Shown here piece after piece: positions 1 through 50,605 of a stretch of 50,605 nucleotides of DNA (position 1 is the first letter of the stretch; each line of letters begins with the position of its first letter). Position numbers and translations under genes: made by a program. This DNA is from Meridianimarinicoccus roseus (GTDB lineage Bacteria; Pseudomonadota; Alphaproteobacteria; Rhodobacterales; Rhodobacteraceae). The notes beneath the pieces are model-generated. The model searched no databases and was not told where the DNA came from. It worked only from the letters and a program-made list of their open reading frames with translations. Where the stretch lies: assembly GCF_003172915.1 (NCBI RefSeq), contig NZ_QGKU01000010.1:1-50605 (forward strand), in the 5' to 3' direction.

Positions 1-152
1 AAGGTCGGCGGGCGCCCAGGCCGACCGCCACGCGGCGCGCGCCAGGTCATGTCCTTGTCGACCCAGATCAGCAGCGATCCTCGCTTCCGCAACGATGCGT
101 TGTAGCTGGACCAGTTCGTCGTGCGATAGCGGGCGGGTGATGGCTTGCTCAT
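1..152 (-). CDS. IS5-family transposase, N-terminal fragment (partial at window edge)
   Basis: The frame starts with ATG at 152 and stays open for 50 codons to the window edge. It begins MSKPSPARYRTTNWSSYNAS and continues with RGSLLIWVDKDM and GGRPGRPP. This is the conserved N-terminal region of IS5-family transposases, ahead of the DDE catalytic domain. The enzyme would catalyse cut-and-paste movement of its own element. Only the N-terminus is present, so catalytic residues cannot be checked. The gene points away from dusA. The frame shows no internal stop or shift in the visible part. Confidence 0.85.
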   Translation of the reverse strand, partial: MSKPSPARYRTTNWSSYNASLRKRGSLLIWVDKDMTWRAPRGGRPGRPPT

Positions 153-218
153 GCAGTGCGTCTATCGGCACGGATTCACGAAGTGAATCCTTCACGACGA
201 TAGTTCTGAAACAACGCC
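1..218 (-). mobile_element. End of an IS5-family insertion sequence (cut by window edge)
   Basis: The 5' end of an IS5-family transposase gene reads out of the window on the minus strand from position 152. The 66 bp outside its start codon look like an IS terminus. Read on the minus strand from 218, the sequence begins GGCGTTGTTTCAGAAC, which resembles the terminal repeats of IS903-like IS5 elements. That resemblance is from memory, so the outer boundary is tentative. A short inverted repeat, GGATTCAC and GTGAATCC around GAA, lies at 172-190 inside the end. Whether the element is intact cannot be seen here. Confidence 0.6.
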
Positions 219-319
219 GTGTGAGAAGGACGATGGGTTCGACTTGTTTGGCCCGGAAACTTCGGAGCGGGGAAACTTGGGTTGCGCTCACTCGGGTGGT
301 GCGTGACGTCTGAGTGCGC

Positions 320-362
320 CGGTGCTACAAGACGTTTCTTCGGTGCTACAATTGTAGCACCG
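320..362. promoter_or_regulatory. 22-bp perfect palindrome plus an in-phase third half-site upstream of dusA
   Basis: CGGTGCTACAA at 341-351 is followed directly by its exact reverse complement at 352-362. A further identical copy of CGGTGCTACAA lies at 320-330. The two direct copies begin 21 bp apart, about two helical turns. The core TACAATTGTA fits the TACA-NN-TGTA pattern known for operators of the BlaI/MecI/CopY repressor family. No such repressor gene is visible here. The site ends 70 bp before the dusA start and lies outside the IS end. It is most simply read as an operator controlling dusA and the next gene. Confidence 0.65.
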
Positions 363-432
363 GCAGCCGAAATAGTCGCAAATCGCTGCGAATGGTCACA
401 GATCGAAGCCGCCATCGACGGAGGATAAGCGA

Positions 433-1445
<1,013 letters not shown>

Positions 1446-1449
<4 letters not shown>

Positions 1450-2267
1450 CCGGGCCGGAAACCGGCGCGCAGCTGGCCCATGACGGCTGGTGCCGCGTTC
1501 CCGCCGATGCGGGAGCGCGATCCTGGGCCGCCGGAGCGCTGTCGCTGGCACGGGCGGCGCTGTCCGGCGTTCAAGCCGATCAGTGGCGCTGCGGCGCCAC
1601 ATGGTGCGTCGGGCTTGATCTTCTCCCGAACGGACCCGCCGGCCACCTGCCGGACGGCACGCCGCCGCCTGAAGAGGCACTGCGCTTGGCGTGGGCACAT
1701 CTGGGTCGCGCACCGGCGGCGCTACACCCAGCGCAGGTTTCGGTTTTGCGTCCCGGTTATCCGCGTCACGGACCCGAAGACAGCGCTGCAGCCTTCCGCT
1801 ACAGGCTGGAGCGGGACGCGGCGCACGTGGACGGGCTGCTGCCCTGCGGTCCCGCGCGTCGGCGCCACCTGCGCGAGGCGCATGGCTTCATCCTGGGGAT
1901 CGGGCTGACGGCTGGCGGCACCGGGCAAGGCCCGCTCGTCGTATGGAACGGTAGTCACCGGGTGCTTGGCGCGGCCTTTGCGGAGGCGCTGGCGGGACTG
2001 GACGCGAACGGGATCGCCGCCACCGACCTGACCGAAACTTACCAGACCGCTCGCCGTGCGGTGTTCACAAGCTGCGACCGGGTTCCGGTCGCGCTGGCGC
2101 CGGGCGAGGCTGTTCTGCTGCACCGGCATTGCCTTCACGGAATCGCGCCTTGGCCAGCGGACATACCGGCCATCGATCCGTCAGGATTTCGGATGACCGC
2201 CTATTTCCGCCCCGCGCCCTTTGAAGATCTGCGTGAATGGGTGCCGGATCAGAGCTTGGGAACCTGA
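1446..2267 (+). CDS. Phytanoyl-CoA-dioxygenase-like protein, probable Fe(II)/2-oxoglutarate enzyme
   Basis: The 273-residue protein has the layout of a non-haem iron, 2-oxoglutarate-dependent oxygenase. There is an H-x-D pair (H127, D129) in RDAAHVDG, and a distal histidine near H231 in LLHRHCLHGIAPW. An arginine follows at about 249 (GFRMTAYFRP), placed to hold the co-substrate. These assignments are from motif order, not alignment, and the substrate is unknown. The GTG start at 1446 overlaps the dusA stop by four bases, implying translational coupling. A link to tRNA modification is possible but is inference from position alone. The 3' end overlaps the convergent DUF1289 gene by 19 bp. Confidence 0.6.
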
Positions 2268-2485
2268 CGCGCCGCGCGTCCGCCGCGGCGGTTCGTCGGC
2301 GCGGGCACACGCTGGGGCAGGGCTGTCATGACCGCGCGGCGATCGTCCGCCGACATTCGCGACCACGCTGTGATTTCGTCGATGCTGCGCGCACATCCCG
2401 TGCAAAGCCGGGTCTGCGGATGAATCACGCAGATATTTATGCAGGGGCTTTCGATCTCGTCGCGTTTCCAGACCGGGTCCGTCAT
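2249..2485 (-). CDS. DUF1289 small four-cysteine protein
   Basis: This 78-residue protein has the DUF1289 pattern. C15 and C19 lie in SPCINICV, and C28 and C31 in LCTGCARS, followed by I-D-E-I-x-x-W. The cysteine spacing suggests a small metal or Fe-S binding fold, but the function of the family is not established. The C-terminus is basic. Its ATG at 2485 overlaps the ruvX stop by four bases (ATGA), so it is the last gene of the ccmI-ruvX chain. Its end overlaps the convergent dioxygenase-like gene. Confidence 0.85.
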   Translation of the reverse strand: MTDPVWKRDEIESPCINICVIHPQTRLCTGCARSIDEITAWSRMSADDRRAVMTALPQRVPAPTNRRGGRAARQVPKL

Positions 2486-2955
2486 GGCTGCCTCATGTGA
2501 TTCAGGCGATCCAGCGCGCCCTGAAGGATGTATCCCGCCGCCACGTGGTCGATCAGATCGGCACGCCGGGCGCGCGACGTGTCCGCTTCCAGGAGGGCGC
2601 GTTCGGCGGCGACCGTGGACAACCGCTCATCCCAAAAGGCGACCGGCAGATCAATGACGCGTGACAGGTTGCGCGCGAAGGCGCGGGTCGATTGGCAGCG
2701 CGGCCCTTCGCTGCCATCCATGTTGCGCGGCAGGCCGAGCACGATGCCTGCGATATCGCGATGCGCGAACAGGTCCGACAGGGTGGCGGCATCGACAGTG
2801 AACTTGGCGCGCCGCACGGTCTGCAGCGGGGTCGCGACACTCAGCAGCCGATCCGACACCGCGACGCCGATCGTCTTGGTGCCGAAATCCAGCCCGGCGA
2901 TCGCGCGCGTCTCCGGCAGCGCGGCGGCGAATTCGGCCAAATCGTCGGTGATCAT
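2482..2955 (-). CDS. ruvX: Putative pre-16S rRNA nuclease / Holliday junction resolvase-like protein (YqgF)
   Basis: YqgF/RuvX proteins have an RNase H-like fold and act in 16S rRNA 5' maturation. A resolvase role was the older proposal. The 157-residue protein shows the first acidic motif GLDFGTKTIGVAVSD (D23), the central IVLGLPRNMDGSEG and the C-terminal WDERLST and DHVAAGYILQ. The ATG at 2955 overlaps the ccmI stop by four bases, which decides this start over a longer in-frame extension to 3102. The stop overlaps the DUF1289 start. The three genes are therefore probably one transcript. Confidence 0.92.
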   Translation of the reverse strand: MITDDLAEFAAALPETRAIAGLDFGTKTIGVAVSDRLLSVATPLQTVRRAKFTVDAATLSDLFAHRDIAGIVLGLPRNMDGSEGPRCQSTRAFARNLSRVIDLPVAFWDERLSTVAAERALLEADTSRARRADLIDHVAAGYILQGALDRLNHMRQP

Positions 2956-4181
2956 TCCCGCAGTCCGGCACGTTCGGCGGCGGCATTCACCTCGGCCAGC
3001 CCGGCGCTGTCGTCGGCAAATACGCCCTGCGCCTCGCTCCAGATCGCCTGCGCGTTGCCTGTGTCGCCAAGCACACCGAGCGCAGTGATCAGGCGGGCCC
3101 ATTCCGCCGCGGTGCCGCCCTGCGACGCGAGGCGATCAGACAGGCCTTCGACCATGCCGCGGATCATCGCCGTGCGGTCGGCCTCGTCCATGTCCTGCGC
3201 CGATGCGATATCGGCCGCGGAGGGGCCACGGAGGCCTCCGCCCGGCGGCGGCAGCTGGTAGCGGCGTCCGGCGCGCGCCGCCACGTCGTCAATCTGCGCG
3301 CGGATTGCGGGCACCCACGCCGCATCGGGTGACGACGCATCGAGCAGGCTGCGCCAGATGTCGAAAGCGATGTCAGGACGTCCATTCTGCGCTTGCATCA
3401 GCCCGGCATAGTACCGCGCGGGACCGTTGTTCGGATCGCGAGACAGCGCCTGCCCCAGCACGGCTTCCGCTTCGGGCGATACATAGCCGCCGGCGGCCAG
3501 CACCATCATATCGGCCAGATCGGCGAAATTGTCGGCATCCGCCCGTGCGCCCAGAACGCCGATCAGCCGTTCCTGCGTTTCATAGGCGGTCTTGAAATTG
3601 CCAAGGGCAGCTTCGTTGCGCGCCAGAAGTTCCAGCCCGCGGGCATCTTCCGGGCGCGCGGCGACCGTGTTGCGCAGCCGCTCAACCAGCGCAACGTATT
3701 CTTCGCTTGGCGGCGGAATGTCGGGTTGGAACGCGGCGGCCTGCGCTTCGGCTTCGGCTTGACCGGGGCGGGCCTTGCGCAGCTCTTCACTGGTTGCCAG
3801 ACGCTCCTTCAGCGGCAGATCGCCATAGCCGGGCGCACCCTGCGCAAGATACAGCCCAACGCTGCCGCCGAGAACGATCACGCCGACGATCGCCGCGGCC
3901 GCAAGATTGGCCCATTGCGGAGCCAGCCCTTCGCGGTCGCTGCCACGCTGGCGGTCCGCATCAAGGATGCGGCGCGACACCTCGATCCGGGTGCGTTCTG
4001 CGGCTTCTGGCGTGATCACGCCCCGCGCCACGTCCTCGTCCACCGCGGCAAGCTGTTCGCGGTAAACGGCAATGTCGTAATCCGCGCGTTCCCGGTGAAG
4101 GCGGCGGTGGCGCAGCAAGGCTGCGGCCAGAAGCGCGGCGACGGCGGCGGCCAGCGCGGTGATCAGAAGCCAAAAGGTCAT
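2952..4181 (-). CDS. ccmI: Cytochrome c biogenesis protein CcmI
   Basis: CcmI is the membrane-bound apocytochrome c chaperone of the System I maturation pathway. The 409-residue protein has an N-terminal membrane segment (residues 2-24, FWLLITALAAAVAALLAAALL) and a cytoplasmic loop with RRILDAD. A second membrane segment lies around residues 95-115 (LAAAAIVGVIVLGGSVGLYL), then a long periplasmic part with TPR-like helices (ELLARNEAALGNFKTAYE, ALSRDPNNGPARYYAGLM). The start at 4181 places the first membrane segment at the N-terminus. No other ccm genes are in the window, so this gene stands apart from the heme-lyase cluster. It heads the ccmI-ruvX-DUF1289 run and diverges from sodB. Confidence 0.9.
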   Translation of the reverse strand: MTFWLLITALAAAVAALLAAALLRHRRLHRERADYDIAVYREQLAAVDEDVARGVITPEAAERTRIEVSRRILDADRQRGSDREGLAPQWANLAAAAIVGVIVLGGSVGLYLAQGAPGYGDLPLKERLATSEELRKARPGQAEAEAQAAAFQPDIPPPSEEYVALVERLRNTVAARPEDARGLELLARNEAALGNFKTAYETQERLIGVLGARADADNFADLADMMVLAAGGYVSPEAEAVLGQALSRDPNNGPARYYAGLMQAQNGRPDIAFDIWRSLLDASSPDAAWVPAIRAQIDDVAARAGRRYQLPPPGGGLRGPSAADIASAQDMDEADRTAMIRGMVEGLSDRLASQGGTAAEWARLITALGVLGDTGNAQAIWSEAQGVFADDSAGLAEVNAAAERAGLRE

Positions 4182-4332
4182 GGCTCCGACATAGTCAATC
4201 CCCGCGCCGGGAAAAAGACCGGATCGCGCAGGGCGATGCGACTGCGGCCAACGGCCTCGCCAAATGCCTTCCGCGCACGGCGTCCGGCACGCCGACGCCT
4301 GGCGCGCACCATCCATAATGGGGGGATCGGGG

Positions 4333-4361
4333 TTGACCTTCCGGGGGTGCGACCCTCATGT
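4333..4361 (+). promoter_or_regulatory. Candidate sodB promoter
   Basis: TTGACC at 4333-4338 and TCATGT at 4356-4361 are separated by 17 bp, 35 bp before the sodB start. The -35 element is good and the -10 element is weak. The whole 215-bp gap between the divergent ccmI and sodB genes shows no other clear signal. I see no convincing Fur box. Confidence 0.4.
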
Positions 4362-4396
4362 AGCGACTAACGAAACGCAACAGACAGGGGGCCAAA

Positions 4397-4996
4397 ATGG
4401 CATTCGAACTTCCCGACCTTCCCTATGCGCACGACGCGCTTGCAGATCTTGGCATGTCCAAGGAAACGCTGGAATATCATCACGATATTCACCACAAGGC
4501 GTATGTCGACAACGGCAACAAACTGATCGAAGGCACGCAGTGGGAAGGCAAGTCGGTCGAAGAGATCGTCAAGGGCACCTATGACGCGGGCGCGGTTGCG
4601 CAGTCCGGCATCTTCAACAATGCCTCGCAGCACTGGAACCACACCCAGTTCTGGGAAATGATGGGTCCGGGCACCGGCGGTATGCCGGGCGAGCTTGAAA
4701 AAGCGATCACCGACAGTTTCGGATCGGTGGACGAGTTCAAGTCGCAGTTTTCCGCGGCGGGCGCGGGGCAGTTCGGCTCCGGCTGGTGCTGGCTGGTCAA
4801 GGACGCTGATGGCAGCCTGAAAGTGACCAAGACGGAGAATGGTGTGAACCCTCTCTGCTTCGGTCAGACGGCGCTGCTAGGCTGTGACGTGTGGGAGCAT
4901 TCCTACTACATCGACTTCCGCAACAAGCGTCCGGCGTACCTGAGCAACTTCCTCGAAAAGCTGGTGAACTGGGAAAACGTCGCCGCCCGCATGTGA
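4397..4996 (+). CDS. sodB: Superoxide dismutase, Fe/Mn family
   Basis: This enzyme dismutates superoxide to hydrogen peroxide and oxygen. The 199-residue protein carries all four metal ligands: H28 in LEYHHDIHHKAYV, H82 in WNHTQFW, and D164 and H168 in CDVWEHSYYID. The GSGWCWLV strand lies between. The length and QHWNH context fit the iron-type SodB. No signal peptide is present, so it is cytoplasmic. The ATG follows AGGGGG at a normal distance. A strong terminator follows directly. Confidence 0.96.
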   Translation: MAFELPDLPYAHDALADLGMSKETLEYHHDIHHKAYVDNGNKLIEGTQWEGKSVEEIVKGTYDAGAVAQSGIFNNASQHWNHTQFWEMMGPGTGGMPGELEKAITDSFGSVDEFKSQFSAAGAGQFGSGWCWLVKDADGSLKVTKTENGVNPLCFGQTALLGCDVWEHSYYIDFRNKRPAYLSNFLEKLVNWENVAARM

Positions 4997-5018
4997 TCGG
5001 AGCGACACTCGAAACGAC

Positions 5019-5050
5019 AAAACCCGGCCGCTGCGGCCGGGTTTTCTTTT
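5019..5050 (+). terminator. Rho-independent terminator after sodB
   Basis: AAAACCCGGCCG, a CT loop, then GCGGCCGGGTTTT form a long GC-rich stem that ends in TTTTCTTTTT. It lies 23 bp past the sodB stop. It also faces the end of the convergent tpiA gene at 5075, so it may stop transcription from both sides. Confidence 0.9.
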
Positions 5051-5074
5051 TCCTGCGCCCGTCGGCGTGCTGTG

Positions 5075-5821
5075 TCAGGCAGCGTCGAGTGCATCGATGA
5101 TCGCGCCGAAATCGGCTGCCTTCAACGACGCCCCGCCAACCAGTGCGCCATCGACGTTCGATACGGCGAAGATGTCGGCCGCGTTCGACGGTTTGACCGA
5201 TCCGCCATAGAGAAGCCGAACACCATCCGCCCCGTCGGCGAACCGTGCGCCCAGCTGGTCGCGGATGAAATCGTGAACCTCGGCGATCTGTTCCAACGAC
5301 GGGGTAAGACCGGTGCCGATGGCCCAGACAGGTTCATAGGCGATCACGGTCGTGGCCGGTGTCATCTCGTCAGGAATAGAACCCGAAAGTTGTGCGCCGA
5401 TCACGTCCAGCGTCTGACCATTCTCGCGTTCCTGAAGTGTCTCGCCAATGCAGATCACCGCGATCAGTCCGGCATTCCACGCCGCGGTCGTCTTGGCGCG
5501 CACCGTCGCATCCGTCTCGCCGTGGTCCTGACGCCGTTCGGAGTGGCCGATGATCACGTGGGACGCGCCCGCATCCACCAGCATCGCGGCGGAAATGTCG
5601 CCGGTATGTGCGCCCGATGTGGCGGTGTGACAGTCCTGCCCGCCCACTGCCATCGGCGCATCGCCCAGAAGGGCCCTCATCCGGTCGATCAGCGTAGCGG
5701 GAGGACAGATCAGCATATCGGTCTGCCGTGTCGCGGCCCGGCCCATAAGGGTGCGGATCTCGCCCAACTCGACCGACCCGCCATTCATCTTCCAGTTACC
5801 CGCGGCCAGTTTACGGCGCAT
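5075..5821 (-). CDS. tpiA: Triosephosphate isomerase
   Basis: TpiA interconverts dihydroxyacetone phosphate and glyceraldehyde 3-phosphate in glycolysis and gluconeogenesis. The 248-residue protein has N9 and K11 in GNWKMN, the catalytic H93 in IIGHSERR and the catalytic base E163 in [11 protein letters not shown]. The phosphate-binding LLYGGSVKP and [10 protein letters not shown] lie near the C-terminus. The start at 5821 gives the standard [14 protein letters not shown]-terminus, with AAGGGAG upstream. It is monocistronic here, with erpA upstream on the same strand. Confidence 0.97.
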
Positions 5822-5849
5822 CGATCATCTCCCTTGTCATGTCGGGAGC

Positions 5850-5878
5850 ATAAAAACGACTTGGGCGGGCAGGTGCAA
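5850..5878 (-). promoter_or_regulatory. Candidate tpiA promoter
   Basis: On the minus strand TTGCAC (5878 down to 5873) and TTTTAT (5855 down to 5850) are 17 bp apart, ending 28 bp before the tpiA start. Both hexamers are close to the sigma-70 consensus. The site lies in the 69-bp gap between erpA and tpiA. Confidence 0.5.
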
Positions 5879-5890
5879 GGGCCGCGCGCG

Positions 5891-6256
5891 TTACGTGCCC
5901 GGCGTCAGTGCCTCGTCAAACTTGATGGATTCGCCACAGCCACAGGCTTCGGTCACGTTGGGATTGCGAAACTTGAACCCGGCTTCCAGCAGCGACACCT
6001 CGTAATCGATCTCGGTCCCGAACAGGAACATCTGCGCCATCGGCGCGATCATTACGCGTGCACCGTCCTGTTCGACCACCTCGTCCATCGGATCGATCTC
6101 GGAGACGTAATCGAGCGTGTATTCCATGCCCGCGCAGCCGCCTTTCTTAACGCCAAGCCGAAGGCCCTTGCTGTCCTTCTTCGACATCAGCCCGCTGATC
6201 TGCTTGACGGCGGCGGGGGTCAGTGTGACGGCCTGTTTTCCAGGAATTCCGAACAT
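5891..6256 (-). CDS. erpA: Iron-sulfur cluster insertion protein, A-type (ErpA/SufA-like)
   Basis: A-type carriers deliver Fe-S clusters to apoproteins. The 121-residue protein has the three conserved cysteines, C41 in GGCAGMEY and C105 and C107 in EACGCGES, which bind the cluster or iron. FGTEIDYE and GFKFRNPN are typical family segments. The start at 6256 (MFGIPGKQAVTLT) is preferred over a 17-residue upstream extension because it gives the family N-terminus and follows AAAGGACA. No isc or suf genes adjoin, though sufT lies 1.4 kb upstream. ErpA, IscA and SufA are hard to separate by sequence alone. Confidence 0.88.
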   Translation of the reverse strand: MFGIPGKQAVTLTPAAVKQISGLMSKKDSKGLRLGVKKGGCAGMEYTLDYVSEIDPMDEVVEQDGARVMIAPMAQMFLFGTEIDYEVSLLEAGFKFRNPNVTEACGCGESIKFDEALTPGT

Positions 6257-6275
6257 TGGCAGTGTCCTTTCGCTA

Positions 6276-7007
6276 CTAAGGATAATAGCCCGCCTGCGCC
6301 GCATCAAGGGCCGTCAGGGTACGGAGTATGAACTGCGTGCCAAGCCCCGCCATCACCGCCCACAAGAACGATCCCAGCGCCCCGGCCAGGTCCGGTGCGG
6401 GGCGAGCCGACCGCATTATCATAGCCAGCCGGGCAACGCACAGCAGACCGGCCAGCACCGGCGCCACAACCAGCCCGCCGAAGATCACCGCCCGCTCGAC
6501 GATGGCGGCGTGGTGGGCCCTGCCGTCAAGGTCACGCCAGGCGCATGCGGGGCATGGGCGCGGTGCGACGAGGTGATCGACGAAGAACAGCCCGCCCCGC
6601 GTGGCATAGACCGCACCCATCGCAAATATGCCAAACGCTAGCAGCCAATGCCCAAGGCCCGTTGCCGATCCGGCCCAGATGCCCCGGTGCCAGGCGTCCG
6701 GCACCAGCAGCGCCACGGCCAGGATAGTTGCGAAATGCACACCCTGATCAAGCCCGTAACTGAACCCGGTCTTTGCCATCTTGCGGGTCTTCGAGACGTC
6801 CATAGCAAGGTGCGACAGCGCCAGCGCCAGAACGGCAAGCGGCGCCGCGAACCCCAGCGCAGCCCAACTGGTCAGCCCCACGATGCCGATATGCACCGCC
6901 ATCGGCATCAGAGCGCGCTTGTTCAGCGCGATCCACCGCGTCTGCAACAGAAAATCACTTGCGATATGTGCAATGGCAAGGGCTGAAAACGTTTCGATCG
7001 CTGGCAT
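6276..7007 (-). CDS. DUF3307 family membrane protein
   Basis: This 243-residue protein begins with a DUF3307-type segment (IAHIASDFLLQTRWIALNK, then VHIGIVGLTSW and LALSHLAMDVSKTRK). It then shows several hydrophobic spans around residues 90-140 and 160-235. It should be an integral inner-membrane protein with five to seven segments, and no function is established for the family. It ends 19 bp before the erpA start, so the two could share a transcript. A perfect 16-bp palindrome sits 28 bp upstream of its start. The ribosome binding site is poor. Confidence 0.75.
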   Translation of the reverse strand: MPAIETFSALAIAHIASDFLLQTRWIALNKRALMPMAVHIGIVGLTSWAALGFAAPLAVLALALSHLAMDVSKTRKMAKTGFSYGLDQGVHFATILAVALLVPDAWHRGIWAGSATGLGHWLLAFGIFAMGAVYATRGGLFFVDHLVAPRPCPACAWRDLDGRAHHAAIVERAVIFGGLVVAPVLAGLLCVARLAMIMRSARPAPDLAGALGSFLWAVMAGLGTQFILRTLTALDAAQAGYYP

Positions 7008-7034
7008 GCGTGAGGGCCAAGAAAATTGTGCAAA

Positions 7035-7050
7035 CTATGGAATTCCATAG
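7035..7050. promoter_or_regulatory. 16-bp perfect palindrome upstream of the DUF3307 gene
   Basis: CTATGGAATTCCATAG is a perfect palindrome with no spacer. It lies 28 bp upstream of the DUF3307 start and 62 bp past the acetyltransferase stop. The surroundings are unusually AT-rich (7017-7105), which suits a promoter region. It is a candidate operator for an unidentified dimeric regulator. Confidence 0.5.
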
Positions 7051-7111
7051 CAGCACGGTTTTCGACCCGCGAATGTGCGGCAGCGTACATAAAACGTTAA
7101 AGCCGTTCGCG

Positions 7112-7666
7112 TCAGCGGCGCGGCAGGGGTTTGGCGGGGTTTCCGGCGTATGTGCTTCCGCTCGGCACGTCGCGGGTGACGACCGATCCGGCGCCGATGA
7201 TGGCGTCGTCGCCAACCTGAACCCCTGGCAGAATAAGTGCCCCGCCGCCGATCCAGACATTCGACCCGATGCGCACAGGCGCGCCACATTCCAGTCCCTG
7301 CGCGCGCGCCCCCGGGTCGCGCGGGTGATCTGCCGCCAGAATCTGCGTCATCGGGCCGATCTGCGTGCCGTCGCCAATCTCGATCGGACAGACGTCAAGC
7401 AGCACGCATCCGTAGTTGAGGAATACGTCCGCTCCGATCGTGATGTGCACGCCGTAGTCCACGTAAAACGGTGCCCGAATCGCACTGCCTCGTCCGATCG
7501 CGCGCAGCAGTTTGGCCAGCAGCGGCTTGCGCACTGCGCCGTCGGCGACTGTCGTCGCATTATAGGACTGCATCAGGCTTTGCGCTCGGGCGCGCATTTC
7601 CACGAGTTCAGCATCGCCGGGGCGGTAGTTCGCCCCCGATACCATCTTCTCGCGTTCGCTGTTCAC
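7112..7666 (-). CDS. Maltose/galactoside-type O-acetyltransferase (hexapeptide repeat)
   Basis: The 184-residue protein belongs to the LacA/Maa/NodL acetyltransferases, which move acetyl groups from acetyl-CoA to sugar hydroxyls. The N-terminal MVSGANYRPGDAELVEMRARAQ is the Mac domain. It is followed by left-handed beta-helix repeats (ITIGADVFLN, IEIGDGTQIG, VRIGSNVWIGGGALILPGVQVGDDAIIGAGSVVT). H114 in AADHPRDP matches the catalytic histidine position. The C-terminal AGNPAKPL is typical. The GTG at 7666 overlaps the sufT stop by four bases, so I prefer it to an internal ATG at 7645. The acceptor sugar is unknown. Confidence 0.85.
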   Translation of the reverse strand: MNSEREKMVSGANYRPGDAELVEMRARAQSLMQSYNATTVADGAVRKPLLAKLLRAIGRGSAIRAPFYVDYGVHITIGADVFLNYGCVLLDVCPIEIGDGTQIGPMTQILAADHPRDPGARAQGLECGAPVRIGSNVWIGGGALILPGVQVGDDAIIGAGSVVTRDVPSGSTYAGNPAKPLPRR

Positions 7667-8031
7667 ATGAAGCCGAGTTCGAGCCGCGCCTCGTCGGACA
7701 TCATGTCCATGCCCCAAGGCGGATCCCAAGTGATTTCCACATCCACGGTCTTGACGCCGGGCAGGGGTTCGATCGCTTCCGCCAGCCAGCCGGGCATTTC
7801 GCCCGCCACCGGACAACCTGGCGCCGTGAGCGTCATGACGACCCCGACCGCGCCGTCCTCGGCGATGTCGATGGTGTAGACCAGCCCGAGGTCGTAGATG
7901 TTGACCGGAATTTCCGGGTCATAGACGGTGCGGCACGCCTCGACCACGCTGTCGTAAAGCGGATGGTCGGTGCTGGACGGCCGGATCAGCGGTGCGCCTT
8001 CCAGCCTGGTATCGCTTTGCGGGGCGGACAT
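7663..8031 (-). CDS. sufT: SufT / DUF59 (MIP18-family) Fe-S assembly protein
   Basis: MIP18-family proteins help mature Fe-S proteins. This 122-residue member has the hallmark YDPEIPVNIYDLGLVY around residues 37-52 and C73 in LTAPGCPVAGEMPGW. The C-terminal segment VDVEITWDPPWGMDMMSDEARLELG is typical of the SUF-associated form. The rest of the suf operon is not in this window. Its stop overlaps the acetyltransferase start by four bases. Confidence 0.9.
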   Translation of the reverse strand: MSAPQSDTRLEGAPLIRPSSTDHPLYDSVVEACRTVYDPEIPVNIYDLGLVYTIDIAEDGAVGVVMTLTAPGCPVAGEMPGWLAEAIEPLPGVKTVDVEITWDPPWGMDMMSDEARLELGFM

Positions 8032-8093
8032 GGCAGTTCCCTTACTATTTCACACGGGAATATATGGACGCGCCCGGCGGGCGTCCAGTGGCA

Positions 8094-9530
8094 TCAGGGC
8101 GCGGGCCTGTCGGTGGCGACCTGCGCCGCGCCGGTTCTGCGCCGCGCCGGTGTCGGGCGGACCCGCTTTTCGATGTCGTCGTAGAGCAGGGCTGCGATGT
8201 TCTTGCGGCTGGCCTTTTCGATTCCCTCGAATCCAGGCGAGGAGTTCACCTCCAGCACTTTCGGGCCATCTTCGGACCGCAGCAGGTCCACCCCGGCCAT
8301 GTTCAGTCGGAAGGCCCGGGCCGCGCGCACGGCGGTTTCCCGTTCGGCCTTGGTGATCCGGACCGAAGCGGCGATGCCGCCACGATGCAGGTTGGACCGG
8401 AAATCGCCTTCCGCCGCCGACCGTTTCATCGACGCGACGACCTTGCCGCCGATCACGAGGCAGCGGATATCCTCACCATTGGCCTCCTTGACGAACTGCT
8501 GCACGAGGAAATTGGCCTTCAGGCCCCGGAACGCGTCGATGACCGACTCGGCCGCCTTGCGGGTTTCGGCCAGCACCACGCCTTTTCCCTGGGTGCTCTC
8601 AAGCAGCTTCACGATCAGCGGCGCGCTGCCGACAAGGCCGATCAAGTTGGATGTGTCCTTGGGCGATGCGGCGAAGGCGGTGGCGGGCATGCCGATCTTG
8701 TGGCGGGCCAGGATCTGGTGCGCGTGCAGCTTGTCGCGGCTGGCTGTGATGCCGTCGGACGGGTTCACGCAATACGTGCCGATGGTTTCGAACTGACGGA
8801 TCACCGCTGTGCCGTAGGGCGTGATGGACGCGCCGATGCGCGGGATGATCGCGTCGTAGCGCGCAAGCCGCTTGCCGTCGTAATGAACCTCGGGGGCGAG
8901 TTTGTTGATCGCCATGTAGCAGCGCGTGGTATCGATCACCTCAACCACGTGACCACGTTTCTCGCCCTCCTCGACAAGGCGGCGGGTGGAATAGTTTCCC
9001 TCCTCACGGCTCAGCACGGCGATGCGCAGGGCGCGGGTCGGTGCGGCGGCCTTCACAGCTGCCGAATGGTAGACGTCATAGTTGAGTTGCGGCTGGCAGA
9101 ACCGCTGCGAGGGGGTGATGATCATGTCGTCGCGCAGCGCCTGTCTGCCCAGCAGCATCCGGTAGGTCAGCTGCGAGCGGTCCGTCAGCGTAATCTCGAT
9201 CGGCCAGCGATGCCCACCAAGCACGATCTGGCTTTCGATCACATAGCGCCATTCCGACTCGCCGTTCGAGGATGTGACCTCGCGGCGGTCGATGATGCTG
9301 GCCGAGCAAGGGATGGACACGTCATCGCGCCCCGGGATCGGATGAATCGCGAAACGGACCTTGGGCGCGCTGGCCGGGCCGAATGCCTCTATGTCGAACG
9401 CATGCAGAGCGGAGGTGCGCGCGCCGGTGTCTATCTTGGCCCGCAGGGCAGGCAGGCCGAGCGATGGCAGGCCGACCCATTCTTCCCAGCCGATGCGAAA
9501 GCCACCGGCGCTGCTGTCGGTTTCGTTCAT
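8094..9530 (-). CDS. RimB-RimK fusion: retropepsin-like zinc protease domain plus ATP-grasp glutamate ligase
   Basis: The 478-residue protein joins two domains usually found apart. Residues 15-155 match the RimK-associated ATP-dependent zinc protease family ([27 protein letters not shown] with D34, then MLLGRQAL). Residues 165-460 form an ATP-grasp ligase of the RimK type ([90 protein letters not shown]). RimK adds glutamates to the C-terminus of ribosomal protein S6. The start at 9530 removes a 77-residue extension without family features. It diverges from tgt across 224 bp in which I see no clear promoter. Confidence 0.88.
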
Positions 9531-9754
9531 GGCCTGACCCTTGTCTTGGCTGAATGTCGCGGGCGCGCCGCGCGGGCCCCCGGATGCGATCGGCGAGCGG
9601 GTCGGTAACCGGCTGCCACCACCGTGATGCGTCAGCCGCGCACGCGATACAAGACCCGGCCGCATGACAATCTCACCACTGCCCGATCGCCGCGGTGGCG
9701 TTGCCGCCCTGCCGCACCCTTGCGTTGCGGCGCGGCTTGGGTAAATGGCACCGT

Positions 9755-10885
9755 ATGACACAGCGATTTTCTTTCGACCTTAAGGCCACCGACGGCACGG
9801 CGCGCACCGGCGTCATAAGCACGCCGCGCGGCGACATCCGCACGCCCGCCTTCATGCCCGTCGGCACCGCGGCCACGGTCAAGGCGATGCTGCCTGGCTC
9901 GGTGCGCGAAACCGGCGCCGATATCCTGCTTGGCAATACCTATCACCTGATGCTGCGCCCGACTGCCGAACGGATCGACCGGCTGGGCGGATTGCACCGA
10001 TTCATGAACTGGGACGGTCCGATCCTGACCGATAGCGGTGGCTTCCAGGTGATGAGTCTGGCCGAACTGCGCAAGCTGAACGAGGAAGGGGTGAGCTTTC
10101 GCAGTCATATCGACGGCGCGCGCCACATGCTTACGCCAGAGCGGTCGATGGAGATCCAGAAACTGCTCGGATCCGATATCGTCATGTGCTTCGACGAATG
10201 TCCGGCGCTGCCTGCTGATCGCGCCCGGCTGGAAAGCAGCATGGAGTTGTCGATGCGGTGGGCGCAGCGTTCGCGCGATGCCTTCGGCGACAGGCCCGGG
10301 CACGCGTTGTTCGGCATCCAGCAGGGTGGCGACGATGCGGAACTGCGCGCGCGCAGTGCCGAAGCGCTGAGAGGCATCGGCTTCGATGGCTACGCGGTTG
10401 GCGGCCTTGCAGTGGGCGAGGGGCAGGAGATCATGTTCCGCGTGCTCGATACCGCGCCGGGGATGCTGCCCGCGGACAAGCCGCGCTACCTTATGGGTGT
10501 CGGAAAGCCCGACGACATCGTGGGTGCCGTCAAACGCGGCATAGACATGTTCGACTGCGTTCTGCCGTCCCGGTCCGGGCGAACCGGGCAAGCCTTCACG
10601 CCGCGCGGGGTTGTGAACATCAAGAATGCGCGCCACGCCGACGATCCGCGCCCGCTGGACGACAGCTGCGACTGCCCATGCTGCACCGGGTATTCACGCG
10701 CCTATCTGCACCATGTGTTCCGGTCCCAAGAGATCATCAGTTCCATGCTGCTTACCTGGCACAACCTGCGTTATTATCAGCGTCTCATGGCCGACATCCG
10801 CGCTGCGATCGCCGCGGGTAATTTCGCCGGCTTCGAAGCTGCTTTCGAGGCAGGCCGGGCCGCGGGCGACATCCCGCCCGTCTGA
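9755..10885 (+). CDS. tgt: Queuine tRNA-ribosyltransferase
   Basis: Tgt swaps guanine-34 of tRNAs with GUN anticodons for the queuosine precursor. The 376-residue protein has the full family length. It shows the catalytic D93 in [12 protein letters not shown], the GIQQGG loop, AVGGLAVGE, the second catalytic D267 in [18 protein letters not shown], and the zinc site CDCPCCTGY with the following HH. The ATG at 9755 gives the normal N-terminus (MTQRFSFDL), so a 20-residue upstream extension was dropped. It is separated by 132 bp from the next gene. No other queuosine genes are present. Confidence 0.97.
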
Positions 10886-11017
10886 TTGCCGACGGCGAAG
10901 GCTTCAACGCCTGCTGCCGGACGGTGACCGGGTTCGGTCGCGGGCCGTTCCGTGCTTGCATATACCGTGCGATGCGCCAATTTGACCGACAGAGAGTTAT
11001 TGGAAGGAGGCGGTTCG

Positions 11018-11545
11018 ATGGGGAAGACCTGCAATTCGCCGCGCGGGCGCCTCGGCGGGGCATATCGAGCGGTGCGTCGCATCACGGCTGCGTCCGTGCT
11101 GATCGTCGCGGGAGCAGCTGGCGCACAACAGGCGCAGCTTGCGCCGGGCGACTGGGGCGTGCGCTGCGAAGCGCAGGGATGCCTTGTTGTCACGTCGGTT
11201 GCCGACGAACAGAGCAACCGCATGCTGTCGCTCACGCTCGCGCTGCCGCGCACGGAGGGGCCGGTTCGCTTCGCCGTGCTCACGCCTCTGGGAACCGCTC
11301 TCGACAAGGGGTTGCACTTGCGCGCCGGCGTGCTCGACCAGACCTATCCGTTCGCGACCTGCACGCCCGAAGGCTGCGCGGTGCTGCTGGACCTGCCGCA
11401 GCCAGATGTCGTGCAGCTTGCCGCACAGCCACAGCTGCGCGCGACCTTCTACGCCGTTAACCGGCGGGAACCTTACGAGGTCAATGTCAATCTGGAAGAG
11501 ATGGGCGCGGCGCTTGACGCGGCCATGACCGAGTTGGCGCGCTGA
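11018..11545 (+). CDS. IalB-like (invasion-associated locus B) exported protein
   Basis: The 175-residue protein has a long, basic N-terminus followed by a hydrophobic stretch (ITAASVLIVAGAAGA), which looks like a signal peptide cut near residue 36. The mature part fits the IalB family: W-x-V-x-C (GDWGVRCEAQGC), a middle basic strand segment and a second cysteine pair in ATCTPEGC, likely forming two disulfides. Family function is unknown. IalB was named from Bartonella invasion, but relatives are common in free-living alphaproteobacteria. The ATG follows GGAAGGAGG by seven bases, which decides the start. Confidence 0.78.
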   Translation: MGKTCNSPRGRLGGAYRAVRRITAASVLIVAGAAGAQQAQLAPGDWGVRCEAQGCLVVTSVADEQSNRMLSLTLALPRTEGPVRFAVLTPLGTALDKGLHLRAGVLDQTYPFATCTPEGCAVLLDLPQPDVVQLAAQPQLRATFYAVNRREPYEVNVNLEEMGAALDAAMTELAR

Positions 11546-11710
11546 GCCGCGGCTTGGGACTTGCGGCTTCCTGCGAGGGCTGACACTCTCGATCCAAGGG
11601 TGACGATGCGAGTTGACACGCCTGATCGGCGCCACCACCTATGTCGTCTGTCCGGAGAGGGTGCAGCGCTGCCATGCCGGGGCGCGCGCCTGCTGCCATA
11701 AGGAATCATC

Positions 11711-14125
11711 ATGGAAGACCAACTCAGCCCGTCTTATGCCGTTCTTCCGCTGCGCGACATTGTGGTGTTCCCGCACATGATCGTGCCGCTGTTCGTGGGC
11801 CGCGAGAAATCGGTCCGTGCACTGGAAGAGGTGATGGCGGACGACAAACAAATCCTGTTGTCCTCGCAGATCGACGCCTCCGTCGACGATCCGAGCGCGG
11901 ATGGCATCTACAAGACCGGCGTTCTCGCGAACGTGCTGCAATTGCTCAAGCTGCCCGATGGCACCGTAAAGGTGCTGGTCGAAGGCCGGTCGCGCGTGCG
12001 GATCGTGGAATACCTTGAAAATTCGTCGTTCTTCGAAGCGAGGGCCGAACCGCTGTCCGAAACGCTGGGTGACGGCGCCACTGTCGAGGCGCTTGTGCGG
12101 TCCGTGGCGGACGAGTTCGAACGCTATGCCAAGGTGCGCAAGAACATCCCAGACGAGGCGATGACCGCCGTGTCCGAAACCCGCGAGCCGGGCAAACTGG
12201 TCGATCTCGTGGCCGGGCATATCGGGGTGGAGGTTGATCAGAAGCAGGATCTGCTTGAAACGCTGTCGATCGCTGAGCGGCTTGAGAAGGTCTATGGCCT
12301 GATCCAGGGCGAGATGTCCGTGCTGCAGGTCGAGAAGCAGATCAAGACGCGCGTGAAGTCGCAGATGGAACGGACGCAGCGCGAGTATTATCTGAACGAA
12401 CAGATGAAGGCGATCCAGAAGGAACTGGGCGACGGCGAGGACGGCCAGAACGAGGTTGCCGAACTGGAAGCGCGCATCGAGGCGACGCAGCTGTCCAAGG
12501 AGGCCCGCGAAAAGGCCGAGGGCGAGTTGAAGAAGTTGCGCAACATGTCGCCCATGTCGGCCGAGGCGACGGTGGTGCGCAACTACCTCGACTGGATGCT
12601 GTCGATCCCGTGGGGCACCAAGAGCCGTGTGAAGAAGGACCTCGGCCGTGCCGAGGAAGTTCTGGACGCCGATCATTTCGGGCTTGAGAAGGTCAAGGAA
12701 CGCATTGTCGAATACCTTGCCGTGCAACAGCGGTCCAAGAAGTTGAAGGGGCCGATCCTGTGCCTCGTTGGCCCGCCGGGCGTGGGCAAGACATCGCTGG
12801 GCAAGTCCGTTGCGCGCGCGACCGGGCGGGAATTCATTCGCATCAGCCTTGGCGGCGTGCGGGACGAGTCCGAGATCCGGGGCCACCGCCGCACCTATAT
12901 CGGCTCCATGCCGGGCAAGATCATCCAGTCGCTGAAGAAGGCGAAGACGACGAACCCGCTGATCCTGCTCGACGAGATCGACAAGATGGGGCAGGACTTC
13001 CGCGGCGATCCCGCCTCGGCCATGCTCGAGGTGCTGGACCCCGAACAGAACGGCACGTTCGTCGATCACTACATGGAGGTCGAGTACGACCTGTCCAACG
13101 TGATGTTCCTGACAACTGCGAACAGCTACAACATGCCAGGGCCGCTTCTGGACCGGATGGAGATCATCCCGCTTGCAGGCTACACCGAAGACGAGAAGCG
13201 CGAGATCGCGCGCCAGCACCTCATCGCCAAGCAGATCAAGAACCACGGCTTGAAGAAGGGCGAGTTCGAGATCGACGACGAGGCGCTGAGCGAGATCATC
13301 CGCACCTATACCCGCGAGGCGGGCGTCCGGAATCTTGAACGCGAGATCGCCAAGCTGGCGCGGAAGTCGGTCACTCAGATCGTGCGCAAGAAGACCGACA
13401 AGGTGCGGGTCACGAAGGACGATCTTGAAGAGATGCTGGGCGTGAAGCGTTATCGCTATGGGCTGGCGGAAGCGGATGACCAGATCGGCGTCGTGACCGG
13501 GCTTGCGTGGACGCAGGTGGGCGGTGATCTGTTGTCGATCGAGGCGCTGCGCCTGCCGGGCAAGGGCCGGATGAAGACTACCGGCACGCTGGGCGACGTA
13601 ATGAAGGAAAGCATCGATGCCGCGTCCAGCTTCGTCCGTTCGATCGCGCCCGAGATCGGGGTGAAGCCGCCGCGCTTCGACAAGCTGGACATTCACGTTC
13701 ACGTGCCCGAAGGCGCGACGCCCAAGGACGGGCCGAGCGCGGGCGTGGCTATGGTGACCTCCATCGTATCGGTACTCACGCAGATTCCGGTGCGCAAGGA
13801 CATCGCCATGACCGGTGAGGTGACGCTGCGCGGCAATGTGCTGGCCATCGGCGGGCTGAAGGAAAAGCTGCTCGCCGCGCTGCGCGGGGGCATCACCACG
13901 GTGTTCATCCCGCAAGACAATGAGAAGGATCTGCGCGACATCCCCGATAACGTAAAGGATGGGCTGACCATCATCCCTGTTAGCCATGTGCGGGAAGTTC
14001 TGGCCAAGGCGCTGGTCCGTCAACCCGAACCCGTCGAATGGGACGAGGCTGCTGAAGAAGCAGCCGCTGCCGCCGCGCTTGCGGCGAAGGGGGATGGCGG
14101 CGGGTCGGGCGCTACGGCGCACTGA
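11711..14125 (+). CDS. lon: ATP-dependent protease La (Lon)
   Basis: Lon degrades misfolded and regulatory proteins in the cytoplasm. The 804-residue protein has the N-terminal substrate domain (about 1-205), a coiled-coil linker ([20 protein letters not shown]) and an AAA+ module with Walker [10 protein letters not shown] (about 355) and Walker [10 protein letters not shown]. The protease domain carries the Ser-Lys dyad, S676 in PKDGPSAG and K719 in [11 protein letters not shown]. The tail ends in an alanine- and glycine-rich low-complexity stretch. The ATG at 11711 follows AAGGAA. The 165-bp upstream gap has TTGACA at 11613 and CCTAT at 11638, a weak hint of a promoter. It is followed by a terminator and then gloA. 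Confidence 0.97.
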
Positions 14126-14154
14126 TCGGCAAGCATCGGCGGTTCATTTAGGAG

Positions 14155-14182
14155 GGGCGGCATCGAAAAATGCCGCCCTTTG
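14155..14182 (+). terminator. Terminator after lon
   Basis: GGGCGGCAT, a six-base CGAAAA loop, then ATGCCGCCC form a perfect 9-bp stem 29 bp past the lon stop. The tail is only CTTTG, so the U-tract is short and efficiency is uncertain. Confidence 0.65.
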
Positions 14183-14252
14183 CATGTCTGACGCCCCGGC
14201 CTTGCGCATGCATCGCGGGGTGTTATGTCGGTCGAATACAAGGAGGCAACCG

Positions 14253-14687
14253 ATGAAGATCGAATATCTGCACACGATGGTCCGGGTGAAGGATCTCGAA
14301 AAGTCCCTGGAATTCTACAAGTTGCTTGGGCTCAAGGAACGGCGCCGCACCGAGAACGAGAAGGGGCGCTTCACGCTGGTGTTCCTGTGCCCGCCGGGCC
14401 AAGAGGATGGGCGCGCGGACGTGGAGTTGACCTACAACTGGGATGGGGATGACGGGCTGCCGTCGGACGGCCGCCATTTCGGGCATCTCGCCTATCGCGT
14501 AGAGAACATCTACGACATGTGCGAGAAGCTTCAGGCCGCCGGGGTCACCATCAACCGGCCGCCGCGCGACGGGCATATGGCGTTTGTCCGGTCGCCGGAC
14601 AACGTGTCGGTGGAACTGCTTCAGATGGGAGAGTCGCTTCCGAGCCAGGAACCTTGGGCGAGCATGGAAAATACGGGCCACTGGTAG
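14253..14687 (+). CDS. gloA: Lactoylglutathione lyase (glyoxalase I)
   Basis: GloA converts the hemithioacetal of methylglyoxal and glutathione into S-lactoylglutathione. The 144-residue protein has the four metal ligands: H7 (IEYLHTMVRV), E58 (VELTYNW), H78 (HFGHLAY) and E121 (NVSVELLQ). The VKDLEKSLEFYKLLG start is also typical. AAGGAGG eight bases before the ATG at 14253 decides the start; a longer in-frame frame reaching back into lon has no family support. It is separated from lon by a terminator and converges on the MarR gene. Confidence 0.95.
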   Translation: MKIEYLHTMVRVKDLEKSLEFYKLLGLKERRRTENEKGRFTLVFLCPPGQEDGRADVELTYNWDGDDGLPSDGRHFGHLAYRVENIYDMCEKLQAAGVTINRPPRDGHMAFVRSPDNVSVELLQMGESLPSQEPWASMENTGHW

Positions 14688-14744
14688 GTCGGAGTAGGGT
14701 GGACCGTTCTGGTCCATTCGGTACGGGCGTTCACGCCCGGCCGG

Positions 14745-15251
14745 TCAGTAGATGTAGCGGATCTGGTCGGTCCAGTAGCGTTCGACCCGCCGAAGCGCGG
14801 TGGTGATCTGGCCCATCCCTTCGGGGCCCATTACGCCGCGTTCTTCCAGTCCGGTGGCATGGCGCGCGAACAGCGCTTCCATGATCCGGCGGATATCGCG
14901 CCCTCGCTCTGTCAGCTTGACGCGGACGGAGCGGCGGTCGATCTGGCAGCGCTGGTGGTCCATGAAGCCCATCTCCACCAGCTTCTTTAGATTGTAGGAC
15001 ACGTTCGATCCCTGATAGTAGCCGCGCGTCTTCAACTCACCTGCGGTGACTTCGTTGTCGCCTATGTTGAATAGCAGCAGTGCCTGCACGGCATTGATTT
15101 CAAGGATGCCGACACGTTCGAATTCATCCTTGATGACGTCCAGCAGCAGCCTGTGAAGCCGCTCCACCAGTGCGAGCGACTCCAGGTAGCCGCCCATCAG
15201 GTCGGTTTCGTCGGTCCCATCCGACAGGTTCGGGTGTATACTCATCGACAT
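14745..15251 (-). CDS. MarR-family winged-helix regulator (LdtR-like)
   Basis: The 168-residue protein has a winged-helix domain: INAVQALLLFNIGDNEVTAGEL, the recognition helix region YYQGSNVSYNLKKLVEMGFM, and the wing DRRSVRVKLTERG. A long amphipathic N-terminal helix (LESLALVERLHRLLLDVIKDEFE) and the C-terminal helix should form the dimer interface. It resembles the alphaproteobacterial MarR proteins that include LdtR of Liberibacter, which controls a cell-wall L,D-transpeptidase. That link is from memory and no transpeptidase gene is here. A nested inverted repeat overlaps its start codon, suggesting autorepression. Confidence 0.85.
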   Translation of the reverse strand: MSMSIHPNLSDGTDETDLMGGYLESLALVERLHRLLLDVIKDEFERVGILEINAVQALLLFNIGDNEVTAGELKTRGYYQGSNVSYNLKKLVEMGFMDHQRCQIDRRSVRVKLTERGRDIRRIMEALFARHATGLEERGVMGPEGMGQITTALRRVERYWTDQIRYIY

Positions 15252-15280
15252 TCTCCACGGTTACACGTGGTTGGAATGTC
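15247..15280. promoter_or_regulatory. Nested inverted repeat over the MarR start codon, candidate autoregulatory operator
   Basis: GACATTC at 15247-15253 and GAATGTC at 15274-15280 form the outer arms. CCACG at 15255-15259 and CGTGG at 15266-15270 form the inner arms. The two arm pairs are slightly offset from each other. The left outer arm covers the start codon at 15249-15251. MarR proteins commonly repress their own genes by binding such palindromes near the start. I see no second copy of this repeat in the window. Confidence 0.6.
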
Positions 15281-15285
15281 ACGGG

Positions 15286-15323
15286 GTTTCCCAAAAATTG
15301 GGTTAAGTTCGCGCGGGAACTTA
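15286..15323 (-). terminator. Terminator after the XRE-sdhE pair
   Basis: On the minus strand, two bases past the sdhE stop, TAAGTTC and GAACTTA form a 7-bp stem around CCGCGC. It is followed by ACCCAATTTTTGGG, which supplies a run of five T within a second small hairpin. This fits an intrinsic terminator for sdhE transcripts, and it separates them from the MarR gene downstream. Confidence 0.6.
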
Positions 15324-15325
15324 GA

Positions 15326-15616
15326 TCAATTGCCCATCACTTCGGATTGGTGCGCGGCAATGCGGGTGACCAGCGCCAGATAGGTTTCGGGCGTGGGCTT
15401 CTGCCCGCTGACCCAACCGTAGAGATCATGATCGTTTTCGGACAGCATCATGTCGTACAGCGCGACCTCTTCAGGGGACATGCCAGGCAGAACGTCATCG
15501 GCGAAACGACCGAGGATCAGGTCCATTTCCTTGATCCCGCGCCGCATGGAGCGCATTTTCAGCCGCTTCAGTCGCGCCTCCGGTGCTTCGCCTTCGGGGG
15601 GCAGTTCTCGCATCAT
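15326..15616 (-). CDS. sdhE: Succinate dehydrogenase assembly factor 2 (SdhE/DUF339)
   Basis: SdhE promotes covalent FAD attachment to the succinate dehydrogenase flavoprotein. The 96-residue protein has the signature RRGIKEMDLILGRF, which includes the conserved RGxxE motif (around residues 26-30). YDMMLSENDHDLYGWV follows. The ATG at 15616 overlaps the stop of the upstream helix-turn-helix gene by four bases, so I chose it over the adjacent ATG at 15613. A longer in-frame frame to 15871 runs antiparallel to nothing recognisable and was dropped. The sdh operon itself is not in the window. Confidence 0.9.
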   Translation of the reverse strand: MMRELPPEGEAPEARLKRLKMRSMRRGIKEMDLILGRFADDVLPGMSPEEVALYDMMLSENDHDLYGWVSGQKPTPETYLALVTRIAAHQSEVMGN

Positions 15617-16044
15617 GGCGCGGGGTCCTTCAGCAGTCGGCGTAGCCGCTTTTCCAGAATGCCGACTCGGTCCGCCTCGCGCATGAGGTCCGTGCGGACC
15701 TGTCGCAATTCGGTCAGCGCACTGCGCAGGTCGTCCGACAGCGGCTCGTCCTGCGCGGGGCCTTCCAGACCTTCGCCGCGGGCCGTCAGCAGCCATGTCA
15801 GCGATACGCCCAGCAGGCCCGACAGCATCTGCAGCCGGTTCGCGCGCGGTTCGGCCAGATCTTCTTCCCATTTGTCGATGGTGGACACTTTCAGACCCAT
15901 GCGGCGCGCCAGTTGTTCGCGGCTCATGCCCGCAGCCTCGCGCGCGCCGGCCAGTCTGTCGCCGAAGGTGCTGTTCTCGGCAGTGTACCAGTCGCCATCG
16001 GTTTCGGCGTCGGTGTTTTCCGTCGGAATATCTTGATCCATCAT
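15613..16044 (-). CDS. XRE-type helix-turn-helix protein with C-terminal coiled coil
   Basis: The 143-residue protein has an acidic N-terminal tail and an XRE/Cro domain at about 27-88 (FGDRLAGAREAAGMSREQLARRMGLKVSTIDKWEEDLAEP). A probable coiled coil follows at about 103-139 (LRSALTELRQVRTDLMREADRV). It should bind DNA, but its targets are unknown. It is coupled to sdhE by a four-base overlap and diverges from aspC across 48 bp, so it could regulate either or itself. The start at 16044 follows AGGGTG; an ATG at 16071 is possible but has no better site. Confidence 0.8.
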   Translation of the reverse strand: MMDQDIPTENTDAETDGDWYTAENSTFGDRLAGAREAAGMSREQLARRMGLKVSTIDKWEEDLAEPRANRLQMLSGLLGVSLTWLLTARGEGLEGPAQDEPLSDDLRSALTELRQVRTDLMREADRVGILEKRLRRLLKDPAP

Positions 16045-16077
16045 GGCTTGCACCCTAAGCATCCGCAGCATTCATGA

Positions 16078-17295
<1,218 letters not shown>

Positions 17296-17311
17296 GCGGC
17301 ACCGCAACACC

Positions 17312-18688
17312 TCAGGGGCGCGCCGCCAGGTCGGCGCGCTCCAGTCCCGGCATGATGCGCCACCAGAAACGGTGGGTCATCAGCACCGCGGCGCCGGTCA
17401 GCCCCAGCGCCAGCCCAAGCCAGATGCCCACACCGTCCAGACCAAGCGGAAATCCAAGCAGAAGCGCGACGGGCGCGCCCAGTATCCAGTAGCTTACGGC
17501 GGCGTGGATCATCGGCACGCGGGTGTCCTGCACGCCGCGCAGCAGTCCCAGTGCCATCACCTGTACGCTGTCGGCCAGCTGGAACAGCGCCGCCGCCGCC
17601 AGCAGCGACACGCCGATCGCCAATATCTCCGGCAGTTGCGGCTCGTCCGGGTCAAGAAACAGCCGGATCAGCGGTTCCGGTATGGCCAGGAAGGTCGCGA
17701 CCGTCAGCACGGCGACCGCCAGAGACAACCCCGAGGAGACGATCCCTCCGCGCCGCAGATGGGCGATATCCCCGCGCCCGAATGCGCGTCCCGCGCGCAC
17801 GGTGGCGGCCTGGCTCAGCCCGAGGTGGATCATGAAAACCCCCGTCGCCAGTTGTAACGCAATGCCATGCGCCGCCAGTGCTTGCGTGCCGACCCAGCCC
17901 ATCATCACCGACGACGCGCCGAACAGCGCGGTTTCGGCCAGCGAGGTCAGCGAGATCGGCAGCCCGATCCGCACCACGCGCCGCAGCGCACCCCAGTCGG
18001 GTTTCCAGAGCCGCACGAAGATCTCGTGCTGCGGCTCGCGCCAACGAGCATAGACCGCAAGTCCAGCCGCCGCCACGACATTCGTGCCGATAGAGGCGAT
18101 GGCCGCCCCCCGCACGCCCAGTTCCGGGAACCCGAGATTGCCGAAGATCAGCACCCAGTTCACGGCAGCATTGACCACGGCCGAGGCCAGCGTCGCCCAC
18201 AGCACGATCTGCGTACGCTCCAATGCGGACAGGTAGCTGCGCAGCACCATGATGGTCAGCGCGGGCAACAGGCTCCAGGCGGCGATGGCGAAGTACTGGC
18301 CCGCAAGATCGGCCACGATGCGGGTCTGCCCCAGCTTGCCGAACAGGTCCGGCACCAGCAGAAGCGGCGGAAGCGTCAGCGCGACGAAGCCCAGCGAAGC
18401 CCACAGGCCCATACGCGTGACGCGCCGCACACTGATCTCGTCGCCGGCCTCGGCCGCAGCGGCGGCCAGCGGCATGAGGCCCCAGGCAAAGCCCGACCCG
18501 AAGATGATCATCGTCATGACCAGCGAGTTGGCGACCACCAAAGCGGCAAGATCGGGCACGCCATACCAGCCGATCATCACAACATCGGTCACTTGGATCA
18601 CGAACTGGCCAAGCTGGCCCCCAATCAACGGCAGGCCAAGCGTCAGCGTAGCCCGGGCATGGGCGAAATGCGACATTTGCGGGGTCAT
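17312..18688 (-). CDS. MATE-family multidrug/toxin exporter
   Basis: This 458-residue protein has twelve predicted membrane segments and the two-halves pattern of MATE exporters (LPLIGGQLGQFVIQVTDVVMIGWYG in segments 1-2, LPISLTSLAETALFGASSVMMGWVGT in the second half). MATE proteins expel cationic or organic compounds in exchange for Na+ or H+. It starts 8 bp after dddL on the same strand and is probably cotranscribed with it. GGGG and CCCC flank the start codon (18681-18693), so a small hairpin may hold the start. The substrate is unknown; a role in exporting something linked to DMSP breakdown is inference. Confidence 0.9.
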   Translation of the reverse strand: MTPQMSHFAHARATLTLGLPLIGGQLGQFVIQVTDVVMIGWYGVPDLAALVVANSLVMTMIIFGSGFAWGLMPLAAAAAEAGDEISVRRVTRMGLWASLGFVALTLPPLLLVPDLFGKLGQTRIVADLAGQYFAIAAWSLLPALTIMVLRSYLSALERTQIVLWATLASAVVNAAVNWVLIFGNLGFPELGVRGAAIASIGTNVVAAAGLAVYARWREPQHEIFVRLWKPDWGALRRVVRIGLPISLTSLAETALFGASSVMMGWVGTQALAAHGIALQLATGVFMIHLGLSQAATVRAGRAFGRGDIAHLRRGGIVSSGLSLAVAVLTVATFLAIPEPLIRLFLDPDEPQLPEILAIGVSLLAAAALFQLADSVQVMALGLLRGVQDTRVPMIHAAVSYWILGAPVALLLGFPLGLDGVGIWLGLALGLTGAAVLMTHRFWWRIMPGLERADLAARP

Positions 18689-18696
18689 GCCCCGTG

Positions 18697-19458
18697 CTAA
18701 TCCGCCTTTCGCGGCCCCTCAAGCGGCAAGTTCTGACCAGCCCCGCCGCCGCGCGGCCGCCCCAGAACCATCTTCTGGTCCGCAAGGTCGTCGCGCCCGC
18801 CGACCCACGCATAGAGCAGCAGCGCCGGTTCGTCGCGTGCAACCGTGATCCGGTGCATGTGCGCGGGCGGATTGAAGATGAACGAGCCGGGCGCATAGAC
18901 GCCGACATGGTTCTCGGACACCGCGCCGGTCAGGCAGACATAGCTTTCCGTCAGCCCGTGATGCGCATGAGCAGGATAGACGCAGCCCGGCGCGAACAGC
19001 ACCAGCCCAAGGATCACGTCCGGGCTTTCGACAGGCCCATTCGGCCCCGCGAGCTCCGCAAAGCCGTACCGCGCGGCCAGCCCGCGCGGCACGCGGTCGT
19101 ATCCGTACTGCCATTGCAGCTGTTCGCGGACATGCTCGATGCAGCGCACGATGGGCGCAAGCGGCGTGCTGCGGCCCGAATCGAGCGCGCGATTCAGGTG
19201 GTCCGTCACCGGCACGCGGGCCGGAGTGGGTGCCCGGACCGCCGGATCGTCCTGCATCAGGCGGCTGATCGTTTCGCGGACCTTGCGCATGTGGGCCCGG
19301 ATCTTGTCCGATCCGCCTGATGACGAATAGCGGTAAAGTTCGTAGGTTTCCTGCAGCAAGTATCGCCAGTCGGGGCGGGCGGACAGACGCGGCAACGGCT
19401 CCGGCGCGCCGGACGACACAGCGTCGCCGGGCGCGGGGCTCTGATCAAAGGCCGACAT
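18697..19458 (-). CDS. dddL: DMSP lyase, DddL type (cupin)
   Basis: DddL cleaves dimethylsulfoniopropionate into dimethyl sulfide and acrylate. The 253-residue protein matches my knowledge of roseobacter DddL throughout: RPDWRYLLQETYELYRY near residue 29, WQYGYDRVPRGLAARYGFAELAGP, and the cupin metal site with H164, H166, E171 and Y173 in YPAHAHHGLTESYVCLTG. A distal histidine (H202) lies in PPAHMHRITV, followed by LLLYAWVG. The N-terminus is about 20 residues longer than in the forms I recall. It sits between an outer-membrane-like protein gene (32 bp upstream) and a MATE exporter (8 bp downstream). No acrylate-degradation genes or dddA-type genes are in the window. Confidence 0.87.
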   Translation of the reverse strand: MSAFDQSPAPGDAVSSGAPEPLPRLSARPDWRYLLQETYELYRYSSSGGSDKIRAHMRKVRETISRLMQDDPAVRAPTPARVPVTDHLNRALDSGRSTPLAPIVRCIEHVREQLQWQYGYDRVPRGLAARYGFAELAGPNGPVESPDVILGLVLFAPGCVYPAHAHHGLTESYVCLTGAVSENHVGVYAPGSFIFNPPAHMHRITVARDEPALLLYAWVGGRDDLADQKMVLGRPRGGGAGQNLPLEGPRKAD

Positions 19459-19490
19459 GACGTGGTCCCTTCGCTACGATGCCAGCAGGG

Positions 19491-20255
19491 CTACTGCGCT
19501 TCCATATAGCGCTGCATGATCCGGCCAAGTCCGCCTTGGCGCTGGCTTTTCAGCGACGAGGTGCCCGGAACGATACGAATGCCGCCGGCAAATTCGTCAT
19601 AGCTTGCGAAGCCGCGATAATCGTCAAAGGCTTCGCTGTACTCCAAAAAGAAGCTCATGCCCCAGCCGCTGGGTCGATACTCCACTCCCGCGCCATAGGC
19701 TTCGCCGTCGCTGTCGGCAAGCAGACCCGCCGACAGCGCCAGAGAGTCTGACGCATAGACCGTCGCCTCGCCCTGCACGAAGAAGCCTGAGGCATCGCGC
19801 CCCGGCACCTTGGTTTCATCTGCGATCAATTGCATCCCGACCAGCCCGCGCAGGTCGAGCGAGTTTCCGATATGTTCGATCGCATAGGCGATTTCGGTGG
19901 TGGTGCTCAGGTCCTCCAGCGTGCGCAGTCGCGCGCCGAGCCCATAGCGCTGGTTGCCGACCTTGCGCGCGAACACAAGCTCGCCCCCATAGTTGGCCGG
20001 GTAGTCCCCGTTCCAGTTGTTGTTGTTGCCGAAACCAAGCTCCAGCGCCGCGCGCATCCGCCCGTCGCCCGCGCCCCAGCTCAGGCCCGCGGTCAGGCGG
20101 GCAATATCATTGTCGATCTTCTCGGTCTGGCCCGGAAGGACGATCTCGTCCCGCGCGGTATAGGCCAGTGCCGCGTCAAACTGTGTTCCCTGCGCCATAA
20201 CCGGCGCTGATCCGACCGCGGCAAGTGCGGCCATGATGAATACTGCCTTGCGCAT
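19491..20255 (-). CDS. Exported protein of unknown family, probable outer-membrane beta-barrel
   Basis: The 254-residue protein begins with a clear signal peptide (MRKAVFIMAALAAVGSAPVMA, cut before QG). The mature part alternates polar and nonpolar residues in many short strands (TAGLSWGAGDGRMRAALELGFG, YGLGARLRTLEDL, FVQGEATVYASDSLALSAGL, YGAGVEYRPSGWGMSFFLEYSE), as expected for a small outer-membrane barrel. I do not recognise the family. It ends 32 bp before dddL on the same strand and heads that run. It diverges from parE across 149 bp. A role in substrate entry is inference. Confidence 0.7.
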   Translation of the reverse strand: MRKAVFIMAALAAVGSAPVMAQGTQFDAALAYTARDEIVLPGQTEKIDNDIARLTAGLSWGAGDGRMRAALELGFGNNNNWNGDYPANYGGELVFARKVGNQRYGLGARLRTLEDLSTTTEIAYAIEHIGNSLDLRGLVGMQLIADETKVPGRDASGFFVQGEATVYASDSLALSAGLLADSDGEAYGAGVEYRPSGWGMSFFLEYSEAFDDYRGFASYDEFAGGIRIVPGTSSLKSQRQGGLGRIMQRYMEAQ

Positions 20256-20404
20256 CTTGTTTTTTCCTGCCTCGCTGCCCCATCATGTTGTGGCATGACA
20301 TAGGTTTCAGATCAACCTTGCGCTGCGGCAATTTCGGTCTTTGATTGCCTGTCCTGCGCCGATCAGGCTACACTCGCGGCCAACCACAAGAAAAGAGCAG
20401 CACA

Positions 20405-22366
20405 ATGGCCAACGATCTTCTCAGCGGTGCCGCGCAGCCCGATGCCTACGACGCCTCGTCGATCGAGGTGCTTGAAGGGCTGGAGCCGGTGCGCAAGCGG
20501 CCCGGCATGTATATAGGCGGGACCGACGAACGCGCGCTGCACCATCTTGTCGCCGAAGTGCTGGACAATTCGATGGACGAGGCGGTCGCGGGGCATGCCA
20601 ACCGGATCGAGGTCGAGATGCACGGCGACGGGTCGGTGACGATCCGCGACAATGGCCGCGGCATCCCGGTAGATCCGCATCCGAAATTTCCGGACAAGTC
20701 CGCGCTTGAGGTGATCCTGTGCACGCTGCATGCGGGCGGCAAATTCTCGGGCAAGTCCTACGAGACGTCAGGCGGGCTTCACGGCGTCGGCATTTCGGTG
20801 GTGAACGCGCTGTCCGACCATCTGCGGGTGGAGGTCGCGCGCAACAAGCTGCTCTACGCGCAAGAGTTTTCCCGGGGTATCCCTCAGGGTTCGGTAACCG
20901 AGGTCGGGCAGGCCCCCAACCGCCGCGGTACCTCGGTCACCTTCCACCCAGATGCCGAGATATTCGGAAAGTTACGGTTAAAACCTGCCCGGCTTTTCAA
21001 GATGGTCCGGTCCAAGGCCTATCTCTTCTCCGGGGTGGAGATCCGCTGGAAATCCGCGATCGACGATGGCGAGACACCGCCCGAGGCGCGCTTTCACTTC
21101 CCCGGCGGGCTGGCGGACTACCTGACCGAAACGCTGGGGCAGGCGGCCACCTATGCCGACCGTCCCTTCGCCGGCAAGGTATCGTTCAAGGACCGGTTCA
21201 ACACGCCCGGATCGGTGGAGTGGGCGATCAACTGGACGCCCTCGCGTGACGGGTTCATCCAGTCCTACTGCAACACGGTGCCGACCCCGGAAGGTGGCAC
21301 GCATGAGGCAGGGTTCTGGGCCGCCATCCTGAAGGGCATCCGCGCCTATGGCGAACTGGCAAGCAACCGCAAGGCCGCCAATATCACCCGCGAAGACCTT
21401 ATGGCGGGGGGCTGCGCCCTGGTGTCCTGCTTCATCCGCGAGCCCGAATTCGTCGGCCAGACCAAGGATCGGCTGGCCACATCCGATGCCGCGCGGCTGG
21501 TCGAGGGCGCGGTGCGGGACCATTTCGACAACTGGCTTGCCGCGGACACGAAATCGGCCGGTGCGATCCTTGATTTCCTCGTGCTTCGGGCCGAGGAACG
21601 GCTCAAACGGCGGCAGGAAAAGGAAACCGCCCGCAAGTCCGCCACCAAGAAGTTGCGCTTGCCGGGCAAGCTGGTGGACTGCACGTTGTCGGCCCGCGAC
21701 GGGACAGAGATCTTCATCGTGGAGGGCGACAGTGCGGGCGGCTCTGCCAAGATGGCTCGCGACCGCAAGACCCAGGCCCTGCTGCCGCTGCGCGGAAAGA
21801 TACTGAACGTGCTGGGAGCGGCGTCGTCGAAAATGTCCCAGAACGCGGAAATCAGCGATCTGTGCCAGGCGCTCGGCGTCGGGATGGGGTCGAAATTCCG
21901 GCTGGACGACCTGCGCTATGACAAGATCATCATCATGACGGATGCCGACGTGGACGGCGCGCACATCGCCTCGCTGCTGATGACCTTCTTCTTTTCCCAG
22001 ATGCGCCCGCTGATCGACGGCGGGCACCTGTATCTGGCCTGCCCGCCGCTCTACCGGCTGACCCAAGGGGCAAACCGCGTCTATTGCCTTGACGAGGCCG
22101 AAAGGGACGCGTGGCTTGCCAAGGGTCTGGGCGGCAAGGGCAAAATTGATGTAAGCCGTTTCAAGGGCCTTGGCGAGATGGACGCGAAGGACCTGAAGGA
22201 GACCACGATGCACCCGGCTTCGCGCAAGCTGATCCGCGTCAGTATCGACGATGACGAACCGGGCGAAACCGATGATCTTGTCGACCGCCTGATGGGTAAG
22301 CGGCCCGAAAAGCGGTTCGAGTACATCACCGACAACGCCCGTTTCGTCGAGGAACTGGACGTCTGA
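20405..22366 (+). CDS. parE: DNA topoisomerase IV subunit B
   Basis: ParE is the ATPase subunit of topoisomerase IV, which unlinks replicated chromosomes. The 653-residue protein has the GHKL ATPase domain (LDNSMDEAVAG, IRDNGRGIPVD, GGLHGVGISVVNALS). The transducer domain follows, then the TOPRIM domain with E440 in EGDSAGGSAK and D513/D515/D517 in DADVDGAHIA. The C-terminal GLGEMDAKDLKETTM is typical. Its length fits ParE rather than the longer GyrB. The ATG at 20405 is preceded by AAAGAG. TTGCCT (20345) and TACACT (20369) 18 bp apart may be its promoter. Confidence 0.92.
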   Translation: MANDLLSGAAQPDAYDASSIEVLEGLEPVRKRPGMYIGGTDERALHHLVAEVLDNSMDEAVAGHANRIEVEMHGDGSVTIRDNGRGIPVDPHPKFPDKSALEVILCTLHAGGKFSGKSYETSGGLHGVGISVVNALSDHLRVEVARNKLLYAQEFSRGIPQGSVTEVGQAPNRRGTSVTFHPDAEIFGKLRLKPARLFKMVRSKAYLFSGVEIRWKSAIDDGETPPEARFHFPGGLADYLTETLGQAATYADRPFAGKVSFKDRFNTPGSVEWAINWTPSRDGFIQSYCNTVPTPEGGTHEAGFWAAILKGIRAYGELASNRKAANITREDLMAGGCALVSCFIREPEFVGQTKDRLATSDAARLVEGAVRDHFDNWLAADTKSAGAILDFLVLRAEERLKRRQEKETARKSATKKLRLPGKLVDCTLSARDGTEIFIVEGDSAGGSAKMARDRKTQALLPLRGKILNVLGAASSKMSQNAEISDLCQALGVGMGSKFRLDDLRYDKIIIMTDADVDGAHIASLLMTFFFSQMRPLIDGGHLYLACPPLYRLTQGANRVYCLDEAERDAWLAKGLGGKGKIDVSRFKGLGEMDAKDLKETTMHPASRKLIRVSIDDDEPGETDDLVDRLMGKRPEKRFEYITDNARFVEELDV

Positions 22367-22392
22367 ACCCGCGCGCCGGGCCGTGCCGCCGG

Positions 22393-22674
22393 TCAGGCCG
22401 GGGCGCCGACAGTCCAGCTGCGCGCGATGTCGGTCAGGTCGTCCACCTTGCCGGGATTGGCGGCTTCCCAGTCACGTAGCGCCGAGAACGCCGCGTTGGA
22501 TTGGCGTGCCCGTTCCGGGGTGCCTTCGGGTGCGGGGGGTGCGGCATAGAAATGGGTCTTGACCCGTTCATAGGCCAGTGAACAGCGCATGGCCTCGTCA
22601 CCCGGTACCGGGGCCTGTTCCGCGGCCATTGCACAGGCGTAATAGAGGATAAGGTCGGTCATGAAACGTGTCAT
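22393..22674 (-). CDS. Small protein of unknown function (93 aa)
   Basis: The 93-residue frame has good coding character and a GGAGG site before the ATG at 22674. It shows no membrane segment or motif I recognise. The sequence contains LILYYACAMAAEQAP, then a helical, charged second half (ERARQSNAAFSALRDWEAANPGKVDDL). It ends 26 bp from the convergent parE stop. The 210-bp region upstream, up to csp, holds two TGC-rich inverted repeats of the PhaR operator type, so regulation by the PHB repressor is conceivable. Confidence 0.6.
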   Translation of the reverse strand: MTRFMTDLILYYACAMAAEQAPVPGDEAMRCSLAYERVKTHFYAAPPAPEGTPERARQSNAAFSALRDWEAANPGKVDDLTDIARSWTVGAPA

Positions 22675-22790
22675 TGCGGCCTCCGTCGCAGGTTGGCGGA
22701 GGGACCGGCCGTCGGGGGACGTTGCATCACGTGCAAACCGATCCCCCCGCCCTGACCTTAGCGGGAAGCTCTAATGATGGCGCACCAAGA

Positions 22791-22807
22791 ATGCTGCATT
22801 GCAGCAT
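22791..22807. promoter_or_regulatory. PhaR-type TGC-rich inverted repeat upstream of the small unknown gene
   Basis: ATGCTGCA, a single T, then TGCAGCAT form a perfect inverted repeat. It contains CTGC-N3-GCAG, the pattern reported for Paracoccus PhaR and seen again upstream of phaP in this window. It lies 117 bp upstream of the 93-residue gene. The 8-bp arms make it stronger than the short motif alone, which should occur by chance about twice in 50 kb of such DNA. Confidence 0.45.
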
Positions 22808-22870
22808 GACTGCGCCGTTTTGCCGATGTTTCGGGCAGTCTTTGGGGAAGTGCGCAGTGATCGGGCGATT

Positions 22871-22883
22871 GCTGCGCGGCAGC
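22871..22883. promoter_or_regulatory. Second CTGC-N3-GCAG repeat just past csp (operator or terminator stem)
   Basis: GCTGC, GCG, GCAGC form a perfect inverted repeat right after the csp stop codon. It could be the stem of a csp terminator, although no T-run follows, or a second PhaR-type site paired with the one at 22791. The two cannot be told apart by sequence. Confidence 0.35.
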
Positions 22884-22884
22884 G

Positions 22885-23094
22885 CTAGTCGATCAGCTTC
22901 AGCTCAGACGCGGACTCCCGTCCATCGCGGCCTTCGCGCATCTCGAACGAAACTTTCTGATTGTCCGCAAGGCCGGTCAGGCCCGCGCGTTCGACAGCCG
23001 ATATATGCACAAACACGTCCTTGCCGCCGGTGTCCGGTGCAATGAAACCATAACCTTTCGTGGTATTGAACCACTTCACGGTGCCTGTGGGCAT
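22885..23094 (-). CDS. Cold-shock-domain protein
   Basis: The 69-residue protein is a single cold-shock domain that binds single-stranded RNA or DNA. RNP1 is KGYGFIAPD and RNP2 is VFVHISAVE, after the usual [11 protein letters not shown] start. The ATG at 23094 follows GAGGGAG and gives the family N-terminus, so a 15-residue upstream extension was dropped. Its promoter and leader lie in the 178-bp divergent gap with the ArsC-like gene. Cold induction cannot be judged from the sequence. Confidence 0.93.
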
Positions 23095-23272
23095 CGCGTT
23101 TCTCCCTCTTGGTGCCCGCGTCGGGGCCGTCCTTACCATTCCGGCGCGCCGCGGCTTGGAAGCAGGGCCCGTGCCGCAAGCGCACCCCTTCTAAACAAGT
23201 TGGATCAGCCCTAAAAACAAGTCTTGAGCAAAGAAAATACCCGCACGGCGGGCGATTCAGGGGAAAGATGCA

Positions 23273-23608
23273 ATGTCGATGATCACGGTTTACGGGATCC
23301 GCACCTGTGACACCTGCCGCAAGGCGGTGAAGGCGCTGGAGGCGGCCGGGTATAGCGCGGTTCTGCATGACGTGCGGGTCGACCCGGTCGGCACGGATCG
23401 TTTGATGGTCTGGATCGATGCGTTCGGCGATGATCTTGTGAACCGGCGTTCCACCACCTGGCGCGGACTGGACGACGCGGCGCGCGCGATGCCCACAGCG
23501 GCGCTGCTGGCTGCGCACCCCTCGGTCATGAAGCGTCCCGTGATCGACACCGGCGCGGCGCTGCATCTTGGCTGGGCCAAGCCGGTGCAGGCCGCGCTGG
23601 CAATATGA
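23273..23608 (+). CDS. ArsC/Spx-family (YffB-like) thioredoxin-fold protein
   Basis: The 111-residue protein has a thioredoxin-like fold with a C12-x-x-C15 pair in GIRTCDTCRKAVK, then NRRSTTWRGL and a C-terminal VMKRPVIDTG. These are typical of the small ArsC-related reductases called YffB or Spx/MgsR-like. Arsenate reduction is unlikely to be its role, because no other arsenic genes are nearby. The true substrate is unknown. The ATG at 23273 follows AGGGGAAAG. It converges on thrS over a 39-bp gap with a strong hairpin. Confidence 0.82.
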   Translation: MSMITVYGIRTCDTCRKAVKALEAAGYSAVLHDVRVDPVGTDRLMVWIDAFGDDLVNRRSTTWRGLDDAARAMPTAALLAAHPSVMKRPVIDTGAALHLGWAKPVQAALAI

Positions 23609-23614
23609 GCAGCG

Positions 23615-23640
23615 GGGGCGGCGCGGTCGGGCGCCGCCCC
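23615..23640. terminator. Hairpin between convergent ArsC-like gene and thrS
   Basis: GGGGCGGCGC and GCGCCGCCCC form a perfect 10-bp stem around a six-base loop. It lies in the 39-bp gap between two convergent genes. There is no T-run on either side, so it may act as a bidirectional stem barrier or protect 3' ends rather than as a classic terminator. Confidence 0.5.
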
Positions 23641-23647
23641 AAGCAGG

Positions 23648-25594
23648 TCAGACGAGATCCGGCGCGCGCGCGGCGATGCCAAGCTCGTTCACGATCGCAT
23701 CCAGCGTTTCGGTGCTGGTGGCCTTCTCGCCCAGTCGGCGCACGGTGACGCTGCGCGTGTCCACCTCGCGCGCGCCGCAGGCGAGGATCACCGGCACCTT
23801 GGCGACCGAATGCTCCCGGACCTTGAAGTTGATCTTCTCGTTGCGCAGGTCCGCTTCGGCGCGCAGCCCCGCGCCCTGAAGGGCGTTCACGACTTCGCGG
23901 ACGTAGTTATCCGCCTCCGAGGTGATGGAAGCGACGACCACCTGCCGCGGTGCGATCCAGAACGGCATCCGCCCGGCGTAGTTCTCGATCAGGATGCCGA
24001 TGAACCGCTCGAAACTGCCCAACACGGCGCGGTGCAGCATCACGGGGCGGTGTTTCTCGCCATCGGTGCCGATGTAGTTGGCGTTCAGCCGTTCGGGCAG
24101 GTTGAAATCGGCCTGGAATGTGCCGCACTGCCATTCGCGGCCGATCGCATCGGTCAGCTTGAAGTCCAGCTTTGGGCCGTAGAACGCGCCTTCTCCGGGA
24201 TCGACTTCATAATCATTTCTGATACTTAGAATGGCTTTCTCAAGTGCCTGTTCGGCCTTGTCCCAGACCTCGTCAGACCCGACGCGCACCTCGGGACGGG
24301 TGGACAGCTTGATGTCGAAGGATCCGAAGCCGGTGTCGGTATACACGCGGGACAGCAGGTCGATGAACTTGGCGCATTCCGCCTCGATCTGGTCCTCGGT
24401 GCAGAAGATATGCGCGTCGTCCTGGGTAAAGTTGCGCACACGCATCAGGCCGTGCAGTGCGCCGTGCGCCTCGTAGCGGTGGCACGACCCGAATTCCGCC
24501 AGTCGCAGCGGCAGGTCGCGGTAGGACTTGATGCCCTGGTTGAACACCTGCACGTGGCAGGGGCAGTTCATCGGTTTGAGGGCATTGACGCGCTTCTCGT
24601 TGGCGTGTTCTTCGTCGATCTCCGTGATGTACATGTTTTCACGGTATTTGTCCCAGTGCCCCGAGGCTTCCCACAGCTTGCGGTCCACCACCTGCGGAGT
24701 GCGGATCTCGCGATAGCCGTCGCGGGTCAACTGGCGGCGCATGTAATCCTCGAGCTCGCGGTAGATCGTCCAGCCGTCGGGATGCCAGAACACCATGCCC
24801 GGCGCTTCGTCCTGGAAGTGGAACAGATCCATCTCACGACCCAAGCGGCGATGATCGCGCTTTTCGGCTTCTTCAAGGAAATTCAGATACTTCTTCAGCT
24901 CATCGCGGTTCTGGAACGCGACGCCGTAGATGCGCTGAAGCATCGGGCGGGTGCTGTCGCCGCGCCAGTAGGCACCGGCCACCGACATCAGCTTGAACGC
25001 GTCGGCGGGCACCTGTCCGGTGTGCTGCAGATGCGGGCCGCGGCACAGGTCCTGCCAGTCGCCGTGCCAGTACATCCGCAGCGGTTCATCGCCGGGAATG
25101 GAGTCGATCAGTTCGACCTTGTAGGGCTCTCCGAGCGCCTTGTAGTGGGCGATGGCGCGGGGGCGATCCCAGACCTCGGTGCGCACGGGATCGCGCGCCG
25201 CGATGATCTCTTTCATTTTTTTCTCAATGAGACCAAGGTCTTCCGGGCTGAATGGATCGGCACGGTCGAAGTCGTAGTACCAGCCGTTCTTGATGACCGG
25301 GCCGATGGTGACCTTGACGTCCGGCCAGATGTCCTGGACCGCGCGCGCCATGATGTGCGCAAGGTCGTGCCGGATCAATTCCAGCGCCTGCACGTCATCC
25401 TTCAGAGTGTGGATCGCGATTTCGGCATCGGCGGTGATGGGCCACTGAAGATCCCAATGCGCGCCGTTCACCGTGGCGGAAATAGCCTTTTTTGACAGTG
25501 ACTTGGAGATATCTTCGGCGACAGCGGCGGCGGTCACGCCAGCCGGGAACACGCGGTTCGAGCCATCGGGAAGGGTGAGGGTGACGTCTGCCAT
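23648..25594 (-). CDS. thrS: Threonyl-tRNA synthetase
   Basis: ThrRS charges tRNA-Thr. The 648-residue protein has the TGS domain (1-62, [19 protein letters not shown]), the editing domain beginning [17 protein letters not shown], and the class II core. The zinc-binding C344 lies in [10 protein letters not shown], followed by [28 protein letters not shown] and motif 3 in [17 protein letters not shown]. The C-terminal anticodon-binding domain ends the protein. The ATG at 25594 follows GAGGAGG. The 193-bp leader holds two CATATGA repeats and no T-box. Confidence 0.97.
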
Positions 25595-25722
25595 CTGGTG
25601 GCCTCCTCGTCGGTTTGGCGCCTACAAAACGCCCGGTTGCGGGTTGGGTTCGGCGCGGTTGTGCGCGCCGGGCCGGGGCATGTCAAGCCGCGCCGGAGCG
25701 TGATCCGGCGGTGTATGAATTC

Positions 25723-25740
25723 CATATGACCGTCATATGA
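25723..25740. repeat. Tandem CATATGA repeats upstream of thrS
   Basis: CATATGA occurs at 25723-25729 and again at 25734-25740, starting 11 bp apart, about one helical turn. Each contains the palindrome CATATG. The repeats lie 129 bp upstream of the thrS start and 48 bp before the coordinate end of the ArsR-AHSA1 gene. They could be a regulator site. No protein is implied. Confidence 0.35.
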
Positions 25741-25787
25741 ATCGCATAGGACTCCGCTCACGCTTCGGCCGTAGGTCGGCGCGGGGG

Positions 25788-26546
25788 TCAGGCGGCGCTG
25801 ACCGCTGCGCCGAAACGGGCCGGTGTGCCGGTCTCCAGCCATGTCTTGAGCCCCGACGCCCACCGCGCCCAGCCTTCGCCGACGCCGTCGGCCCCGTATT
25901 GCAACCCATAGTGCTGGATCGTGAGGCGGCAATGATCGCCTTCCGGCGCGATGAGATAGACTACGGTGGAGGTCACCGCCGCGGCGTCCCATTTCGGTTC
26001 GAAGGTGGTCACGAGCCGGGTCATCGGCGTCGCCTCGGTCACGCGGCAGACCAGCATCTCGGCCCCGTCTGGGGTGTAGCTGACCATCGCATCGCCGCGC
26101 ATTTCGGCATGGCTGGCCATGAAATGGAACTGGCGGACCGCGTCGGGGTCGGACAGGGCCTGCCACAGCGCGTCCTGCGTGCAGCGGATGAAGGTGGTCA
26201 TCACGAAATCGGGCTTGGTGGGCGTGTCCATGGCGGAAGCTCCTTCGAGGCGGGATTTTAGGTCGAGCGCCGCGCGGGCGGCGGGTTTGACAAGAAGCGG
26301 GTCGATCCAGCGGTCGATGACCTGCTGAAGCGGGACGGCGTTGAGGTAGTGATACTTGAACCGCCCGGCCTTGTGGGTCGTGACGAGGCCGGCGCCTTCC
26401 AGCACGCGCAGGTGTTTCATCACCCCGAAGCGCGACATCTCGAACCGGGTTTCGAGGTCGGTCAGGGTCTGCCCGTCCCGGTCGCGCAAGGCATCGAGTA
26501 GCGCGCGGCGGGCGGGATCGGCGAGGGCTTTGAAGATGCGGTCCAT
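25788..26546 (-). CDS. ArsR-family regulator fused to an AHSA1/SRPBCC domain
   Basis: The 252-residue protein joins an N-terminal ArsR winged helix (residues 1-90: FKALADPARRALLDALRDRDGQTLTDLE, MSRFGVMKHLRVLEGAGLV) to a C-terminal START/SRPBCC domain of the AHSA1 kind (from about 110: TTFIRCTQDALWQALSDPDAVRQFHF to the final helix GWARWASGLKTWLETG). The second domain usually has a hydrophobic ligand cavity, so the protein may sense a small lipophilic molecule. I see no metal-binding cysteines of the arsenic type. The start at 26546 drops 12 unsupported residues. It diverges from a hydrolase operon across an inverted repeat. Confidence 0.85.
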   Translation of the reverse strand: MDRIFKALADPARRALLDALRDRDGQTLTDLETRFEMSRFGVMKHLRVLEGAGLVTTHKAGRFKYHYLNAVPLQQVIDRWIDPLLVKPAARAALDLKSRLEGASAMDTPTKPDFVMTTFIRCTQDALWQALSDPDAVRQFHFMASHAEMRGDAMVSYTPDGAEMLVCRVTEATPMTRLVTTFEPKWDAAAVTSTVVYLIAPEGDHCRLTIQHYGLQYGADGVGEGWARWASGLKTWLETGTPARFGAAVSAA

Positions 26547-26552
26547 GCAGAT

Positions 26553-26586
26553 CCTATACGTGATTCGATAGTCACGTGACAATAGG
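26553..26586. promoter_or_regulatory. Inverted repeat in the divergent ArsR-AHSA1 / hydrolase promoter region
   Basis: ACGTGA at 26558-26563 and TCACGT at 26572-26577 form an inverted repeat with 8 bp between. CCTAT (26553) and ATAGG (26582) extend it outward with a small offset. It lies 7-40 bp upstream of the ArsR-AHSA1 start and about 90 bp before the hydrolase operon. This is the expected place for a divergent autoregulatory operator. Confidence 0.55.
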
Positions 26587-26673
26587 GTAACTTAAATGAC
26601 TGATTGGGGGCTTGCCGCGGGTCCGCGCCGGGGCGAAGCTGCCTGCAACCCGACCGACAGCAGGAGAGCGCCC

Positions 26674-27423
26674 ATGCCGCCCACGGACAGTCCCGAGTAT
26701 CTCGACACGCCCGAAGGCCGCAGGCTGGCCTATCACCGGACGGTCGGAACGGGGCCGGGTGTGGTCTTCCTGGGCGGCTTCGCATCGGACATGACCGGCA
26801 CCAAGGCGCAGCATCTTCAGGCCTGGGCGGCGGCGGAGGGGCGCGGCTTCCTGCGGTTCGATTACAGCGGGCACGGGGCGTCCTCGGGGCGTTTCGAGGA
26901 TGGGTGCATCGGTGACTGGGCGGCGGATGCGCGGGCGGCGATCACGGCGCTGACGGATGGGCCGCAGGTGCTTGTCGGCTCCAGCATGGGGGGCTGGATC
27001 AGCCTGCTCATCGCGCGCGACATGCCGCAGCGCCTGGCCGGGCTGGTCACCATCGCCGCGGCGCCGGATTTCACCGACGGGATGTGGGACGGGTTCACCG
27101 ACGAACAGCGCGCCGAGGTGCGCGCGGCGGGGCAGGTGGCGTTGCCGTCCGATTACGGCGCCCCGCTGCCCGTGACGCTGCGGATGATCGAAGAGGGGCG
27201 CGCCAACCGTGTTCTGGACCGGCCGCTGCCGCTGCCCTTTCCGGTTCGCTTCCTGCAGGGCACGGCCGACGTGGAGGTAAGCGTGGACACGGCGCTGCGC
27301 CTGCTGTCCCATGCAGATGGACCGGACCTGCGGTTGACGCTGGTCAAGGGGGCGGAGCACCGGTTTTCCGCTCCGGAGTGCCTGGCGCTGGTCGAGGCCG
27401 CTATCGGGGAGGTGACGGGCTGA
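26674..27423 (+). CDS. Alpha/beta hydrolase (ABHD10-like)
   Basis: The 249-residue protein is a cytoplasmic alpha/beta hydrolase. It carries a nucleophile elbow VGSSMGGW (S104), the acid D199 in GTADVEV and H229 in GAEHRFS, and an oxyanion region VFLGGFASDMTGTKA. RFDYSGHGASSG is typical of the ABHD10-like esterases, which are reported as acyl thioesterases. The ATG at 26674 follows CAGGAG and gives the family start, so a 26-residue upstream extension was dropped. Its stop overlaps the start of the next gene by one base (TGATG). The substrate is unknown. Confidence 0.85.
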   Translation: MPPTDSPEYLDTPEGRRLAYHRTVGTGPGVVFLGGFASDMTGTKAQHLQAWAAAEGRGFLRFDYSGHGASSGRFEDGCIGDWAADARAAITALTDGPQVLVGSSMGGWISLLIARDMPQRLAGLVTIAAAPDFTDGMWDGFTDEQRAEVRAAGQVALPSDYGAPLPVTLRMIEEGRANRVLDRPLPLPFPVRFLQGTADVEVSVDTALRLLSHADGPDLRLTLVKGAEHRFSAPECLALVEAAIGEVTG

Positions 27424-28412
27424 TGGAGACAGTGATGGCGATCTTGCGCTGGGTGATCGGCATCGGGGTCGCGGCATGGTTGGCGACACTGGTGCTGGAC
27501 CTTATCGGGCCAACGGTGGCTGCCGATCTGACGGTACGACCGGTCGAGGTGCCGCAGGCCGATGGGCTTGAGGACTGGCTGGCCGAGGCGGAGGCCGGGG
27601 TGCCGGACCTGCGCCCGGAGGCGGCCAAGCAGATCGTCTGGGCGGGCGCGCCGGGCACCCGCAGCGACTGGGTGGTTGTGAACCTGCACGGCTTCTCGGC
27701 CAGCCGGGAGGAGCTGCGTCCGCTGCCTGACCTTGTGGCGGAGCGGCTTGGCGCCAACCTGTTCCTGACGCGCCTCGCCGGGCATGGCCGGGACGGCGCG
27801 GCAATGGCCGAGCCGCAGGTCGCCGACTGGGTGGACGACCTGGCCGAGGCGGTGGCGGTGGGTCGCGCGCTGGGGGACCGGGTACTGCTGCTGGGCAGTT
27901 CGACCGGGGGCACGCTGGCGGTGCTGGCCGCCGCCGACCCGGAGCTTTCGGAGGCGCTGGCCGGGGTGGTGCTGCTCTCGCCCAACCTGCGGGTGGCGGG
28001 CTGGGGCGGGCGGCTGATCGAATGGCCCGGCGCCGCCGCCTGGGGGCCGCTGCTGATTGGCACTGAGCGGTCGTTCGAGCCGCGCAGCGCGGGCCATGCC
28101 GAGCATTGGACGACGCGCTATCCGACACGCGCCGTCGCTGTACTGGGTGCGTTGACCCATGCGGTGCGCGGGCTGGACATGGGCGCGATCACGGTGCCCG
28201 CGCTGGTCGCGGTGTCGGGCCGGGACGAGGTGATCGACGGGCGCGCGGCCGTGCGCGCCGCTGCCGAATGGGGTGCGCGGTCGGAGCTGGTGCCGGTGAC
28301 GCTTGCGGTGGGCGACGATCCGTCGGGGCACGTGCTGGCGGGCGACATCCTGAGCCCGGCCACCACCGCGCCGCTGGTGGAACGTATCGTCGGCTGGGTG
28401 CGCGGCCTGTGA
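27423..28412 (+). CDS. Membrane-anchored alpha/beta hydrolase
   Basis: The 329-residue protein has an N-terminal hydrophobic segment (residues 6-30, ILRWVIGIGVAAWLATLVLDLIG) that is either an anchor or an uncleaved signal. The hydrolase domain follows, with HGFSASREELRPLP as the oxyanion loop, S160 in GSSTGG, D268 in SGRDEV and H303 in PSGHVLAG. FLTRLAGHGRDG resembles the lipases of the monoglyceride-lipase kind. It is translationally coupled to both neighbours. If the segment is an anchor, the catalytic domain faces the periplasm. The substrate is unknown. Confidence 0.8.
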   Translation: METVMAILRWVIGIGVAAWLATLVLDLIGPTVAADLTVRPVEVPQADGLEDWLAEAEAGVPDLRPEAAKQIVWAGAPGTRSDWVVVNLHGFSASREELRPLPDLVAERLGANLFLTRLAGHGRDGAAMAEPQVADWVDDLAEAVAVGRALGDRVLLLGSSTGGTLAVLAAADPELSEALAGVVLLSPNLRVAGWGGRLIEWPGAAAWGPLLIGTERSFEPRSAGHAEHWTTRYPTRAVAVLGALTHAVRGLDMGAITVPALVAVSGRDEVIDGRAAVRAAAEWGARSELVPVTLAVGDDPSGHVLAGDILSPATTAPLVERIVGWVRGL

Positions 28413-29035
28413 GCCCGGGCGCGGCCGGGCTGGCCGCGCTGCGGGACGCGATCCCGGCGGTCTACCAGCGGCAGGCCGCGGTGTGGGACGCCCAACGCCC
28501 GCGCGGGCTGCACGAGCGGGCGTGGCTGGAGCGGGCCGTGGCGGGGCTGGCACCGGGTGCGCCGGTGCTGGACCTGGGCTGCGGCGCGGGAGATCCGATC
28601 GCGGGCTGGCTGATCGGGCAGGGCTTCGCCGTGACCGGGCTTGACGTGGCCCCGGCGATGCTGGCGCTGGCACGGGCGCGGTTCCCGCAGGCCTGCTGGC
28701 TGGAGGGCGACATGCGCGGCGCGCTGCCCGACGGACCGTTCGGTGCGATCCTTGGCTGGGACAGTGTGTTCCACCTTGTCCCCGCGGACCAGCGGGCGCT
28801 GATCCCGCGGCTGGTGGCGCGGCTCGCGCCCGGCGGGCGGCTTCTGGTCAGCGTGGGTCCGCGTGCGGGCGAAGAGTTGGGCAGGGTCGGCGGCGAGCCG
28901 GTCTACCATGCCAGCCTCGATCCCGATGACTACCGCGCGCTGTGCCGCGCCGCGGGCTGTGCGCAGGTCCGACTGGTCACCGAGGATCCGGACTGCGATT
29001 TCCGGTCGCTGCTGCTGGCGCGCCGCGCCGGGTGA
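28409..29035 (+). CDS. SAM-dependent methyltransferase, class I
   Basis: The 208-residue protein has the AdoMet-binding motif I VLDLGCGAGDP (residues 53-63), the acidic motif II GLDVAPAML, and motif III around GDMRGALPDGPFGAILGWDSVFHL. PGGRLLVSVG then follows. It fits the small-molecule class I methyltransferases. The GTG at 28409 overlaps the preceding stop by four bases (GTGA), which decides the start. It ends the three-gene run and converges on phaZ over 41 bp. The methyl acceptor is unknown. Confidence 0.82.
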   Translation: MSPGAAGLAALRDAIPAVYQRQAAVWDAQRPRGLHERAWLERAVAGLAPGAPVLDLGCGAGDPIAGWLIGQGFAVTGLDVAPAMLALARARFPQACWLEGDMRGALPDGPFGAILGWDSVFHLVPADQRALIPRLVARLAPGGRLLVSVGPRAGEELGRVGGEPVYHASLDPDDYRALCRAAGCAQVRLVTEDPDCDFRSLLLARRAG

Positions 29036-29076
29036 TCCGCGCCGAACGGCGCGGAACGCCGAAGTGCGCGGCGGGG

Positions 29077-30345
29077 TCAGACGCTGCGCAGGCCCTGAGC
29101 GGCTTCGGGCGCGGGGCGGCTGTTCGCGTCGATGAATTCCAGCACCAGCGGGCGGATATTGTTGCGCCAGCTTTTCCCGGCGAAGATGCCGTAATGCCCT
29201 GCGCCCGGTTCCAGGTGCGCGGCTTTCTTGCTTTCGGGCAGGCCGGTCAGAAGGTCGAGCGCGGCGAGGCACTGGCCCGGCGCGCTGATATCGTCTTTCT
29301 CGCCTTCGACGATCTTGACGGCGATGTCGGTGATCTTGCCGATATCGACGCGGTGCCCGTCAACGACGAATTCGTTGCGGGCGATTTCAAGGTTCTTGAA
29401 GATCCGCTCCACCGTCGAAAGATAGAATTCCGCCGTCATGTCCATCACGGCGAGGTATTCGTCGTAGAACTTGTTGTGGTGGTCGTGGTCGGACGCCTCG
29501 CCCTTGGCGACGCGCACGATCTGATTGAAGAACGCCTCACCGTGGCGGTCGGCGTTCATCGACATGAAGGAAGACAGTTGCAGCAGGCCCGGGTAGACCA
29601 GCCGCCCCGCGCCGATATGGTTGAAGCCGACGCGCTGCACGGCGAGTTCCTCGAGCTGGCCCATCGTGATACGGCGCCCGAAATCCGTCACATCGGTCGC
29701 GGCGGCGTCCGGGTCGATCGGTCCGCCGATCAGCGTGAGCGAGGCGGGCTGCCCATCCGGGTTGCGTTCGGCGAGGTAGGCGGCCGCGGCCAGCGTCAGC
29801 GGGGCGGGCTGGCACACGGCGATCACATGCAGATCGTTGCCCAGCTCTTCCATGAAGTCGGCCAGGTAGAGCGTGTAATCCTCGATGTCGAACTTGCCGA
29901 TGCTGACGGGGATGTCGCGGGCGTTGTGCCAGTCTGTGATGTAGACATCGCAGTCGGGCAGCAGGCTGAGCACGGTGGAGCGCAGCAGGGTGGCGTAATG
30001 CCCCGACATGGGCGCGACGAGCATCACCTTGCGGCGCATCGGGTTGCGGCCCTGCACTTCGAATTTCAGCAGATCGCCGAACGGGCGTGCGATCACCGGA
30101 CGGGTGGTTACCGTGTGGTCGCGCCCGTCTTCGCCGACGACGCAGGTGATGTTCCAGTCCGGCTTGGCGACCATCCGCGCGAAGCTGCGTTCCATCACCT
30201 CGCCCCAGGCGGCAATCATCTTGAAGGCTGGGGTGGGCGCGAGGCCCATTGCCGGGTAGGACCCGAAGGCCCGCGCAGTGGCGCCGAGCCACTGGTTCGT
30301 GTTGCGGACCGTTTCCATAAGGTCGTAGGTCGCCATGTAGCGCAT
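29077..30345 (-). CDS. phaZ: Intracellular polyhydroxyalkanoate depolymerase
   Basis: PhaZ hydrolyses stored PHB inside the cell to mobilise carbon. The 422-residue protein matches the Cupriavidus PhaZ1 type, which has a cysteine in place of the lipase-box serine. C178 lies in AVCQPAPL, close to its known position. Other family segments are VLVAPMSGHYATLLR in the N-half (read as VMLVAPMSGHYATLLR), YITDWHNARDIPVS, IGGPIDP and GAGHYGIFAGKSWR near the end, where the catalytic histidine lies. The ATG at 30345 follows AGGAG. It diverges from phaC across 112 bp. Confidence 0.94.
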   Translation of the reverse strand: MRYMATYDLMETVRNTNQWLGATARAFGSYPAMGLAPTPAFKMIAAWGEVMERSFARMVAKPDWNITCVVGEDGRDHTVTTRPVIARPFGDLLKFEVQGRNPMRRKVMLVAPMSGHYATLLRSTVLSLLPDCDVYITDWHNARDIPVSIGKFDIEDYTLYLADFMEELGNDLHVIAVCQPAPLTLAAAAYLAERNPDGQPASLTLIGGPIDPDAAATDVTDFGRRITMGQLEELAVQRVGFNHIGAGRLVYPGLLQLSSFMSMNADRHGEAFFNQIVRVAKGEASDHDHHNKFYDEYLAVMDMTAEFYLSTVERIFKNLEIARNEFVVDGHRVDIGKITDIAVKIVEGEKDDISAPGQCLAALDLLTGLPESKKAAHLEPGAGHYGIFAGKSWRNNIRPLVLEFIDANSRPAPEAAQGLRSV

Positions 30346-30361
30346 ATTCGTCTCCTGGGCC

Positions 30362-30377
30362 GGGGCCGCGCGGCCCC
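30362..30377. promoter_or_regulatory. 16-bp GC palindrome between phaZ and phaC
   Basis: GGGGCCGCGCGGCCCC is a perfect palindrome 17 bp upstream of phaZ and 81 bp upstream of phaC. It could be an operator or a hairpin in the phaZ leader. It does not contain the CTGC-N3-GCAG PhaR pattern. Its all-GC content makes chance or hairpin function harder to exclude. Confidence 0.4.
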
Positions 30378-30395
30378 CCGTAACAATTCGTCGCT

Positions 30396-30424
30396 TTGGC
30401 CCCCCTCCGCTACGACGTTACAAG
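30396..30424 (+). promoter_or_regulatory. Candidate phaC promoter
   Basis: TTGGCC at 30396-30401 and TACAAG at 30419-30424 are separated by 17 bp. They end 33 bp before the phaC start. Both hexamers keep the most conserved bases of the sigma-70 consensus. Confidence 0.45.
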
Positions 30425-30457
30425 CATCGTGCATGAACCTACGGGGGAAAACGGGCC

Positions 30458-32254
30458 ATGACAACTGACGAAAAGGAAGCAGGCGCCGAGCTGGAACGCC
30501 TGAACGAGAACATTTCGCGCATGGAGGAACTGTCCCAGAGGCTCGTGGCTGCAATGGCGAACAAGCGCCAGGTCGACCCGTCCCTGCAGGGACCGAGTCA
30601 GGATGTTTTCCGCAAGGCGGCAACCGCCTACTGGACCGAATGGATGAACAACCCGGCCAAGCTGATCGAGCATCAGGCCGGCTACTGGGGCAAGATGCTT
30701 CAGCACTACGTGGACGTGCAGCGCACGCTGAGCAGTGGAAAGCTGATCGCGCCGCCCGACGACACGCCGGGCGACAAGCGCTTCGCCAACCCGCTGTGGA
30801 GCACGCATCCGTTCTTCAACTTCATCAAGCAGAACTACATGCGCACCACGCAGGCGATCGACGACGCGGTCGCGGCGCTGGAGGATCTGGACGACCGCGA
30901 CCGCCAGAAGGTCAGCTATTTCACACACCAGATCATGGATATGTTCGCGCCGACGAACTTCCTTGCGACCAATCCCGACGCGCTGGAGCGCGCGGTTGCG
31001 ACGCAGGGCCAGTCGCTTGTGGACGGGCTGGAAAACCTCGTGCGCGACATCGAAAGCCATGATGGCGACCTGATCGTGACGCTGTCGGATCCAAAGGCGT
31101 TCCAGGTGGGCGAGAATCTGGCGACCACGCCGGGCAAGGTCGTATTCCGCAACCGGATGTTCGAGCTGATCCAGTACACGCCGACGACCGAGACGGTGCA
31201 CACGACGCCGCTGCTGATCTTCCCGCCCTGGATAAACAAGTTCTACATTCTCGATCTGAAGGAGAAGAACAGCCTGATCAAGTGGATCGTCGATCAGGGC
31301 TTCACGCTGTTCGTGGTGTCCTGGGTCAACCCGGACGAAAGCTATGCCGACGTGAGCATGGACGACTACGTGCAGGACGGCTACCTGACCGCGATTGAGC
31401 AGGTGAAGCAGCTGACCGGCGAAAAGCAGATCAACGCGGTCGGCTATTGCATCGCGGGCACCACACTGAGCCTGACACTGGCGCTGATGGCCAAGCGCGG
31501 GGACACGTCGATCAAGTCGGCGACATTCTTCACGACGCTGACAGATTTCTCGGACCCCGGCGAAGTCGGCGTGTTTCTGGACGACAGTTTCGTCGACGGG
31601 ATCGAGCGGGAATGCGCGCAGACCGGCATACTCGATTCCTTTTTCATGTCGCGGACCTTCTCGTTCCTGCGAAGCAACGACCTGATCTACGGGCCGGCGG
31701 TGAAAAGCTACATGATGGGCGAGGCGCCGCCCGCCTTCGACCTGCTGCACTGGAACGGCGACGGCACGAACCTGCCCGGCAAGATGGCGGTGCAGTACCT
31801 TCGCGGGCTCTGCCAGTCCGACCGCTTCGCCACCACGGGTTTCACGATCTGCGGCGAAACCGTCACGTCCGCCGACGTCAAGACGACGCTCTGCGCCATC
31901 GCCTGCGAGACGGACCACATCGCGCCGTGGAAGCCGTCCTATCGTGGCATCCAGAAGTTCGGCAGCCGGTCCAAGACCTTCATCCTGTCCGAGTCGGGCC
32001 ACATCGCGGGTATCGTCAATCCGCCCAGCAAGAAGAAATACGGCCACTACACCAATACTGACCTGAAGCTGTCGCCAGATGATTGGCGCGCGGGGGCAGA
32101 GTTCCATGAAGGGTCATGGTGGCCGCGCTGGGGCGAATGGCTGGCCAAGAAGTCCGGCAAGCAGGTTCCGGCGCGCATGCCCGGCGACGCCGAACACCCC
32201 GCGCTGACCGATGCGCCGGGCACCTACGTGGTGGCGCGCAAGAAGGCGTCGTGA
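30458..32254 (+). CDS. phaC: Class I polyhydroxyalkanoate synthase
   Basis: PhaC polymerises (R)-3-hydroxyacyl-CoA into PHB at the granule surface. The 598-residue protein is of class I length. It carries C331 in GYCIAGTT (the lipase-like box), D486 in CETDHIAPW and H515 in ESGHIAG, together the expected catalytic triad. The N-terminal part has the long conserved segment ending in NPLWSTHPFFNFIKQNY, and PPWINKFYILDL lies in the core. The ATG at 30458 follows GGGGGAAAACGGGCC. It is followed by phaP, with the intergenic region holding PhaR operators. Confidence 0.96.
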   Translation: MTTDEKEAGAELERLNENISRMEELSQRLVAAMANKRQVDPSLQGPSQDVFRKAATAYWTEWMNNPAKLIEHQAGYWGKMLQHYVDVQRTLSSGKLIAPPDDTPGDKRFANPLWSTHPFFNFIKQNYMRTTQAIDDAVAALEDLDDRDRQKVSYFTHQIMDMFAPTNFLATNPDALERAVATQGQSLVDGLENLVRDIESHDGDLIVTLSDPKAFQVGENLATTPGKVVFRNRMFELIQYTPTTETVHTTPLLIFPPWINKFYILDLKEKNSLIKWIVDQGFTLFVVSWVNPDESYADVSMDDYVQDGYLTAIEQVKQLTGEKQINAVGYCIAGTTLSLTLALMAKRGDTSIKSATFFTTLTDFSDPGEVGVFLDDSFVDGIERECAQTGILDSFFMSRTFSFLRSNDLIYGPAVKSYMMGEAPPAFDLLHWNGDGTNLPGKMAVQYLRGLCQSDRFATTGFTICGETVTSADVKTTLCAIACETDHIAPWKPSYRGIQKFGSRSKTFILSESGHIAGIVNPPSKKKYGHYTNTDLKLSPDDWRAGAEFHEGSWWPRWGEWLAKKSGKQVPARMPGDAEHPALTDAPGTYVVARKKAS

Positions 32255-32274
32255 CGTAAGGACAAACAAAAATG

Positions 32275-32323
32275 CTGCGGCGCAGAAAAAGGACTTGAAA
32301 TGCTGCGCTGCGGCAGGCATATG
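32275..32323 (+). promoter_or_regulatory. phaP promoter with two PhaR-type TGC-rich operators
   Basis: CTGC-GGC-GCAG lies at 32275-32285. A second TGC-rich site, with CTGC at 32303 and 32308 and GCAG at 32313, lies at 32302-32316. TTGAAA (32295-32300) and CATATG (32318-32323) are 17 bp apart, so the second site fills the spacer of the likely promoter. Paracoccus PhaR is known to bind such TGC-rich sites upstream of phaP and to leave DNA when PHB granules form. Binding here would block polymerase, which fits induction of phasin when PHB accumulates. Confidence 0.75.
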
Positions 32324-32385
32324 TTCCTCAGCACCAACAAAGGCGGTCACACGGATTTCCGCCTACCATGCTAAGGAGAAAACCA

Positions 32386-32853
32386 ATGGCTGCGACCAAA
32401 ACCAACGACATGACCAAGATGATGCAGGAAATGATGGGTGCATTCCCCGTCGACACCAAGGCGATGCAGGACGCGTTCAAGACGTCGGCGACGCTGAACG
32501 AAAAAATGTCCAAAGTGGCTCTGGAAGCCGCCGAAAAGTCGAGCGAGATCTCGGCCAAGTGGACCAAGGACACCCTGGCGAAGATGGCCGCTGTCGCAAC
32601 CGTCAAGGACGAGCCGGCGGACTACGGCAAGGCGATGACCGACTTCGCGTCGGCCCAAGCTGAAATGACCTCGGAAGCGATGGCAGCATTCGCTGAAGTC
32701 GCCAAGAAGGTGCAGATGGAAACCGTCGAACTGATGCTCGCCGCCGGCAAGGACATCAGCGAAGACGCGACCGCCGCCGTCAAGAAGGCGACGACCGACA
32801 TGACCGCTGCTGCCAAGAAGGCAACCGCGACGGCGACCGCCGCCGCCAAGTGA
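32386..32853 (+). CDS. phaP: Phasin (PHB granule-coat protein)
   Basis: PhaP coats PHB granules and controls their size. The 155-residue protein is rich in alanine, lysine and methionine and should be almost wholly helical. It has family-like stretches such as MMQEMMGAFPVDTKAMQDAFK and FAEVAKKVQMETVELMLAAG, and an alanine- and lysine-rich tail (AAAKKATATATAAAK). The ATG at 32386 follows AAGGAG. It is flanked by PhaR operators upstream and a strong terminator downstream, as expected for a highly expressed gene. Confidence 0.93.
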   Translation: MAATKTNDMTKMMQEMMGAFPVDTKAMQDAFKTSATLNEKMSKVALEAAEKSSEISAKWTKDTLAKMAAVATVKDEPADYGKAMTDFASAQAEMTSEAMAAFAEVAKKVQMETVELMLAAGKDISEDATAAVKKATTDMTAAAKKATATATAAAK

Positions 32854-32927
32854 TCGGCCGGCGCCGACACGGCGCACAGGCTGAATTTCAAGTCCGCAGG
32901 CGACCCTCCCTCGCTGCGCGGACTGGG

Positions 32928-32959
32928 AAGAGCGGGCTCAATGCCCGCTCTTTTCTTTT
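32928..32959 (+). terminator. Rho-independent terminator after phaP
   Basis: AAGAGCGGGC and GCCCGCTCTT form a perfect 10-bp stem around TCAAT. The T-rich tail TTTCTTTT follows. It lies 75 bp past the phaP stop and 51 bp before phaR, so phaR probably has its own promoter or relies on readthrough. Confidence 0.9.
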
Positions 32960-33010
32960 GGGGCGGGCTGTCCTACTCTGCACTGCGGCGACCCGAGCGG
33001 AGGATGACCG

Positions 33011-33589
33011 GTGTCAGATACAGAAAAACCGTTGCTGATTAAGCGCTACGCCAGTCGGCGTCTCTACAACACCGAGACCAGCGACTACGTCACGCTGGAA
33101 GACATCGCCGGGTTCATTCGCAGCGGGCGCGAGGTCAAGATCGTCGATCTGAAGTCCGGGGACGACCTGACGCGCCAGTATCTTCTCCAGATCGTGGCCG
33201 AGCATGAAAGCAAGGGCGAAAGCGTGCTGCCGATCGCGGTGCTGACCGACCTTGTGCGCAGCTACACCACGCAGGCGCAGTCGGTGGTGCCGCAGTTCCT
33301 TGCCATGTCCTTCGACATGCTGCGCGACAGCCAGTCCAAGATGATGGAGAATTTTTCGACCCTTCCCACGCCGATGAACCCGATGTCGGGTATCGAAGCG
33401 ATGAAGCGCCAGCAGAAGGCGTTCCTTGCGACGATGGTGCCCGGTTGGCAGCCTGGCGACGACGGCGGCGAGGCGCCGGCCGCGGAGCCGCCCAAGGCGG
33501 AGTTGAGCGCGGACGAGAAGCAGGAACTGGATGACATCCGCGCGCAGCTTGCCGATCTGAAGGACAAGATGTCGAAGCTGGGCCAGTGA
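33011..33589 (+). CDS. phaR: PHB synthesis repressor PhaR
   Basis: PhaR binds both DNA and PHB, and represses phaP and its own gene until granules appear. The 192-residue protein has the N-terminal DNA-binding domain (LLIKRYASRRLYNTETSDYVTLEDIAGFIRSG, family PHB_acc_N). The PHB-binding region follows (VLPIAVLTDLVRSYTTQAQS and SFDMLRDSQSKMMENF). The C-terminal part is acidic then helical. The start is GTG at 33011, chosen for the GGAGG at 32999-33003 and because SDTEKPLLIKRY is the normal N-terminus. The 157-bp gap from phaP holds the terminator and several TGC triplets. Confidence 0.94.
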   Translation: MSDTEKPLLIKRYASRRLYNTETSDYVTLEDIAGFIRSGREVKIVDLKSGDDLTRQYLLQIVAEHESKGESVLPIAVLTDLVRSYTTQAQSVVPQFLAMSFDMLRDSQSKMMENFSTLPTPMNPMSGIEAMKRQQKAFLATMVPGWQPGDDGGEAPAAEPPKAELSADEKQELDDIRAQLADLKDKMSKLGQ

Positions 33590-33628
33590 CCCGGCCCGCC
33601 GCGCGGCACGGCTAGGGCGGGGGCTGCG

Positions 33629-34738
33629 ATGACCGACCCTCAGGGCCGTCTCACGCTCTGGATGATCGAGATCTTCGCGGCCATTGCCGAGACGCGGGCG
33701 ATCTCGGGCGCGGCGAAGCGGGTCGGGGCCAGCGCCTCGGCCGTCAGCCAGCAACTCAGCAAGCTGGAGGCGGGGGTCGGTGCGGTGCTGGTGGACCGCG
33801 CGGCCCGCCCTCTGCGTCTGACACCGGCGGGCGAGACGTTCCTGCGACGGGCGCAAACAATCTTGGACGAAGCGGCGCTGGCGCGGTCGGAACTGCTTGG
33901 CCCGGATCTGTCGCACCTGACGCGCGTGCGGCTTGGCATGATCGAGGATTTCGATGCGGACGTGACGCCGCGGCTGCTGACCGACATGGCGGGCGACCTG
34001 CAATCGTGCCAGTTCCTGCTGGAGACGGGAGCGAGCCACCGGCTGCTTTCCGGACTGGGCGAGCGGGCCCTAGACATGGTCGTCGCCGCCGACACCGCCG
34101 CTCCGGCCGAGGGGCTGGAGATGCATCCGCTGCTGGCCGAGCCGTTCATCGCGGTGGTGCCGCTGGAGCACGGTTCGCCGGTCTGTGCCGCGCCCGAGGC
34201 GCTGCGCGCGCTGCCCTTCATCCAGTATACCCAGCGTCACCACATGGGCCGCCAGATCGCGGCGCACCTGGCGCGGCAAAATTTCGTTCTCTCCTCGCGG
34301 TTCGAGATGGACAGCTACCACGCGATCCTATCAATGGTCGCGGCGGGAGCGGGCTGGTCGATCCTCACGCCGTTGGGGCTTCTGCGCGCACACCGGTTCG
34401 AGGCGCGGGTCGGCGTGATCGCGCTGCCAATGGCGCCGCTGGGCCGGGCGGTGTCGCTTTGGGCGCGGCGCGGCGCGCTTGGGGACATGCCGCAGCAGAC
34501 CGCCGCGCGGCTGCGCCCGATCCTCCATGAATTGATCGTGCGGCCCGCGCTGGCGCGGATGCCATGGCTGGCGCCCTCGCTGGTGGTGCTGGGCCCGGAC
34601 GGAGCGCCCGAAGGCCCACCGACCGTAGCCGGGGACGCTTCGCCGTCAGGTCGCGCGGCGGGTTCGGGGACAGAAGCCGGGACCGCCTGGTCCGGCGCCG
34701 CCGGACAGGGGCAGGGCCGTCGGCTTCAGGTACCGTAG
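33629..34738 (+). CDS. LysR-family transcriptional regulator with a long C-terminal tail
   Basis: The 369-residue protein has an N-terminal winged helix (WMIEIFAAIAETRAISGAAKRVGASASAVSQQLSKLEAGVGAVLVDRA) and a LysR substrate-binding domain to about residue 295. About 60 residues follow that are rich in glycine, alanine and proline, which is unusual, since LysR proteins usually have about 300. The tail overlaps the 3' end of the convergent DegT gene by 13 bp. Its target is unknown; the aminotransferase or the operon beyond it are candidates. The ATG follows a GGGCGGGGG site. Confidence 0.85.
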   Translation: MTDPQGRLTLWMIEIFAAIAETRAISGAAKRVGASASAVSQQLSKLEAGVGAVLVDRAARPLRLTPAGETFLRRAQTILDEAALARSELLGPDLSHLTRVRLGMIEDFDADVTPRLLTDMAGDLQSCQFLLETGASHRLLSGLGERALDMVVAADTAAPAEGLEMHPLLAEPFIAVVPLEHGSPVCAAPEALRALPFIQYTQRHHMGRQIAAHLARQNFVLSSRFEMDSYHAILSMVAAGAGWSILTPLGLLRAHRFEARVGVIALPMAPLGRAVSLWARRGALGDMPQQTAARLRPILHELIVRPALARMPWLAPSLVVLGPDGAPEGPPTVAGDASPSGRAAGSGTEAGTAWSGAAGQGQGRRLQVP

Positions 34739-35919
34739 GCGCGCGGCGCCATCACGCTGTCCACCGCCATCAGCAATGCACCGGCGATATAGTCAAGCTC
34801 GTCCCGGGTCAGGCGCGCCGGCAGGCGCACGTCGCAGGCCCGCATCAGCATCGCGCGGGTGCGCGGCAGGTCCGGCTGTTCGCCAAGGAACTGCCAGTTC
34901 CAGAAGGCGCGCGCGTTGTCGGTGCTCAGCCCGAAGACCTGCACCTTCACGCCGCGTGCCGCCGCGGCGTCCGTGAAGGCGTCGACATCCGCATCGGTCA
35001 TGCCCAGAAGGTTGAACTGGATCGAATCCGGCGCCCGGCGTTCCGGGGCCAGCGGCGCGGGCACCGACATGTGCGGAGAGGCGTTGAGTTGCGCTGCGAC
35101 ATGGTCGTGCCCCGCGCGCCCGTCGCGCACCCGCCGTGGCAGTTCGGCCAGTTGGGGCCGGATCACCGCCGCTGACAGGTTGTTCATCCGCGTGTTGTAA
35201 AGCGGCAGGCGATTCTGCCATGCCTCGAACTGGGCATTTACAGCCGGGTGCTTGCGCCAGTTGTGTTCATATGCGCCCGACATGATGACCGCGCGTGCGA
35301 TGATCGTGTCGTCGTCGGTCACGAGAATGCCGCCTTCGCCCGCGTTCAGCAGTTTGTAGGACTGGAACGAGAAACAGCCGATCCGCCCCAGCGTGCCGAT
35401 GTTGCGCCCGTGCCACGTGGTGCCGAGCGAGTGGGCCGCGTCCTCAACCACCGGCAGACCATGCGCCTCTGCAAGCCGAAGAATTGCGTCCATGTCCGAT
35501 GTATGGCCCCGCATGTGGCTGATCAGCACCGCGTCCGCGCCCGCAAGCTTCGCTTCGAAATCGGCCATGTCGATGCGGTAGGTTTCATCCACCTCGACCA
35601 GCACCGGCACGCAATCGGCGTGCACCACCGCCGAGGGCACCGCACCGAAGGTGAAGGCCGGGATCAGCACCTTCGCCCCACGCGGCAGGTCCAGCGCCTT
35701 CAGCGACAGGAACAGCGCCGCCGAACAGGACGCTACCGCGAGCGCGTATCGGCTGCCCAGCATCTGAGCGAACTCCGCTTCCAGCAGCGTGACCGGCGCG
35801 TTTTCGCTGGTGTAGCGGAACAGGTCGCCCGTACCCAGCAGGCGGTCGATCTCGGCGCGGGCGGCCTCGGGGATGGGCTCTGCATCATAAACGTTGGGGG
35901 CGGTCGCCGTCGGAGTCAT
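34726..35919 (-). CDS. DegT/DnrJ/EryC1/StrS-family PLP aminotransferase
   Basis: These enzymes transfer amino groups to keto-sugars or cyclic ketones, often for surface glycans or secondary products. The 397-residue protein has the family features: SCSAALFLSLKAL, VLIPAFTFGAVPSAV, VVEDAAHSLGTTW, and the PLP lysine K189 in FSFQSYKLLNAGEGG. MNNLSAAVIRPQL follows. No sugar nucleotide genes surround it, so its substrate is unclear. The ATG at 35919 gives a normal N-terminus. An upstream in-frame extension to 35985 overlaps an inverted repeat and was rejected. The 173-bp upstream gap holds that repeat. Confidence 0.87.
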   Translation of the reverse strand: MTPTATAPNVYDAEPIPEAARAEIDRLLGTGDLFRYTSENAPVTLLEAEFAQMLGSRYALAVASCSAALFLSLKALDLPRGAKVLIPAFTFGAVPSAVVHADCVPVLVEVDETYRIDMADFEAKLAGADAVLISHMRGHTSDMDAILRLAEAHGLPVVEDAAHSLGTTWHGRNIGTLGRIGCFSFQSYKLLNAGEGGILVTDDDTIIARAVIMSGAYEHNWRKHPAVNAQFEAWQNRLPLYNTRMNNLSAAVIRPQLAELPRRVRDGRAGHDHVAAQLNASPHMSVPAPLAPERRAPDSIQFNLLGMTDADVDAFTDAAAARGVKVQVFGLSTDNARAFWNWQFLGEQPDLPRTRAMLMRACDVRLPARLTRDELDYIAGALLMAVDSVMAPRAYGT

Positions 35920-35923
35920 TTTC

Positions 35924-35952
35924 GATTTCCTGAAACTGATCTTTCGGAAATC
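35924..35952. promoter_or_regulatory. Inverted repeat just upstream of the DegT aminotransferase
   Basis: GATTTCC at 35924-35930 and GGAAATC at 35946-35952 are exact inverted repeats with 15 bp between. The near arm overlaps the probable ribosome binding site (AGGA) of the aminotransferase gene. It could be a regulator site or an mRNA structure that hides the start. The rest of the gap to puuB (35953-36092) is AT-richer with no clear signal. Confidence 0.45.
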
Positions 35953-36092
35953 TTTACAACAGCGCCGGCGACATTTCCATGACACAGTTGCGCGGGCGCG
36001 TAATTCAACTTTGACGGGAAAGTCGTATGGCTAGGGCATCCTTGCGGCGGGGCAGCGCACTTCTGGCGCAATGTTCCCGCGCCAACGGCTTT

Positions 36093-37397
36093 TCAGAAAC
36101 CCAGCCGGTCGCGCAGGGCGAACCACGTCATCGCCAGCACCAGAAGCGGGTTGCGCAGGGCCGGGCCACCCGGAAAGGCCGGAGCGGGCAGGCGGGACAT
36201 CAACGCGAAGCGTGCGGCGTCGCCGTCCACCGCCTCGGCGATCAGCCGCCCCGCGAGCGTGGCCAGCGCGACGCCGTGCCCGGAATAGCCCGACGCGGTG
36301 TAAAGCCCCGGTTCGGGCTGCGCGAAATGCGGCAGCCGCGAGCGGGTGATCGCCAGCGTGCCACCCCAGGCATGGGCGATGCCGATACCCGCCAGCTGCG
36401 GATAGAGCCGTTCCATAAGCGGGCGCACCATCGCGGCGATATCCGCCGGAAAACGGTAGCCGTAGGTTTCGCCACCGCCGAACACCAGCCGGTCGTCGGC
36501 GCTGCGCCGCCAGTAGTTCACCACGAACTTGTCGTCGGCGGCGGCGATGCCGCGCGGCAGCACGCCCGGGAAGGCATGAAGCGGGTCGGTGGCAACGATG
36601 AAGTTGTTGATCGGCATCACCCGGGCGGCGGTCGGGCCGTGCAGGCGCCCGAGATATCCGTTGCAGGCCAGCACCAGCGTGTCCGCCGTAACCCGGCCCT
36701 GCGCCGTTGTGACCACGTGGTGCGCGCCGTCGCGGGCAAGGCTGGTCGCCTCGCTGCATTCATGCAGCCGGGCGCCCGCCTCGCGCGCGGCACCTGCCAG
36801 CCCCAGCACGAAGGCCAGCGGATCGAGATGCCCTGCACCCCAGTCGATCACGCCGCCCGAAAAGCCGCGCGCCCCGGTCTCGCGCGCGGCGTCGTCGCGG
36901 TCCAGAATCTCTGTCGCGGTGTATCCGTAGTGGCGCGCCAGATGATCCGCCAGCGCGGCCTCGTGCGCGGCGGCCTGCGGGCTCCGGGCGAGGTGGGCCA
37001 CGCCATCGCGCCAGTCGCAGGCGATTGCGTGATCGGCGATCAGCGCGCGCACCTCCGCCTTGGCATCTTCTGCCAGTTGCCAAAGGAGGCGCGCATCGTC
37101 CGGACCGGCCAACCGTTCCAGATCGCGCTGGTCCATCCGCTGGCCGGAGCCGACCTGCCCGCCATTACGTCCCGACGCGCCGAACCCGAGGCGCTGCGCC
37201 TCGAGAAGGCACACGTCGTAGCCGCGCCGTGCCAGATGCAACGCCGCCGAAAGGCCGGTGTAGCCGCCGCCGATCACGCAGACATCGGCCCGCAACGCAC
37301 CCGTCAGCGGCGCGGACGGCGCGGGCAGAGGGCGGGCCGCGGCATAGAGACTGGGCGGGTAGCGCCCGGGCCGGTCGTTGGCGTGAAGAAGGTTCAC
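36093..37397 (-). CDS. puuB: FAD-dependent amine oxidase, gamma-glutamylputrescine oxidase-like
   Basis: PuuB oxidises gamma-glutamylputrescine to gamma-glutamyl-aminobutyraldehyde with release of ammonia and hydrogen peroxide. The 434-residue protein has the DAO-family Rossmann motif VCVIGGGYTGLSAALHLARRG (around 39-60), LGFGASGRNGGQVGSGQR, and the C-terminal FAD segment ASGYSGHGVALATLAGRLIAEA. WGGTLAITRSRLPHF also fits. It is the last gene of the run and lies 10 bp after puuA. The exact amine is not fixed by sequence; other gamma-glutamyl amines are possible. Confidence 0.85.
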   Translation of the reverse strand: MNLLHANDRPGRYPPSLYAAARPLPAPSAPLTGALRADVCVIGGGYTGLSAALHLARRGYDVCLLEAQRLGFGASGRNGGQVGSGQRMDQRDLERLAGPDDARLLWQLAEDAKAEVRALIADHAIACDWRDGVAHLARSPQAAAHEAALADHLARHYGYTATEILDRDDAARETGARGFSGGVIDWGAGHLDPLAFVLGLAGAAREAGARLHECSEATSLARDGAHHVVTTAQGRVTADTLVLACNGYLGRLHGPTAARVMPINNFIVATDPLHAFPGVLPRGIAAADDKFVVNYWRRSADDRLVFGGGETYGYRFPADIAAMVRPLMERLYPQLAGIGIAHAWGGTLAITRSRLPHFAQPEPGLYTASGYSGHGVALATLAGRLIAEAVDGDAARFALMSRLPAPAFPGGPALRNPLLVLAMTWFALRDRLGF

Positions 37398-37407
37398 CGG
37401 CCGGACC

Positions 37408-38766
37408 TCAGACGTTCAGCAGCAGATGCTCCCGCTCCCAGGGCGAGATGACTTGCAGGAATTCGTTGTATTCCTCGCGCTTGACGATCTCGTAGACCCG
37501 GCTGAAATCGACGCCCAGCAGCTGGCGCAGCCCGTCCGCCTCCTCGAAAAGCTCGAGCGCGGAGAACAGGTCATGGGGAATGTCGCTTTCCCCGGCATAG
37601 GCGTCGCCTGCCATCATCGGGCGCGGCTGGGCGCCCGCGCGCAGGCCCAGAAGACCGCAGGCCAGCGAGGCCGCGATGCCGAGATAGGGGTTACAATCCA
37701 TCCCGGCGAGGCGGTTCTCCACCCGACGCGCTCCTGGTGTCGAGATCGGCACGCGGATGCCGGTGGTGCGGTTGTCGCGGCCCCATTCGAGGTTGATCGG
37801 CGCGGCATGGTCGCGGACGTAGCGCCGATAGCTGTTCACATAAGGCGCAAGGATCGCGATGGCGCTGGGAAGATGGGTCTGTAGCCCCGCGATGAAGTGG
37901 TGGAAGGCCGGGGTTTCGGTGCCGTCATCGGTCGAGAAGATGTTGCGACCGGTGGACTTGTCGATCACCGAGTGGTGGATGTGCATGGCCGAACCCGGCT
38001 CGTCCGCGATCGGCTTGGCCATGAAGGTGGCGAAGCAGTCGTGGCGCAGCGCGGCCTCGCGGATCAGGCGCTTGAAGAAGAACACCTCGTCGGCGAGCTT
38101 GACCGGGTCGCCGTGGCGCAGGTTGATCTCCAGCTGGCCCGCGCCGCCTTCCTGCGTGATGCCGTCGATCTCGAAGCCCTGCGCTTCGGCGAAATCGTAG
38201 ATGTCGTCGATCACCGGGCCGTATTCGTCCACCGCGGACATGGAATAGGCCTGCCGTGCGGCGGCGGGTCGGCCCGACCGGCCCAGCATGGGCTCGATCG
38301 AGCGGGCCGGGTCGAGGTTGCGGGCGACAAGGTAGAATTCCATCTCCGGGGCGACGACCGGGCGCAGGCCCTGCGCCTCGTACTGGGCGAGGACCCGCTT
38401 GAGCACATTGCGCGGGGCAAATGGCACGGGCGTGCCGTCGGTGCGCTGCGCGTCGTGTATCACCTGCAGTGTCCAGTCGCCGGTCCAAGGCGCGGCGGTG
38501 GCGGTTTCCATGTCCGGGATCAGGATCATGTCCGGTTCGGTGAAGCCTTGCGGACCCGCTGCCTCGCCCCAGCCGCCCGCGATGGTCTGGAAGAAGATCG
38601 ACTCTGGAAGGTAGAACTTGGCCTGCCGTGCGAACTTGCCCGCCGGTACTGCCTTGCCGCGGGCGATGCCCGGCAGGTCCGATATGATGCATTCGACCTC
38701 GTCCAGTCTCCGCCCGTCGAGAAAGCGGCGCGCGGCGTCGGGAATGCGGGTCAGCCAGTCAGCCAT
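37408..38766 (-). CDS. puuA: Glutamine-synthetase-like ligase, gamma-glutamylputrescine synthetase type
   Basis: PuuA joins glutamate to an amine using ATP. The 452-residue protein has the glutamine-synthetase fold: a short beta-grasp part, then the metal-binding PEMEFYLVAR, GGAGQLEINLRHGD, MHIHHSV, the arginine segment NRTTGIRVP and the terminal NPYLGIAASLACGL. The N-terminal DLPGIARGKAVP resembles PuuA rather than true GlnA, and no adenylylation tyrosine segment is evident. The ATG at 38766 lies inside the end of the amidotransferase gene, an 8-bp overlap, so the two are coupled. Confidence 0.87.
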   Translation of the reverse strand: MADWLTRIPDAARRFLDGRRLDEVECIISDLPGIARGKAVPAGKFARQAKFYLPESIFFQTIAGGWGEAAGPQGFTEPDMILIPDMETATAAPWTGDWTLQVIHDAQRTDGTPVPFAPRNVLKRVLAQYEAQGLRPVVAPEMEFYLVARNLDPARSIEPMLGRSGRPAAARQAYSMSAVDEYGPVIDDIYDFAEAQGFEIDGITQEGGAGQLEINLRHGDPVKLADEVFFFKRLIREAALRHDCFATFMAKPIADEPGSAMHIHHSVIDKSTGRNIFSTDDGTETPAFHHFIAGLQTHLPSAIAILAPYVNSYRRYVRDHAAPINLEWGRDNRTTGIRVPISTPGARRVENRLAGMDCNPYLGIAASLACGLLGLRAGAQPRPMMAGDAYAGESDIPHDLFSALELFEEADGLRQLLGVDFSRVYEIVKREEYNEFLQVISPWEREHLLLNV

Positions 38767-39523
38767 TGGACACCTGTCCTTGCCGGGGTGCGGGGGCGGC
38801 ATCGCGGGTGGCCGGGGCTGCCGGGCGCGACGGGTGGCCGAGTGCCGCTTCGAAGAAATCCGCGATCATCGCCATCATCCGCCCGTCGTCCAACGGGGCG
38901 GCCAGATCCGCGCGGGCGGGGGCGATCAACGCCTGCGGGAAGCTCGCGTCGCGAGCCTTCAGCTCCACGAAATCGGCGCTGATGCGCGGCCCGAACTCGG
39001 GATGCGGCTGCACGCTCAGCCCCCAGTTGCCATAGCGCAGCCCGGCAATCGGACAGAAGGCGTTGCGCGCGATCACCTCTGCGCCTTGCGGCGCGCGGAC
39101 CACCTGGTCCTGGTGGATCGCCGTCACCGCCATCTCGCCCGCGTCTCCCATGTCATAGACCTGCCGCCCGAAACCCCAACCCCGCTTGGACTTCTCGACC
39201 CGCCCGCCAAGCGCCTGCGCCATAACCTGGTGACCGAAGCATATGCCCGCCATTGGCCGCCCCGCCGCGCGCGCGGCCCTGATGAACGCTTCCAGCGGCG
39301 CGATGAAGGGCAACGGATCGTAGCAGCCGTGGCGCGATCCGGTCAGCAGCCAAGCGTCCGCGTCCGCGGACCCGCCGGGCGGGAACTCCATCCCGTGCAC
39401 GCACCAGCTTGCGAAAGTCCGGCCGGGCGCGTCCAGCAGCCGTGCGAAGAGTTGCGGATAGGTGCCGTGGCGCTCCGCGATCTCCACCGGGGTGGGACCG
39501 CATTCCAGGATGCCGATGTGCAT
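38759..39523 (-). CDS. Class I glutamine amidotransferase domain protein
   Basis: The 254-residue protein has the GATase-1 triad: C95 in GICFGHQVMAQALGG, with H174 and E176 in VQPHPEFGP. ADAWLLTGSRHGCYD and GWGFGRQVYD are like the free-standing GMP-synthase-type amidotransferases. In the operon it probably cleaves a gamma-glutamyl bond, as PuuD does at the end of the Puu route, but PuuD belongs to a different peptidase C26 branch, so this is inference. The start at 39523 gives MHIGILECGP. It overlaps puuA by 8 bp. Confidence 0.82.
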   Translation of the reverse strand: MHIGILECGPTPVEIAERHGTYPQLFARLLDAPGRTFASWCVHGMEFPPGGSADADAWLLTGSRHGCYDPLPFIAPLEAFIRAARAAGRPMAGICFGHQVMAQALGGRVEKSKRGWGFGRQVYDMGDAGEMAVTAIHQDQVVRAPQGAEVIARNAFCPIAGLRYGNWGLSVQPHPEFGPRISADFVELKARDASFPQALIAPARADLAAPLDDGRMMAMIADFFEAALGHPSRPAAPATRDAAPAPRQGQVSNG

Positions 39524-39598
39524 GAAAGCCTCGTTTTGCAATGGGCGCAGCATATTCCTGCGCCGCCGCAAGGTCCAGCGCCGCCGCAGCGTCCGCCG

Positions 39599-40912
39599 TC
39601 AGACGCGGTCGTGCAGTTGCAGCGCCACCAGTTCCGGGTCGCGGCTGCCCATCAGCCGCTGTTCCTGCCGCTTCACCTTGACCAGCATCTCGACCAGCAG
39701 GCGTGGAAAGATCCGGGCCATCCGCGGCGACGTCTCGAATCGGGTGATCGCCTCGTCCCAGTCGGTCGGCACCTTCAGGATCGGCTTGCTGTAGGCGTTG
39801 CCGATGATCGGCTCGGGTGGGGACAACTCGTCCTCCACTCCCATCAGCGCGGCACCGAGGATCGCGGCCATCACGAGATAGGGGTTGGTATCGCCCCCCG
39901 CCATCCGGTGTTCGAAGCGCCGCGCCGATGGATCGCCGCCCGGAATGCGCAGCGCCGTCGTGCGGTTCTCGTAGCCCCAGGATGCGCCGGTCGGAGCATG
40001 GCTGCTCGGCGCGATACGTTCATAGCTTCCGGCATGCGGCGCGAAGACCAGCATCGCGCCCGGCATCCCCGACAGGCATCCCGCAACCACCTGACGCAGC
40101 AGCCCGCTGCCCGACATCACCCCGTTGTCGAACAGGTTCTGCCCGTGGGCGTCCTTCACCGACACGTGCACATGCAGCCCGTTGCCCGGATCGTCGGGAA
40201 ACGGCTTGGCCATGAAGGTCGCCGCCATGCCATGCCGCTTGGCCAGACCCTTGACCAGCGACTTGAGCAGCCAGGTATCGTCGGCGATGCGCATCGCGGG
40301 GCCGTGGTTCAGGTTCACCTCGAACTGGCCGATCCCGCCTTCGGAAACCGCCGCCTGCACCGAGATGCCCATCGCCTCCGCCCCGGCATAGAGTGCATCG
40401 AAGAATGCGGCGAAATCGTCCAGCGCATCGACCGAGTTGATGTCGCCCGAATGCAGCGCCATCCCTGTGACCGGGTCGATCGCCTGCGCGATGCTCCGCC
40501 CACTTATGTCGAGCAGCGTGAACTCCAGTTCCGTTGCCGCGACCACTTTCCAGCCGCGCCGTGTGTAGCGCGCCAGCACCCGGGCCAGCGCGTGGCGCGG
40601 GCAGGCGTCGAACGGTCGCCCGTCGTCGGTGTACATCCACATCGGCAGCAGTGTCGCCTGCGGATCGAGCCAGGGCATCGGCACCGGACCCCGTTCGGTC
40701 AGGCGCAACTGCCCGTCCGCGTCGCCAGACGCATGGACCAACGGGCTGCCCTCCACGTCGTTGCCCCAGATGTCGAGCGACAGCGCCGACAGTGGCATCC
40801 GCTGGCCGGCGAATTCCAGTTTCGCCGCGTCCGAGGCGGGCAGGCGCTTGCCCCGCATCACCCCGTTGAGATCCGCGCTGGCGGTGCGCAGGCTTGCCGT
40901 CTGTATGTCCAT
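39599..40912 (-). CDS. Second glutamine-synthetase-like ligase
   Basis: The 437-residue protein is a divergent paralogue of the puuA product. It keeps the core sites: ATELEFTLLD, GGIGQFEVNLNHGP, GLHVHVSVKDAHG, ENRTTALRIPGGD and TNPYLVMAAILGAAL. Its N-terminal region (ASADLNGVMRGKRLP) is typical of the gamma-glutamyl-amine and amide ligases. It starts 5 bp after the permease gene and lies 75 bp before the amidotransferase gene. Its acceptor amine probably differs from that of the other ligase. A frame continuing upstream to 41782 overlaps the permease and is not part of the gene. Confidence 0.85.
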   Translation of the reverse strand: MDIQTASLRTASADLNGVMRGKRLPASDAAKLEFAGQRMPLSALSLDIWGNDVEGSPLVHASGDADGQLRLTERGPVPMPWLDPQATLLPMWMYTDDGRPFDACPRHALARVLARYTRRGWKVVAATELEFTLLDISGRSIAQAIDPVTGMALHSGDINSVDALDDFAAFFDALYAGAEAMGISVQAAVSEGGIGQFEVNLNHGPAMRIADDTWLLKSLVKGLAKRHGMAATFMAKPFPDDPGNGLHVHVSVKDAHGQNLFDNGVMSGSGLLRQVVAGCLSGMPGAMLVFAPHAGSYERIAPSSHAPTGASWGYENRTTALRIPGGDPSARRFEHRMAGGDTNPYLVMAAILGAALMGVEDELSPPEPIIGNAYSKPILKVPTDWDEAITRFETSPRMARIFPRLLVEMLVKVKRQEQRLMGSRDPELVALQLHDRV

Positions 40913-40917
40913 CGTCC

Positions 40918-41757
40918 TCAGCGCACCAATTGCGGCCTGATCTTCAGCGACGGACGCGCGTCGCGCGCCAGGTGCCGGTTCAGCCGGGCGTTGATCCGCC
41001 CGAACACCACAATCACGATGACCGTCAGAACGATGAAATAGCCGGCGAAGATGGGATAGGGAATGAACGGGTTGAAGGTGCGGTCCGCGAGGTAGCTGGC
41101 GTAATAGAGCGCGTCGCCCTGCTGGCGCCAGGCAGGGAAGCTGGAGAAGAACACCAGCGCGGTGGCGTGGAACAGGAAGATCGCCTCGTTCGTGTAGCCC
41201 GGCCAGGCAAGGCGCAACATGGTCGGAAAGGTGATGCGGCGGAATTTGGTCCAGCCCGCCATGCCGTAGGCGTCGGCCGCTTCGCTTTCGCCGCGCGGGA
41301 TCGACCGCAGCGCGCCGTGGAAGATTTCCGCCGCATAGGCCGAGGTGTTCAGGAACAGCACCAGCAGCGCCCCGGCCCAGGCGCGCGTCACCCACGAGGT
41401 TTCGATGGTCAGGGTCACAATGCCCAACGGCAGCGAAACTCCGGTGCGGGGCAGAAGCGTCAGCGCCTCGTAGGCGAGGAAGAACTGGATGAAGAGCGGC
41501 GAGCCGCGAAACAGGAAGATGAACCATTCGCAAGGCTTGCGCACCAGCGCCCGGCTGGACGCCTTGCCCATCGCCAGAGCCACCGAAAGAAAGAAACCGA
41601 AGGCCAGCGCGAGCACGCCGAAATAGACGTTCCAGATCATGCCGGAGCCGATCAGGGTGAATTGCTCGCACAGCGTAATGTCGGAGCGCGGCAGCAGCCG
41701 TTCGCCGATCCCGAGCGAGCGCAGCCCGTAGTCCTGGATCGTCTGCCAGCAGCTCAT
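40918..41757 (-). CDS. Polar amino acid ABC transporter, permease 2
   Basis: The 279-residue protein has five to six membrane segments and the inner-membrane permease loop of the HisMQ/GlnP family (AYAAEIFHGALRSIPRGESEAADAYGMAGWTKFRRITFP). FRGSPLFIQFFLAYEAL is the other family hallmark. It pairs with the permease encoded just upstream; the two genes overlap by four bases. It acts in amino-acid or amine import with the ATPase and binding protein of this operon. Confidence 0.9.
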   Translation of the reverse strand: MSCWQTIQDYGLRSLGIGERLLPRSDITLCEQFTLIGSGMIWNVYFGVLALAFGFFLSVALAMGKASSRALVRKPCEWFIFLFRGSPLFIQFFLAYEALTLLPRTGVSLPLGIVTLTIETSWVTRAWAGALLVLFLNTSAYAAEIFHGALRSIPRGESEAADAYGMAGWTKFRRITFPTMLRLAWPGYTNEAIFLFHATALVFFSSFPAWRQQGDALYYASYLADRTFNPFIPYPIFAGYFIVLTVIVIVVFGRINARLNRHLARDARPSLKIRPQLVR

Positions 41758-42635
41758 GCGGCGGCCTTGCGCAGCGCATCACCCGCTGCGGTGGCCTGAC
41801 CGCGCGACAGCCGACGCGCCAGTCGGCCGAATGCGATCTCCGACACCTGCGTCAGCGCAAGGTAGAACACCAGCAGGAACAGGAAGTAATAAAGCCGCCA
41901 ATCGGGATGGGGGTAGGTGAAGGTGCTGGTCTTGGACCCGCCCAGTTCGCGCGCCCAGTAGACGATGTCTTCTACCCCCAGCAGGAAAAGCAGCGGCGTC
42001 GCCTTCACAAGGATCTGCCACAGGTTCGACAGGCCGGGCAGGGCGAAGATCCACATCTGCGGCACAAGGATGCGCCAGAACGCCTGCCTGCGGGTCATCC
42101 CGTAGGCTTCGGCGGTTTCCATCTGCGCGCGCGGCACCGCGGTCATCGCGCCGTGGATCACGTTGGCGGCGAAGGCGCCGAACACCACTGCGAAGGCCAG
42201 CACGGCGGTTCCGAAGCCGTAGCCCTCGTGCACCCATTGTGGGGCATTGGACAGCGGCAGCTTTGCGATGTCGCAGACCACGAAATCGTTGCCCTGCCGC
42301 ACCGGAAGCTCCCAGTCGGGGCATCGGACCTTGTGGCGCAGCCATTCCAGCCCCTGATCGAGCGCGATCGGCACGAAGAGGAAAAAGGCGATGTCCGGGA
42401 TGCCGCGCACCATCGATGTATATCCCCGCCCGAGCCAGCGCAGCGGTGCGATCTGTGACCGGGTCGCCATCGCGCCGAGAAACCCGAACAACAGCGCGAC
42501 GGGCGCTGTGATCGCCAACAGCAGAAGCACCGTCCCGAACGAGGCGTAGAAGGCCATGTGCTTGCCCGTGGTCAGGTAGCACGCCATCCACGGCAGGTCG
42601 TCCAGCAGGGCAGGGTCGGTACAGAAGGAGAACAC
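41754..42635 (-). CDS. Polar amino acid ABC transporter, permease 1
   Basis: The 293-residue protein is the partner of the other permease. It shows MVRGIPDIAFFLFVPIAL and the loop AANVIHGAMTAVPRAQMETAEAYGMTRRQAFWRILVP, both typical of the HisMQ family. A periplasmic insertion (DQGLEWLRHKVRCPDWELPVRQ) between the first segments is longer than usual. The stop overlaps the next permease by four bases. The gene follows the binding-protein gene after a 73-bp gap with a strong hairpin. Confidence 0.9.
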   Translation of the reverse strand: MFSFCTDPALLDDLPWMACYLTTGKHMAFYASFGTVLLLLAITAPVALLFGFLGAMATRSQIAPLRWLGRGYTSMVRGIPDIAFFLFVPIALDQGLEWLRHKVRCPDWELPVRQGNDFVVCDIAKLPLSNAPQWVHEGYGFGTAVLAFAVVFGAFAANVIHGAMTAVPRAQMETAEAYGMTRRQAFWRILVPQMWIFALPGLSNLWQILVKATPLLFLLGVEDIVYWARELGGSKTSTFTYPHPDWRLYYFLFLLVFYLALTQVSEIAFGRLARRLSRGQATAAGDALRKAAA

Positions 42636-42671
42636 GGGTCAGAAGGTCCGATCTGGCGAAGGCGCGGCAGG

Positions 42672-42697
42672 GCCGGGCACCCGTTTCAGGGCGCCCG
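42672..42697 (-). terminator. Intercistronic hairpin after the binding-protein gene
   Basis: CCGGGCACCC and GGGCGCCCGG form a 10-bp stem with one G-U-type mismatch around a six-base loop. It lies 12 bp past the binding-protein stop and 37 bp before the permease start. Such stems in ABC operons usually protect the abundant binding-protein mRNA and lower expression of the membrane parts. There is no T-run. Confidence 0.55.
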
Positions 42698-42708
42698 GCG
42701 GAACGGGA

Positions 42709-43428
42709 TCAGAACGGCGCGCTTTCGGGCAGCCACTTCGCGATGAGCTCGTTCAGGGTGCCGTCGTCCTTCATGGACTGGATCGCGGCATTGAAGGTTT
42801 CCTTCAGTTCGGCGTCGCTTTCGCGGATGCCCATGCCGATGCCACCGCCCAGAAGAATGTCGTCGCCGACATACATCAGGTCCGCATCCTCGGTCACGAT
42901 GGGTTCAAGGAACGCCTTGTCGGCGATCACCGCGTCCACCTCGCCGTTGCGCACGGCGGCGACGGTTTCGTCGGGGCTGGCAAATTCGACCAGCGTCGCG
43001 CCGATCTCGGCGACGTAGCCCGCCTGAATGGTGCCGGTCTGCGCCGCGATCACCGCGCTTGCGAGATCGAGGTCCGGCGTCATGCCCACGACGGAGGACG
43101 GATCGGGCTGGGTGTAGGGTTGGGTGAAGTCGATCACCTCGTCGCGTTCCGGCGTGATCGACATGCCTGCGATGATCGTGTCGTAGTTGCCCGACACGAG
43201 GTTCGGAATGATGCTGTCCCAGTCGTTGGTGACCCACTCGCAGGTCAGTTCGGCCCGCGCGCACAACTCGTCGCCCAACTCGCGCTCGAAGCCGTCGATC
43301 TCGCCATTGTCGTTGATGAAGTTGTACGGAGGATACGCCCCCTCGGTGCCCATGCGGACCACGTCCTGCGCGAGTGCAGCGCCCGTTCCGAAGGCCAGAA
43401 GGGCCGTCGCAAGTGTCAGTGTTTTCAT
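42709..43428 (-). CDS. Polar amino acid ABC transporter, periplasmic binding protein
   Basis: The 239-residue protein starts with a signal peptide (MKTLTLATALLAFGTGAALA, cut before QD). It is a type 3 binding protein of the amino-acid family: RMGTEGAYPPYNFINDNGEIDGFE, then LVSGNYDTIIAGMSITPERDEVIDFTQPY. An acidic ligand-facing surface is suggested by TQPDPSS and AVIADKAFLEP. It shows no basic amine site of the PotF type, which belongs to another family. With the two ligases and the oxidase in the operon, the ligand may be an amine or amino acid. Confidence 0.9.
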   Translation of the reverse strand: MKTLTLATALLAFGTGAALAQDVVRMGTEGAYPPYNFINDNGEIDGFERELGDELCARAELTCEWVTNDWDSIIPNLVSGNYDTIIAGMSITPERDEVIDFTQPYTQPDPSSVVGMTPDLDLASAVIAAQTGTIQAGYVAEIGATLVEFASPDETVAAVRNGEVDAVIADKAFLEPIVTEDADLMYVGDDILLGGGIGMGIRESDAELKETFNAAIQSMKDDGTLNELIAKWLPESAPF

Positions 43429-43461
43429 TGGTTTCCCCTTGTTGGTGATGGTGGCCCCGGT

Positions 43462-44232
43462 TCAAGCCGGGGCGGAATGTGACAGGAACTGCTGCAGCCG
43501 GGCGGATTTCGGCGCGCCGAACAGCGCGTCCGGCGGGCCTTCTTCCTCGATCCGGCCCTGATGCAGGAAGATCACGTGGCTCGACATGTCAGCGGCCATG
43601 CGCATGTCGTGGGTCACGATCATCATGGTGCGCCCCTCGGCGGCGAGATCCTTGATCACACGCACGACCTCCTGCTCAAGTTCGGGATCGAGCGCTGAGG
43701 TCGGTTCGTCGAAAAGCAGCGCCTGCGGTTCCATGCAAAGCGCCCGCGCGATGGCGGCACGCTGCTGCTGCCCGCCCGAAAGCTGCGCTGGATAGACGTC
43801 GCACTTGTCGCCGATCCCGACCTTGTCGAGCAGCCCTCGCGCGCGCGCCTCGACCGCGTCGCGGTCCTGCCGCAGGACGGTGACCGGCGCTTCCATGACG
43901 TTCTCGAGGATCGACATATGTGCCCACAGGTTGAACTGCTGAAACACCATCGACAGGTTGGTGCGCACGCGCAGCACCTGTCGTGCGTCGCCCGGCCGCC
44001 GGTCGTGACCGCTGCCCTTCCAGCGGATCGGCTCCCCGTTGAACAGGATCTCGCCCTGTTGGCTGTCCTCAAGCAGGTTGCAACACCGCAGCAGCGTGGA
44101 TTTTCCCGACCCGGACGAGCCGATCAGCGATACCACATGCCCCTTGTCCGCCGTGACCGACACGCCCTTGAGCACTTCGAGGGACCCATAGGATTTGTGG
44201 AGGTCGCGGATTTCGATGACAGGTGCGGGCAC
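43462..44232 (-). CDS. Polar amino acid ABC transporter, ATP-binding protein
   Basis: The 256-residue protein has all ATPase motifs: Walker A GSSGSGKST, Q-loop FQQFNLW, signature LSGGQQQRAAIARAL, Walker B LLFDEPTSALD and the switch VTHDM. It belongs to the HisP/GlnQ group. The start is GTG at 44232, chosen because GAGGAG lies five bases before it and because the preceding in-frame residues have no family match. It heads the eight-gene operon, with a 124-bp upstream gap that holds the likely promoter. Confidence 0.92.
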   Translation of the reverse strand: MPAPVIEIRDLHKSYGSLEVLKGVSVTADKGHVVSLIGSSGSGKSTLLRCCNLLEDSQQGEILFNGEPIRWKGSGHDRRPGDARQVLRVRTNLSMVFQQFNLWAHMSILENVMEAPVTVLRQDRDAVEARARGLLDKVGIGDKCDVYPAQLSGGQQQRAAIARALCMEPQALLFDEPTSALDPELEQEVVRVIKDLAAEGRTMMIVTHDMRMAADMSSHVIFLHQGRIEEEGPPDALFGAPKSARLQQFLSHSAPA

Positions 44233-44356
44233 GCGGACTCCTCGGTGCGGGACAGTGAGGAAATACTCTTTAAACTCCGCCGAATTGCAATGGCCCGCAG
44301 GCGTGACGTGGCGAAAAAACCGACACTTGCCCGACAAACCGGCACAGTCGCCGGGT

Positions 44357-44794
44357 TCAACGCTCTTCCACGGTGCGCCGCGCGATGTTGCTGTCGCGGT
44401 CGGTGATGCCCAAGAGGTTCGCCACCATCCGCATCAGGCTGTCCTCTTCGTCGTCGCGCTGCCCGTCGGCCAGCACAACCTGCCACAGTGCGGCGATCAC
44501 GGCGAGCCGGTCGTCATAGGGCACCGCGTCCTTGATCGCGCGGGTGAAGCGCACGGTGTCGGGCGCCTCGGTCTCCAGCGTCTCGGCGTCGCGTCGCAGC
44601 TTGCCCGCCTCGAATGGGCTGAGCGCATAGCGCGCCGCGAGGATCCGGTCGATGCGGTCGATCTCGATCTGGGCGTAATCGTCGTCCGACCGTGCGATGC
44701 GCACAAGCAGCGCGGCCAGCGCAAGGCGGGCATCGGTGTCGGGAAGCGGGGCGGGGTCTGGGGCCATCAGGCCCTGAAGCAGCTTCTGGAACAT
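44357..44794 (-). CDS. TerB-like (tellurite-resistance family) protein
   Basis: The 145-residue protein is all-helical and fits the TerB-like family: LALAALLVRIARSDDDYAQIEIDRIDRIL, then DRLAVIAALWQVVLADGQRDDEEDSLMRMVANLLGI. The two acidic helix-loop segments resemble metal-binding sites of TerB. No other ter genes are present, and the role is unknown. The start at 44794 is preferred over longer in-frame options because it lacks the arginine-rich extension. It diverges from the DJ-1-like gene across 184 bp. Confidence 0.85.
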   Translation of the reverse strand: MFQKLLQGLMAPDPAPLPDTDARLALAALLVRIARSDDDYAQIEIDRIDRILAARYALSPFEAGKLRRDAETLETEAPDTVRFTRAIKDAVPYDDRLAVIAALWQVVLADGQRDDEEDSLMRMVANLLGITDRDSNIARRTVEER

Positions 44795-44978
44795 TCTCCA
44801 GATGTAAGCGCGACGCGCAGCGGGGCCAAGGCCAAAACCCGCCCGCTGGCTGCGGGCCTGCCGCAGGGGCACCCGCTGGGCGGTGTTGCATGACGCGCCC
44901 GTGCGCATAGCTGGTGGGAACAAGCGGGCGGAACATACCGTTTCCGACCCGATCACGCCTGACTGGAAGGACCAGACC

Positions 44979-45686
44979 ATGACCCATTCCCACAAGATCC
45001 TCATCATCGCGACTTCGGCGCGCGACATGGGCAACGGGCAGGGTGAGACCGGCCTTTGGCTGGAGGAACTGACAACGCCCTACTACGCCTTTCTCGATGC
45101 GGGGGCGGAAGTGACCGTCGCGTCGATCAAGGGCGGCGAGATCCCGATCGACGCGCGCAGCCTGTCTGACGAGGACGAGAAGCCCGCTTCGGTCCGGCGC
45201 TATGAGGCGGACGAGACGTTTCAGCGCGCAATGAAGAGTTCGGCCTGTTTCTCGCGCCTGCCCGCGACCGAATACGATGCGATTTTCCTGCCCGGCGGGC
45301 ACGGCACGATGTTCGACTATCCCGACAGCCGCGCGCTGGCCGGTCTGGTGACCGAAACGCTGGAATCCGGGCGCGTCGTCGCTGCCGTATGCCACGGGCC
45401 GGCCGGGCTTATCTCGGCGTTGAACTCGGACGGAACTCCGGTGGTGCAGGGCCGTCGCGTGACCGGCTTCACCGACACCGAGGAAAAGGCCGTCGGGCTG
45501 GACGGCGCGGTTCCTTTCCTTCTGGAAACGCGCCTGCGCGAGTTGGGCGCGGATTTCGTCAAGGCCGATGACTTTGCGGTGCACGCCGTGCGGGACAGCA
45601 CGCTGGTGACCGGGCAGAACCCCGCATCGGCTGGCCGCGCCGCCGAACTGGTGATGGAGGTGCTGGCCGAACGGGTCAGCGCCTGA
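44979..45686 (+). CDS. DJ-1/PfpI-family protein (Hsp31/glyoxalase III-like)
   Basis: The 235-residue protein has the DJ-1/PfpI fold with the nucleophile C138 in AAVCHGPAG, H139 beside it, E23 in QGETGLWLEE and the substrate loop FLPGGHGTMFD. Relatives act as glutathione-independent glyoxalases, chaperones or deglycases. It has no signal peptide. GGAAGGA about ten bases before the ATG at 44979 decides the start over a 32-residue extension. It converges on the antiporter gene. Confidence 0.88.
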   Translation: MTHSHKILIIATSARDMGNGQGETGLWLEELTTPYYAFLDAGAEVTVASIKGGEIPIDARSLSDEDEKPASVRRYEADETFQRAMKSSACFSRLPATEYDAIFLPGGHGTMFDYPDSRALAGLVTETLESGRVVAAVCHGPAGLISALNSDGTPVVQGRRVTGFTDTEEKAVGLDGAVPFLLETRLRELGADFVKADDFAVHAVRDSTLVTGQNPASAGRAAELVMEVLAERVSA

Positions 45687-45747
45687 TCTTGCTGCTGCGG
45701 TGCGGGCAAGGGCACGGGGTTCGGCCCGCGTCCGCGCCGCGGCGCTC

Positions 45748-46710
45748 TCAAAGGTTGACGACCTGAACTGCGAGATACGCGCCGTAGAGCGTCAGCAGCA
45801 CCGCGCCCTCTCGCCGCCCGATGCGCCAGCCTGTGCGCGCAACCAGCAGGATCGCAGCCGTCGCGGCCAGCATCGCCCAGCCGTCGACGGCGGCGATGCG
45901 CGTCGGCACCTCCATCGGCCGCAGCAGAGCGGTGACGCCGAGGATGCCTAGAATGTTGAAGATGTTGCTTCCGATCACGTTGCCGAGCGCGATGTCGCTT
46001 TGCCCGCGGCGCGCGGCGACGGCCGATGTCACCAGTTCCGGAAGCGACGTGCCCACCGCCACGATCGTCAGTCCGATCACCGCCTCGGGCACCGAAAGCG
46101 CCGTCGCCAGCCCGATCGCGCCGTCCACCAGAAGTCCCGCCGACAGGATCGTCACAACGATGCCGCCGACCAGTCCAACGGTGTCGCGCCAGGCGGGGGT
46201 TGCAGGCGCGGACGCGGGCAATTGTGCCGCTTCGGCCTCGTAGAGCGCGCGGGCGGCGCTGGCGCTCCTGCGCTCGACCCGCAAGGTGCCCAGCGCATAG
46301 ACTACCAGCGCCGCCAGCAGCACCGCGCCTGCAACGCGCCCGATTTCGCCCCACAGCAGCAGCGCCACCGCCGCCAGCGTAACGGCGGCCAGCACGCTGC
46401 CGTCGCGGCGGAACGCGGCCGGTGTGATGGCGATGGGCAGGATTACCGCGGCGATCCCCAGGATCAGGAGCGCGTTGGCGATGTTGCTGCCCACGACGTT
46501 GCCCACGGCGATCCCGGGCGCGCCTGCGAAGGCAGCCTGCACGCTGGTGACCAGTTCCGGGGTCGAGGTGCCAAAGCCGACGAGGGTCAGCCCGATCACC
46601 ATCGGAGGCACGCCGAGGCGCTGAGCCAGCGCCGCCGCGCCCTGGACCAGCAGGTTGCCGCCAAGAAGAAGGCCGGCGAAACCGGCCAGGATGAAGAGAA
46701 CGTCGAACAT
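45748..46710 (-). CDS. Calcium/sodium antiporter, CaCA family (YrbG-like)
   Basis: The 320-residue protein has ten predicted membrane segments in two inverted halves. Each half carries an alpha-repeat: GFGTSTPELVTS with GNVVGSNIANALLILG in the first, and AVGTSLPELVTS with GNVIGSNIFNILGILG in the second. These acidic residues bind the exchanged cation. Members move Ca2+ or other cations against Na+ or K+. It is flanked by the convergent DJ-1-like gene and the TRAP operon, and it probably stands alone. Confidence 0.92.
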   Translation of the reverse strand: MFDVLFILAGFAGLLLGGNLLVQGAAALAQRLGVPPMVIGLTLVGFGTSTPELVTSVQAAFAGAPGIAVGNVVGSNIANALLILGIAAVILPIAITPAAFRRDGSVLAAVTLAAVALLLWGEIGRVAGAVLLAALVVYALGTLRVERRSASAARALYEAEAAQLPASAPATPAWRDTVGLVGGIVVTILSAGLLVDGAIGLATALSVPEAVIGLTIVAVGTSLPELVTSAVAARRGQSDIALGNVIGSNIFNILGILGVTALLRPMEVPTRIAAVDGWAMLAATAAILLVARTGWRIGRREGAVLLTLYGAYLAVQVVNL

Positions 46711-46832
46711 GGGGATGCTGCACCTCCGGCTGCCGCCCGGTAGCTCGCGCGGGACGCGGCGGCGCAGAGGGCGCGATGGGTCAGATCGTGCGCGTCGCGC
46801 GCGCTTTCAAGGGCTTCGGTCCGTAACCCCGC

Positions 46833-46865
46833 GGCAGGCCGGATGCGCGCTGCGCCCGGCCTGCC
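46833..46865 (-). terminator. Stem-loop after the TRAP permease gene
   Basis: GGCAGGCCGG and CCGGCCTGCC are perfect 10-bp arms around a 13-base loop. It lies 28 bp past the TRAP stop and within the 183-bp gap before the antiporter start. No clear T-run follows on the minus strand, so termination strength is uncertain. The rest of the gap has no gene. Confidence 0.55.
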
Positions 46866-46893
46866 TGGTGTCATCTCTGGATTATTACAGTTT

Positions 46894-49218
46894 TCAGTCT
46901 GCGCCTTTGACGTTGAGTTTTGCGTCTGGGTTTGGGTGGATTGTTTTTTGTATTGTCCAGGCGGCTGCGATGGTTGCGAGGCCTATGATGTCCGTGACGA
47001 GGCCGCCTTCGATCATGGTGAGTGCGGCGAGCAGGAGGCCTGCGCGGATGAACCACGCTGTGCGTCCGCCCATGAACCACCCCTGCACGCCGGCCGACAG
47101 CAGGAACACGCCGACGGTTGCCGTGGCGCCTGCGCGGATCACCTCGAACCAGGTTCCCTCCATCAGCAGCGCGCCGTTGTAGAAGAACATGAAGGGCACG
47201 ATGAAGGCGGCGATGCCGATCTTGAACGAGGCGACGGAGGTTTCCATCGGGTTGGCGCCGGAGATGCCGGCCGCGGCGTAGCTTGCGAGCGCGACGGGCG
47301 GCGTGATGGCGGAGAGCACGGCGAAGTAGAACACGAAGAAATGCGCGGTCAGCTGCGGGATGCCAAGCTCCACGAGGCCGGGCGCGACCACGGAGGCGGC
47401 GACGGCGTAGGCGGCGGTGGTGGGCATGCCCATGCCGAGCAGGATGGAGATGCACATGGCGAAGAACAGCGCCAGGAACTGACTGACGCCCGCGAGGCCG
47501 AGCAGCAGGTTGGAGAAGCGCGCGCCGACGCCGGTCAGGCTGATGACGCCGACGATGATGCCCGCGCAGGCGCACACGGCGATGATCTGGATCGACATGA
47601 CGCCCGCGATCTCGAACGCCTTGAGGGTGGAGCGCGGCCCCATCCGGTAGGGGGTGAGCCAAGAGACGACGGCGGCCGAGAGCGTGGCGTATGTGCCCGC
47701 GCGGATGACGGAGTATCCCATGAACAGCGCGGCGATCAGGATGAGGATGGGCAGGAACAGGAAGACCCGGCGCATCATGGTGGAGAGTTTCGGGATCTCG
47801 TCGGCGTTCATGCCGCGCATGCCGAGCTTGGCGGCCTCGAAGTCGACCATGAAGAAGACCGACACGAAGTAGAGCACGGCGGGGATGATGGCGGCGATGG
47901 CGATCTCGGTATAGGGGATGCCGGTGATCTCGGCCATGATGAAGGCGCCCGCGCCCATGATCGGGGGCATGATCTGCCCGCCGGTCGAGGCGGCGGCCTC
48001 GACGGCGCCCGCGGTCTTCTTGTGGTATCCGACCTTCTTCATGAGCGGGATGGTGAGCGAGCCGGTGGCGACGACGTTGCCCGCGGAGGTGCCGTTGATC
48101 ATGCCCATCAGGCCGGAGGCGAAGATGGCGACCTTGGCGGGTCCGCCGCGGGTGCGGCCTGCGGCGGCGAAGGCGAAGTTGACGAAGTAGTCGCCGACCT
48201 TGCTGGCCTGCAGGAAGGCGGCGAAGATGATGAACAGGATGATGTAGGTCGAGGACACGGCGGTTGTCGGCCCGAGGATGCCGGCATCGGTGTAGACCTG
48301 GCTGAAGAAGCGCTGCCAGCTGATCGCGGGGGAGTTCAGGAAGCCCGGCAGGTACTGGCCCGCGAACACGTAGGCCAGGAACACGCCCGCGATGATGACG
48401 AGCGCGAGGCCCGCGACGCGGCGTGTCAGTTCCATGATCAGCGCGGTGCCCGCGACGGCGGCGATGGAGATGCCGATCGGCGCGAAGGGGGTGCCGGTGG
48501 AGTTGCGCATCAGCGTGCCGTAGATGGTGATCAGGTAGGCGGCGACGGCGACGGCGCAGATGCCGAGCACGATGTCGGGCGCGGCGAGGCGCGCGCGCGG
48601 GGCGCTGTGGGCCCAGGACAGGCCGATGGCCCCTGCGGTGGCGAGCAGCAGCGGCACGCCGAAGAGCCATGTCTCGCGGAACTTGATGGTGGCGTCCATG
48701 CCGTTCCACATGGCGCCGCCTTCGATCAGCAGGGCGAACCAGATCGCCGTGCCGAGCGCGAGCAGCGCCGGGACGGCGAGCGCGATGGCGGCGGTGTGCA
48801 GCGCGGGCCGGGCCGGTGTGCCGGGCGCGTCCGCGTCGCCGGGGAAGTCGGCGGCGGCGTACATCAGGAAGCCCAGCACCAGCGCGCCGGCGACATGGAC
48901 GATGCGGAAGTTCCAGGTTTCCATCGGGAATTGCGGCAGGAAGGGCAGCTCGATCCCGGTCAGGGCCGAGATCGACAGCCCGTTCAGCGCGGCCATGTGG
49001 AACATCGCGTAGAGCGTGGCGAGGGCGGCCATGGCCCAGAAGGTCGATCCCTCGAAGATGCGGCGGTTGGCCTCGACGGCTTCGTCGTCGACGCCGTCGG
49101 CGATCATGTGCTCGTCGGTCTGCGCGGCGGCGTCGCCGCGGCCGCTATCGGCGGGGGCGCGGCAGGGCCGGGTGCGGGCTCCGGGGGAAAACGGGTCGTG
49201 ACGGGCGGGGGGGTGCAT
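46894..49218 (-). CDS. TRAP transporter, fused 4TM/12TM permease (TAXI type)
   Basis: The 774-residue protein joins the small (DctQ-like) and large (DctM-like) TRAP subunits in one chain, as is usual with TAXI binding proteins. The N-terminal third has the small-subunit segments (AALATLYAMFHMAALNGLSI through IGLSWAH). The rest has the large-subunit signatures FASGLMGMINGTSAGNVVATGSLTIPLMKKVGY, EAAASTGGQIMPPIMGAGAFIMAE and LGMGMPTTAAYAVAASVVAPGLVELGIPQL. The start at 49218 has GGAGG about ten bases before it; the exact start is uncertain because the N-terminus is proline- and arginine-rich. The solute is unknown. Confidence 0.88.
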   Translation of the reverse strand: MHPPARHDPFSPGARTRPCRAPADSGRGDAAAQTDEHMIADGVDDEAVEANRRIFEGSTFWAMAALATLYAMFHMAALNGLSISALTGIELPFLPQFPMETWNFRIVHVAGALVLGFLMYAAADFPGDADAPGTPARPALHTAAIALAVPALLALGTAIWFALLIEGGAMWNGMDATIKFRETWLFGVPLLLATAGAIGLSWAHSAPRARLAAPDIVLGICAVAVAAYLITIYGTLMRNSTGTPFAPIGISIAAVAGTALIMELTRRVAGLALVIIAGVFLAYVFAGQYLPGFLNSPAISWQRFFSQVYTDAGILGPTTAVSSTYIILFIIFAAFLQASKVGDYFVNFAFAAAGRTRGGPAKVAIFASGLMGMINGTSAGNVVATGSLTIPLMKKVGYHKKTAGAVEAAASTGGQIMPPIMGAGAFIMAEITGIPYTEIAIAAIIPAVLYFVSVFFMVDFEAAKLGMRGMNADEIPKLSTMMRRVFLFLPILILIAALFMGYSVIRAGTYATLSAAVVSWLTPYRMGPRSTLKAFEIAGVMSIQIIAVCACAGIIVGVISLTGVGARFSNLLLGLAGVSQFLALFFAMCISILLGMGMPTTAAYAVAASVVAPGLVELGIPQLTAHFFVFYFAVLSAITPPVALASYAAAGISGANPMETSVASFKIGIAAFIVPFMFFYNGALLMEGTWFEVIRAGATATVGVFLLSAGVQGWFMGGRTAWFIRAGLLLAALTMIEGGLVTDIIGLATIAAAWTIQKTIHPNPDAKLNVKGAD

Positions 49219-49640
49219 CGGCGGTGGTCCTCCGGTGGGGTCCGGGTCCGCGCGGGCCGGACGGGCCGGGCGCATGGCGGGTTCGGGCGGAAATGGGGGA
49301 AGTGACGGGGTGAAGGCGGGTTGGCGTGGCGGGGAGGGCCGGGCCGGTGTGCCGGTCTGGCCGGGGGCGGGTCGGCCCCCATGCGTCCGCCGCGGCCTGC
49401 CCCCCTGTCTTCGCGGGGGGCTGCGCGGGTCTGTGCCGGGGCCATCGATGGCCGATCGGGGCCCGGTTGGCGCCCGGTCGGGCAGGGGGCGCCGCGATCC
49501 TGTTCGCGCCCCGTGCGAGAGGTCCGTCCTAAGAAGACCGTGCAGGGAGCCCGTGCGGAGCCGGTGCGGGATCCCGTCCGGGGCCGGGCCCGCCCCGCAA
49601 GCGCCCGGCACGGGGCCGGACGCGCGGGGCGGGGGCTGGC
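49219..49640. other. 422-bp very GC-rich spacer between TAXI protein and TRAP permease genes
   Basis: No gene is supported here. The plus strand is rich in G-runs (GGGGG at 49295, GGGG at 49307, GGG at 49318, GGGG at 49331). Inverted repeats include GCCCCCC and GGGGGGC at 49399-49421 with a TGTCTTCGC loop, and the palindrome GGCCATCGATGGCC at 49440-49453. These could slow transcription or set the ratio between the abundant binding protein and the permease. Open frames across it in several phases look like by-products of base composition. Confidence 0.5.
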
Positions 49641-50605
49641 TTACTGGCCGTAGATCATGTCGGCCGGGATATCGGCCCCCGCGTTCTCGGCGAACCATTC
49701 GGCGGCGCCGGGATGCCAGGGCATGACCTTGTTCTTGTCCCAGTTCGAGGGCACGGTGGACCGCGCGGCGCGGTGGATGCCCACCATCCGCTCGTTGTCC
49801 GACATCACCACGTCCACGACCGCCTTCACGAAGCTGGCGGGCAGGTCGCAGTTGGCGATGGCGAAGTTCCACATCGACACCGACCGCGCCGGCGCCTCGA
49901 GCGTGGTGTAGGTGTTCGCCGCGATCTCGAACTCGGACACCGGGAAGGCCTCCATGATCGTGGCCTGCTCGGCCTCGGTGAACTCGATGATATTCACGTC
50001 GGTCTGCACTTCAAGCTGGCTGACGGCCGGCACGGGCACGCCCGCGGCGAAGGCGATCACGTCCAGCAGACCGTCCTGCAACTGGCCGCCAAGGTCCGAC
50101 CAGCCGCCGTTGCGCCGCTCGAAATTGACGCCCAGCGTTTCCATCATGCGCGGGAAATACGTGTCCGAGGTCGACCCCGCGGGCCCGAAGCCGATCCGCG
50201 CGCCGTCCGGGATCTCGGAGATCGAGGTGATCCCGCTGCTCGACAGCGCGGTCACGCTGAACGGGGTCTGGTACATCGGGAACATCGCGCAGGCCTTGTC
50301 CATCGCCAGGCCCGGCGCGATCGGGTTGGTGCCCGCGAGGCTCTCGGCGGCCGGGCCCATCGTGGTCATCCCGAAGGCCGCGTCGCCGGTGTGCACCAGC
50401 GCCATGTTCTGCATCGGGCCGCCCGTCACCTCGCCGCCGCCCGAAAGGCCAAGCTCGTCCGCGACAAGGTTCGCCCAGCCCGAGCCATAGGCGAAATACG
50501 TCCCGCCCTGCGACGCCGTGCCAACCGTGAACGACGCAGGCCAACCAGACCGATCCTCCTGAGCACCGCAAACACCAGCAGCAAGCGCCGCTATACCAAA
50601 TGTCA
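49641..50605 (-). CDS. TAXI-family TRAP transporter solute-binding protein (5' end beyond window)
   Basis: The frame is open from the window edge to the stop at 49641 and gives about 321 residues. It begins inside a signal peptide (GIAALAAGVCGAQ). The mature protein starts near SFTVGTASQGGTYFAYGSGWANLV, then shows TGGPMQNMALVHTGDAAFGMTT, GFGPAGSTSDTYFPRM and NGGWSDLGGQLQDGLLD, all typical of the TAXI branch. It captures a solute in the periplasm and delivers it to the fused permease encoded next. The GTG at 50429 is internal to the family domain and is not the start. Confidence 0.9.
   Translation of the reverse strand, partial: TFGIAALAAGVCGAQEDRSGWPASFTVGTASQGGTYFAYGSGWANLVADELGLSGGGEVTGGPMQNMALVHTGDAAFGMTTMGPAAESLAGTNPIAPGLAMDKACAMFPMYQTPFSVTALSSSGITSISEIPDGARIGFGPAGSTSDTYFPRMMETLGVNFERRNGGWSDLGGQLQDGLLDVIAFAAGVPVPAVSQLEVQTDVNIIEFTEAEQATIMEAFPVSEFEIAANTYTTLEAPARSVSMWNFAIANCDLPASFVKAVVDVVMSDNERMVGIHRAARSTVPSNWDKNKVMPWHPGAAEWFAENAGADIPADMIYGQ

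Follow-up and report, generated by a model that had tools for sequence, protein, structure and literature searches.

The window analyzed is a stretch of 50,605 nucleotides from Meridianimarinicoccus roseus. Between positions 36093 and 44232 it contains eight genes, all on the minus strand, coding for a HisPMQ-type importer, two glutamine synthetase-like ligases, a class I amidotransferase and a PuuB-like oxidase. This set had been proposed by a sequence-only reading: all eight reading frames are indeed found at the proposed place and strand, and Pfam and NCBIfam agree with the proposed families, the NCBIfam matches being all below the curated cut-offs.

The importer genes come first. HISP (43462..44232), with a GTG start, codes for an ATP-binding subunit of the HisP amino-acid type (NCBIfam HisP PRK10619, 330.5 bits, cut-off 466), and SBP (42709..43428) for a periplasmic binding protein of the cationic amino-acid type (Pfam SBP_bac_3). 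The permeases HISQ (41754..42635) and HISM (40918..41757) both match Pfam BPD_transp_1; the top NCBIfam models, below cut-off, are ArtQ followed by HisQ for the former, HisM for the latter. The enzymes follow: LIGB (39599..40912; 437 aa), a putative gamma-glutamyl amine ligase of the PuuA lineage; GAT (38759..39523; 254 aa), a class I amidotransferase and, judging from its sequence, a probable gamma-glutamyl hydrolase; LIGA (37408..38766), a second putative gamma-glutamyl amine ligase, of 452 aa when read from an inner ATG, its frame being open from 38802; and OXI (36093..37397), a PuuB-like FAD amine oxidase/dehydrogenase with a GTG start (Pfam DAO). Spacing is tight at four junctions, as had been claimed: HISQ and HISM overlap by 4 nt, HISM and LIGB are separated by 5 nt, GAT and LIGA overlap by 8 nt, provided that LIGA starts at the inner ATG, and LIGA and OXI are 10 nt apart. 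Neither an aldehyde dehydrogenase nor a decarboxylase gene is present in the operon. A scan of the sequence returned no promoter-like site, and terminator-like sites were no more frequent than in shuffled sequences.

Two more genes lie beyond OXI. DEGT (34726..35919, minus strand) codes for a PLP aminotransferase of the DegT/DnrJ/EryC1/StrS type (Pfam PF01041, 226 bits). LYSR (33629..34738), on the plus strand and convergent, is a candidate LysR-type regulator (Pfam HTH_1 and LysR_substrate); its best NCBIfam model is PtrR, of putrescine utilisation (88.2 bits, cut-off 400), and a homologue is found in 7 of 20 Rhodobacteraceae stretches selected by the presence of LIGA, hereafter the family stretches.

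Binding protein and enzymes

SBP is 72% identical to the protein of PDB entry 3i6v, from Silicibacter (Ruegeria) pomeroyi. Residues E29, Y32, W70, R95 and D170 are invariant in all 41 rows of an alignment of the window protein with sequences from 40 of 80 stretches selected by SBP. We take R95, D170, E29, Y32 and W70 to correspond to LAO residues R77, D161, D11, Y14 and F52. The protein thus looks like a family-3 binding protein of the LAO/HisJ type, where Arg and Asp would hold the alpha-amino acid and an acidic/aromatic pocket would receive the side chain. An AlphaFold model built from the 41 rows (pLDDT 85.9, pTM 0.74) matches 3i6v with a TM-score of 0.62, and in a fold comparison it comes closest to 3i6v and to binders of opines and of lysine/arginine/ornithine; a single-sequence model (pLDDT 38.8) was discarded. 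The predicted ligand class is the lysine/arginine/ornithine type.

LIGA and LIGB are each 37% identical to E. coli PuuA and 33% identical to each other. In a residue alignment, both retain GlnA residues E129, E131, E212, E220, H269 and E357, as well as R339, R344, R355, G265, R321 and R359, while, like PuuA, they lack the ammonium-site residues D50, S53, Y179 and E327; metal, ATP, glutamate and ammonium sites are presumed to be those of the Salmonella enzyme. With the ATP, metal and glutamate sites intact and the ammonium site lost, both look like active amine ligases. A role as true glutamine synthetases is discarded on the ammonium-site residues, and so is the possibility that the second ligase is degenerate, since catalytic residues are intact in both. 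In a quick tree, in which long branches were flagged, PuuA included, LIGB clusters with E. coli PuuA (SH-aLRT 95), while LIGA belongs to a clade of its own, of 73 rows (SH-aLRT 99). On these sequences, the two ligases represent two old lineages. The residues replacing the ammonium site are not alike in the two, so that they probably take different amines.

GAT matches Pfam GATase (52.3 bits) and, more weakly, Peptidase_C26 (27.9 bits); its best NCBIfam model, PRK05665, scores 118.3 bits, under the cut-off of 309. The closest solved relative is a plant gamma-glutamyl peptidase 1 (9k7i, E 1.1e-11). The amidotransferase fold is present, and the Cys-His-Glu triad (C95, H174, E176) is conserved in 84 of 84 rows. 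OXI is 39% identical to E. coli PuuB over 425 aa, as expected for a FAD oxidase of the PuuB/PauB type, and its motif residues G43, G45, G48, G76, R77 and N78 are found in 70 of 70 rows. In DEGT, the presumed PLP lysine, K189, is present in 58 of 58 rows. Its relatives outside the Rhodobacteraceae (36–41% identical, with one, from genome G335, at 69%) share no common context that would name a substrate, and the Puu/Pau scheme has, to our knowledge, no step assigned to an enzyme of this type. The Pseudomonas aminotransferase, SpuC, is of class III, whereas the one found here is of the DegT type.

Genomic context gives an indication about the ligases. The nearest rows outside both operon clades, one from Maritalea (L245) and the other from stretch L114, are both accompanied by Pot-type importer genes. 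In the Maritalea cluster, agmatinase and potA (TIGR01187) score above the NCBIfam cut-off, while PotF and PotG are best models under it. Neighbours were counted in 40 stretches around LIGA homologues (L082–L121), 39 from other families and one, L114, from the same family. At least one homologue (E 1e-10) of a class III aminotransferase (17 stretches), OXI/PuuB (19), PotF (11) or agmatinase (2) is found in 31 of the 40, an uncontrolled count, class III aminotransferases and DAO-type oxidases being common anyway. Since polyamine clusters with Pot importers contain relatives of LIGA as well as of LIGB, the best interpretation of the enzymes, from their sequences, is a gamma-glutamylation module for diamines or polyamines, of the Puu/Pau kind. 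The earlier claim of two distinct amine-gamma-glutamylating ligases is thus supported by residues, phylogeny and context.

Lysine or ornithine might also be used directly, without decarboxylation: the side-chain amine would be gamma-glutamylated, thus blocking cyclisation, OXI and/or DEGT would remove the alpha-amino group, and GAT would return glutamate. An importer with an alpha-amino-acid signature immediately precedes the ligases, no decarboxylase accompanies them, the set includes an aminotransferase and the best NCBIfam model for OXI is the L-pipecolate oxidase AmaA (216 bits, cut-off 600). Yet this route is unlikely, given the identity of OXI to PuuB and the occurrence of relatives of both ligases with Pot genes and agmatinase.

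Linkage across the Rhodobacteraceae

Presence of the genes in relatives was evaluated by tblastn, with identity thresholds of 45% for LIGB, 35% for GAT, 55% for LIGA, 42% for OXI and 60% for DEGT; gene calling relied on a simple ORF/GC3 script, which missed some genes, and gene starts used for spacing counts were also set by script. A LIGA homologue is found at E 1e-60 in 190 of 198 genomes sampled from the family, which indicates that the module is close to family-wide. The distance from GAT to LIGA falls between -60 and 150 nt in all 20 family stretches and in all 47 same-strand stretches containing both genes, among the 80 selected by SBP: their adjacency is not due to chance. DEGT is a ninth member of the set, since it is found in 17 of 20 family stretches and beside 9 of the 11 GAT-LIGA pairs located apart from the importer.

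Importer and enzymes do not always occur together. HISP is found in 79 of the 80 SBP-selected stretches, but 23 of these carry the importer without the enzymes, and the five-gene block is found whole elsewhere in 9 of 12 genomes with a lone importer; enzymes without importer occur in one stretch (L071). Importer and block could accordingly be neighbouring but separate units, the former serving general cationic amino-acid uptake, while polyamines would enter through Pot-type importers encoded elsewhere; at another locus of the M. roseus genome, genes for an agmatinase and an aldehyde dehydrogenase accompany a PotA/PhnT-type importer. On the other side, HISM and LIGB are spaced by -60 to 150 nt in most cases (33 of 45 stretches in the SBP set, 12 of 16 in the family set). 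Flanking genes are distributed as would be expected had a single locus been split at the boundary of importer and block: TerB/PhnD-type genes (19 of 20 linked family stretches) are retained by 17 of 23 lone importers and absent from 9 of 9 detached whole blocks, 6 of which retain the PHB genes (16 of 20 linked family stretches). Separate units are a minority reading, to which some weight is still given.

The two ligases are not obligatorily paired, LIGB being missing in several genomes, where the other genes can be retained. Eleven genomes lack it in the operon stretch. Elsewhere in the genome, a close LIGB (51%) is encoded in one of them; in nine, no homologue exceeds 37%, and in the last, nothing is matched at E 1e-30. 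For roughly four of these nine (G593, G599, G049, G598), LIGB might be replaced by a second homologue, 34–37% identical. These figures do not favour the suggestion, made from the sequence alone, of a two-step glutamylation of a single diamine. Two ligases in one operon, unlike at the positions replacing the ammonium site, could successively modify a single diamine or polyamine, but, a close LIGB being encoded elsewhere in just one of the eleven genomes, this is very improbable, even with the possible stand-ins in some four.

In Rhodovulum adriaticum (L134) the importer, GAT and DEGT are retained, while the sole glutamine synthetase-like match in the genome is 29% identical. Since both persist without the ligases, GAT and DEGT may do something other than serve an amine-ligase pathway. 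That they, together with the importer, outlast both ligases and the oxidase would also fit a family-wide route in which they would be the core, the imported cationic amino acid, such as lysine, would itself be handled as a gamma-glutamyl amide, and the ligases would be exchangeable entry points for different amines; we regard this as a long shot.

Known systems and proposed pathway

The operon resembles E. coli puuPADRCBE in its PuuA-like ligases and PuuB-like oxidase, but the E. coli system has a single ligase, and its cluster includes the PuuP permease and PuuC, whereas here two ligases and an ABC importer are found. GAT has no blastp match to E. coli PuuD at E 1e-3, and its Pfam match to PuuD's family is weak. 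An operon of the E. coli type was therefore discarded: the window proteins compared include no blastp partner of PuuC or PuuD, and the importer is of another kind. The contrast with the classical Puu route, drawn in the earlier reading, holds for E. coli and fails for Pseudomonas. According to excerpts of published reports, P. aeruginosa has seven pauA, four pauB, one pauC and two pauD genes (PMC9397018), PauD2 is assigned to the class I glutamine amidotransferases (PMC8274714), and in P. putida one cluster combines two gamma-glutamylation genes with an aminotransferase (PMC10606097), Pau/Spu clusters also including an ABC importer. Pseudomonas thus offers precedents both for multiple ligases and for a PauD hydrolase of class I, as far as these excerpts go. 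In Pseudomonas, compared here by description and not by sequence, the importer is of polyamine type; here it is of HisPMQ/LAO type. The subunits and binding-protein fold are those of the LAO/HisJ-HisQMP and NocT/OccJ cationic amino-acid and opine importers, in which, unlike here, no gamma-glutamylation block directly follows.

The gamma-glutamyl-ethanolamine pathway (GlnA4 type) similarly combines a glutamine synthetase-like ligase with oxidation enzymes, according to the excerpted text of PMC9397018, but it uses an Fe-type alcohol dehydrogenase. A separate set (L246) with the gene families of that pathway is present elsewhere in the M. roseus genome, making ethanolamine, one of the amines proposed earlier, a less likely substrate. 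The literature searched offers no substrate assignment, neither for both ligases in close relatives nor otherwise, and, in the text covered, gives neither Ruegeria pomeroyi locus tags nor fitness data naming the operon.

A polyamine-type enzyme module together with a lysine/arginine/ornithine-type binding protein suggests that the operon probably handles diamines derived from an imported cationic amino acid. We estimate at about 60% the probability that it is a Rhodobacteraceae form of Puu/Pau-type diamine/polyamine gamma-glutamylation, led by such an importer. The importer would take up an alpha-amino acid of the cationic kind, lysine being the likeliest, which a decarboxylase encoded elsewhere would convert into a diamine, namely cadaverine or, if the amino acid is ornithine or arginine, putrescine. 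The genome has two genes of the Orn/Arg-decarboxylase family, which support this step weakly, since one may be a diaminopimelate decarboxylase and the family is matched in 13 of 14 control genomes. LIGB and LIGA would then use ATP to couple the amine to glutamate through its gamma-carboxyl, and OXI would convert the free amine end into an aldehyde, to be oxidized to the acid by an aldehyde dehydrogenase encoded elsewhere. E. coli PuuC finds eight genes of the genome at E 1e-60; the product of the one closest in identity (42%), whose best models, all under cut-off, are betaine-aldehyde and aminobutyraldehyde dehydrogenase, is 58% identical to the enzyme of the Maritalea cluster and is encoded near the agmatinase and PotA/PhnT-type importer mentioned above. 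GAT would finally split the gamma-glutamyl bond, yielding glutamate and an omega-amino acid, and DEGT might transaminate some intermediate.

Rhodobacteraceae are mostly marine, and members of the family consume large amounts of dissolved organic nitrogen in the sea. In Ruegeria pomeroyi, according to an excerpt of PMC10130141, substrates had been verified by experiment for 18 of 126 importers of organic carbon as of 2023. The substrates of this importer and of the two ligases, once identified, would fill a gap in what is known about the use of lysine and diamines by the family.

Gene content and conservation

ORF listing and family profile searches show eight ORFs on the minus strand between 36093 and 44232. 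The first four encode an importer, with its ATPase (HISP), family-3 binding protein (SBP) and two permeases (HISQ, HISM). Two glutamine-synthetase-like ligases follow, LIGB and LIGA, with a class I amidotransferase (GAT) between them and an FAD oxidase (OXI) last. The eight-gene content proposed by the sequence-only reading is thus borne out. Likely starts of LIGB, GAT and LIGA (40912, 39523 and 38766, respectively) fall within the listed ORFs. The operon is followed, in the same orientation, by a gene for a DegT-type aminotransferase (DEGT, 34726-35919), which is interpreted as the ninth gene of the set; a LysR-type regulator gene (33629-34738) is convergent to it, with a PHB regulator gene (33011-33589) further on. 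A TerB-like gene (44357-44794, minus strand) is located just upstream of the operon.

LIGA homologues are found in 190 of 198 genomes sampled from the family at E 1e-60, a threshold at which LIGB-type genes are counted too, and in 90 of 385 sampled from the class at E 1e-90. In 20 stretches fetched around LIGA in family genomes, GAT and LIGA are always present, the four importer genes in 19, OXI in 18, LIGB and DEGT in 17 each. When stretches were selected by SBP (best 80 of 575 relatives), LIGB was found in 45, GAT in 52, LIGA in 48, OXI in 41 and DEGT in 34; OXI is absent from some stretches still carrying LIGA. The four importer genes stand without any enzyme gene in 23 of the 80, some of these 23 stretches stopping a few kb downstream. 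DEGT relatives outside the family (L310, L311, L313, L314) are located near glycine-betaine-type or NMT1-type importer genes.

Separated and incomplete loci

Enzyme genes were sought genome-wide in 12 of the 23 genomes with a lone importer. All 12 contain LIGB (E 1e-60) and GAT (E 1e-20) matches: in nine, the block LIGB-GAT-LIGA-OXI-DEGT is whole at a separate place; in two, GAT-LIGA lacks OXI and DEGT, and LIGB is elsewhere, adjoining a PuuB homologue and Pot-type genes; the twelfth, Maritalea, is laid out differently. TerB/PhnD-type genes flank 19 of 20 linked operons in the family and 17 of 23 lone importers; PHB genes are near 16 of 20 linked operons and 6 of 9 detached whole blocks. On this reading, importer and enzyme genes were linked in the ancestor and became separated afterwards.

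Several losses complicate this picture. LIGB is missing from the operon stretch in 11 genomes: G597 encodes a close LIGB at another place (51%), nine contain homologues at no more than 37%, with a second homologue that might substitute in about four of the nine, and one has no LIGB homologue at E 1e-30. Rhodovulum adriaticum (L134:9126-14571) retains intact importer, GAT and DEGT genes, both ligases and the oxidase being gone, and the sole glutamine-synthetase-like match in its genome at E 1e-10 is at 29%. Importer, GAT and a DEGT truncated where the contig stops are present in L197; the genome has no such match whatever, which, given its small size, says little. L174 carries importer-GAT, with glutamine-synthetase-like matches of only 29-34%. 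The retention of GAT and DEGT where ligases are gone suggests that they may have a role apart from them.

Ligases and imported compound

Aligned to E. coli GlnA, LIGA and LIGB keep all checked metal, ATP and glutamate residues except N264, absent from PuuA as well. The four ammonium-site residues are missing in both, as in PuuA, and their replacements differ between the two ligases. A quick tree of 113 rows places the LIGB type with PuuA (support 95) and unites the LIGA type in a single clade (support 99). For both, the closest rows outside the operon clades are from L245 (Maritalea) and L114. The former groups OXI, a class III aminotransferase, LIGA, agmatinase and LIGB, along with an aldehyde dehydrogenase (38% to PuuC), PuuB (52%) and PotFGH-type genes; the latter has LIGA, OXI, LIGB, PuuB-like and GAT homologues adjoining Pot-type genes. 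In L114 (G448 C5:1-16000) the enzyme set is present for a second time: identical places and scores indicate one genome with L184, whose importer-linked operon is without LIGB and GAT. At E 1e-10, at least one polyamine-type neighbour is found in 31 of the 40 stretches L082-L121, as a raw count, and an SBP of the operon's kind in none.

The closest structure to SBP, at 72% identity, is PDB 3i6v. Its entry names a His/Glu/Gln/Arg/opine family-binding protein of Silicibacter pomeroyi in a complex; the ligand is presumably lysine. NocT/OccJ opine binders and arginine or LAO-type binders are the next-best matches, with some glutamine binders (GlnPQ) further down. All 41 rows compared share E29, Y32, W70, R95 and D170, whether or not enzyme genes are adjacent. 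The verified cadaverine/putrescine/spermidine importer of R. pomeroyi, according to PMC10130141, is PotFGHI (SPO3466-3469), separate from the SBP importer. Relatives, invariant residues and this separate importer together indicate a cationic alpha-amino acid as the most likely imported compound. 3I6V is ascribed to A. variabilis in PMC8786288, in contrast to the PDB description.

Other amine genes and known systems

Elsewhere in the M. roseus genome, the Orn/Arg decarboxylase family has two matches, one of which may be the diaminopimelate enzyme. On contig C57, an agmatinase scoring over the cut-off is grouped with a PotA/PhnT-type importer and with an aldehyde dehydrogenase that is 42% identical to PuuC and 58% to its Maritalea counterpart. 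On contig C23, a glutamine-synthetase-like ligase occurs with a TRAP importer, an aldehyde dehydrogenase and an Fe-type alcohol dehydrogenase, a set which looks like a gamma-glutamyl-ethanolamine-type one; a MauG-like gene is also part of it (C23:33500-52500).

Lu et al. 2002 reportedly deals with spuABCDEFGH-spuI, and Mou et al. 2010 is said to concern spermidine in R. pomeroyi. For Pseudomonas, published work describes several gamma-glutamylation ligases, two PauD and one PauC (PMC9397018), a class I PauD2 (PMC8274714) and clusters with two gamma-glutamylation genes (PMC10606097). No substrate assignment for the operon was found in the literature searched, most subscription papers being outside that search. 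The operon is not a new kind of system: its sequences point to a conserved variant of gamma-glutamylation of amines that is coupled to an importer of the lysine type. For the nitrogen use of the family Rhodobacteraceae, it marks a gap that can be tested.
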